From: a bacterium
Lineage (GTDB): Bacteria > Acidobacteriota > Thermoanaerobaculia > Multivoradales > JAHEKO01
Direction: 5' to 3'
Length of the DNA: 38,087 nt
NCBI GenBank assembly: GCA_024224155.1
Contig: JAAENP010000217.1
Coordinates: 1-38,087 of the forward strand
A program made the translations under genes and the position numbers. The notes beneath the pieces are model-generated. The model searched no databases, had not been told where the DNA came from, and saw only the letters and a list, made by a program, of their open reading frames with translations. Of the stretch, positions 1 to 38,087 are shown one piece after another. Every line of letters begins with the position of its first letter. Within the stretch, counting starts at the first letter, position 1.

Positions 1-964
1 CGGCAGCAGCCCGCCGATCCAGAAGCTGATGGAGATGATCGAGCTGGTCGCCAAGAGAGAGGCAACCGTCCTCATCGAGGGAGAAAGCGGCACGGGGAAG
101 GAACTCGTGGCCAGGGCTCTCCACGCCTCGAGTCAGCGCGCAGAAGGCCCATTCATCCCCGTCAACAGCGGCGTCATTCCGGAGAACCTCTTCGAGAGCG
201 CCGCCTTCGGCCATGAGAAAGGCTCGTTCTCAGGCGCCGATTCCAGACACATCGGCTACTTCGAACGCGCCAGCGGAGGAACGATCTTCATCGACGATGT
301 CGATGATTTCCCCTATCAGCTACAAGTCAAGCTGCTGCGCGTTCTGCAAGAGAGAGAGCTCGAGCGGGTCGGAGGAACTGAGCCGATTCCGGTGGATGTC
401 CGTGTCGTAGCCGCCTCCAAGGTGAACCTCTGGGCAATGGTGCAGCAAGAGAGATTCCGTGAGGACCTGTACTTCCGCCTCAACATCGTTCCCATCCACG
501 TTCCCGCTTTGCGCGAACGGAAGGACGATATTCCGCTTCTGGTCGAGCATTTCCTGGAGAAGCACCAGGCGGAGGCCAAGGCCAAAGCCAGACTCTCCGA
601 GCTGTTGGGAGAGCTCATGGATTACGACTGGCCCGGAAATGTCCGACAGCTCGAGAACATCGTGCTCAGGATCATCGCTCTGCCTGAGACTGAGCAACTC
701 GGGCTCTCGGGAACAAAGGGTACCTCCGCCACGGTGCCGGCCGACACCGGAGCCCAGGCCGCCACGCCGTACCCGGCCTATACCGATTTCATCGAACAGA
801 AGGACCGGGAGATCATCCTCTGGGCCCTCGAAGAGACGCGCTTCAACACCAGCACCGCCTCCAAGATCCTGGAGATTCCGCGGTCTACCCTGAGAAGCAA
901 GATGGAGAAGTACGGAATCGGACAGCGGGAGCAGCAAGCGAACCGCCCCCGCGGAGGCCGATAA
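1..964 (+). CDS. Sigma-54-dependent transcriptional regulator (NtrC/enhancer-binding family), 5'-truncated
   Basis: The reading frame is open from base 2, so the gene begins outside the window; the ATG at 29 is internal. The visible 320 residues hold the AAA+ domain and a C-terminal Fis-type helix-turn-helix. Seen: Walker A GESGTGKE near the start; the sigma-54 contact loop as GSFSGA rather than canonical GAFTGA; Walker B as GTIFIDDVDD rather than the usual DE pair; and the conserved stretches VRVVAAS, FREDLYFRLNIVPI and PALRERKDDI. The last 45 residues (DREIILWALEETRFNT through LRSKMEKYGI) are a Fis-like DNA-binding domain. Family knowledge: such proteins hydrolyse ATP to open sigma-54 promoters. 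The receiver or sensor domain lies upstream and is not seen, so the signal is unknown. Whether it drives the sigma-54-like pilin promoter at 17113-17129 is a guess. Confidence 0.93.
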   Translation, partial: GSSPPIQKLMEMIELVAKREATVLIEGESGTGKELVARALHASSQRAEGPFIPVNSGVIPENLFESAAFGHEKGSFSGADSRHIGYFERASGGTIFIDDVDDFPYQLQVKLLRVLQERELERVGGTEPIPVDVRVVAASKVNLWAMVQQERFREDLYFRLNIVPIHVPALRERKDDIPLLVEHFLEKHQAEAKAKARLSELLGELMDYDWPGNVRQLENIVLRIIALPETEQLGLSGTKGTSATVPADTGAQAATPYPAYTDFIEQKDREIILWALEETRFNTSTASKILEIPRSTLRSKMEKYGIGQREQQANRPRGGR

Positions 965-1025
965 CCATTCGGTTGCCGGTCATGCACTAGGTGGAGTCGC
1001 GAAGGCCAGGGCCTATTTGAACAAT

Positions 1026-1125
1026 TGGCGGAAGCGCATGGGAATCGAACCCACCCTCGACGCAGCATCCTGCGCCAAATAACGGTTTTGAAGACCGCAG
1101 GAGGCACCAGCCCCCGAGCGCTTCC
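1026..1125 (-). tRNA. selC: Selenocysteine tRNA (anticodon TCA), CCA encoded
   Basis: Read on the minus strand the segment begins GGAAGCGC and ends GCGCTTCC followed by GCCA, giving an 8-bp acceptor stem, a discriminator G and a genomically encoded CCA. The anticodon arm reads CGGT-CTTCAAA-ACCG, which places TCA (reads UGA) at 34-36. The T arm contains GGTTCGATTCC. The variable arm is long (stem GGCGCA/TGCGTC). The D arm has the extended GGGGGC/GCCTCC stem typical of tRNA-Sec. Total length is 100 nt, as expected for bacterial tRNA-Sec. It follows the fmdB-like gene on the same strand with a 55-nt gap and may be co-transcribed. It implies that the genome encodes SelA/SelB/SelD and at least one selenoprotein; none of these is in this window. 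Confidence 0.95.
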
Positions 1126-1180
1126 GTTGCGAATTGTACTGTGAGCGGCGCCCGGCCGCCCCACCCTTCGGCTAGGCCGC

Positions 1181-1387
1181 TCAGGTGAAGCCGGAGCCGG
1201 CACCGCATCCTCGTGCCGAAGCAGCGGCGGCCTTGCCGTCCGAGCTGCTGGCGAAGGTCGAAAACTGCTTTTCGACTTCTGCTGCTTCACACTTTGGGCA
1301 GGCCAGGCCGTCGGCACCCTCGCCGATTCTCTGGAGGATCTCGAAGCGGTGGCCGCACTCGGTGCAACTGTATTCGTAGAGGGGCAT
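1181..1387 (-). CDS. FmdB-family zinc-ribbon protein
   Basis: A 68-residue protein starting [17 protein letters not shown], the classic FmdB/CxxC regulatory-type N-terminus. Two CxxC knuckles, CTEC (about residues 8-11) and CPKC (about 38-41), should bind one zinc. The C-terminus is a flexible Ala/Ser/Gly tail ending GCGAGSGFT. The ATG at 1385-1387 is chosen over the longer open frame because MPLYEY is the conserved family start and a GGAG lies about 8 nt upstream. Family function is poorly defined; it was named from formamide/amide utilisation regulators. The stop codon is TGA and selC lies 55 nt downstream on the same strand. UGA readthrough would add only two residues before TAG, so it is read as a true stop. 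Confidence 0.9.
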
Positions 1388-1426
1388 GGTCTGTCTCCGG
1401 AGGAATTCTAGCTGTCGCGGCGAAGA

Positions 1427-1454
1427 CGGTCGAGACGGAGCTCGACCGCTACAG
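1427..1454. repeat. Intergenic inverted-repeat element (CGGTCGAG / CTCGACCG)
   Basis: Eight-base arms CGGTCGAG (1427-1434) and CTCGACCG (1441-1448) flank a 6-base loop, followed by CTACAG. A second, degenerate half (CTCGACCGCC ... CTACAG) follows at about 1474-1497. The GACCGCT...TAG core recurs in the elements at 7751-7790 and 23367-23398, suggesting a dispersed REP-like family. The intergenic span 1388-1660 contains this, the next repeat and the response-regulator promoter, but no convincing gene. Confidence 0.5.
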
Positions 1455-1542
1455 TGGAAACGAGCGCGACCGAGCTCGACCGCCATACGGGCTACAGGGG
1501 GAAACGGTAGCGAGGAAGGCGGTATTCCCCACCGAAGCAGGG

Positions 1543-1568
1543 GATTCTTCGCTTGCGCTCAGAATGAC
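1543..1568. repeat. Short REP-like palindromic element
   Basis: The segment has imperfect inverted arms ATTCTTCGC and GCTCAGAAT around a TTGC loop. It resembles the small ATTCT...AGAAT palindromes dispersed between genes in many bacterial genomes. It sits in the fmdB/response-regulator intergenic region, with no sign of coding. Confidence 0.5.
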
Positions 1569-1619
1569 GGCAGAAAGCACCGAACCACACGAAGGTCCCG
1601 AGCGTAGCTACCTCGGAAT

Positions 1620-1638
1620 CCGTGAAGGTTCCGTGAAG
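1620..1638 (+). promoter_or_regulatory. Tandem CCGTGAAG direct repeat, likely OmpR/PhoB-type operator
   Basis: CCGTGAAG occurs at 1620-1627 and again at 1631-1638, an 11-bp period. That is one helical turn, the spacing bound by head-to-tail dimers of PhoB/OmpR winged-helix regulators. It ends 22 bp before the ATG of a regulator of exactly that family, so autoregulation is the simplest inference. The exact binding protein is not shown by sequence. Confidence 0.5.
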
Positions 1639-1660
1639 ACTTCCCGCTAGGATCCTCTCG

Positions 1661-2341
1661 ATGAAGAAGCGTCGCAGCGTGCTCGTCATCGAGGACGACC
1701 CCGATATCGCCGGGTTGGTCGAGCTGCACTTGCGCGATCTCGACTGCGCCACCGATATCGCTGCGGACGGGACTCGGGGCCTCGAGTTTGCCGAGAGCAA
1801 CGACTACGATCTCATCGTCCTCGACCTCATGCTTCCGGGGCTCGACGGCCTCGAGATCTGCAAACGCGTTCGCGCCGGCTCGCGCGGGCACGTGCCGATT
1901 CTCATGCTCACCGCGAAGTCGACCGAGCTCGATCGGATCCTGGGTCTCGAGGTCGGCGCCGACGACTACCTGACCAAACCGTTCAGCATCCTCGAGTTGG
2001 TGGCGCGGGCCAAGGCCCTGTTTCGCCGGGTCGAGCAGCTGGCGAAGCCGGATTCGGCGGAGCCCGAATCCATCACGCACGCGGACCTGTCGATCGACCG
2101 GGCCCGGCGCCGTGTCACCGTGGCCGGCCACCAGGTGCAGCTCACCGCCAAGGAGTTCGATCTTCTCTACCATTTCGCTTCGCACCCCGGCAGGGTCTTC
2201 ACCCGGAGCCAGCTCCTGGACGAGGTCTGGGGTTACGCTCACGAAGGCTACGAGCACACGGTCAACTCGCATATCAACCGGCTGCGAGCGAAGATCGAGC
2301 CCGATCCGGCCCGTCCCCGCTTCATCGAAACCGTCTGGGGC
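1661..2341 (+). pseudogene. OmpR/PhoB-family response regulator, C-terminus lost at a chimeric junction
   Basis: The first 227 codons encode a receiver domain: acidic pocket E11-D12-D13, phospho-acceptor D55 in VLDLMLPG, T84 in LMLTAKS, K106 in DYLTKPF. A winged-helix DNA-binding domain follows (about 140-227: LTAKEFDLLYHF, HPGRVFTRSQLLDEVWG, VNSHINRLRAKIE, RFIETVWG). The family continues with a VGYRF-type terminal strand, but here the frame changes after WG to unrelated RRRLARVHG... and runs on to 2722. From about 2337 another frame encodes the end of a different protein. The normal last few residues and any downstream sensor kinase are therefore missing. The start ATG has AGGA 8 nt upstream. 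The product may fold almost completely, but with a foreign tail. Alternative: an assembly join. Confidence 0.85.
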
Positions 2342-2651
2342 CGGCGGCGGCTCGCGCGTGTTCACGGTTCTCGGAATGCTGGTGACGACCAACGACACCG
2401 TCTACTCGGCCCGCAGCAAGGTGAATCGGAGCAAGACGTTCTACGGCGATGCCTACGATGCCGGCAGCGAGGCCAACACCCTGAGCTGCAGTCACATTCC
2501 GGGTCCGCCGTGCGGCAACGGCGGCGTCCGGGTGACCAACGGCGCCGAGGGCACAGTGACCATCAGTCAGGGCATCAATCGCGGTTCGCTGCGGCCCTTC
2601 GATTGGCGCAACCCGGTGATGAAGGTCAAGGTCAAGCGCGTCAGCGAGTAG
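2337..2651 (+). pseudogene. Spondin_N-domain protein, C-terminal fragment
   Basis: In the frame offset from the response regulator, codons from about 2337 read GGGSRVFTVLGMLVTTNDTV, then AGSEANTLSCSHIPGPPCG, GAEGTVTISQGI and FDWRNPVMKVKVKRVSE, stopping at TAG 2649-2651. The 'GSE.N...HIPGP...GAEG.V.I..GI...WRNPV..V.V.R' pattern is the C-terminal half of bacterial Spondin_N domains, secreted proteins of unknown role. No start codon, signal peptide or N-terminal half is present. The fragment begins exactly where response-regulator homology ends, within a GGGGCCGGCGGCGGC tract that could have served as a microhomology. It is followed by a strong hairpin at 2668-2692. Confidence 0.7.
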
Positions 2652-2667
2652 GTCGCCGGAGTCGGGA

Positions 2668-2692
2668 GGGGACACGAAGGAATCGTGTCCCC
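2668..2692. terminator. Hairpin terminator between convergent genes
   Basis: Perfect 10-bp arms GGGGACACGA (2668-2677) and TCGTGTCCCC (2683-2692) with loop AGGAA. It lies between the stop of the spondin fragment (plus) and the stop of the cytochrome-like lipoprotein (minus). There is no T-run on either side, so intrinsic termination is plausible rather than certain; it may be bidirectional. Confidence 0.6.
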
Positions 2693-2696
2693 GATG

Positions 2697-3560
2697 CTAG
2701 TTGTTCGGCGCGCCGGCGTTGATCCAGGAGATCAGCCGGGCGAGCTCGGCATCGGTGAGAAACGGCCCGCCCTCGGGCATGCGCTCACCGCTGATGTCGG
2801 CGTCGCCGCGGAGCTTCTTGACGATGTAGCTCGCCTCGGGATCTCCCGGCTCGACCCGATCGAACTGGGGCATCTGGCTGGAGGGCTCGTTGACCAGTTC
2901 CCCGAAGCTCATGCCCTCGGCCAGAACCAGGCCGGCACTGGCGCTGTCGGCATTGTGACAGCCGAAGGAGTCGCAGGTCGGCGTGAAGATATCGTTCTGT
3001 AGCGCGGTCAGCGTCGCCGCACCGCCGCCACCTCCCGCGGCACACTCCGGAATGCTCTTCAAGGCGCCCTTGTTCTCGGCCAAATCGACACACAACGTCA
3101 GTTCGGTGCCTTCTTCGAGGTCGTTACCCGCGGGCATCAAGGTCACCATCATCAAGGAGTCGGCCGAGATGTCTTTCTTGATCTTCTTCCTGGCCGAGAA
3201 TGTCCCGTCGGCCTTGATCTTGAGCTTGAGCGTGACTTTCTGTTGCTGCCTGCCGGTGTTCATGTCCTCGAACTTCGCGACGACCGTGGCCGTCGCCGGC
3301 AGCGTGCCACCAGCCGGCGCGGTCGCCACCCCGGATACTTCGACCCAGCGCTTCTTGAGCTTGACCGAGGCCGGGAAAAACCAGGTGTGAATCAGAGTGG
3401 CCTGCCCCTTGGTCAAGGTCTCGGTCAACTTGAAGAAGGTCTTTAGGCGTTGGAAGTTGTCGCCGGTGAAGTCCGGCGCGCAGCTCTGAGCGAGCACCGC
3501 CACGCAGAGTGTTGCGAGGACGAAGAGCGTACGGAGTCCGGGACGACGTGGATCTCTCAT
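2697..3560 (-). CDS. Secreted lipoprotein with cytochrome-c-like C-x4-CH domain
   Basis: A 287-residue protein. Residues 10-27 form a signal peptide ending LAQSC, so C27 is a probable lipidation site. Residues 30-165 are Lys/Thr-rich beta-type sequence of no recognised family. After a poly-Gly linker (176-180) the C-terminal 100 residues resemble the heme-binding domains common in Planctomycetes, Myxococcota and Acidobacteriota: C196-DSFG-C201-H202 (C-x4-CH), AGLVL, PGDPEASYIVKKL, the possible distal ligand in ERMPEGGP, and LTDAELARLISWINAGAP. The ATG at 3558-3560 has AGGA about 10 nt upstream. It stands alone on the minus strand; no partner oxidase is nearby. Inference: a periplasmic or cell-surface electron-transfer or heme lipoprotein. 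Confidence 0.82.
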   Translation of the reverse strand: MRDPRRPGLRTLFVLATLCVAVLAQSCAPDFTGDNFQRLKTFFKLTETLTKGQATLIHTWFFPASVKLKKRWVEVSGVATAPAGGTLPATATVVAKFEDMNTGRQQQKVTLKLKIKADGTFSARKKIKKDISADSLMMVTLMPAGNDLEEGTELTLCVDLAENKGALKSIPECAAGGGGGAATLTALQNDIFTPTCDSFGCHNADSASAGLVLAEGMSFGELVNEPSSQMPQFDRVEPGDPEASYIVKKLRGDADISGERMPEGGPFLTDAELARLISWINAGAPNN

Positions 3561-3670
3561 GGCCGGGTTTCCTGAGGCGCGGTGGAGTTTCAGAAGCCGT
3601 GCGACTGCGCGCCCAGCGCACCCCCGGATTGTCGCAAATTCGGCGCCCGGGTGAAACCCCGCCGGATGCT

Positions 3671-4390
3671 CTAAACCATGGTGACGAGCTCGGAACTCGG
3701 CAGGTGGGAGGCGCTGTTGAAGGTCTTCAGCCGCAGCCCTCTGGGGCCGGGCAGAAGCTCGGTAACCGCCGTGTTCTGGACCTTCCAGGTGAGCTCGATC
3801 GCCCGGCCATCATCGAGCCCGAGCGCCGCGGCCGCGGCAACGCCCGCGGGGCCGCCCGAGGTGAAGACCGCGACGTTCTGGCCCGGGCGCGCGGCGGCAG
3901 CCAACTCGTCGAGGCCCGCCTCCACCCGGGCCCGGAAAGCCTGCCAGGGCTCGAGGCTGTTGCTCCTGAGCGACAGCTCGCCGCGGGCCCAGAGGTGGGT
4001 GATGTAGCGATAGGCCTTCCAGAAGACCACGAAATCGGGCTCGGAGCCGCCCTCGAGCACCTCGACCCAGGCGCCGATCCTCGGGTCGGTCGCGCGCAGC
4101 TCGTCGAGAGCCGCCAGAACCACCTCGTAGCCCGAGTGCTCGTCGAACGCTTCGGCCGGCTCGAGCTCGGGCCAGGTGCCGCCGGCATCGGTAAAGGCCC
4201 GGCCGGTTGCCTCGGCGGTCTCGCGGTGGCGTCGGCCGGTCCCGGCCAACACCCGATCGATCTCGAGACCGCGCCCGGCCCAGTGCTCTCCGAGAATTCG
4301 GGACTGGTACTTGCCCAAGTCGGAAAGCCGGTCGTAGTCGTCGGAACCGGCGGAGGCCTGGCCGTGGCGAACGAGCAGAAGGCGGCTCAT
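3671..4390 (-). CDS. Histidine phosphatase family protein (phosphoglycerate mutase-like)
   Basis: A 239-residue protein with the family's catalytic RHG at residues 8-10 (LLLVRHGQAS). Further family features are TGRRHRETAEATGRAF (the conserved Arg region), the general-acid region near AEAFDEH, and a second His-region equivalent around VAVFTSGGPAGVAAAAALG, where the usual 'SHG' reads TSGG. That missing second histidine weakens any specific catalytic claim. No signal peptide, so cytoplasmic. It is the last gene of a four-gene minus-strand operon and its ATG overlaps the upstream SDR stop by 4 nt (translational coupling). Context suggests action on a phosphorylated acyl intermediate of the pathway, but the substrate is unknown. 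Confidence 0.85.
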   Translation of the reverse strand: MSRLLLVRHGQASAGSDDYDRLSDLGKYQSRILGEHWAGRGLEIDRVLAGTGRRHRETAEATGRAFTDAGGTWPELEPAEAFDEHSGYEVVLAALDELRATDPRIGAWVEVLEGGSEPDFVVFWKAYRYITHLWARGELSLRSNSLEPWQAFRARVEAGLDELAAAARPGQNVAVFTSGGPAGVAAAAALGLDDGRAIELTWKVQNTAVTELLPGPRGLRLKTFNSASHLPSSELVTMV

Positions 4391-4776
4391 GGATCCTCGA
4401 AGCTCATCACCTCGTTGGCGAAGAACTTGGCGCGCAGTCGCCTCATCCCCGCCAGCCAGCGGTCGTAGTCCGCGGCTTTACGCTCGAAGTAGGTCCTGAC
4501 CTCCGAAAACGCAACGCCGGCATTCGAGCAGAGGAGATCGATCGGACCGAGCTCGGTTTCGGTGCGCTCGACCGCCCGCCGAATGTCCTCCTCCTTCGAC
4601 ACGTCGACCTCGAGGGCGAGGCCACCGATCGACGCGGCCACGTCCCGGGCGCCGGGCTCGTCGAGGTCGGCAACCGCCACTGCCGTCGCACCCTCAGCGT
4701 GAAAACGCTCGGCCAGCGCCCGACCGATGCCGTGAGCGCCCCCGGTGATCAATGTGATCTTGTCTTTCAGTCTCAT
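4387..4776 (-). pseudogene. Short-chain dehydrogenase/reductase with large internal deletion
   Basis: The 129-residue frame starts as a normal SDR: DKITLITGGAHGIGRALAERF (NAD(P)-binding TGxxxGIG, residues 11-18), VAVADLDE, and NAG at residues 85-87 after a short acidic stretch. From about residue 92 (base ~4500) it jumps directly to a typical SDR C-terminal tail, VRTYFERKAADYDRWLAGMRRLR. The middle of the fold, including the catalytic Ser and YxxxK, is absent; family members are about 250-280 residues. The reading frame is kept, so a short protein may be made, but it cannot be an active SDR. It sits between the MaoC gene (43-nt gap) and the histidine phosphatase (4-nt overlap). Either a true in-frame deletion or an assembly collapse. 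Confidence 0.8.
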
Positions 4777-4819
4777 CCTGATTGGTCACCTAGTTCCAAC
4801 GGGAATTCGATTATGTGAA

Positions 4820-5281
4820 TCATGCGGTGACGAACAGAGAGAGGGTCTCGGCCAGCAGTGCCGGTTTCTGCTGACCTTCGATCTCGACGGCGACTTCCGC
4901 CGTCACCAGAAGCCGACCACTGTTCTTCTCCCGCACCTCGATGATCTTGAAATGCGCCCGGACCCGGCTTCCCGCCTGAACCGGCTGCAGGAAGCGGACT
5001 CTGTTCAAGCCGTAGTTGACCGCCATGACGGTGTCTTCGGGCACGACGGTGATCTCCTCCAGAAGCCTCGGAAGAAGGGAGAGCGTCAGGAATCCGTGCG
5101 CGACGGTGCCGCCGAAGGGGGTCCCAGCTGCGCGCTCCGGGTCGATGTGAATGAACTGATGGTCTTCGGTCGCATTGGCAAAGTCGTTGATGCGCTCCTG
5201 GGCGATCTCGAACCACTCGGAGGGAGCCGACTCCCACCCCGCCATACTCAGCAACTCGTCCCTGGGAACCACTCTAGGCAT
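4820..5281 (-). CDS. MaoC-family (R)-specific enoyl-CoA hydratase/dehydratase
   Basis: A 153-residue hot-dog-fold protein. The hydratase-2 signature is seen at residues 33-64: DFANATEDHQFIHID with catalytic candidates D40 and H45, then GTPFGGTVAHGFLTLSLLP. The start at 5281 is chosen because AAGGAG lies 6 nt upstream; the longer frame upstream has no family similarity. Family role: reversible hydration of trans-2-enoyl-CoA to 3-hydroxyacyl-CoA. Here it is second in the operon behind the APH-type kinase (28-nt gap). It would handle the enoyl-CoA produced by the divergent acyl-CoA dehydrogenase. Confidence 0.92.
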   Translation of the reverse strand: MPRVVPRDELLSMAGWESAPSEWFEIAQERINDFANATEDHQFIHIDPERAAGTPFGGTVAHGFLTLSLLPRLLEEITVVPEDTVMAVNYGLNRVRFLQPVQAGSRVRAHFKIIEVREKNSGRLLVTAEVAVEIEGQQKPALLAETLSLFVTA

Positions 5282-5309
5282 TCGATCTCCTTCGATTCTC
5301 GATGATGAC

Positions 5310-6404
5310 TCAGGCGAAGAGCCTGTCGATCCGGCCCTTCGAGATTGCCTGGCTCGCAACAACTCCGCACAAACGAACGCCTTCGATCAGCGAGGCGAAG
5401 CGCCGGTCTCGTGTGTCGCCGCGCTGGTAGCGCGCGTAGATCTGTTGGATGATGACCGCGATCTTGAACAGGCCGTAGACGTAGTAGAAGACCAAGTGCT
5501 CGAGCGAGCGCCCGGTCACTCCCGCGTAGCGCTCGGAGATCTCGAGTCGAGATGGGTTGCCGGGAATCGTCGTCGGGCTCAGCTTGAGCTCGAGCATCTC
5601 CGGCGGATCCTCCGGGTCGACCCAGTAGCCAAGCGAGGTTCCCAGGTCCATCAGGGGATCGCCGAGGGTCGCCATCTCCCAATCGAGTACCGCCACTACT
5701 CGGCTCAGGTCCTCCGGATCGAGCACCAGATTGTCGTACTTGAAGTCGTTGTGAATCAGCGCGGCTTCTTCTTGCTCGGGCAGGTGGGCCACGAGCCAGG
5801 CGGCGGCCCTTTCGATCGCCGCGACGTCGTCGGTCCGGGCGGCGTCGTAGCGCCGAGCCCAACCTTCGACCTGCCGCCGGATATAGCCTTCCGGCCGGCC
5901 GAGATCGGCAAGGCCGACGCGCTCGTAGTCGACCGCGTGCAGCTCGGCCAGAGTGTCTACCAGCGAACCCGCAACCGCCGCCATCGTAGCCGGCTCGGGC
6001 TCGAGCTCCGCGGGCATCCGCGGTCGCAGAATCACGCCCGCGACCCGCTCCATCAGATAGAACGGCGCGCCCAGCACTTCGGCATCTTCGCAGTAGACGA
6101 GCGTTCTGGGGGCCTTGGAGTAGCTTCCGGCCAGTGCCGTGAGAATCCGAAACTCGCGCCCCATGTCGTGGGCGGATTTGATCTTGGCCCCGAACGGCGG
6201 CCGGCGTAGGACCAGCTCGACATCGGCGATCGAGACCAGATAGGTCAGGTTCGAGAAGCCGCTGGGAAACTGGCTTACCCGCAGATCGCCTTCCGACCAG
6301 GGCAGCTCGGGCAGCTCGCGGCTCAAATAAGCGCTCAGCCGCTCGGTGTCGAGCTCTTCGCCACTGCGCACCGCTGCGGGTCGATCGACAGGCGAGGAGG
6401 TCAT
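5310..6404 (-). CDS. APH-type phosphotransferase, LvaA/ACAD10-11 kinase-domain family
   Basis: A 364-residue kinase-like protein. N-lobe: FPSGFSNLTYLV (47-58) and the ELVLRRPP strand. C-lobe: Brenner motif HNDFKYDN (218-225, catalytic D220) and metal-binding DWEMATLGDP (241-250). The GxSNLTY/LRRPP/DWE set is that of the acyl-CoA-cluster phosphotransferases, not antibiotic kinases. Family knowledge: LvaA of Pseudomonas putida and the kinase domain of human ACAD11 phosphorylate 4-hydroxyacyl-CoA. The start at 6404 (MTSSPVDR) removes a hydrophobic upstream extension that overlaps the divergent gene's 5' end. It heads the minus-strand operon kinase - MaoC - SDR - histidine phosphatase, with the acyl-CoA dehydrogenase divergent 127 bp away. 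Confidence 0.9.
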   Translation of the reverse strand: MTSSPVDRPAAVRSGEELDTERLSAYLSRELPELPWSEGDLRVSQFPSGFSNLTYLVSIADVELVLRRPPFGAKIKSAHDMGREFRILTALAGSYSKAPRTLVYCEDAEVLGAPFYLMERVAGVILRPRMPAELEPEPATMAAVAGSLVDTLAELHAVDYERVGLADLGRPEGYIRRQVEGWARRYDAARTDDVAAIERAAAWLVAHLPEQEEAALIHNDFKYDNLVLDPEDLSRVVAVLDWEMATLGDPLMDLGTSLGYWVDPEDPPEMLELKLSPTTIPGNPSRLEISERYAGVTGRSLEHLVFYYVYGLFKIAVIIQQIYARYQRGDTRDRRFASLIEGVRLCGVVASQAISKGRIDRLFA

Positions 6405-6456
6405 TCGGACGGGATCCACGTAGACTTCTGGTCCGGCAAGGGCGAGCGTCGACGAT

Positions 6457-6483
6457 ATCAGCAGCATCAGCAGCATCAGCAGC
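6457..6483. repeat. Three tandem copies of a 9-bp unit in a divergent promoter
   Basis: ATCAGCAGC is repeated exactly three times between the start codons of the divergent kinase (6404) and acyl-CoA dehydrogenase (6532) genes. Slippage here would change promoter spacing in 9-bp steps. No factor-binding motif is recognised. Confidence 0.75.
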
Positions 6484-6531
6484 CGGGCGGCAGACGGCGC
6501 AGCCAACTGCAAGCACGAAAAGGCGAACCAG

Positions 6532-7725
6532 ATGGACTTCACGATCTCCGAGCGCATGGAAACGGTTCTGGGCATGATTCAGGAATTCGTAGAGAAGGAG
6601 CTTCGGCCGCTCGAGTTTCTCTTCCTGGCCGAACCGTTTCGAGACCTGCTGCCAAGGCTCGAAGAGAAGCGCGGCATGGTCAAGCAGATGGGCCTCTGGG
6701 CACCCAACGTCCCGGAAGAGCTCGGCGGAATGGGCCTCGACCTTGTCGACCACGGGCTGGTCTCGGAAGCTCTGGGAGGCTGCCCTATCGGGCACTACGT
6801 CTTCGGCTGCCAGGCGCCGGACGCCGGCAACATCGAGGTGCTGCACCAGCACGGAAGCGAGGCTCAGAAGACCGAATGGCTAAGACCGCTGGTTGATGGC
6901 GACATCCGCAGCTGCTTCTCGATGACCGAGATCGAGATGCCGGGCTCGAACCCGGTCCTCATGGAGACCACAGCCGTCCAGGACGGTGACGACTACGTGA
7001 TCAACGGCCGCAAGTGGTACACGACCGCCGCCGACGGCGGGGCGTTCGCGATCGTGATGGCCGTGACCAACCCGGACGACGCTCCCCACGCTCGGGCTTC
7101 GATGATCATCGTGCCCACCACCACGCCGGGCTTCGAGATCGTGCGCAACATCGCGGTCATGGGCGAGACCGGCGACGACTGGCTGAGCCACTCGGAGATC
7201 GCCTATCAGAACTGCCGGGTGCCGCGCTCGAATCTGCTGGGCCAGGAAGGCCAGGGATTCGTCATCGCCCAGGAGCGTCTTGGGCCCGGGCGCATCCACC
7301 ACTGCATGCGCTGGCTGGGGATCTGCCGGCGTTCTTTCGACCTCCTGTGTGCCCGCGCCGCCTCACGGCCGATGGCGCCCGGGCGGGTGCTCGCCGACAA
7401 GGAGATCGTCCAGGGCTGGATCGCAGAAAGCGCGGCCGAGATCGAGGCCGCCCGCGCGCTCACTCTGCAAACCGCCTGGAAGATCGAGCGGCGCGGTTGG
7501 AAAGAAGCCCGTGAGGAGATCTCGATGATCAAGTTCCTGGTCGCGGGCACCATGCTGCGAGTGGTCGACCGCGCGCTTCAGGCGCACGGCGGACTGGGCA
7601 TGACAGACGACACTCCGCTCGCCTTCTGGTACCGGCACGAGCGCGCCGCACGCATCTACGACGGGCCCGACGAGGTCCACAAGCAGGCGCTGGCCAAGCG
7701 GATCCTGAAGCGGTACCGGCGCTAG
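6532..7725 (+). CDS. Acyl-CoA dehydrogenase, ACAD10/11-like
   Basis: A 397-residue FAD-dependent dehydrogenase of usual length. Seen: helical N-terminal domain; WAPNVPEELGGMGLD (57-70); beta-domain CFSMTEIEMPGSNP (128-141); LGQEGQGF; and the C-terminal LQAHGGLGMTDDTPLAFWYRHERAARIYDGPDEVH, where IYDGPDEVH (375-383) is the signature of the ACAD10/11 and FadE2 branch rather than the YEGT of medium-chain enzymes. The ATG has AAAGG 8 nt upstream. Family knowledge: in this branch the dehydrogenase works with an APH-type kinase on 4-phosphorylated acyl-CoA. That kinase is divergently encoded next door, so a joint function is likely. Confidence 0.93.
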   Translation: MDFTISERMETVLGMIQEFVEKELRPLEFLFLAEPFRDLLPRLEEKRGMVKQMGLWAPNVPEELGGMGLDLVDHGLVSEALGGCPIGHYVFGCQAPDAGNIEVLHQHGSEAQKTEWLRPLVDGDIRSCFSMTEIEMPGSNPVLMETTAVQDGDDYVINGRKWYTTAADGGAFAIVMAVTNPDDAPHARASMIIVPTTTPGFEIVRNIAVMGETGDDWLSHSEIAYQNCRVPRSNLLGQEGQGFVIAQERLGPGRIHHCMRWLGICRRSFDLLCARAASRPMAPGRVLADKEIVQGWIAESAAEIEAARALTLQTAWKIERRGWKEAREEISMIKFLVAGTMLRVVDRALQAHGGLGMTDDTPLAFWYRHERAARIYDGPDEVHKQALAKRILKRYRR

Positions 7726-7750
7726 AGTCGCCAATGCCGGCGGTTCGCAT

Positions 7751-7790
7751 CGCTCGAGGGCAAGCGGTGGTCGACCGCTTGTATCTATAG
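7751..7790. repeat. Intergenic palindromic element, copy A
   Basis: Perfect arms CAAGCGGT (7761-7768) and ACCGCTTG (7774-7781) around GGTCG, preceded by CGAGGG and followed by CTATAG. Nearly the same block occurs at 23367-23398. It lies downstream of the acyl-CoA dehydrogenase stop in a convergent gap (7726-7918) in which no gene is seen, and could also fold as a terminator-like hairpin. Confidence 0.65.
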
Positions 7791-7918
7791 CCTTGGCAGC
7801 GCGACTGAGAGGCCGGCCGTGTGCGCCACGGAGCGAGCCTCTCTTCGCTCGCGAAGTGGCGGCACCGGCGGCCCCCTATCGATGGTGTGGCTCGACTGCC
7901 CTACAACACGGCAAGGGT

Positions 7919-8938
7919 CTACTCGTCGGCCAGGCGCACGATCTGTTTGCCGAAGTTCTCGCCCTTGAGCATTCCGATAAACGCCGCCGGCGCGTTTTCG
8001 AGGCCCTCGGCGACGGACTCACGATACTCGAGCTTGCCTTGGCCGAGCCACTCTGCACCCTTCGCGACCCACTCGGCACACAGCTCGGGGTAGTTGAAGA
8101 CGATGAACCCCTGCATGCGAATACTCCGGCCGATCAGGATGACGAGCCCGCGCGGACCGGGTGGCATCTGGGTGATCTCCGCGTTGTAATCGGCGATCAT
8201 GCCGCAGAGCGCGATCCGCCCCCGTTCGCGCATATTGAAGATGGCGGCCTCGAACATCGGTCCGCCGACGTTCTCGAAGTGAACGTCAATGCCTTGCGGG
8301 CAGGCTTTGCGCACCGCCGCGATCGGATGCTCGATCGTCTTGTAGTTGAGGGCGGCGTCAAATCCCAACTCGTCGGTCAGGAACGCGACCTTCTCGTCAC
8401 TGCCGGCCGAGCCCGCGACGTAGCAGCCCAGGTTCTTGGCGATCTGCCCGACCACCGAGCCCACGGCCCCGGACGCCGCCGTGACGAAGACGCGCTCTCC
8501 CTCCTGCAACTCACCGACGCCGATCAGCCCGACGTAGGCGGTCATTCCCGGCATTCCCAGAATCCCCAGATGGTAGGACAGCGGCGCGAGATCGGGTTGG
8601 ACCTTGTGCAGCCCTTCGCCGTTCGTAACCGAGAAGGTCTCCCAACCGAGAACCCCCGAAACCCAGTCTCCCTCCGCAAGCTCTGGGATACAGCTGGCGG
8701 CAACCTGCCCCACGACTCCGCCCTGCAAGGGCTCGCCGACTTCAAACGGTGGGATGTACGACCTGCCCGCGTTCATCCGGCCGCGCATATAGGGATCGAC
8801 CGAGAGGTACACGTTGCGAACCAGAACCTCGCCCTCGGCGGGCTCGGCAAGGGCTATCTCGTCGAAGTCGAAGTTGTCGGGGGTGACCCAGCCTCGTGGA
8901 CGGCTTCTCAGCAAGACACGCTGATTGGTCTCAGGCAT
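7919..8938 (-). CDS. NADP-dependent MDR-family oxidoreductase (PTGR/CurA/2-alkenal reductase type)
   Basis: A 339-residue zinc-free medium-chain dehydrogenase/reductase. Seen: LAEPAEGEVLVRNVYLSVDPYMRGRMN (about 31-57), the SVDPYMRGRM signature of the leukotriene B4 12-hydroxydehydrogenase/CurA branch; GMPGMTAYVGL; the nucleotide-binding AASGAVGSVVGQIAK (about 151-165); AGSAGSDEK; FENVGGPMFEAA. Family members reduce the double bond of alkenals and enones with NADPH. It starts 6 nt after the TetR gene stop on the same strand, so the pair is probably one operon and the regulator may sense its substrate. It converges on the acyl-CoA dehydrogenase. Confidence 0.9.
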   Translation of the reverse strand: MPETNQRVLLRSRPRGWVTPDNFDFDEIALAEPAEGEVLVRNVYLSVDPYMRGRMNAGRSYIPPFEVGEPLQGGVVGQVAASCIPELAEGDWVSGVLGWETFSVTNGEGLHKVQPDLAPLSYHLGILGMPGMTAYVGLIGVGELQEGERVFVTAASGAVGSVVGQIAKNLGCYVAGSAGSDEKVAFLTDELGFDAALNYKTIEHPIAAVRKACPQGIDVHFENVGGPMFEAAIFNMRERGRIALCGMIADYNAEITQMPPGPRGLVILIGRSIRMQGFIVFNYPELCAEWVAKGAEWLGQGKLEYRESVAEGLENAPAAFIGMLKGENFGKQIVRLADE

Positions 8939-8944
8939 TGGCGT

Positions 8945-9559
8945 TCAATTCGGCACCAGGACCGCGGCCAGAGCCATCTCGGTCACCTGCCGGGCGACTT
9001 CCTCGCCCGAGACCCGACCGCCCTTCTCGAACCACTTACTCAGCCAAAGCACCATGCCCACCAAGGTGAACGCCGCCACGGTTGTATCGAGTGGTCTGAG
9101 CTTTCCCTCGTCGATCAATGCTTCGAGAATGTCGCGAATCGTCTCGACGTAGGCTCGCTTGCGCCGGGTGATGGTCTTGCGGTCGTCCCCGACCAGCGCG
9201 TTGGTCTCGTCGATCACCAGAATCGTGAACGCTCCGTCCTCCTGCTCCGTGGTGAGGGTAGCGAGCGTATGGACCAGGTTGTGAAGACGCTCTTCGCTGT
9301 TGCGGGCCGCGGCGGAAGCCTTCTTCGTTTCCCGTTCGAGCACGTCCATCGCATAGCTCATGATCGAGAACAGCAGCTCTTGCTTGCTCTCGAAGTGGTA
9401 GTAGAGCCCCATCTTGGTGACTTCCGCGCTCTCGGCCACGACATTCATCGACGTCGCGTCGTAGCCGAGCTCGAGAAAGACGTGCGCGGCCTTTCTGAGG
9501 ATGTCGCTCTTTCGAGCGCTGCCCTTGAGGGTCGGCTCTTTGAGGGGGGTGCTGGTCAT
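8945..9559 (-). CDS. TetR-family transcriptional regulator
   Basis: A 204-residue protein. Residues about 14-60 form the TetR N-terminal helix-turn-helix: RKSDILRKAAHVFLELGYDATSMNVVAESAEVTKMGLYYHFESKQELLF. The remainder is an all-helical ligand-binding region of the kind found in FadR/PsrA-like lipid regulators (YVETIRDILEALIDEG ... VGMVLWLSKWF). It is first in a two-gene operon with the MDR reductase. A -10-like TATACT overlapping CCGACCAGT lies just upstream of its ATG, consistent with autorepression. The ligand is unknown; an acyl-CoA or alkenal is inferred from neighbours. Confidence 0.92.
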   Translation of the reverse strand: MTSTPLKEPTLKGSARKSDILRKAAHVFLELGYDATSMNVVAESAEVTKMGLYYHFESKQELLFSIMSYAMDVLERETKKASAAARNSEERLHNLVHTLATLTTEQEDGAFTILVIDETNALVGDDRKTITRRKRAYVETIRDILEALIDEGKLRPLDTTVAAFTLVGMVLWLSKWFEKGGRVSGEEVARQVTEMALAAVLVPN

Positions 9560-9570
9560 GGGCCGCTCTC

Positions 9571-9590
9571 GACCGACCAGTATAGTGCAG
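9571..9590 (-). promoter_or_regulatory. Probable promoter/operator of the TetR-MDR operon
   Basis: On the minus strand TATACT (9584-9579) lies 20 bp before the TetR start and is joined to ACTGGTCGGTCG, an ACCGACC-type half-site often bound by TetR-family regulators. The -35 box is not clear. Confidence 0.35.
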
Positions 9591-9680
9591 CGGCGGAGTC
9601 ACGTTTGCCGGCCCCAAGACCGGCCGGGCCGGCGGGGCGCAGGACCTGAGCCGCGTCAGAAAGGCCCGCTGCAGCGACCG

Positions 9681-10427
9681 CTACTCCGAGACGAGGGCGT
9701 TGAAGCTGGTCGCCTCGAAAACCGCGTCGCCGACGTTGAAGACTTCCGGAAACGCGACCTCGAAGGAACCCTGCTCGTTGGGTGCGAGGGCGTTCGCCTC
9801 CATCGATGCGGTCCGAGATTCGATCTCGCCACCCTCCAGATCCAGCACGGTGACCTGGATCGAGATGTCGCCGGCGAAGAACTCGGACGGGTTGCGCACT
9901 ACGCCGGTGATCCGGATTCCGTCGGAGCCGGCGCCGAGAACAGCGTCCCAGGAAATGACTTCGAGAGGGTTGTCCTCGGGGCCTACGACTTCGCCTTCGG
10001 AGGCTTCGGTAGCCGCCGGCTGGGTCGTCGAGCCCGCCTCCTGATCGTCCTCAGAGGCCACCGGATTCGGCAGAGTGGCCGGATCGACGTGGCCGACGTC
10101 CTTATCGGTCAGAACGAATCTGGCCTTCAGTGCGGGGGCCGGCTTCCGCGCCGACCTCTGAGACCTGGCCTTCGCCGCAGCCTGGACGGCCTCGGTGCGC
10201 GCCTCACTCGCCGCGAGATCGACCTCGCTCAGGCGCATCGAAGCGAACGTGCCGTCGGCGGTATGGAAGACGACCAGGCGGCCTCTGATCTCCCAGCTTC
10301 CTCGGGTTTCGACCGCCGTGCCGCCGGTGGTCACCAGCCAGTCCGCGGCGGCAGGTCCGCCCGAAAGCGAACCTGCCGCGAGCAACAGTCCTACCTGCAC
10401 AACCGGGAAACTCGCCCTCGATCTCAC
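9681..10427 (-). CDS. Secreted protein with C-terminal FxLYD-like domain, coupled to PilY1
   Basis: A 248-residue protein. It starts at GTG 10427-10425, overlapping the PilY1 TAG by one base with AAGGAG 6 nt upstream; an in-frame upstream extension inside pilY1 is ignored. Residues about 7-27 form a signal peptide. Next comes DWLVTTGGTAVETRGSWEIRG ... ADGTFASMRLSEVDL, a small repeat-like module. An Ala/Arg-rich helix follows, then a low-complexity acidic linker. The C-terminal 95 residues (ISWDAVLGAGSDGIRITGVVRN ... TVLDLEGGEIESR ... ALAPNEQGSFEVAFP) match the FxLYD domain pattern of Ig-like secreted domains. It is the last gene of the minor-pilin operon. Inferred role: periplasmic or surface partner of PilY1. 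No specific function is known. Confidence 0.82.
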   Translation of the reverse strand: MRSRASFPVVQVGLLLAAGSLSGGPAAADWLVTTGGTAVETRGSWEIRGRLVVFHTADGTFASMRLSEVDLAASEARTEAVQAAAKARSQRSARKPAPALKARFVLTDKDVGHVDPATLPNPVASEDDQEAGSTTQPAATEASEGEVVGPEDNPLEVISWDAVLGAGSDGIRITGVVRNPSEFFAGDISIQVTVLDLEGGEIESRTASMEANALAPNEQGSFEVAFPEVFNVGDAVFEATSFNALVSE

Positions 10428-13400
10428 TAGAACTCCTTCCAGTTTCTCTGCACGACGCAGACCGGAATCGGAACGATGCACTCGACTCCGCTTTGTGATT
10501 GGAGCGTCATGACATTGAGACTGTACTGAGCGAACTTGCATTCCTGAGGCATCTTGCTCATCAGGGACGTACGAATTGCCTGCAGCTCGCTCTCCGAGCA
10601 CGCGTCCGAACCGGAGGGAGCCTCGGTGGGATCATCGGGTTTGTCCCCCGCACCGGCATCGGCTTCGACGAACGGATTGGTGACGAAGTCCCCGACCTGA
10701 CGGAAGCGTTCCCTGTTCGTCTTGATGCCCACTCCATTGGTGGTGAAGATCGAATAGAGGCGACTGCTGCCCGTACTGCCGCAGCTTCCGGCGATCTCTT
10801 CCTGCTCGGCAGGGATGTAAGTCGAGAAGAAAACGATACCCGACAGACCGAAAGACTTGGTGATCAGGCGTTCCTTGTTGTCGAGCTTGAGATGGAAGCC
10901 GCCCTGGAAACCGGAGGCCGGATTCGCCAGCAGATCCGCATCGACGTTGCCGTCCGCGGTATTCGTCGCCACGAAGCCCTCGAGATCGGACTCATCGAGT
11001 GGCAGCGCGTCTGGATCTCCCGAATCGGGTGCCAAGCCGTCATCGAGCAGCACGTAGAACCGGCCGTCCAGCGGGTCGGGCATGTCTTTCGGGAACCACA
11101 GATCTTCGCGATCTCCGGTACCGAATGCGAGCGCGAAGCGAGCGAGCTCGGGAACGAAGATCACCGAAGGCGGATAGTAGATCGACCTGCCACCGGTGGA
11201 GAAGATCGGGAACGGATCCCAGCGGGGATCGGTGATGCGATCGACCGTCTCCAAGCGAGGTGGAGATCCCGTGGTGGGATTGTTGCGCGCCCAGTTCTGA
11301 GCTGTAACGCCGGTCTCGAGCGCGACCGGTTCACTGATGTCGACCTTGTAGAGATAGCCCGCGGTGTTGCCGATGTAGATCGTGTCGAGATAGCTGTCCT
11401 GGTCGGTGTCCACCGCGGCGGGCTCACTGGGTGTCGAGGCCGGTGCGGTCACTACGCTGAAGAACTTCGTTTTGTCGATGCGCCGCTTGTAGACCATCTT
11501 GCCGGTTTCGATATCGACCATATAGAGGAAGTTGCCGGAGACCTGATTGCCCACCGGGTTGCGCTTGAAATCGGGGTCGAGCCCACCGCCGAAGACAGCC
11601 ACGTACATGTCCACCGTCTTCCCGGCGTCGTTGGGGTCGATGAGCCTGATACGACCGGTGTTGACCTTGGACCAGGTGAAGCCTAGATCCGCGGCACCAT
11701 TGTTGTCCTCGTCCCACTTATCACCAAACTCCCACAGGCTTTCGGGGTAGCGCCGATCGCAGGTGCTACCGGCAGGAGCAAAGGTGCACCCCGGTCCGCG
11801 CGCGTCCGGAATCGGCAGGTTCGTCGACGAGTCGATTCGGTCCGGCTGAGTGATATCGAGAGCATAGTAGCTGCGGCCTCCCTCTCTCAGGCCGCCGATC
11901 ACCACCGTGCTCCACACGCGCTCGGTCGGGTCCAACGGATCCGACGCATTGAAGAAACGATCCCGCAAGACGTCGTCGACCGTCAGCGGACCGTCGACGG
12001 TGAACTGCTGACCGCCGCCCTCCGACATGTCCCGGATCGCGGGCATCACCGCGCGCGGCACGTAGGCGAAAAGCTCTTGGCCGGTTCCGGCGGTGTACTC
12101 GAGGAATCCATCGCTGTTTCGGAAGGCATGCCCGGCATCAAAGGCGTGCAGAGCGCCTTCGTTGGTGCCCACGAGGAGGACCCGGCGGCGACCGATCTGA
12201 TCCCTGACGAAACAGGGGTAGCGGTCCTTGCTGTCGTTGGTCACTCCGCAGGGCTCGATCTCGCCCTCCAGATCCTTGGCGAAGTAATCGAAACGGTTCG
12301 GGTCGCCAACGATCGCGGGATCGGAGTGGAAGATATCGCCCATCACGTAGTCGACCGGCGCCGGAATCCGGGTAATCGGGTCCAGAACCGTCGCCGTTTT
12401 TTCTCTGAGGAAGTACTTGATGACCTCTTCGCCATCGGAGACGAAATCGGGCCGGCTCGGGTCCGTGGCGCCAGGCACCGGTTTAAAACCGAACCCTTGG
12501 GGTCCGTAAAAAGCGTTCTGTTGATTCACCGCGGTCTCGAACCGGAAGAACCTGCGGCCCTCGGGCACACGCGTCGAGCTCCGCCGGCCCCAATACACTC
12601 GGCGTTTGCCGGCGGCGAGACCGATCTTCAGATCGCTCTCGACCTCGGTCGCATCCGGCGCCTGATCGAGCAGCTTCTCGCTGGCTTTCCATGCCAGGCA
12701 GTTCTCGTCGTTATCCGGGTCGGCGCAGACCTTGTTGCTGTCCGGAACCTGCTGGCCACCGACGTCGACGAGGGGCACCGGCTTCTTGTAGGAGTCGATC
12801 CGCCCCGGCCAGATCGAGACGCCGTCGTCGGTCGGGCTGAAAGAGCTCAGGTAGATGTTCTCCGAGGCCGAGCCGATCAGCGACGGTATCGCGGCGGTCG
12901 CAAACGTACGCGACTGACGTCGAACGTTCTCGATGATCTCGTTGAACGCCGCGACCAGCGCGTCTTGATCCGTGGCCGTATAGGCGTGCACACCGTCAAG
13001 GGTGCCGTCGCCGTCCACGTCTCGCTCCGGCGAACCGCCGGCCACTGCAATGTTCTCGAGTGCCGCGTTGTTCACGGAAAAGCCGATGACGTAGGTCGTG
13101 ATGCCCGCGGCTCGGAGCTCGGTGGCCGCGGTAACCGCATTGCCGCCGCAGGTCTCGAAGCCGTCGGTCATGAGAATCACGTGCGCCCCCCGGCAGCCGT
13201 CGGCGAAGTCCGGGTCATTGGCTACCGCGTCCGGCCTCCAGCCGTCGTACCAGGTTTTGAAGTCGCGCAGCGCGCCCTCGAGCGGAGTGTTTCCGGAGGC
13301 GAGAAAGGGTCGAGCTCTCTCGTCAACCAGTCTGTGAAGACCGTTCTGCCGGTTGTTGTTGAAATACCGCTCAACTCCGTAGCCGGCACAGGCCGAGTAG

Positions 13401-14020
13401 CCGGGATCAGTGGGATCCGGGCACTCTCCCAGCGCCAGGTTTGGAGCCAGACGCTCCCGGATCCGCTGGACGTTGTTGTCGTTCCAATCGAGAGGAATCA
13501 GGTCACCGCTGCTCAACCCACTTGGGGTCGTGGTCGTGGCCCAGTTGAAAGTGTAGTCGTTGGTGTCTTGGTCCAGAGTTGGATCGTCGTTAGTCTCCAC
13601 CCCTCCGACGCCCACGCACCAGAGTCCCTGCGTCTCGCCATTGTTGACACGGGTGCCGGCAGCCACGGTGGTCTTGCTGGTGACTCGGTGACCGGTCTGA
13701 TTCGGAAACGTGGCGAACCCGAAGTTGACGCCCTCTGTGCCCAGAAGAACCTGGTCGAGTGCCTGCTTCGCCTGAAAGTGGCGCGAAGCGGGATCGTCTT
13801 CACGGAGAGTGGCGGTATTGCCGTTGTCCACCCTACGGGCCATTGACCCCGTGTTGTCGAACAATACGAACAGATAGGGCGCGCCCTGGGATTCCCGGAA
13901 GAGATCGCGATCGTCGGCTCGTGCGGACGGGGTCTGCCCAAGCGGAGTCAGGCTCAGGGCCAACAGGCCCAATGACAGTGCGACGACGTTCCTGCGGACG
14001 GTTGTGTTGTTGCGTTTCAT
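10427..14020 (-). CDS. pilY1: PilY1-like type IV pilus tip/assembly protein
   Basis: A 1197-residue secreted protein with a signal peptide at about 10-35. A von Willebrand A-type domain follows with MIDAS-like DNTGS at 55-59, HVILMTDGFETCGG, and a D-x-D-x-D loop (DVDGDGTLD, about 333-341). The PilY1 C-terminal propeller is recognisable: DYVMGDIFHSDPAIVGDP, RRVLLVGTNEGALHAFDAG, ELFAYVPRAVMPAI, YYALDITQPD. It carries the calcium loop DTDQDSYLDTIYIGN at about 870-884, the position and form of the P. aeruginosa PilY1 Ca site. DEDNNGAAD at about 768 is a second such loop. Family role: tip-located protein needed for pilus extension, adhesion and mechanosensing. Fifth gene of the operon, 32 nt after PilX. 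Confidence 0.93.
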   Translation of the reverse strand: MKRNNTTVRRNVVALSLGLLALSLTPLGQTPSARADDRDLFRESQGAPYLFVLFDNTGSMARRVDNGNTATLREDDPASRHFQAKQALDQVLLGTEGVNFGFATFPNQTGHRVTSKTTVAAGTRVNNGETQGLWCVGVGGVETNDDPTLDQDTNDYTFNWATTTTPSGLSSGDLIPLDWNDNNVQRIRERLAPNLALGECPDPTDPGYSACAGYGVERYFNNNRQNGLHRLVDERARPFLASGNTPLEGALRDFKTWYDGWRPDAVANDPDFADGCRGAHVILMTDGFETCGGNAVTAATELRAAGITTYVIGFSVNNAALENIAVAGGSPERDVDGDGTLDGVHAYTATDQDALVAAFNEIIENVRRQSRTFATAAIPSLIGSASENIYLSSFSPTDDGVSIWPGRIDSYKKPVPLVDVGGQQVPDSNKVCADPDNDENCLAWKASEKLLDQAPDATEVESDLKIGLAAGKRRVYWGRRSSTRVPEGRRFFRFETAVNQQNAFYGPQGFGFKPVPGATDPSRPDFVSDGEEVIKYFLREKTATVLDPITRIPAPVDYVMGDIFHSDPAIVGDPNRFDYFAKDLEGEIEPCGVTNDSKDRYPCFVRDQIGRRRVLLVGTNEGALHAFDAGHAFRNSDGFLEYTAGTGQELFAYVPRAVMPAIRDMSEGGGQQFTVDGPLTVDDVLRDRFFNASDPLDPTERVWSTVVIGGLREGGRSYYALDITQPDRIDSSTNLPIPDARGPGCTFAPAGSTCDRRYPESLWEFGDKWDEDNNGAADLGFTWSKVNTGRIRLIDPNDAGKTVDMYVAVFGGGLDPDFKRNPVGNQVSGNFLYMVDIETGKMVYKRRIDKTKFFSVVTAPASTPSEPAAVDTDQDSYLDTIYIGNTAGYLYKVDISEPVALETGVTAQNWARNNPTTGSPPRLETVDRITDPRWDPFPIFSTGGRSIYYPPSVIFVPELARFALAFGTGDREDLWFPKDMPDPLDGRFYVLLDDGLAPDSGDPDALPLDESDLEGFVATNTADGNVDADLLANPASGFQGGFHLKLDNKERLITKSFGLSGIVFFSTYIPAEQEEIAGSCGSTGSSRLYSIFTTNGVGIKTNRERFRQVGDFVTNPFVEADAGAGDKPDDPTEAPSGSDACSESELQAIRTSLMSKMPQECKFAQYSLNVMTLQSQSGVECIVPIPVCVVQRNWKEF

Positions 14021-14052
14021 CTCATGTTCCTCAACTCAAGCCGAGATTCGAA

Positions 14053-14631
14053 TTAATACTTGACTTCAAATTCCTCGGGCGGAGGATTGAAAATCTCTTC
14101 ACGGAATGCGGTGTCCCAGGGCTGCAGCTCCACCATCAGGCTGACGGTCCGGCGCGCCACGACCTCCGGGCTGGCCGGCGGCGGCCCCGTACCCGTCCAA
14201 CCGATCCGTTCGGACTGCGCCGACACGGCGTGGTTGACCAGTTGCTTTTTCTGGGGCCCCTGATTGATCTCGCACAACGCGCAGGCGCCAGACTGGATGG
14301 CGAGAAATGGGGATATGTTGACGCGATTGGCCAGGTGGTAGTTCTGAGCCCGGTCCTCTTGATTCATGCGGAAGGTGAAGGGGTCCTGGCCGCTTCGAGT
14401 GAGCGCCCTGGCGGTCCCGATCGCGACCCCCGAGTCCGCGGAGTAGAAGGTCTGCTCGATGGTCTTTTCGTTGGCCGAGATCTGCATCTCGGTCTGGGTG
14501 ACCACGGAGAGCGATAGTCCGATGATCATCAGGACGACCATCGCCATCAACGAAATGATGTAGGCGCTGCCGGCCTCGCGGCGGGCAAACTTGGACTCGC
14601 TCATTCTCGTACTGTTCCTGGAACTGTTCAT
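14053..14631 (-). CDS. PilX-like minor pilin
   Basis: A 192-residue protein. Residues 18-45 (REAGSAYIISLMAMVVLMII) form the PilX_N hydrophobic segment with a class III-like cleavage after G21. As in PilX/GspK proteins there is no Glu at position +5, unlike the other pilins of this operon. The following helix TQTEMQISANEKTIEQTFYSADSGVAIG is the conserved E..I..N......A...AD.G pattern. A CALC motif lies in the globular part. The start at 14631 has AGGAG about 9 nt upstream, overlapping the pilW stop; an internal ATG at 14604 is a weaker alternative. Role by family: part of the priming tip complex with PilV, PilW, FimT and PilY1. Confidence 0.87.
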   Translation of the reverse strand: MNSSRNSTRMSESKFARREAGSAYIISLMAMVVLMIIGLSLSVVTQTEMQISANEKTIEQTFYSADSGVAIGTARALTRSGQDPFTFRMNQEDRAQNYHLANRVNISPFLAIQSGACALCEINQGPQKKQLVNHAVSAQSERIGWTGTGPPPASPEVVARRTVSLMVELQPWDTAFREEIFNPPPEEFEVKY

Positions 14632-14642
14632 CCGGGCGACTC

Positions 14643-15929
14643 CTATAGGTTCCTGAAATCGATGACCGATTGGACCTGGCGGCGGCGGTAGCGGCGATCC
14701 GACAGCTGGGCTTTGTCGGCCGGCGTGTCCGGCTCGTTGTAGATGCGGTCCTCGATGCTGGTGATGGGCGGGGCCACGTACTTCATGTCTCGCTGATCCG
14801 TCCGAACCAGTGCGGTGATGCGCATCAGCTTGAGCGGGCTGCCGTTCCAGACCCAGGGTGGCGCCGCCTGGTCGAGGGCGTCGTCCTTGTGATTGAACAG
14901 CCACTCGTCCGTGGCATTGGCGCCATCGTTGACGATGCCGTCGCCATTGGAGTCGACTCCCAGCGCGATCTGGAGATCCCAGACGTTGTCGGCGATGTCT
15001 TCGGCCGCCGACGGATTACTCGGGTGGATGTCATTGGAGCCCGGATAGAAGCGCGCGCGGGAGAGCCGCGGCACGAGCGTCCGGTTCGGATCGGTCGTAT
15101 CCGTCGTATCGCGGAGGTAGTAGCGGTACTCCTCGAGCACTCCGACATAGGCGGCCGAGGTCATCTGGGGCGGAAAAACACCGTTCGGCATCAACTGCTG
15201 GTAGTACGTGGCCTGCCGCGTGCCAGCGGTTCTGACGAAGTTCAAGGTAACGCCCTGAATCTCGTTCTCTCCGTCGATCACCGTTTGAGCGATCGTGCCG
15301 CCGGTGAGCTCGACGATTCCGTACAGACTCGTTCCAAGCGGGCTGACCACGATCAGTGCCTCGGGGTCACCGCCGTTGGCGTTGGTCACGGCCTCTGCCA
15401 GCACACCCAGATCCTGCTCCACACCCATCGCGCTCAGCCTGCCGACAGTGAGCGTGTTGCCCCCAAACTGGGGCACCGAAACCTGGCTCTGGTAGACCGA
15501 GCCGAAGAGCACACCGCGAACGGTCAGGGTGTCGGTCCCGGGCAGAATCGGCGGCGTGGTCGCGCCACCGATTCGAGTGCCCGCGGCGACGTTGTTACCG
15601 ATCGTGAGAGCGGCGCCGTTCGGCAACAACTGACCGGTGTAGGGTGCGTTCGGGGGTATGAAGGTCGGCAGCCCACCGCGGCCCGCCATGCGCGCATAGC
15701 GCTGGGTGTCGTAGAGAGCGACCCGGAGATTCTGCTGAAGGTCGGCCAGCTGGGTCTGGTTCCTTGCGACTCGCACGCTGACCTGAAACAGCGACAGGAC
15801 CCCGACCATGACCATGACCGTAATCGTCATGGCCAGCATCATCTCGATCAAGGTGAAGCCCTCGGAGACGCGTTTCCCAGACCTTCGGTTTCGGTCCCGG
15901 CTTCGATTCGATTGCTTGGCTGTACTCAT
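14643..15929 (-). CDS. PilW-like minor pilin
   Basis: A 428-residue prepilin. A basic leader is cleaved between G24 and F25 (SEG/FTLIEMMLAM, Glu at +5), followed by a 20-residue hydrophobic helix. The conserved PilW opening is ...LADLQQNLRVALYDTQRYARMAGRGG. The globular domain is long and includes DSNGDGIVND (about 323-332), a D-x-N-x-D-type loop that may bind calcium, and a terminal LMRITALVRTDQRD strand. It lies 20 nt after pilV and 11 nt before pilX, so it is co-transcribed. Confidence 0.9.
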   Translation of the reverse strand: MSTAKQSNRSRDRNRRSGKRVSEGFTLIEMMLAMTITVMVMVGVLSLFQVSVRVARNQTQLADLQQNLRVALYDTQRYARMAGRGGLPTFIPPNAPYTGQLLPNGAALTIGNNVAAGTRIGGATTPPILPGTDTLTVRGVLFGSVYQSQVSVPQFGGNTLTVGRLSAMGVEQDLGVLAEAVTNANGGDPEALIVVSPLGTSLYGIVELTGGTIAQTVIDGENEIQGVTLNFVRTAGTRQATYYQQLMPNGVFPPQMTSAAYVGVLEEYRYYLRDTTDTTDPNRTLVPRLSRARFYPGSNDIHPSNPSAAEDIADNVWDLQIALGVDSNGDGIVNDGANATDEWLFNHKDDALDQAAPPWVWNGSPLKLMRITALVRTDQRDMKYVAPPITSIEDRIYNEPDTPADKAQLSDRRYRRRQVQSVIDFRNL

Positions 15930-15949
15930 ATTCTCTGATCCCGTGAGTC

Positions 15950-16492
15950 TCAGTTCGATCGGATGGTGTTCAAGGTGATGGTCCGAGCCGGTCCGAGCAG
16001 ACTCGATTGACCGCCACGCTGGACCTCGATCAGCACCTGCTTCAAATGAACATTGCCGACGTGGGCGGTACCCTGCAGCGCCTCGGTCTCGTCGAGCACC
16101 TCGTCATCGATCGCGCTGATGTGAAACTGCCGCACGGTGACCGTCTTCGACCACAGGTAGCTGGTTCCGGCGGGCGCCGGCGCGTCCTCCCAAGTGTGCG
16201 TCGCGGGATCGAAGTACTGGTCGTTTACCAGCTCACCGCTGCCGGAGGGAACATCCATCACGGGTACCGGAGCTCCTGTTGGGTCACTGAAAGGCGCCTG
16301 AAAGTAGTTTTCCATCTCTGACCGTGCGAAAGCGGCCGCGCGCGTGTTGTCGTAGGCCATCTGGTTGGTGACCGTCGAGCGAGTAAAGATCGGCACCACG
16401 CCGAGCAGCACAATGAGCAGGAAAAAGCTCGCTACCAGCACTTCGATCAGCGAAAAGCCTTCTGACCTGCGCAATGACTTCATGTTTCTCAT
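15950..16492 (-). CDS. PilV-like minor pilin
   Basis: A 180-residue prepilin with leader MRNMKSLRRSEG/FSLIEVLVAS: cleavage after G12, Glu at +5. The hydrophobic helix FFLLIVLLGVVPIFTRSTV follows. The body is of PilV type (ARSEMENYFQAPF; terminal VEVQRGG-like strand LIEVQRGGQSS). The ATG at 16492 is used; the ATG at 16483 is an alternative and neither has a strong Shine-Dalgarno. The longer in-frame extension to 16654 overlaps fimT and is rejected. Second gene of the operon, 20 nt after the FimT-like stop. Confidence 0.88.
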   Translation of the reverse strand: MRNMKSLRRSEGFSLIEVLVASFFLLIVLLGVVPIFTRSTVTNQMAYDNTRAAAFARSEMENYFQAPFSDPTGAPVPVMDVPSGSGELVNDQYFDPATHTWEDAPAPAGTSYLWSKTVTVRQFHISAIDDEVLDETEALQGTAHVGNVHLKQVLIEVQRGGQSSLLGPARTITLNTIRSN

Positions 16493-16512
16493 CTCGTTCG
16501 CCGACCTTTCGT

Positions 16513-17097
16513 CTAGTACCAGACCCAAGGATGCGGGCCTTCGTCCCGAGCCCACCACTTGGCTCCGTCCCACTTTCTGATCTCGATCCGGGCGACCGAC
16601 CGGGGCTGGACGCTCACTTCCAGGAAATTGCGCGGATTGGCCGGATGGTCGCACAACCGGTACCCCCCCACCGCATCGACCGAGCCGTCCGCATTGAAAC
16701 GTGCCTTGGTCGTGCCATCGAAGCCCCAGATCGCTCCTCCGAGAGCCGCCGCCGGCTTGCCGATGTAGAGACCGGCCTGCAGGGTCGTGCGCATCAACAC
16801 CTCTTCGCCGACATCGAGCAGGCCGTCGTCGTTGTCGTCAACCCACGACAGGATCTCTCGAGTCCCGCCGTCGATCGAATAGACCGTCGGCCGGCTGTTC
16901 TTGAGCGCCTGGTAACGAGCCAGGCGAAGCCCGTTCGTGGTCTCCGTGGCGGTGCCCATCAGCTTGTTTCTGTTGATCAACTTGTCGAGCGCGGGGAAAC
17001 CGATCAGCACGATCAGGGCGACCAGAGCCATTACGATCATTAGCTCAATCAAGGTGAAGCCTCGGCGAAGTACAGATTTGGGTTTGCGGCAGTTCAT
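16513..17097 (-). CDS. FimT/GspH-like minor pseudopilin
   Basis: A 194-residue prepilin: leader MNCRKPKSVLRRG/FTLIELMIVM with cleavage after G13 and Glu at +5, then a GspH/FimT-type body (NRNKLMGTATETTNGLRLARYQALKNSRPTVY). DDNDDGLLD at 87-95 is a calcium-loop-like acidic motif. First gene of the minor-pilin operon. The start codon has no convincing Shine-Dalgarno, and a -24/-12 promoter match ends about 15 bp upstream, so the message may be nearly leaderless. Role by family: initiates pilus assembly with PilV/W/X/Y1. Confidence 0.9.
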   Translation of the reverse strand: MNCRKPKSVLRRGFTLIELMIVMALVALIVLIGFPALDKLINRNKLMGTATETTNGLRLARYQALKNSRPTVYSIDGGTREILSWVDDNDDGLLDVGEEVLMRTTLQAGLYIGKPAAALGGAIWGFDGTTKARFNADGSVDAVGGYRLCDHPANPRNFLEVSVQPRSVARIEIRKWDGAKWWARDEGPHPWVWY

Positions 17098-17112
17098 GGC
17101 TTGGTCCAGCTA

Positions 17113-17129
17113 GCGCAAATCGAGTGCCA
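17113..17129 (-). promoter_or_regulatory. Sigma-54 (-24/-12) promoter match for the minor-pilin operon
   Basis: Minus strand reads TGGCACTCGATTTGCGC: the essential GG and GC are separated by exactly 10 bases, and TGGCAC-N5-TTGC matches the consensus at nearly every position. The predicted start is near 17103, only about 6 nt before the FimT ATG. Many type IV pilus genes use sigma-54. Confidence 0.55.
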
Positions 17130-17161
17130 AAGCTCGGCAGCGCTCGCCAGAGAGCCCTAAC

Positions 17162-17173
17162 GTTCTCAAGAAC
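17162..17173. promoter_or_regulatory. Inverted repeat upstream of the pilin promoter
   Basis: GTTCT-CA-AGAAC lies about 60-70 bp upstream of the predicted transcription start. It has the size of an activator half-turn site, with no known protein assigned. Confidence 0.3.
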
Positions 17174-17185
17174 AACGGTTTAGCC

Positions 17186-17212
17186 TCGAGACCGCGGGAT
17201 TCGGTCGAGACC
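17186..17212. promoter_or_regulatory. Paired TCGAGACC direct repeats, possible upstream activating sequence
   Basis: TCGAGACC occurs at 17186-17193 and 17205-17212, about 83-109 bp upstream of the predicted sigma-54 start. This is the usual distance for enhancer-binding-protein sites. Assignment is inference from position and repetition only. Confidence 0.3.
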
Positions 17213-17302
17213 CCGCCAGGCCTGCAGTTGTTACCAAACGAAACGCTTCTGCCAAGACTCGGCAACGCCCACGGGGGGGCAGGTGGCCCCAAACGCGCTC
17301 CC

Positions 17303-18343
17303 TCAGCGCAGGGACTTGGCTTGGACAAGCGCCGAGACGCGAAGCCGACGCGGTTCGAGCATGCGGGCGGCGTTCTGAGCAACCAGAGCCCACTCGCGGT
17401 CACCCTCACTCAGGTAGCCAAAGGCGGAGGCCGGCCGGCCGGCCACGCATTCGGTCACGCCCCGCCGGTAGTGCTTGAGCATGCGAGCCACTCGAATCGA
17501 GAGCCCGCGCGAAGGCGCGCCCTGCTCGAATCCTGAATCGATTCCAGCCAGCACCGAGCCGAACGCTCGGCAGGCATTTCGAGATCCTGCCAGCGAGTAA
17601 CTCTCGATCTCGAACTGCAGATCCCGTCGGCTGGTTCGCAGGGCACCGCCCTCGCGCCTAAAGATCGCGGACCAGCGTTCGACACGCTCGCGGTGCTTCC
17701 GGCTGCCGGCCCGGATGACGATGCTGGCGCGCTCGGGCTCAGGATCCGCACGGGCGTCCGGAGATTGCTCGGAGGTCGACTCGCCAGGAGCGGCTGCGGC
17801 ACCGGACTGCGGAGCCTCGGGCAGAGACGCCAGTGTCGCTGTCCACGAGTCGGCGGGCGGCGCGAGCTGCTCCCGGTGATTCTCTACAGCCCGGCTCGCC
17901 GCTTCGGTGAGACGCTCGAGATGGGCCGTGACGAGCTCGCGTCGCTGCCGAGGGCTCGAGCCGACCCGTGAGCTCTGTGGCTGGTCCCGCCCCAGCGGAG
18001 CCACCTCTTGGCCGGCGCAGCGCCGCAGCGACCGGCCCCGGGCCTCGAGAATCGAAGCTCGCGATCTCGCGTCGCGAATGGTTGCCGCCAGCTCCCGGAC
18101 GATCTCGAGCGCTTCCGCGCCGACCGCCAACCGGGCGGCCAGCGCGGTGGAGAGCTCGCTCGAAGCCGCCGGCCGGATGGGTTTCCGGCAGAGCTCATCG
18201 GCCTCGGCAAGCAGCGCCCACGCCACCTCATTCGGATCCGTGGACGTCCGGACCGAGAGGGTTCCGAGCCACAGAGCCAGGCCGGCGACCAGGGCCGCCG
18301 CGGCCAGAATCAAACAGGTCTTCGTGCTGAAGCGGGGCATCAT
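17303..18343 (-). CDS. Membrane-anchored protein of unknown function
   Basis: A 346-residue protein that I do not recognise. Residues 8-28 form a single N-terminal membrane segment (TCLILAAAALVAGLALWLG), with the rest predicted outside the cytoplasm. Two Arg/Ala-rich helical regions (about 40-170 and 245-346) flank a Pro/Ser/Glu linker (about 180-210). Isolated cysteines (about 53, 110, 260, 305) could form disulfides. A GGAG precedes the start, which can be either of two adjacent ATGs (18343 or 18340). It is on the same strand as and 205 bp upstream of the pilin operon, and divergent from the glycosyltransferase. A pilus-related role is possible but unsupported. Confidence 0.75.
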   Translation of the reverse strand: MMPRFSTKTCLILAAAALVAGLALWLGTLSVRTSTDPNEVAWALLAEADELCRKPIRPAASSELSTALAARLAVGAEALEIVRELAATIRDARSRASILEARGRSLRRCAGQEVAPLGRDQPQSSRVGSSPRQRRELVTAHLERLTEAASRAVENHREQLAPPADSWTATLASLPEAPQSGAAAAPGESTSEQSPDARADPEPERASIVIRAGSRKHRERVERWSAIFRREGGALRTSRRDLQFEIESYSLAGSRNACRAFGSVLAGIDSGFEQGAPSRGLSIRVARMLKHYRRGVTECVAGRPASAFGYLSEGDREWALVAQNAARMLEPRRLRVSALVQAKSLR

Positions 18344-18416
18344 GGGTCTCTCCTCATCCGGGACAGACGCGAACCCAGCCAGCTTTCTGGCGCTCGGCTA
18401 GAATCTCTTCGTTTTG

Positions 18417-19343
18417 ATGAGCAATCCGAACACCCCCCGCGTTGCGGCGCTGGTGCTGAACTACAACGGCAAGGACATCACTCTCCAATCGCTGGCCAGC
18501 CTGGAGAAGATGGTCTATCCGTCTTTCGATCTCATTCATATAGACAATGGGTCGACCGACGGCTCCAGCGAGGCGGTCCGGGAGCAACATCCCCGAGTCA
18601 TCCAGATCCGTGTAGAACAGAACAGCGGCGCTGCCAATGGAATGAACGCCGGGCTCGTCTACGCTTGCCGGGAGAAGTACGACTACATCCTAGCCTTGAA
18701 CAACGACATCGAAGTCGACCCGGAGATGCTCACCGAGCTGATGAAGGTCGCCGAAGGCACCGAGGACCTCGGCTGCGTCGGTCCGAAGGCTTATTACTAC
18801 TGGGCGCGGGAGAAGATCTGGTCCGCCGGCGGCATCATCCGGTTCAAGGAGTCGGTGACCCGTGAACGAGGCATGCTCGAAGACGACCACGGCCAGTACG
18901 ACCGCGATCAGGAGGTCTCGTACATCAACGGCTGCGCCCTCTTGACGCCGCGGCGCGTGGTTGAAGCGATCGGACTCTGGGACCCCATCTTCCACCTGGC
19001 CGTGGAGGACGCCGACTGGTGCATGCGTATGAAACAGCGCGGCTATCGCTGCATGTATGCCCACCGCGCCAAGCTCTGGCATATGGTCTCCCACACCGCC
19101 GGCGGCTACGTGCCCCGCCGGACCTTCAACACCGGGCGCAGCGCCGCCCTCTTCGTGAGGCGTTACGCCAACCCCTGGCAGTGGCTGACGTTCTTGGGGT
19201 TCACGGCGGCCGGCGTCGTCTGGGCCTTCTTCAGGGAGCTGCCAAGGGGCAATCAGATGGCCGCGATCAAGAAAGCCCACGGAGTTCTCGTCGGCCTGGG
19301 GACCAGAATGCCGAAGCCTCCCGGGCTGAAGGGTTCTTCTTAA
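18417..19343 (+). CDS. Family 2 glycosyltransferase (rhamnosyltransferase-like)
   Basis: A 308-residue GT-A enzyme. Seen: VAALVLNYNGKDITLQSLASL (9-29), HIDNGSTDGS (41-50), NSGAANGMNAGL, the metal-binding region ALNNDIEVD (93-101), YINGCALLTPRRVVEAIGLWDP, and the acceptor-site LAVEDADWCMRMKQRGYR with a catalytic-type ED near residue 190. A C-terminal hydrophobic stretch WLTFLGFTAAGVVWAFFRELP may tether it to the membrane. Family role: transfer of a sugar, often rhamnose, to surface polysaccharide or glycolipid. The ATG at 18417 is preferred over the TTG at 18414. No other glycan genes are adjacent. Confidence 0.9.
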   Translation: MSNPNTPRVAALVLNYNGKDITLQSLASLEKMVYPSFDLIHIDNGSTDGSSEAVREQHPRVIQIRVEQNSGAANGMNAGLVYACREKYDYILALNNDIEVDPEMLTELMKVAEGTEDLGCVGPKAYYYWAREKIWSAGGIIRFKESVTRERGMLEDDHGQYDRDQEVSYINGCALLTPRRVVEAIGLWDPIFHLAVEDADWCMRMKQRGYRCMYAHRAKLWHMVSHTAGGYVPRRTFNTGRSAALFVRRYANPWQWLTFLGFTAAGVVWAFFRELPRGNQMAAIKKAHGVLVGLGTRMPKPPGLKGSS

Positions 19344-19406
19344 TGTCTTCTTGGCGGCGCAGGGCGCCTTCGGCTAACAGTAGTATGGAGTTGGCAGGAG
19401 GCTCTC

Positions 19407-19751
19407 CTGAATCTCGCCAAGCTCATCGCCGGTCTCAAGCGAAGGCCGACCCCCGTGCGCAGTGCGCTTGAGCGGCGCTGGTCTTCCGACCGGCGCGTCG
19501 TCGAGCGTCGCGCGCGTGACATACCGGTGACGACCGAACGCCGCAGCTTGCCGGAGCGGCGCGCAGCAGGCGATCGGCGCAGTGGTCTCGACCGGCGTGG
19601 CAACAAGGCAATCATGACGCTCTGGCTGCATCGCTGCTCCCAGGTCGTCGAAGATCACCGCCAGTGCGGCCAGCCCGCCATCCTGCACTCCCGGCACGGC
19701 TGGCGTTGCTATTGGCATCTCGATCAGAGCGCTGGCCGTCGAAGCAACTAG
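19407..19751 (+). CDS. Small Arg-rich protein with Cys/His cluster, probable CTG start
   Basis: A 114-residue protein of unknown function. A perfect AGGAGG (19396-19401) lies 5 nt before CTG 19407, giving MNLAKLIAGLKRRPTPVR; no ATG exists in this frame, and the first standard alternative is GTG 19455 with only AAGG. Residues about 20-70 hold seven [E/D]RR triplets at 7-12 residue spacing (ERRW, DRRV, ERRA, ERRS, ERRA, DRRS, DRRG). The C-terminal 45 residues contain HRC, RQCG, RHGWRC and WHL, a plausible zinc site. It precedes a PilZ gene by 45 bp in the same direction. The RR-rich pattern recalls the RxxxR region of PilZ proteins, but homology is not claimed. Confidence 0.55.
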   Translation: MNLAKLIAGLKRRPTPVRSALERRWSSDRRVVERRARDIPVTTERRSLPERRAAGDRRSGLDRRGNKAIMTLWLHRCSQVVEDHRQCGQPAILHSRHGWRCYWHLDQSAGRRSN

Positions 19752-19796
19752 AATCTTCTCGATCTTCTGCTCGCAGTGGCGGTAGACTTCTGCGTC

Positions 19797-20597
19797 ATGG
19801 ACGACTCTCGGCACAGGCGCTACAAGAAGCGTCTGCAGGTTCGGTTCTGGCGGCAGGGGGACGACAACAGCCATTCCGGCTACACCACTAACATCTCGAT
19901 GACCGGGATGTTCGTCGCGACCAACACTCCGGTCCGACCCGACGAAAGGATCAAGGTAGAGATCCTCGGCGATGACGGCGGCCGCGTCTTGTACGGCGAA
20001 GTCGTACATGCCGCGCGCGTTTCGCCGCTGCTCAGCAAGCTCCGGCAGGCCGGGATGGGCATCCGTCTGCTCGGCGTCGATGAATTGGTCGGTGAACTGA
20101 TCGGGCGGGATCGAGGACGGTTGCGCGAAGAAGTCGAGTTCCGCGTCCACGCTCCGATGCGAACCGGGTACGAACAGCCCGCCGGGCCGGGCGCCGCCCA
20201 ATCGCACAGCGAGCCGGCTCGGTCCGAGGAACCCCTCGACACGACACCCGAAGACGAATCCGAGTGGGTGGAAACGGTGAGTCCACTCGACCCGACCTTG
20301 TTTTCGATCCGCTTCGAGAGCGGCGAGGAGTTTCTTTCCGCGTTCAGGCGCGAGCTCCAGCACGGGGGCATGTTCATCAAGACCCATCATCCGCCGGGCG
20401 TCGACGAGGAAGTGACTGTCGAGATCAAGAGGCCGGCCGAAGAGCCCGTGCGTTTGCCGGCTCGGGTGGTGAGCCGGCGAAACCCCGACAGCGCGGTCGA
20501 TTCTCGGAATCCCCCCGGAATCAACGTCGACTTCAAAGACCTGAAGAGCGCCCTGGAGGAATTGAATCGCTTGCGTGATATCACGCAAGAGGACTGA
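19797..20597 (+). CDS. Two-domain PilZ protein (c-di-GMP receptor candidate)
   Basis: A 266-residue cytoplasmic protein. The first PilZ domain (about 5-115) has the arginine motif in RHRRYKKRLQVRFW and NISMTGMFV, an N-x-S-x-x-G box; these are the two c-di-GMP-contacting elements of the family. The second, degenerate domain (about 160-265) has SIRFESGEEFLSAF, ELQHGGMFIKT and INVDF, but no RxxxR, so it probably does not bind nucleotide. The arrangement resembles the myxobacterial/acidobacterial PilZ subfamily. The ATG at 19797 is used; a GTG 21 nt upstream is an alternative. Its proximity to a pilus operon and a glycosyltransferase suggests surface or motility control. Confidence 0.85.
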   Translation: MDDSRHRRYKKRLQVRFWRQGDDNSHSGYTTNISMTGMFVATNTPVRPDERIKVEILGDDGGRVLYGEVVHAARVSPLLSKLRQAGMGIRLLGVDELVGELIGRDRGRLREEVEFRVHAPMRTGYEQPAGPGAAQSHSEPARSEEPLDTTPEDESEWVETVSPLDPTLFSIRFESGEEFLSAFRRELQHGGMFIKTHHPPGVDEEVTVEIKRPAEEPVRLPARVVSRRNPDSAVDSRNPPGINVDFKDLKSALEELNRLRDITQED

Positions 20598-20644
20598 CTC
20601 CCGGGCCGCTACCGGATTCTAGCCGGCTTCTAGAAAGGGACCCC

Positions 20645-21256
20645 ATGCGACGAGCCACTCTGTATCTCTTCTTCGCGACGCTCACATGGACCGTCCTGCC
20701 CTCGGCCGCCGCCGAGGAGCTTCCTGCGATCGCGAACGCCGAACAGCAGATCGCCTCTGCCGTGGCCGCCGCTCCCGAAGACCGGCGCGAAGCGGCGACC
20801 GTTCTCGGCTACGACAGCGACGGCACCCTGGTCGAGCTGCGACGGGGCTCGAACGAGATCATCTGCCTGGCCGACAACCCGAAGGACGATCGGTTCCAGG
20901 TCGCCTGCTACCACGAGTCTCTCGAGCCCTTCATGGTTCGCGGACGCGAGCTTCGCGCCCAGGGGCTGGGGTCGACCGAAGCCCTCAGCGCTCGCCACGC
21001 CGAAGCCGAGGAAGGCAAGCTGGAGCTACCGGAATCGCCCGCGGCGCTCTACAACCTGGGCGGCTCCCTCGACATCTATGATCCGGAAACCGGCGCGGTC
21101 GGCGGCGGCCACTGGGTCTGGTCGATCTACACGCCCTACGCTACCGAGTCGTCGACGGGCTTGCCGACGACGCCCCAGGCACCGGGGGCTCCATGGATCA
21201 TGCGACCGGGAACGGCTTCGTCGCACATCATGGTCGTTCAGCCGCGCGAACCTTGA
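20645..21256 (+). CDS. Secreted protein of unknown function
   Basis: A 203-residue protein with a signal peptide (MRRATLYLFFATLTWTVLPSAAA, cleavage near residue 23). The mature part has conserved-looking blocks: TVLGYDSDGTLVELRRGSNEIICLADNP, FQVACYHESLEPFMVRGRELRAQG, and a C-terminal GGHWVWSIYTPYATESSTGLP ... PGAPWIMRPGTASSHIMV. Two cysteines (ICLAD, ACYHE) may pair. I do not recognise a named family. GGGA precedes the ATG by 5 nt. Its TGA stop overlaps the ATG of the next gene by one base, so the two are translationally coupled. Confidence 0.8.
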   Translation: MRRATLYLFFATLTWTVLPSAAAEELPAIANAEQQIASAVAAAPEDRREAATVLGYDSDGTLVELRRGSNEIICLADNPKDDRFQVACYHESLEPFMVRGRELRAQGLGSTEALSARHAEAEEGKLELPESPAALYNLGGSLDIYDPETGAVGGGHWVWSIYTPYATESSTGLPTTPQAPGAPWIMRPGTASSHIMVVQPREP

Positions 21257-23340
21257 TGAGTCGACGGCATCCGCGCCCGAGCGCCGCCACGGTTTCGCCG
21301 CTGGCGACCGCGACGGCCCTCATCCTCCTGGCGGCTCTTTGCTCCCCGGCCGCGAGCCAGAACCGGCTGACGGTGGTCGCGGTCAGCCCTGCGGCTCGCT
21401 CGCTCGCCGCTGACGTCGACTCCTCGATCACGGTCGAGTTCGACCGGCCAGTGCTGACCTCCTCGGTTTCCCCGGCGAGCTTCTGGGCCTTCGGCCGATG
21501 GAGCGGGGCCGCGACCGGAACCTACGCATTCGGCAACGGGGACCGCACCGTGACCCTGACACCCGACCGCCGCTTCTCCGCGGGCGAAACGGTGATGGTT
21601 CTGCTGTCGCGCGACCTCCAGGCGATGGATGGCTCCTTTCTGCGGGATGCCGGCTTTTCCTTCCAATTCTGGACCCGTTCGCGTGGTGCCGGTTTCGGCT
21701 TCTCTGAGATTGACCGCTTCTCCACTCGCACCTCGCCCGAGATCACCACCCGAGCCTATGGTGGCTTCGGCTCGGACCTCGACGGCGACGGTTTTCTCGA
21801 TCTCACGATCGTCAACGAGGACACCAACGACCTGCGGACTTTCCTCAACCGAGGCGATCGCTCGGGGAGATTCCACGATTTTCTCCGTCCGACCGCCGCC
21901 ACCGAGAACGTACCGAGCCCGAGCGAGCCGACCGACTTCGATCGCGACGGCAATGTCGACGTCGTCGTGGCCAACACCCAGGACGACTCGGTGTCGGTCT
22001 TCCTCGGCAATGGCGATGGCACCTTCCAACCGGCCTCGCACTACTCTGTCGGCGGCGAGCCGCGCGGGGTCGCCGTGCTCGACGCGGATGGCGACGGCGA
22101 TGTCGACATTGCCGCCACCTCGTTCTTCGACGGCCAGGTCGCGGTTCTCTTCAATGACGGCGCCGGCGGTTTTGCGAGCGCGAGCACCTTCGGGACCCAG
22201 CGCGGCGAGCGGGCGATCGGCGCCGGCGACATGAACGAAGACGGCATTCTCGATCTGGTGGTCGGAGCGCTGACCGCTGGTGAGATCGACGTCTACACGG
22301 GCAACGGCGATGGCACCTTCGACCGGGCCGCGACTCGGTCCGCCGGCGGTGAGATTTGGATGCTGGTTCTGGGAGACGTCAATGGCGACGGCAGCGAAGA
22401 CGTGGCGGCCGTCAACAGCGACTCGAACAACGCCGCGATTCTGAGGGGCGACGGCGCCGGCGGCCTTTCGGACCCGCAAATCGTCGCCACCGATGATTTC
22501 CCACTGGCGACCGACCTGGCCGATCTCGACGGCGACGGCGACCTCGACTGGGTGACCTCGAGCTTCTTCGGCAACTGGATGATGTGGGAGAACGACGGCG
22601 GCGGCGCCTTTTCGCTCGACCGCTCCTTCCCCGCTCCACAAGCCGCCTCTTGCTCTCTGCCGATGGACCTCGACAACGACGGCGTGCTCGATCTGGTCCT
22701 CATCGACGAGCTCGAAGACGAGATCGTGTTGATGAAGAACCGGGCGGTGCTGTTCGCCGACGATTTCGAGTCGGGTGACACCAGACGCTGGTCGCGGTCT
22801 CGCGGCTCGGTCCTGGTGGTCGCGCCCGGACTGCGGGGCAGCGGCCGAGCTTTGGAAGTCACCGTAGACGGCACTCGCACTCGCTCCTACCTGCAGTCCA
22901 AGCGCCCCGCCAAAGAGGCGAGCGTAGTTGTGAGCTTCGACCTCGACGCCGCCGGACTGGAGCTCGGAGGGGGGGATGAAATCGAGATTCTTCGCCTGGG
23001 CGCCGGCAGCGGCCAGGCCAGGCTGATGCTGGAGCGCGCCGGAGCGCGGTTCCGGGCTCGCCTGTTCGCGCGCGAGAAAGGTGGCTTCCGGGAGATCGGG
23101 AGCACTCGGGTGCCCGCAAAGGGCGTGGCTCGGCTCGAGATCGAATGGTCGAGCGCCTCCGGACGATCGGTTCCGGACGGTCGCGCCGCCCTGGTGAAGC
23201 GAGGCAAGCTCCGGGCGGTCGTCGACGACCTGTCCAACCACGGCCGGGTGGTGAACAAGGTGCGGCTGGGGCTGCCCGCCGGAGCCTCGGGCGACAGCTC
23301 CGGGAGCTTCGTCCTCGACAACTACCTGTCTACGCGTTGA
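21256..23340 (+). CDS. Secreted FG-GAP/VCBS-repeat protein with N-terminal Ig-like domain
   Basis: A 694-residue protein. A signal peptide (ATALILLAALCSPAAS, to about residue 34) precedes a bacterial Ig-like Big_5-type domain (about 36-145: VVAVSPAARSLAADVDSSITVEFDRPV ... RTVTLTPDRRFSAGETVMVLL). Seven FG-GAP repeats follow, each with a calcium loop: DLDGDGFLD, DFDRDGNVD, DADGDGDVD, DMNEDGILD, DVNGDGSED, DLDGDGDLD, DLDNDGVLD. The C-terminal part opens with LFADDFESGDTRRWSR, a motif frequent at the start of C-terminal modules in such secreted proteins, and continues as a jelly-roll-like domain. The start ATG overlaps the previous TGA. Likely a surface or extracellular Ca-stabilised propeller; ligand unknown. 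Confidence 0.9.
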   Translation: MSRRHPRPSAATVSPLATATALILLAALCSPAASQNRLTVVAVSPAARSLAADVDSSITVEFDRPVLTSSVSPASFWAFGRWSGAATGTYAFGNGDRTVTLTPDRRFSAGETVMVLLSRDLQAMDGSFLRDAGFSFQFWTRSRGAGFGFSEIDRFSTRTSPEITTRAYGGFGSDLDGDGFLDLTIVNEDTNDLRTFLNRGDRSGRFHDFLRPTAATENVPSPSEPTDFDRDGNVDVVVANTQDDSVSVFLGNGDGTFQPASHYSVGGEPRGVAVLDADGDGDVDIAATSFFDGQVAVLFNDGAGGFASASTFGTQRGERAIGAGDMNEDGILDLVVGALTAGEIDVYTGNGDGTFDRAATRSAGGEIWMLVLGDVNGDGSEDVAAVNSDSNNAAILRGDGAGGLSDPQIVATDDFPLATDLADLDGDGDLDWVTSSFFGNWMMWENDGGGAFSLDRSFPAPQAASCSLPMDLDNDGVLDLVLIDELEDEIVLMKNRAVLFADDFESGDTRRWSRSRGSVLVVAPGLRGSGRALEVTVDGTRTRSYLQSKRPAKEASVVVSFDLDAAGLELGGGDEIEILRLGAGSGQARLMLERAGARFRARLFAREKGGFREIGSTRVPAKGVARLEIEWSSASGRSVPDGRAALVKRGKLRAVVDDLSNHGRVVNKVRLGLPAGASGDSSGSFVLDNYLSTR

Positions 23341-23366
23341 GACCGGTCGACACCCTTCGCTTCGCC

Positions 23367-23398
23367 CGAGGGCAAGCGGAGGTTGACCGCTCCCTCTG
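23367..23398. repeat. Intergenic palindromic element, copy B
   Basis: CGAGGGCAAGCGG, then GGT, GACCGCT and finally CTGTAG match the element at 7751-7790 with a few substitutions. The arms here are reduced to AGCGG (23375-23379) and CCGCT (23387-23391). It lies right after the FG-GAP gene stop. Confidence 0.6.
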
Positions 23399-23400
23399 TA

Positions 23401-23434
23401 GAAAAAAAGGCGGCTCCCGTTCGGGAGCCGCCTT
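23401..23434 (-). terminator. Rho-independent terminator of the TonB receptor gene
   Basis: Perfect 12-bp arms AAGGCGGCTCCC (23407-23418) and GGGAGCCGCCTT (23423-23434) with loop GTTC. Read on the minus strand the hairpin is followed by an unbroken T-run (23408-23402). It begins 22 bp after the receptor stop codon. Confidence 0.95.
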
Positions 23435-23455
23435 CCTGGTCGTGTACCTTGGGTG

Positions 23456-26062
23456 CTACCTGCCCCAGCTGGTCTCGAAGTCGTACTTGATCCGGGCGTA
23501 GTAGAACGCACCGTTGAACCCGAAGGGAGTGTACTGGCTGTAGCGATTACCGACACCCGAGCGCGCACCGACGTTCTCACTCGGGAACGTGTCGAGCGCG
23601 TTCTGGGCGCCCACAATGACGCTCACGCTGTCGTTCAGCGCATAGGCCGCCTCGAGATCGAGGACATACTCGCCGCCGTACGATGCGTCGTCTTCGGAAT
23701 CGAACCAACCGTCGTAGTAGCTCGCCCGACCCAGCAGCCGCAGGCCGTTGTCCATCTTGTGGTTGGCCGAGATGGTGGCGCGGGTCTCCGGCAAGGCTTC
23801 CTGGAGCTCACGAATACGCGTGTCGTCCAGGGTGTCCGGATTGAACTTGGTGACGTCGGTCTCGGTGCTGTTTAGGAGGAAGCTGAAGTTGGTCTTTCCG
23901 CCCATGCCCTCGGGGGTATAGGTAGCTACGACATCGAAGCCCTGGGTCTCGGTGTCGAAGTCGTTGGTGAAGAAGCGGAAATTCTGCAGGTTGGCGGCGC
24001 TGGTGATGCCCTCCGAGACCAGTTGATCGACCTCTTGCTGAGTGAGCGAGAAGTTCTGGGTCAGGGTCAGGCGATCGTCCAGCTGGATCTGAAAGAAGTC
24101 GAGTGTGAACGTCCACGGTCCGTTGTCGTAAACGAAGCCGGCGGCGATATTGGTCGACTCCTCGGCCGTGAGCGGCTCGCCGCCCCTCAACTGGGCCGCC
24201 GCAGAAGACGACGGAATCGTGCCATTGTTGACCAGATCCATGAGATCAAAGTCGAACTCCGTCGACACGTTGAAGGCGTTTGACTGGCCCGGCGTGGGTG
24301 CCCGGAAACCGGTGCTGGCGCTGGCCCGAAGCTGAAAGCGATCGTTGACCTGGTAGCGGCCGGAGAGCTTGCCGTTGGTGGTGGTGCCGAAGTCCTCGAA
24401 ATCCTCGAAGCGAACGGCTACGCCGTAGGTCCACTTCCGATCTGAGCTGTTCCTCTCGACGTCGCCGTAGACGGCCCAGTTGCTGCGGCTCCAGCTGCCG
24501 GCCGCGATGTCGCTGAATCCCGGAAAACCGTTGGAGGCCGAACTGAAGCCCTGCTCTGCCAGCGGGCCGATGAGGAACGACTCGCGCTGGCCGATGCCGA
24601 TCTCGAACTCCTCTTCGCGCCACTCGACGCCGCCAGCCACGTTGGTCTTGTTATTGACCTGCTTCGAAACATCGAAGTTGAAATTCAACTCATCCTGCTT
24701 GTAGAGACCGGGATCGAACTCCGTCGGCGTGTCGGGGCCGAGCGAGGCGTTGACGGTGTTGACGATAAAGAAATCGACCTCGTTCGAGCCCTGACTGACG
24801 CTCGCGTCCCAGGCCAGACCACCGTTGGTCGAACCCCGGAGCCCGAGGACGATCGAGTTGTCGGTGACGTCACCGCCGAAGTTGGGAGTGAAGCCGCCGG
24901 GGAAGAGCTCCTGAAAGGAGAAGCAGTTGGGATTGGCAAAGACCTCGGCCAGCGCGGCCGGATCCGGGACGTCGTTGGTCACGGCGACGGTCGGGCAGCC
25001 GGCCGAACCGTCCAGAACACCGTCCTGGGCGTCCAGAAGATCGCCGATCAGCAGCGTGTCGCCGCCGTCGCCGCTGAAGACAGCACCGCGGGTGTTGGGA
25101 TTACGGAAAAAGAACCCGCCGGTGACCGTCTTGCTGACGTAGTTGGCCTGGCCGTAAAACTGCTGGCCGTTGTTCATCACGGTCCCGAAGTTGGCCCACA
25201 GCTTGGTGTCGTCCTCGAACTCAGGCGATCCCCAGATCTGCGCGGGAACCCTCACGTCGGTGTTGCCCGCGGCGATCAGGGCGGCGGCATCGTCTCGCTG
25301 CACGCTGCGATCGGTCGGATCGGCCGAACCGAACTCGCCGCTCAGGTTGAGGAAACCGTTCGCGCCCAGCGGTATGCCGACGTTGCCGGCCACTGTGAGC
25401 GTGTCTCCGTCGCCAGCGGCATAGGCACCACTCTTGATCTCGATGCTGCCGCCTGAGCTCGCGTCCTTAAGCATGAAGTTCATGACGCCGGCGATGGCGT
25501 CCGAGCCGTACTGGGCGGAGGCGCCATCGCGGAGCACCTCGACCTGCCGCAGGGCAATCGCCGGAATCGCCGAGAGATCAGGACCCTGGGCGCCGTCGGC
25601 GACGCCGTTGCCCAGCCAAGCGATGACCGCCGCGCGGTGGCGACGCTTGCCGTTGACCAGCACGAGGGTGTGGTCGGGAGCCAGGTTCCGCAGATTGGCC
25701 GGGCGAACGACCGTGGCCGCGTCGGCAATCGGCTGCATGTTGACGTTGAAGGAGGGAGCTACCGTCCTCAGGAGCGTGGTGACGTCCGTTTCTCCCTGGT
25801 TGGTGAAGTCTTCGCTCGAAAGCACGTCGATCGGCACCATCGATTCGACCACCGAGCGCGGTTGCGCGCGGGTGCCGGTCACGACAATGACGTCGGAGAA
25901 CTCTTGGGCTTCTTTGGCCTCGGTGGTTTCAGCGGCGTCGCCCTCGGCTTGCTCGGTGCCCTCGCCCTCGTCCTGCGCGTACGCCTGCGGCGCGACACCG
26001 GCTGCGAGAATCAGGGCCAGTCCCGTCACCAAGAGCGTATCTCTGAGTCTGCTACGGTTCAT
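23456..26062 (-). CDS. TonB-dependent outer-membrane receptor
   Basis: An 868-residue receptor. A signal peptide (about 5-30, ending AYAQ) and a Glu/Ala-rich segment lead to a TonB-box-like DVIVVTGTRA. The plug domain follows: SVVESMVPIDVLSSEDFTNQG, LLRTVAPSFNVN, VRPANLRNLAPDHTLVLVNGKRRH, IALRQVEVLRDGASAQYGSDAIAGVMNFML. The rest is a beta-barrel (FGTTTNGKLSGRYQVNDRFQLRASASTGFRAPT is the conserved barrel segment). The C-terminus ends ETSWGR rather than in the usual Phe. The start at 26062 has GGAGG 8 nt upstream; the longer frame is rejected. Substrate unknown: no iron-box or ligand-specific gene is adjacent. Confidence 0.95.
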   Translation of the reverse strand: MNRSRLRDTLLVTGLALILAAGVAPQAYAQDEGEGTEQAEGDAAETTEAKEAQEFSDVIVVTGTRAQPRSVVESMVPIDVLSSEDFTNQGETDVTTLLRTVAPSFNVNMQPIADAATVVRPANLRNLAPDHTLVLVNGKRRHRAAVIAWLGNGVADGAQGPDLSAIPAIALRQVEVLRDGASAQYGSDAIAGVMNFMLKDASSGGSIEIKSGAYAAGDGDTLTVAGNVGIPLGANGFLNLSGEFGSADPTDRSVQRDDAAALIAAGNTDVRVPAQIWGSPEFEDDTKLWANFGTVMNNGQQFYGQANYVSKTVTGGFFFRNPNTRGAVFSGDGGDTLLIGDLLDAQDGVLDGSAGCPTVAVTNDVPDPAALAEVFANPNCFSFQELFPGGFTPNFGGDVTDNSIVLGLRGSTNGGLAWDASVSQGSNEVDFFIVNTVNASLGPDTPTEFDPGLYKQDELNFNFDVSKQVNNKTNVAGGVEWREEEFEIGIGQRESFLIGPLAEQGFSSASNGFPGFSDIAAGSWSRSNWAVYGDVERNSSDRKWTYGVAVRFEDFEDFGTTTNGKLSGRYQVNDRFQLRASASTGFRAPTPGQSNAFNVSTEFDFDLMDLVNNGTIPSSSAAAQLRGGEPLTAEESTNIAAGFVYDNGPWTFTLDFFQIQLDDRLTLTQNFSLTQQEVDQLVSEGITSAANLQNFRFFTNDFDTETQGFDVVATYTPEGMGGKTNFSFLLNSTETDVTKFNPDTLDDTRIRELQEALPETRATISANHKMDNGLRLLGRASYYDGWFDSEDDASYGGEYVLDLEAAYALNDSVSVIVGAQNALDTFPSENVGARSGVGNRYSQYTPFGFNGAFYYARIKYDFETSWGR

Positions 26063-26156
26063 TATGGCCTCCTCCGTAAAGTTAGACTCGGAGCCTGAAC
26101 CGGGAACAGCCCGGAACCGACTCGTCTTATCTAGGTTTCTCGAATCGGATATTTGC

Positions 26157-27218
26157 ATGCCTTTGCAGACCGGTCAACCCTTTTGGGCGGGAGAACCCCC
26201 GTATAGATGGGTGGCCTCGCGGGCTATCGCCGCCGTGATTTTCGCCAGCCTGTGCCTCGGCTGCCGGCTCGAGGGGCCGACGCCCTCACCGGCGGTATCG
26301 GACAACGAGCAGGTCCTCAATCGCGGCGGGGGAAAGGACCGCTGGTGGGATGCCCTGCCCCGGGCGGCCTGGTCGGAGTTCCCACGAGTCGAGCAGAGCC
26401 AGGACTGGTTCGAGGTCTACCGGATCCGGGCCGGAGTGCTCGCGATCTACGAGCCGGGTCAGTTCGAGGAGGTGATCTCGTATCTGATCGTCGGTTCGGA
26501 GCGGGCTCTAGTCTTCGACACCGGGCTCGGGATCGGAGACATGCGTCGCGTGGCCGGAGAGTTGACCGACAAAGAGATCGTCGTCCTCAACTCGCACACC
26601 CACTATGACCACGTCGGCGGCAACCACGCATTCGACACCGTCTACGGAACCGATCTCGAGTACACCCGGGCTCACGCGCAGGGGCGCTCCCACGAGGACA
26701 TCGCCGAGTTCGTCGGGCCGGGTTGGATCTGGAAGGAGACTCCGGACGGATTCTCGACCGATGGCTACGTGTCGCGCCCTTTCACGATCTCGCACGCGAT
26801 CGAAGACGAGCAGGTCATATCCCTCGGCGACGTCCGGATCGAGGTGTTGCTGACCCCCGGGCACGCCCCTGACTCCCTTTGCCTTCTGGACCGGAAGCGC
26901 GGACTGCTTTTCACGGGTGACACCTTCTACCCCGCTCCCCTCTATGCTCACCTGCCGGGCGCGAGCTTCAGCGACTACGCCACAACGGCCGAACGCCTGG
27001 CCGGCCTTGCCGACTCGGTGGAGATCGTTCTACCGGCGCACAACGAGCCGAGCCTGCCGCCGAGCGAGCTCGTCCGATTCCGAGACGCCTTTCGGGAGAT
27101 GCAGGAGGAGAGCGCTCCGTTCATCCTGACCGACGGCAACCGGGAGTACGACTTCGGTCGCTTCTCGATCGTGGTTGCCGACCCACCGCCATGGCAGGAG
27201 AATCGAGATCCGCGATGA
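26157..27218 (+). CDS. Metallo-beta-lactamase-fold hydrolase, putative lipoprotein
   Basis: A 353-residue protein. The N-terminus has a hydrophobic segment (IAAVIFASLCLGC, about 24-36) ending in Cys, suggesting lipid attachment, although the lipobox is imperfect. The MBL fold is clear: VFDTGLGIGD, H147-T-H149-Y-D151-H152 metal motif (HTHYDHVGGN), LLTPGHAPDSLCLLD, FTGDTFYPAPLYAH, and PAHNEP. These residues would bind two zinc ions. The start ATG 26157 is uncertain (weak Shine-Dalgarno; GTG 26211 would give a shorter signal). Its stop overlaps the decarboxylase start by 4 nt (ATGA). It is divergent from the TonB receptor. Substrate unknown; a periplasmic hydrolase is inferred. Confidence 0.87.
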   Translation: MPLQTGQPFWAGEPPYRWVASRAIAAVIFASLCLGCRLEGPTPSPAVSDNEQVLNRGGGKDRWWDALPRAAWSEFPRVEQSQDWFEVYRIRAGVLAIYEPGQFEEVISYLIVGSERALVFDTGLGIGDMRRVAGELTDKEIVVLNSHTHYDHVGGNHAFDTVYGTDLEYTRAHAQGRSHEDIAEFVGPGWIWKETPDGFSTDGYVSRPFTISHAIEDEQVISLGDVRIEVLLTPGHAPDSLCLLDRKRGLLFTGDTFYPAPLYAHLPGASFSDYATTAERLAGLADSVEIVLPAHNEPSLPPSELVRFRDAFREMQEESAPFILTDGNREYDFGRFSIVVADPPPWQENRDPR

Positions 27219-28687
27219 GCTCGCCGGGTGAGACGCCCATGAGCCTTCGACGCTATCTCGACGCCGCGACCGATCGAGTCGACAGGTTCAGGACCAAGAT
27301 TCGGAAGACCGCCATCACGCCGACGGTCTCTGCCGGCGTGGTGCGCGAAGGTCTGGCCGAACGCTATGGCGACTTCTCCCGGCCCTGGCCCGCCGAGCAA
27401 CTGGTCGAGGACGTGAGCTCGATGATGGCGAGCTGGAACGTTCATGTCACGCACCCCAGGTACTTCGGCCTCTTCAATCCGAACGTCTTCCCGGCCTCGG
27501 TCGCCGCCGATGTGCTGGTCGCGGGCTTCAATCCCCAGCTCGCGGCCTGGTCGCACGCACCGGCCGCGAACGAGATCGAGCGGTACACGCTGCTCTATCT
27601 CGCCGGCCGCCTCGGCTTCGATCCCGACCGCATCGCCGCCACCTTCACGACCGGCGGCGCGGAGGCCAACCAATCCGCTCTGCTCGCGGCCTTGAACCAC
27701 GCCTACCCGGAGTATTCAGAGCTCGGTCTGGCCGAGTCCGGACTGGCCGAGTTCGGCCTAACTCGCCCCCCCGGGCCACCGGTCGTCTACGTATCTTCCG
27801 AGAGTCATCACTCGATCAAGAAGGCGGCCATGACCAGCGGTCTCGGGAGTCGAGCGGTGCGGACCGTCCCGACGGATGACTCCTTTCGGCTCAGTGTTCC
27901 CGCTCTACGCGAAGCGATCGCACACGACCGCTGCGAGGGCCGGCGGCCGTTACTGGTCGTCGGAACCGCGGGCAGCACCGGCGGCGGCATCATCGATCCG
28001 CTGGCCGAGCTGGCCACTGTCTGCGCGCAGGAAAAACTCTGGTTCCATGTCGACGCGGCCTGGGGCGGTGCCGCGTGTCTTTCGCCCCGGCTGCAGCCCG
28101 AGCTCGCCGGGATCGAAAGGGCCGACTCGGTGACCTGGGACGCGCACAAGTGGTTGTCGGTGCCGATGGGGGCTGGCATGTTCTTCTGCACCCACCCCGA
28201 ATCGGTCCGCAGGGCGTTCGCCGTGGCCACACCCTATATGCCGGTGGACATCGAAGACACCGCCGACCCGTATACCTGGACCATCCAGTGGACCCGCCGC
28301 CACATCGGCCTCAAGCTCTTCATGAGCCTGGCGGCGCTCGGCTCGGAGGGCTACCGGGACGCGATCGAGCACCAGGCCGCAATGGGAGAACTGCTTCGCC
28401 GCGATCTCGACGGCCGCGGCTGGCGGATCGTCAATCGCACGCCTCTGCCGGTGGTCTGCTTCACCCGGCCGGAGATCGAGGACGGAAGCACGTCCGCCGA
28501 GAGCATCGCGGGTCGGCTCGCAAAGGACTTCTGGATCTCACCGGTGCGATTGGGAGCGAACGACCCGGTTTTGCGGGCCTGCATCACCAGCTACGAAACC
28601 AGCGCCGGGGACGTCCGGGCGCTCGCCGAAGCGGTGACGATAGCGGCCGCCCAAGCTTCGCAGCCGAATCAGCATCCGTCGGACTAG
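27215..28687 (+). CDS. PLP-dependent group II decarboxylase (AADC/GAD-like)
   Basis: A 490-residue fold-type I enzyme. Seen: HPRYFGLFNPNVFPASVAADVLV, the substrate-entry region WSHAPAANEIE, TTGGAEANQSALLAAL, SSESHHSIKKAA (ring-stacking His), VGTAGSTGGGIIDPL, HVDAAWGGAACLSP (PLP-binding Asp), and the Schiff-base lysine K312 in TWDAHKWLSVPMGAG. The family decarboxylates aromatic or acidic amino acids to amines; the substrate cannot be read from sequence. The start ATG at 27215 overlaps the MBL hydrolase stop by 4 nt, so the two are translated together. The TAG stop overlaps that of the next, convergent decarboxylase. Confidence 0.93.
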   Translation: MSSPGETPMSLRRYLDAATDRVDRFRTKIRKTAITPTVSAGVVREGLAERYGDFSRPWPAEQLVEDVSSMMASWNVHVTHPRYFGLFNPNVFPASVAADVLVAGFNPQLAAWSHAPAANEIERYTLLYLAGRLGFDPDRIAATFTTGGAEANQSALLAALNHAYPEYSELGLAESGLAEFGLTRPPGPPVVYVSSESHHSIKKAAMTSGLGSRAVRTVPTDDSFRLSVPALREAIAHDRCEGRRPLLVVGTAGSTGGGIIDPLAELATVCAQEKLWFHVDAAWGGAACLSPRLQPELAGIERADSVTWDAHKWLSVPMGAGMFFCTHPESVRRAFAVATPYMPVDIEDTADPYTWTIQWTRRHIGLKLFMSLAALGSEGYRDAIEHQAAMGELLRRDLDGRGWRIVNRTPLPVVCFTRPEIEDGSTSAESIAGRLAKDFWISPVRLGANDPVLRACITSYETSAGDVRALAEAVTIAAAQASQPNQHPSD

Positions 28688-30039
28688 CCCGAACGCCATG
28701 CCCGTGCTATCTCCTCGATGGCGAGCTCGATGTCGTCATCGGTCGTGCGCCACGAGGACACGCTCAGCCGAAACACCGGCTTGCCGTTCCACTTCGAGGC
28801 GCCGAACCAGATCTTCCCACCGTCCTGCACACGCTCCAGAAAGCCGGCGACATCACCGTCGTCTGGGAGCGTCGCCAGAACTTGATTGAGCACCACCCGA
28901 TTGAGAATCACCACACCCCGCTCGGCCAGGCCCCGGGCCAACCTCCTGGCCTGCCGGCAGTGCCGCTCGACCATCTCGCCGACACCTTCCCTGCCCAGGC
29001 TGCGTAGCGCGGCCCAGATCGGCACGCCCCGGGCGCGCCTCGAGAACTCGAGCGTCAGGTTCTTCTGAGCCCGTGGCTCCGCCGTCAAGTACACCGCATC
29101 CGACTGGAGCGTGTCGCTCAAGGCGGCGGCGTCTCGACAGATCGCGACCGCGCCGTCGTAGGGCGTGTTCAACCACTTGTGGCCGTCGGTGGTCCAGCTG
29201 TCGGCTCCACCAACGCCCTCGGCCAGACGCCGGGTGGCCTCCGAGGCCCGCGCCCACAGGCCGAAGGCTCCGTCGACGTGGACCCAGGTCCCCGCCTCTT
29301 TCGCCGCTTCGACCAGCGGCAAGAAAGGATCGAACTCACCGGTGTTCACCTCGCCGGCCTGCAGGCAGAGGATCGTCCGGTCGTCCAGCTCGGGCAGTCG
29401 AGCGGGGTCCACCCGGCCGAAGTCGTCGGTCGGGGCGTCGATCAGCCGGCGCTCGCCGAAACCCAGAACCCGCAGCGCCCGACGCATGGTGATGTGCCCG
29501 GTCTCCGAGATCACGACGCGGACCTCGGGAGCTCCGGCCAGTCCGTCGCCGTCGAAGTCCCAACCCTGGCGGCCGAGAAGAGCGCGCCGGGCCGCGGCGA
29601 GGCACGCCAGGCCGCAAGCGGTGGCGCTGGTCCCGAAGCCGACCGCGGACTCGGCCGGCAGATCCAAGATCTCCAGAAGCCAGCGGCCGGCCACCGATTC
29701 GATAGTCGCCGCCGCCGGTGAGTTGATATACGACGAGGCGCATTGGTCCCAAGCGGCCGTCAATCGCTCGGCCGCGGCCGCCGCCGGCAGCGTCGCGCCG
29801 ATCACGAATCCGAAGTACCGAGGCCCGTTCGTCGCCGTGGTTGCCGGCGAGCCGAGCTCGTCGAGGAGTCTCAGCGTTTCGGCGGGATCGGAGGGATGTG
29901 GTGGCAGCGGCTCCTCGAACCCGCGCAGCGCGGCGCGCGCCTTGTCGCCCGGGAAGACCGCGCGCCGGTCGATCCCGCGCAGATAATCGGCCGCGCGCCG
30001 ATCGGCCTCGCCGAGCAATTCCAATTCGTCGTCGTACAC
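28684..30039 (-). CDS. Second PLP-dependent group II decarboxylase
   Basis: A 451-residue enzyme from a different branch than its neighbour. Seen: GPRYFGFVIGATLPAAAAAERLTAAWDQ, FGTSATACGLACLAAARRALL, VVISETGHITMRRALRVLG, CLQAGEVNTGEFDPF, WVHVDGAFGLWARAS, and Schiff-base K288 in TTDGHKWLNTPYDGA. Start GTG 30039-30037 is chosen because GGAGG lies 5 nt upstream; the open frame continues to 30579 but that part overlaps the ELWxSDGT gene in antisense. Family relatives act on amino acids; the substrate is unknown. The convergent stop overlap (CTAG, 28684-28687) with the first decarboxylase leaves no space for a terminator. The gap 30040-30226 shows no gene. Confidence 0.9.
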   Translation of the reverse strand: MYDDELELLGEADRRAADYLRGIDRRAVFPGDKARAALRGFEEPLPPHPSDPAETLRLLDELGSPATTATNGPRYFGFVIGATLPAAAAAERLTAAWDQCASSYINSPAAATIESVAGRWLLEILDLPAESAVGFGTSATACGLACLAAARRALLGRQGWDFDGDGLAGAPEVRVVISETGHITMRRALRVLGFGERRLIDAPTDDFGRVDPARLPELDDRTILCLQAGEVNTGEFDPFLPLVEAAKEAGTWVHVDGAFGLWARASEATRRLAEGVGGADSWTTDGHKWLNTPYDGAVAICRDAAALSDTLQSDAVYLTAEPRAQKNLTLEFSRRARGVPIWAALRSLGREGVGEMVERHCRQARRLARGLAERGVVILNRVVLNQVLATLPDDGDVAGFLERVQDGGKIWFGASKWNGKPVFRLSVSSWRTTDDDIELAIEEIARAWRSG

Positions 30040-30226
30040 GGTTTCCTCCAGTCTTGCACTCAGCACCGCAAACACTCGCCGGTTCGCAAGCCGCAGACTC
30101 TCACGAGAGGCGTGCCAGTCTCCACTACTCCCGACTACCCTGAGACACCATCCGGCGATGCGCTCGGCATCTCTCGGGCTCGGTTTTTTCGCGAAGGCGT
30201 CTAGATCCCCGTACTTGGCGGCCCGG

Positions 30227-33200
30227 TCACGGCAGCGGGTGGCAGCCGAGTCGAGAGCCGGTTGCCGAGTCCCGGAGCAAGATCGCCTTGCCGCCCTCGG
30301 CGCACCCTGCCTCGCCGAGCACCACCGTCTCGAATCCTCCGGAGCCGTCGAGGTCGCCAAGAGTGGCGAGATCGAGCGCCAACAGCACGTCGCCGAAGAC
30401 GGCAGCGCCGAGCTTGCGCCCGGAGAAAGCATCTCTGGAGGAGACGCGAACCTGCCGATCGGAGTTCCGCACTCGGAGAACCGAAACAGCCGGCCCGACC
30501 GAGCCCTTCCGGCCCGGCGCGGGCTCCAGATCGAGCGCCCGGTATTTCTTGCCGAACCGCATCGTCTTGAGCGTCTCACCGCTTTGAAGGTCGACGGTCA
30601 GGACTCGGACTGCGCCCTTCGTTTCCCTCTCGACGAGTACCGCCGCCCGCCCGGGAGCATGCGGTCTCTGCTGGACAGTCTCGAGGTCCACCGGGATGAA
30701 CCCTTCACGCAGGCTCCAATCGGCCTCGAGAGAGCCGGTCTCCGGATCGACCGCCAGCAACCTCGCTCGATCCCCCGGACCCGACTGACCGAGCACGACA
30801 AGCATTGGCCGACCATTGCGCTCGAGCGCCGGCGCCACCTCGAGATCCAGCGCCTCGAAATCCTCGCCCAGCGGGAGCTCGAGAACCCTGGCGCCGGCAA
30901 GGCTCGTCACGGTCAACCAACTCGGCTGTGCCAGACCGCGACGGCTGAGAACCGTCAGTCGAGGCGGACCGCCGCCCCCACCCGGAATCACCTCGAGGTC
31001 CAGCGGATGGTGATTGCGCCGCTGGCGCAGAGTCGCCAGCAGCTCCCCGGTCAGTGCGTCGCGCACGAAGACGCGCATCCGGTTGCGCTTGCGGGCCAGA
31101 ATCGCCAGCTCGGCTGTACCGTTGCCGTTGACATCGGATAGCGGCTCGAAGTCGACCGCACTCCAACCCCGCCGAGGTCCGAGTAGCGTCTCGAGGATCT
31201 CCGCACCCGAGGCCGCGTCCCGCACGATGACGTTCGAGAAGAGTCCGGCAACCTCGTCGCTGCCGAGACCATCGAGATCCGGGACCGTGGTCAGTTTGCC
31301 GGCTTCCCCGCCGGTCGATCCGGCACCGACGACCCAGAGCTCGCGACCGTACCTGTTCGATGTGGCATTGAAGAACAGGTTTCTTCCCGCCGCCGTGAAG
31401 TCCGACGGGCTCGAGTCTCCGTCGCCGGCCTGGATATCGGCCACGAGAACCGTGCCTTTCCTCGTGCCCTCGCTCCGCCAGAGCTCGTTGCCGGTCGCCC
31501 GGTCTCTGGAGGCGAGGTAGAGATGGTTCCCGAAGGCCTTGGCTGGAGCGAAGAACGGTTGAACCGCGGCACTCACGAATCGAGTCTCGCGACCGGCGCC
31601 CCGGGTCTTCCAGAGCTCGCTTCGGACCAGCCCGTCGGGCTCGGTGGTGGCGACGACGAAGAACATCGTGCCGTTCACGCCATCCAAGGGCCGAGGCGAC
31701 GACGATTCCGGTCCTGGAGCGAGATCCGCGACCATCGAGGTTCCGGCTGCGGTTCCGTCCGTCTGCCAGAGCTCGGCGCCATGAACGCCGTCATCGGCTT
31801 GAAAGAAGACCAGGCCATCGTGCTCGACCAGATGACCGGGATGCGAAGAGCCCGGACCCGGAGCGATGTCCTTGACGACGAAGGTGCCGGCGCGGGTGCC
31901 GTCGGTCCGCCACAGCTCGCGCCCGGGCTCGCTGTCGCCCGGAACAAAGAGAAGAAGATTCCCAAACGGCAGGAACTCTCCCGAGAAACCCTTGAAGCTG
32001 CCCAGAACGTCGATCTCCGCAATCGCGAACGTGCCCCGCGGCGTGCCGTCGCTGCGCCAGAGCTCCAGGCCGTTACTGAAGAACACCAGCTCGCCCACCG
32101 AAGCCTGCGGTAGGGGGCAGCTCGGACTGCTGAACACCGCGATGGTGCCCTCGAAGCTGCCGTCGCTGCGCCACAGCGTGCATTGCTCGCCCGAAAAATG
32201 ACTGAAGTACACGAAACTCTCGGAGCCGACCAGTGGCGAGAGGCGGCTCGACGACCCCCTGTGAACCTCGTTGCCCGGGACGATGTCCATCACCAGTCGC
32301 GTCCCCGAGGTGGTGCCGTCACTCGTCCAGAGCTCCTCGCCATGGACACCGTCATTCGCGTAGAAAAACAGCCGGCCGCCCGCGGACTCGATATCGAACC
32401 CGAAGCCGTCGCCCGCCGGGTTGATGTCGCGCACCATGAAGGTGCCGGCGGCGGTGCCGTCACTGCGCCAGAGCTCGCGCCCGTCGCCGCGGTCCTCTGA
32501 CGCGAAATAGAGGATGCCACCGAGCTCCAACAGCCCGGCGGCACCCCCGTCGAGGGTCCCCTTGGCATTGATATCCCGCACCAAGGCGGTTCCGGCCTCC
32601 GTTCCGTCGGTAGCCCAGAGCTCCCGCCCATGACGGCCGTCGTCAGCCGAGAAGAGGACTCGACCTCCGAACCGAAACAGGTCGAGGGGCTCCGACGACT
32701 CGGAACCGACGGAGATGTCCTTGATTCGGACCGTGCCTGCGGCGGTGCCGTCGCTCGCCCAGAGCTCGACGCCGCGATCGTCGCCCTCGCCGGCAAAGAC
32801 GAGCCTGCCAGCGAACGCCAGAGCCGGATCGGGCAGGTAGCCCTCGGCCGGCTGCATCTTGCTGACCAGGACGGTTCCGGCCTCGGTGCCATCACTCGTC
32901 CACAATTCGGGATCTTCGAAGTCTTCGCTGCGGGCGAAGAAAAACGCGGTCCCGTCGACGCCGAGAATCACCGACGGAAACGAGCTGCGCTCCCCGGGTC
33001 TCAGATCCTTGACCAGGACGGTGCCGGCTTCGGTGCCGTCGGTCTTGTGAAGCTCGGCGCCGGTGTCCGGGTCCTCGGCCGCGAAGAAGAGCGCGTCACC
33101 CACGGCCGAAAAACCGCCGGGGAAGGACCAGCGCGGCCCCGGGTAGATGTCTCGCACGAGAACCGTGCCGGCCCCGGTGCCGTCGCTTCTCCAGAGCTCC

Positions 33201-33970
33201 TGACCGTGCTCGTCGTCTGCCGCGGCGAAATAGAGCGTGCCGCTCCAGTCGTAAAGATCGTCGAGCCGCGAATCCCTCTCGCCCGGATAGATGTCCTTGA
33301 CCAGACGGGTCCCGGCTTCGGTCCCATCGCTGACCCACAGCTCCTCGCCGTGGACGCCGTCGTCGGCCCCGAAGAAGAGCCTCTCGCCGGAAGCAGTGAG
33401 CCGGAACGGACCCGATGCGAACTCGTCTCCGCTAAAGATGTCCTTGACCAGGACCGTACCGGCGTGGGTGCCGTCGCTCTTCCAGAGCTCTCTGCCATGT
33501 ATTCCATCATCGGCCAGGAAGAACAGCGTGTCGTTCACCGCCACGAAGTGCTCCGGAAACGAGGGCTCCGGACCCGGGAGGATGTCCTTTACCAGAACCG
33601 TGCCGGCCTCGGTCCCGTCGCTCTTCCAAAGCTCCTTCCCGAACTCCTCGGTGTCGGGCGAAAAGAAGAGGGTGCCGCCGGCGTTGGCCACGTAGAAGGT
33701 CTCCGAGGGTGTAGGTCCGGGCCAGACGTCTTTGACCAGGGTGGTGCCTTCCTCGGTGCCGTCGGTCTTCCAGAGCTCGCGGCCGTGATCCGGCTCGGAG
33801 GCCACCAGATAGATGTGGCCACCCATCTCGGCCCGGAGAAAAGCGCCCGAACCGTCGCCGGAGGTATTCAGATCCTTGACCAGCCGAGGAGCCTGCCCGA
33901 AGCTCGAGCCCGCGCTGGAAAGCGACAGAGTCGCAAGCAGGACCGCAGACCCTACGCGGCTGCTTCCCAT
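30227..33970 (-). CDS. Very large secreted ELWxSDGT-repeat (ELAP) protein
   Basis: A 1247-residue secreted protein with a signal peptide (SAVLLATLSLSSAGSSFGQA). Residues about 30-880 consist of some 17 repeats of about 47 residues with consensus G-R-E-L-W-K-S-D-G-T-E-A-G-T-V-L-V-K-D-I-x-P-G, then FFxADDGxHG; such repeats form beta-propeller blades. Two repeats are degenerate (CTLWRSDGSFEGT; RSELWKTRGAGRET). The C-terminal 350 residues differ: FG-GAP-like strands such as DLDGLGSDEVAG, DVNGNGTAELAIL, DLDGSGGFETVVLG alternating with 'VRDALTGELLATL'-type strands. Role unknown; probably a surface or extracellular propeller. It is divergent from the SGNH hydrolase gene. Confidence 0.92.
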   Translation of the reverse strand: MGSSRVGSAVLLATLSLSSAGSSFGQAPRLVKDLNTSGDGSGAFLRAEMGGHIYLVASEPDHGRELWKTDGTEEGTTLVKDVWPGPTPSETFYVANAGGTLFFSPDTEEFGKELWKSDGTEAGTVLVKDILPGPEPSFPEHFVAVNDTLFFLADDGIHGRELWKSDGTHAGTVLVKDIFSGDEFASGPFRLTASGERLFFGADDGVHGEELWVSDGTEAGTRLVKDIYPGERDSRLDDLYDWSGTLYFAAADDEHGQELWRSDGTGAGTVLVRDIYPGPRWSFPGGFSAVGDALFFAAEDPDTGAELHKTDGTEAGTVLVKDLRPGERSSFPSVILGVDGTAFFFARSEDFEDPELWTSDGTEAGTVLVSKMQPAEGYLPDPALAFAGRLVFAGEGDDRGVELWASDGTAAGTVRIKDISVGSESSEPLDLFRFGGRVLFSADDGRHGRELWATDGTEAGTALVRDINAKGTLDGGAAGLLELGGILYFASEDRGDGRELWRSDGTAAGTFMVRDINPAGDGFGFDIESAGGRLFFYANDGVHGEELWTSDGTTSGTRLVMDIVPGNEVHRGSSSRLSPLVGSESFVYFSHFSGEQCTLWRSDGSFEGTIAVFSSPSCPLPQASVGELVFFSNGLELWRSDGTPRGTFAIAEIDVLGSFKGFSGEFLPFGNLLLFVPGDSEPGRELWRTDGTRAGTFVVKDIAPGPGSSHPGHLVEHDGLVFFQADDGVHGAELWQTDGTAAGTSMVADLAPGPESSSPRPLDGVNGTMFFVVATTEPDGLVRSELWKTRGAGRETRFVSAAVQPFFAPAKAFGNHLYLASRDRATGNELWRSEGTRKGTVLVADIQAGDGDSSPSDFTAAGRNLFFNATSNRYGRELWVVGAGSTGGEAGKLTTVPDLDGLGSDEVAGLFSNVIVRDAASGAEILETLLGPRRGWSAVDFEPLSDVNGNGTAELAILARKRNRMRVFVRDALTGELLATLRQRRNHHPLDLEVIPGGGGGPPRLTVLSRRGLAQPSWLTVTSLAGARVLELPLGEDFEALDLEVAPALERNGRPMLVVLGQSGPGDRARLLAVDPETGSLEADWSLREGFIPVDLETVQQRPHAPGRAAVLVERETKGAVRVLTVDLQSGETLKTMRFGKKYRALDLEPAPGRKGSVGPAVSVLRVRNSDRQVRVSSRDAFSGRKLGAAVFGDVLLALDLATLGDLDGSGGFETVVLGEAGCAEGGKAILLRDSATGSRLGCHPLP

Positions 33971-33997
33971 CTCTACCTCATGTACACCCTAGCATCC

Positions 33998-34051
33998 GAA
34001 TCTGGCGAATCTGGCGAACCTGGCGGACCGGGCGGACCGGGCGGACCGGGC
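33998..34051. repeat. Six tandem 9-bp units in a divergent promoter
   Basis: Units: GAATCTGGC (two copies), GAACCTGGC, then GGACCGGGC (three copies). They lie between the ELWxSDGT gene start (33970) and the SGNH gene start (34094). In frame with the SGNH gene they read as collagen-like Gly-x-y triplets. Confidence 0.85.
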
Positions 34052-34093
34052 GCGCCGGTTCGCCACGGTAATGATGAGATACTCCGCAGTCCG

Positions 34094-35128
34094 ATGCCGC
34101 GCCGCCTGCCCATCATCATGGCCCGGGTAGCGGTGTCCGCCGGCGCCGCCGGGTTGGCGATCCTGGTGGCCGAGCTCGTCGTGCGGCTGATCGCGCCGGT
34201 CCCGGATCCTATTCCGCACTGGCAATGGGAGGCCGTGCCCGACAACTCGCACAGTACCTACACGGTGGACGACGATCTCGGCTTCCGGCCGGTGCTCGGT
34301 TCGGGGGAATACTCGGACTTCGGCACCGTGGTCAACCACTATCCGCTCGCCAAGAGCGCGGGCACGACGAGGCTGCTGTTTCTCGGTGACTCGGTCACCC
34401 ACCGCTGGCGCATGCAGGAGATCTTGGTCAACCGGTGTCGAGACAGCCCGGTCGAGTTCTGGAATGCCGGGGTCGAGGGCTTCAACACCGGCCAGGAGGT
34501 CGAGTACTACTTGCGCTGGAATCATCGCGTCGAGCCGGATCACGTCACCCTCGTCTTCCACAACAACGATTTCGTCGCCACGCCGGTCCTGTTTCGCGAC
34601 GACGACGACGAATTGGTGGTAGTCAACCCGCACGCCTATCTGTCGAAAAGGAACGTCGCCCTGGCGGGCTGGAGCCATCTCTACCGCCACTACCTGCGGG
34701 CGCGGATCTCGCGGATGCTCGAGAACGACCCGATCACCACAGAGAAGGAGACCCGGGCCGCGCTGAGTGAGCTGAAACGCGATCTCGACGCGAACGGCAT
34801 CGGTTTCAACATCATCCTGGTGCCGGTGTTCAAGCCCCTGGAGGACTGGACCGCCTACGAGAAGCGGAGCCGGGCGCTCAGTCTCGAGATCTTCGAGGAG
34901 CTCGGGATCCCGTTCTACGACCTGATCGAGCCCTTGAAGTCCGCGGTCGGTGAGGGAATCGTGCTGACCGAGAGCCCGGGCGACATCTGGCACCCGAGCG
35001 ATCAGATCGCCCGCCGTTCGGCGCGTCATCTGATCAGGAAGAACTACCTGGAATCCGTCCTGGGTCCGGGCGGCTGCAGGGCCCCATCGAGCCCTGCCGA
35101 CTTGCAACCCGTGCCCGAGCCTCAATAG
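34094..35128 (+). CDS. Membrane-anchored SGNH/GDSL hydrolase-fold protein
   Basis: A 344-residue protein. A single N-terminal membrane helix (MARVAVSAGAAGLAILVAELVVRLIAP, about 9-35) leads to an SGNH domain: block I LLFLGDSVTHRW (catalytic Ser in GDS), the block II Gly within WNAGVEGFNTGQE, block III-like HNNDF, and block V DIWHPSDQIARRSA carrying the Asp and His. Family members are esterases or acyl-/acetyl-transfer enzymes acting on glycans or lipids outside the cell. The ATG at 34094 is preferred. An in-frame ATG at 33980 would add 38 residues including a collagen-like Gly-x-y run, and neither start has a strong Shine-Dalgarno. First of three same-strand secreted genes. Confidence 0.85.
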   Translation: MPRRLPIIMARVAVSAGAAGLAILVAELVVRLIAPVPDPIPHWQWEAVPDNSHSTYTVDDDLGFRPVLGSGEYSDFGTVVNHYPLAKSAGTTRLLFLGDSVTHRWRMQEILVNRCRDSPVEFWNAGVEGFNTGQEVEYYLRWNHRVEPDHVTLVFHNNDFVATPVLFRDDDDELVVVNPHAYLSKRNVALAGWSHLYRHYLRARISRMLENDPITTEKETRAALSELKRDLDANGIGFNIILVPVFKPLEDWTAYEKRSRALSLEIFEELGIPFYDLIEPLKSAVGEGIVLTESPGDIWHPSDQIARRSARHLIRKNYLESVLGPGGCRAPSSPADLQPVPEPQ

Positions 35129-35217
35129 AGTAGCTTGCGGGGGCAGGCGGCTTGGGGACTGGCCTCGAGTTTGCGACGTCGCCGATGACCCTTCTCTCCC
35201 CACCCACCTCCTCCCCG

Positions 35218-36267
35218 ATGCGCTCGATTCTCATAGGCCTCGCCGCTCTCTTGACCGCCGCCGGACCGATGGCGGCTCAGCACCGCGTGATCCAGTCTCC
35301 GGAAGGCCGGGGATTGACCCTGGTGGAGACCCTCGAGGGTTACCGGATCGAGGAGCCGGCGGGCCCGACAACCGCAGTCGAGGTTTCCCAGGGGACAACG
35401 CTGTCGGCCTTTCATGAGCTTCCCGGCGGCTGGATCGCTGCCGGACACCGCTGGACGGACGCCGGCTACCAACTCGTGCTGCTGCGCCAAACGGGCGGCG
35501 AGGTCGAGCGGCTCGAGCCTCCGGCCAAAACCATGGAAGCCTTTCGCATGGCGCCGGCGCTCTTGCTCGAGAAGGGCGAGCTCACCGGACTGGCCTGGCT
35601 CGAGGGCGACGGCGGCGAGAGGAACGCGGTGATGGCTTCGCGCTGGACCGGAGTTTCTTGGGAACCGGTCGAGACCGTCTCGCCGATGACCGGCGAAGCC
35701 CAGCTGGCGCTGAGCGGAGCCGTCCTGGGAGACGGCTCGCATCTGCTGGTGTGGGCGGCGGTGGACGCGGGCGACGACGAGGTCTTCTGGAGTCGCCACC
35801 AGAACGGCGGATGGAGCTCACCGGCGAAGCTTCATCCGGAGAACACCGTCCCGGACATCATGCCGAGAGTCGTCGCGGTCCCGGGTGGCGCGCTCGTGGC
35901 CTGGAGCCAGTACGACGGCAAGGACTACCGCCTGCACCTCGCGCGCTTTGCCGACGGCTCGTGGATCGATGCCGGCATCCCCAGTGAAGAGGGCGCGATC
36001 CATCCGACCCTGTTCCCGACCGCTCGCGGCGCCGGGTTTCTCTACCAGACGGCGACGCCTCGCTCCTGGGCGCTGATCGAGATCGACGCCGACGGCCGGC
36101 TGAGGCGCCGGGCGGCGATGAGCCGGTCACCCGGGGAAGCGCGGCCGCTGGTTCTGAGCGACGAAGAGACCTCGGTCCAACTCCGTTTCGTGACCGAAGT
36201 CCCGGCGAACGAGGTGGTGTCCGACGAGCTGCCCTGGCGCCGGATCGATTGGATCGAGCAGCCGTGA
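35218..36267 (+). CDS. Secreted propeller-like protein of unknown function
   Basis: A 349-residue protein with a signal peptide (MRSILIGLAALLTAAGPMAAQ). The mature part is beta-rich with repeating W-containing strands: GWIAAGHRWTDAGYQLVLLRQ, ASRWTGVSWEPVETV, HLLVWAAVDAGDDEVFWSRHQNGGWSSP, ALVAWSQYDGKDYRLHLARFADGSWIDA. The pattern suggests BNR-like or other beta-propeller blades. I do not recognise a named family. ATG 35218 is chosen because it begins a good signal peptide; ATG 35185 is an alternative. Its TGA overlaps the GTG start of the next gene (GTGA), indicating translational coupling with the SGNH hydrolase. Confidence 0.8.
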   Translation: MRSILIGLAALLTAAGPMAAQHRVIQSPEGRGLTLVETLEGYRIEEPAGPTTAVEVSQGTTLSAFHELPGGWIAAGHRWTDAGYQLVLLRQTGGEVERLEPPAKTMEAFRMAPALLLEKGELTGLAWLEGDGGERNAVMASRWTGVSWEPVETVSPMTGEAQLALSGAVLGDGSHLLVWAAVDAGDDEVFWSRHQNGGWSSPAKLHPENTVPDIMPRVVAVPGGALVAWSQYDGKDYRLHLARFADGSWIDAGIPSEEGAIHPTLFPTARGAGFLYQTATPRSWALIEIDADGRLRRRAAMSRSPGEARPLVLSDEETSVQLRFVTEVPANEVVSDELPWRRIDWIEQP

Positions 36268-37838
36268 GGAACTTCGGAGTAGCTCTGCTGGCTTGCCTGG
36301 CCCTGGTTTCCATGACCGCTCCGGGCGCGGCGGCGACCGACTACTGGGCCTTCGGCGACAGCATCACCCGAGGCGGTACGCCCCCAAGCCCCGCCTTCCC
36401 ATTCGGGTTTTTCCTAGACTGGCCCGCCGGTCTCGATTGCACGATCGCAGCTACCAGCTACCCGACAAAATGCGGCTATCACTGGCGGCTGGAGAACGCT
36501 CTCGCCCTGGCCGGCATTCCCAACGACGTTTTCAATCGGGGCGTCGCCGGAGAGGGCACCCCTGCCGCTGTGAGCCGGATCGAGCTTGCCGGCGAGCCCC
36601 TCGAGACCAGCCGGTGCACGGACTCGAACGCGGGCGACGTGCTGCTGCTGATGGAGGGCACGAACAACGTCTCGGCAATCCTCGCTGGCTTCCCCGGCAT
36701 CTCGACCACGACGACCAAAAACGATCTCGGTGCGATGATCCAAAAGGCGACCGACAAGTGCGTCCACAGCGTGGTTGCCAGCACGATTCGCCGACTGCTG
36801 GCCGGGACGCCACTCGGCACCTGGACGGGCGATCCTCTCGAGCCGGTGACCCTGGAGCTGAAGAACAAGATCGTCGCCCTCGCCGGCGAGAAAAACCGGG
36901 CCTACGTCGACGTCTGGACGGCGCTCTGCCCGAACCAGGCCTGCTACAACGTGCGCTTCCACGCCCGGCTCGTCCCGGGCGACCCGGGGCACGTGAACCA
37001 GAACGGCTACACGACCATGGCCCCCATCTTCCAGGTCCCGATCACGTTGACACCGCTGCCCGGCGCGGCGACCCTCACTGGGCCCTCGGGCGACGTCACC
37101 GACAGCACGCCGCTCTTCAGCTGGAACGAGCACGCGCACTCCGACTGGTACTTTCTCGAGGTCGATGGCGGTACCGGCTATGAGCGGTGGCACCCGGAAG
37201 AGGACATCTGCGCCGGCGGGGTCTGCTCGTTCGACCCGATGTCGGCCCTCGCCGACGGCGACCATACCTGGCGGGTGAGAACCCGCAATCTCCGGGGAGT
37301 CGGAAGTTGGAGCGCGAGCGGTGCCTTTTCGGTCTGGACGGCGCCGCCCGCTGCCAGTTCTCCGGGCTATCCCAACACGGACGTTTTCGACACCACACCG
37401 ATCTACGAGTGGAGCGAGGTCGCCAACGCTACCGAGTACGACCTCGAAGTGGACACCAACCTCATCCAACAGACTTATCTCGCGTCGAACGTGTGTTCCG
37501 GCGGGCTCTGCTCGGCCACTCCGGCAACGGCGCTCGCGGTCGGCCCCCACTCGTGGCGCGTTCGGACCCGCAACCCGTTCTCCAACGGCCCCTGGAGCGG
37601 CACCAGCGCCTTCGAGGTACTCGCCTGCTCTCCGCTAATCAACGATCTCCCTGGCGCCACCGTCAGCGGGACTCTGCTGGAGAGCGCTTGCACGGAGCTC
37701 ATTGTGGGCAATCTGGGCGCCTACACGGTCGCGGCTCCGGGCGGTGACGTGACCTTCCACGCCGGCGAGACAGTCACGATTCACAACGGTTTCACCGTCG
37801 AAGAAAGCGCCCGTTTCACGGCCATCGTCGACAAGTAG
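36264..37838 (+). CDS. Secreted SGNH hydrolase with two FnIII-like repeats
   Basis: A 524-residue protein starting at GTG 36264, overlapping the upstream TGA. A signal peptide (FGVALLACLALVSMTAPGAAA) is followed by an SGNH domain (about 26-260): block I WAFGDSITRGG, GVAGEGT, block III LLMEGTNNV, and block V DPGHVNQNGY with the catalytic Asp/His. Two repeats of about 90 residues (about 275-360 and 370-455) share '...DSTPLFSWNE.....YFLEVDGG...C.GG.CS......L..G.H.WRVRTRN', FnIII/Ig-like with a conserved Cys pair each. The C-terminus (GGDVTFHAGETVTIHNGFTVEESARFTAIVD) is a small beta-repeat common in secreted proteins. Probable extracellular carbohydrate esterase or lipase; substrate unknown. Confidence 0.88.
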   Translation: MRNFGVALLACLALVSMTAPGAAATDYWAFGDSITRGGTPPSPAFPFGFFLDWPAGLDCTIAATSYPTKCGYHWRLENALALAGIPNDVFNRGVAGEGTPAAVSRIELAGEPLETSRCTDSNAGDVLLLMEGTNNVSAILAGFPGISTTTTKNDLGAMIQKATDKCVHSVVASTIRRLLAGTPLGTWTGDPLEPVTLELKNKIVALAGEKNRAYVDVWTALCPNQACYNVRFHARLVPGDPGHVNQNGYTTMAPIFQVPITLTPLPGAATLTGPSGDVTDSTPLFSWNEHAHSDWYFLEVDGGTGYERWHPEEDICAGGVCSFDPMSALADGDHTWRVRTRNLRGVGSWSASGAFSVWTAPPAASSPGYPNTDVFDTTPIYEWSEVANATEYDLEVDTNLIQQTYLASNVCSGGLCSATPATALAVGPHSWRVRTRNPFSNGPWSGTSAFEVLACSPLINDLPGATVSGTLLESACTELIVGNLGAYTVAAPGGDVTFHAGETVTIHNGFTVEESARFTAIVDK

Positions 37839-37920
37839 ACCACTCACCGCCACAGCCGATCAGAAGAAGTCAATTCATCGGTCTCGACGATAGGTCGACC
37901 AGTCAACTGAACGTCCCCGC

Positions 37921-38087
37921 ATGCTGACATCCGCTCTGCGCGCCACCCGGACCGCCGGGCTGATCCTGCTGATCACCCTGGCCCTTTGCGTCGCCGTCCT
38001 GGAGGTCCTCGGACAGACCCGGCTCGGCGATATCCAACCGCTGATCTACTTCCGGGCCCTGACCCACATCGTCAAGGTCGACGTCGA
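37921..38087 (+). CDS. Start of a membrane-anchored protein, 3'-truncated by the window
   Basis: An ATG at 37921 opens a frame with no stop to the window end (55 codons). Residues 13-30 (GLILLITLALCVAVLEVLG) form a membrane helix or uncleaved signal, followed by QTRLGDIQPLIYFRALTHIVKVDV. Not recognised. It follows the SGNH hydrolase by 82 bp on the same strand. No good Shine-Dalgarno is seen, so the exact start is uncertain. Confidence 0.6.
   Translation, partial: MLTSALRATRTAGLILLITLALCVAVLEVLGQTRLGDIQPLIYFRALTHIVKVDV

Follow-up and report, generated by a model that had tools for sequence, protein, structure and literature searches.

What drives expression of the minor-pilin operon headed by fimT, and can a promoter lying almost against the first ATG leave room for an ordinary mRNA leader? 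The question is raised by a 38,087-nucleotide stretch of acidobacterial DNA (contig JAAENP010000217.1; hereafter the window), for which a preliminary description had proposed a sigma-54 promoter, a nearly leaderless fimT and upstream repeats placed where an activator could bind. The features discussed are collected in Table 1. The gap between fimT and the gene before it (17303-18343, co-directional with fimT and without a Pfam match at E<=0.001) is 205 bp. We consider it probable that these 205 bp form a complete sigma-54 enhancer-promoter of fimT-pilV-pilW-pilX-pilY1, giving a short leader and SD-less translation of fimT. Within the operon, the pilV-like open reading frame has no whole-ORF Pfam match at E<=0.001, and translation of it probably begins not at the first GTG but at an ATG downstream of that codon.

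Table 1. Features of the fimT locus, in window coordinates.
Feature	Position	Strand	Basis
fimT/GspH-type minor pilin, 194 aa, first gene of the operon	16513..17097	-	Pfam N_methyl, GspH
pilV-like minor prepilin, ORF from first GTG	15950..16654	-	N_methyl motif at 16397-16471
PilW	14643..15929	-	Pfam PilW, N_methyl
PilX	14053..14904	-	Pfam PilX_N
PilY1, 1197 aa	10427..14020	-	Pfam T4P_PilY1
-24/-12 sigma-54 promoter TGGCACTCGATTTGC	17115..17129	-	exact match; 24 fimT promoters with the element, 10/10 in 15
Predicted 5' leader, 5-6 nt, without Shine-Dalgarno	17098..17103	-	inferred; spacing rule with C = -12
IHF-like element UAS1 TAAACCGTTGTTCTTGAGAACGTTAGG, near -66, containing the GTTCT/AGAAC repeat	17156..17182	-	EM motif
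TCGAGACC pair, not conserved	17186..17212	-	found in 0/23 relatives; word occurs 15 times in the window
Enhancer dyad UAS2 CGTTTCGTTTGGTAACAA, consensus TGTTAC-N5-GTAACGA, near -133	17228..17245	-	EM motif

Read directly from the minus strand, the promoter consists of TGGCAC (17129-17124), five intervening bases (17123-17119) and TTGC (17118-17115), with the fimT ATG following at 17097-17095, 17 nt past the TTGC. The TGGCAC-N5-TTGC element and its GG-N10-GC spacing are thus confirmed as first described: the spacing is exact, and the exact pattern occurs once in the 38 kb. A single match is weak evidence when taken alone, since the 5.7 Mb genome contains the exact pattern 16 times and its reversed control 7 times; the weight of the argument comes from the relatives. 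With up to two mismatches, the window gave 24 matches against a chance mean of 27.2, which is not above chance. The genome encodes RpoN (Sigma54_AID domain, in an open frame of 514 aa), as do 68 of the 72 genomes of the order in all, and it has 22 matches to PF00158, 16 of them strong. A sigma-70 promoter close to the fimT start was also considered and set aside, a consensus scan of 16000-18500 having returned none.

Of 98 genomes, 86 gave FimT relatives, and a search with an alignment of 20 detected FimT at E<=1e-12 in 69 of the 72 genomes of the order; the distant homologues beyond L077, many of which match over a short N-terminal stretch and belong to other groups, were left out. The 43 rows entered gave a fimT result for 40 loci, those without one being G005 and G014 (no motif) and a second G013 row (downstream pilin only); G005 was recovered later. 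We kept 24 of the 40 loci, chosen for having the element, i.e. at least 8 of 10 bases with GG and GC intact, upstream of the start. At least nine bases are present in 22 of these and all ten in 15; among 2,400 shuffled upstream regions, nine bases were reached in 0.5% and ten in none. The remaining 16 loci (six from family f9, three each from f1 and f3, two each from f2 and f6) include those with fewer than eight bases (e.g. most of f9, f2 and f3), two at 8/10 that have lost GC or GG (G004, G063) and three at 8/10 whose match falls within a coding region or is over 100 nt away from the start (G002, G030, G067). Among the loci not kept, which weigh against the proposal, is G002, from the same genus as the window; G009 was kept although its element is 161 nt from the start. 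Six loci were then added to the 24; in f6, an unlinked paralog on contig C10 of G046 was taken first and the regulator-linked copy later. In total, the element stands at fimT in 30 genomes from seven families (f1, f4, f5, f6, f7, f8 and f9) of one order of the class Thermoanaerobaculia, and this recurrence rules out a chance match. The predicted sigma-54 control of fimT, already put forward in the preliminary description, is strongly supported by its recurrence in seven families, by RpoN, by the PF00158 genes and by two conserved upstream elements.

Other pilin-related loci were noted during this survey. Upstream of fimT in L022, L025, L028 and L029 (all f9) there is no sigma-54 element and TATAAT- or TATACT-like boxes are visible by eye, which gives the impression of a swapped promoter type. 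In L354 (G010:C335), outside the 30, an SD precedes a fimT-like start that lies 30 nt beyond an exact sigma-54 site. A second major-pilin-like gene at G000:C370, about 14730-14810 (L050, L190), has a -24/-12-like element (TGGCACGCAATCTGC, 9/10) 15 nt before its ATG, and the pilA-like gene at G000:C154:65493 (L048) has a 9/10 -24/-12 element (TGGCACGGATACTGC), a long leader and an SD.

The two upstream elements were found by an EM motif search of the 24 upstream regions. The dyad UAS2 reached a log-likelihood of 207 versus at most 59 in 12 shuffles, and UAS1 reached 195 versus at most 94, the shuffles having been run with fewer random starts (40, versus 120 for the real data). UAS2 is present in 23 of the 24 promoters (missing in G006), at -112 to -117 from TGGCAC in 19, -103 to -105 in three and -126 in one; UAS1 is present in all but G003 and G031, 18 of the 22 copies lying at -52/-53 and four at -42/-43. 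Both elements sit about 10-11 bp closer to the promoter in G011, G032, G038, L381 and L184. Exceptions to this paired shift are G006, which has no UAS2, and G024, with UAS1 at -53 and UAS2 at -126. As the phase statistic scores periods of 11 and 13 bp alike, helical phasing of the two elements is no more than suggestive.

Scan matrices were built from 22 (UAS2) and 19 (UAS1) of the 24 EM instances. The UAS2 of the window, which lies in intergenic DNA and reads CGTTTC in its left half-site instead of TGTTAC, is the best match there at 20.8 bits, its own sequence being in the training set. Held-out fimT loci have UAS2 at 17-25 bits in six of seven cases, L378 giving only 11.6 bits and on the other strand. 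At the other 15 exact sigma-54 sites of the window's genome, UAS2 reaches at most 12.2 bits, and at its pilA 5.3 bits; because fimT alone among the 16 exact sites exceeds 12.2 bits, UAS2 would be an input specific to fimT. UAS1-like matches of at least 13 bits are found at two other exact sites of the same genome (L003, L009). Such a distribution would be expected if UAS2 were a specific activator site and UAS1 a general bending site. UAS1 is AT-rich and conserved, lies between the dyad and the promoter, and by eye resembles what we take to be the IHF consensus; the window's genome has four genes of the HU/IHF family. The second-best distinct UAS2 match in the window (15592-15609, minus strand, 16.0 bits) is within the operon. 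In L030, L033, L174, L176 and others, a histidine-kinase-like gene abuts fimT, and UAS2 apparently coincides with the final codons of that gene, whose products end in, for example, ...IVTMGSE.

The upstream sites proposed in the preliminary description have to be reassessed accordingly. The GTTCT/AGAAC inverted repeat is indeed present, as GTTCTTGAGAAC at 17173-17162, but it forms the middle of the IHF-like element instead of standing apart as an activator-type site. The paired TCGAGACC repeats also exist, with copies at 17186 and 17205 (-83 to -90 and -102 to -109) that are 19 bp apart, an arrangement that speaks for an activator site at that distance; yet none of the 23 related promoters has them, and the word is common in the window, so we reject TCGAGACC as the enhancer and regard a role as the activator site as highly improbable. 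The dyad at UAS2, absent from that description, is the better candidate and the probable activator site. The two conserved elements also bear on what the promoter does. Sigma-54 polymerase can act as a road-block in other bacteria, and a co-directional gene lies upstream of fimT, so that the bound polymerase might mainly obstruct transcription arriving from there and not serve as the fimT promoter; a dyad and an IHF-like element conserved at set distances are, however, what activation needs, and we give the road-block very little credence.

A candidate activator is suggested by gene neighbourhood. An NtrC-type response regulator family (REC, AAA, HTH_8) scores at least 440 bits in 39 of the 72 genomes, the next match being at 389. 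In 20 of these 39 genomes it shares a contig with the fimT match, 18 of them having 7-10 kb between the two, G048 about 1 kb and G043 15 kb, and in the eight loci read it lies downstream of a PilY1-sized ORF and is convergent. Orthologs are present in 26 of the 30 promoter-bearing genomes and in 13 others; G013, G017, G029 and G041 have the promoter and no ortholog at 440 bits, and G004 and G010, which have the regulator and are outside the 30, have weaker or later-noticed sites (L041, L354). The copy belonging to the window's genome (L384:5299-6579) lies on contig C154, which is not that of fimT, adjoining selA and 7 kb from pilA. From its neighbourhood, this NtrC-type regulator is likely to be the fimT activator. 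A regulator of PilR type at fimT is plausible, but the copies in G003 and G031 fall below the cut-off of every NCBIfam family listed (best score 25 each). The gene upstream of fimT has a histidine-kinase-like C-terminus in 16 of 25 loci, as read from its last 60 residues, and Pfam confirms a histidine kinase there in six loci. The window itself carries at its contig edge (29-2722, plus strand) a fragment of a sigma-54 activator gene with AAA and HTH_8 domains and, behind it, a gene for an OmpR-type response regulator. The fragment (29-964) was considered as the fimT regulator and set aside, the best match of the fimT-linked family in its own genome being the one on C154.

Taken together, these elements allow a scheme to be proposed for the locus. 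The NtrC-type regulator would bind the dyad near -133, an IHF/HU-type protein would bend the DNA near -66, and the looped activator would then open sigma-54 polymerase at -24/-12. Transcription would begin about 6 nt before the fimT AUG, and fimT, as the first gene, would be translated from a near-leaderless, SD-less mRNA, while the downstream genes, presumably co-transcribed with it, would use ordinary or coupled initiation.

The start of this mRNA is predicted from a spacing rule in which the C of the GC pair is -12, placing +1 at 17103 (C) or 17102 (A). As first noted, the fimT ATG of the window has no SD: its best duplex, -3.0 kcal/mol, equals the median of 1,388 background ATGs. Start codons in the relatives were assigned by us where several were possible (G003, G020, G051, G054). 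The gap from TTGC to the start is 13-18 nt in 20 of the 30 loci, with ATG in all 20, and at least 21 nt in the other ten. Among the 24 kept loci, an SD at least as strong as -7 kcal/mol is present in seven of the eight far-gap genes. GGAG is visible in the f6 additions G043 and G051, as judged by eye, none of the four f6 additions having been scored. Ten of the 16 short-gap genes also have SD-like bases (<= -6 kcal/mol) between TTGC and ATG, mostly before the predicted +1, and this is what chiefly tells against a wholly leaderless fimT mRNA. It can be explained by an additional transcript, and it suggests that an SD-bearing mRNA starting further upstream may also be made in these relatives. 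The sigma-54 promoter could then work and yet most FimT come from such longer mRNAs, produced by read-through from the preceding gene or by another promoter, the short-leader mRNA being minor. The SD-like bases, strongest in f4, favour this possibility, as does the co-directional gene ending upstream of fimT, histidine-kinase-like in 16 of 25 loci. They are nevertheless absent at fimT in the window, G003, G021 and G036, the scan of 16000-18500 gave no sigma-70 promoter, and 20 of 30 loci keep a gap of 13-18 nt with varying bases in it; we judge a dominant longer mRNA unlikely, though it is the alternative to be taken most seriously.

Alternatively, transcription might begin at the sigma-54 site and translation elsewhere, so that the leader is not short. 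Start codons were assigned from sequence only, and some relatives have a further in-frame ATG, TTG or GTG nearby. In the window, however, the ATG is followed by no further in-frame ATG, GTG or TTG before the codon for the prepilin glycine, and a TAG closes the frame just upstream of the ATG, which makes another start improbable here. The near-leaderless start first proposed for fimT thus stands in part: the kept spacing and the SD contrast between short and long gaps argue for it indirectly, and the SD-like bases of many short-gap relatives argue against its being the whole account.

A short-leader arrangement may extend beyond fimT. Across the 72 genomes there are 148 instances of the pattern with an ATG 12-19 nt past TTGC, versus 36 for the reversed control. 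Of these near-start rows, 122 were taken on (f2 and f3 rows and two duplicate starts were left out) and 77 fetched (f1, f4, f5, f7 and f8), and the ATG opens a coding-like frame in 45 of the 77. In f1, 28 of 41 fetched near cases pass the coding-like filter, as do 34 of 57 far cases (20-35 nt) among the matches listed, three rows repeating an already used site having been left out; where a site had several ATGs, near and far cases alike were represented by the ATG with the strongest SD. An SD of <= -6 kcal/mol is found in 3 of 28 near cases versus 29 of 34 far cases among the matches listed (p=1.7e-7), the near value being no different from that of the 1,388 background ATGs (17.7%). Only two of the 34 far starts, among the matches listed, fall at 20-24 nt, and intermediate leaders are thus few.

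Chance ATGs, which likewise have no SD, must account for some of the near cases. The recurrence of gene families among them argues that others are real near-gap genes. An ArsR-type gene has a gap of 14 nt in G000, G002, G004 and G009, and its G006 copy has an SD and a gap of 28 nt; a propeller hybrid histidine kinase has a near gap in G000 and G002 (for both families, Pfam was run on the G000 copy only); and a family with a signal-peptide-like N-terminus has gaps of 17-18 nt in G008, G013 and G016, all of one genus. The G000 copy of the ArsR-type regulator (C249; L194:2161-2532, minus strand) lies behind a -24/-12 site with its ATG 14 nt past TTGC. To judge from these sequences, a short-leader sigma-54 class in f1 looks real. 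We also propose, as a tentative generalization that we hold at somewhat less than even chances, that the order has two sigma-54 modes, one leadered (about 25-35 nt, with an SD) and one with a short leader (12-19 nt, without an SD), between which orthologs would switch; the latter, used by fimT, the ArsR-type regulator, the propeller hybrid histidine kinase and proteins with signal-peptide-like N-termini, would tie activator-dependent transcription to SD-independent, AUG-led translation.

In Pseudomonas, Myxococcus and Geobacter, for instance, PilS/PilR and sigma-54 control pilA. The system proposed for fimT shares with it an NtrC-type response regulator, a histidine kinase, sigma-54 and type IV pilus genes. 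It differs in its target, a minor-pilin operon instead of pilA, the dyad scoring so low at the pilA of the same genome, and in its regulator, two copies of which pass no cut-off among the NCBIfam families listed. Among the literature examined, the closest known system appears to be pilE of commensal Neisseria, where, in the part of the report available, the major pilin has a -24/-12 promoter controlled by RpoN, IHF and Npa (PMC6528607). The resemblance includes a two-component regulator site upstream and an IHF site in between, both of which are predicted at fimT. The Neisseria promoter, as far as it is described there, serves the major pilin, whereas that of fimT would serve a minor-pilin operon with a near-leaderless start. 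Among the pilus genes covered in that part of the report, pilE alone is under RpoN, four mapped pilus loci start at RpoD-type sites, and minor pilins are not reported as RpoN targets (PMC6528607).

Leaderless genes, with an AUG at or within a few nucleotides of the mRNA 5' end and no SD, as predicted for fimT, are described in the available portions of two studies. On average, 13.3% of genes were predicted to be leaderless in three Acidobacteria, in a survey seeking Pribnow-box-like promoters (Zheng 2011, PMC3160421), and the leaderless genes of C. jejuni are preceded by sigma-70 -10 boxes (PMC3847290). In both, as far as those portions go, the promoters are Pribnow-like or of sigma-70 type, whereas fimT has an abutting sigma-54 promoter. 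A sigma-54 leaderless class would have been missed in the Zheng 2011 survey because Pribnow-like boxes were sought, and in the parts of the literature searched we found no report of such a class or of a sigma-54 minor-pilin operon.

The analysis provides a specific candidate operator together with a candidate regulator for the fimT operon. If the proposed scheme is true, a promoter type that is tightly off or on would be coupled to an SD-independent route of translation, and this would suggest signal-gated control of pilus priming by the minor pilins.
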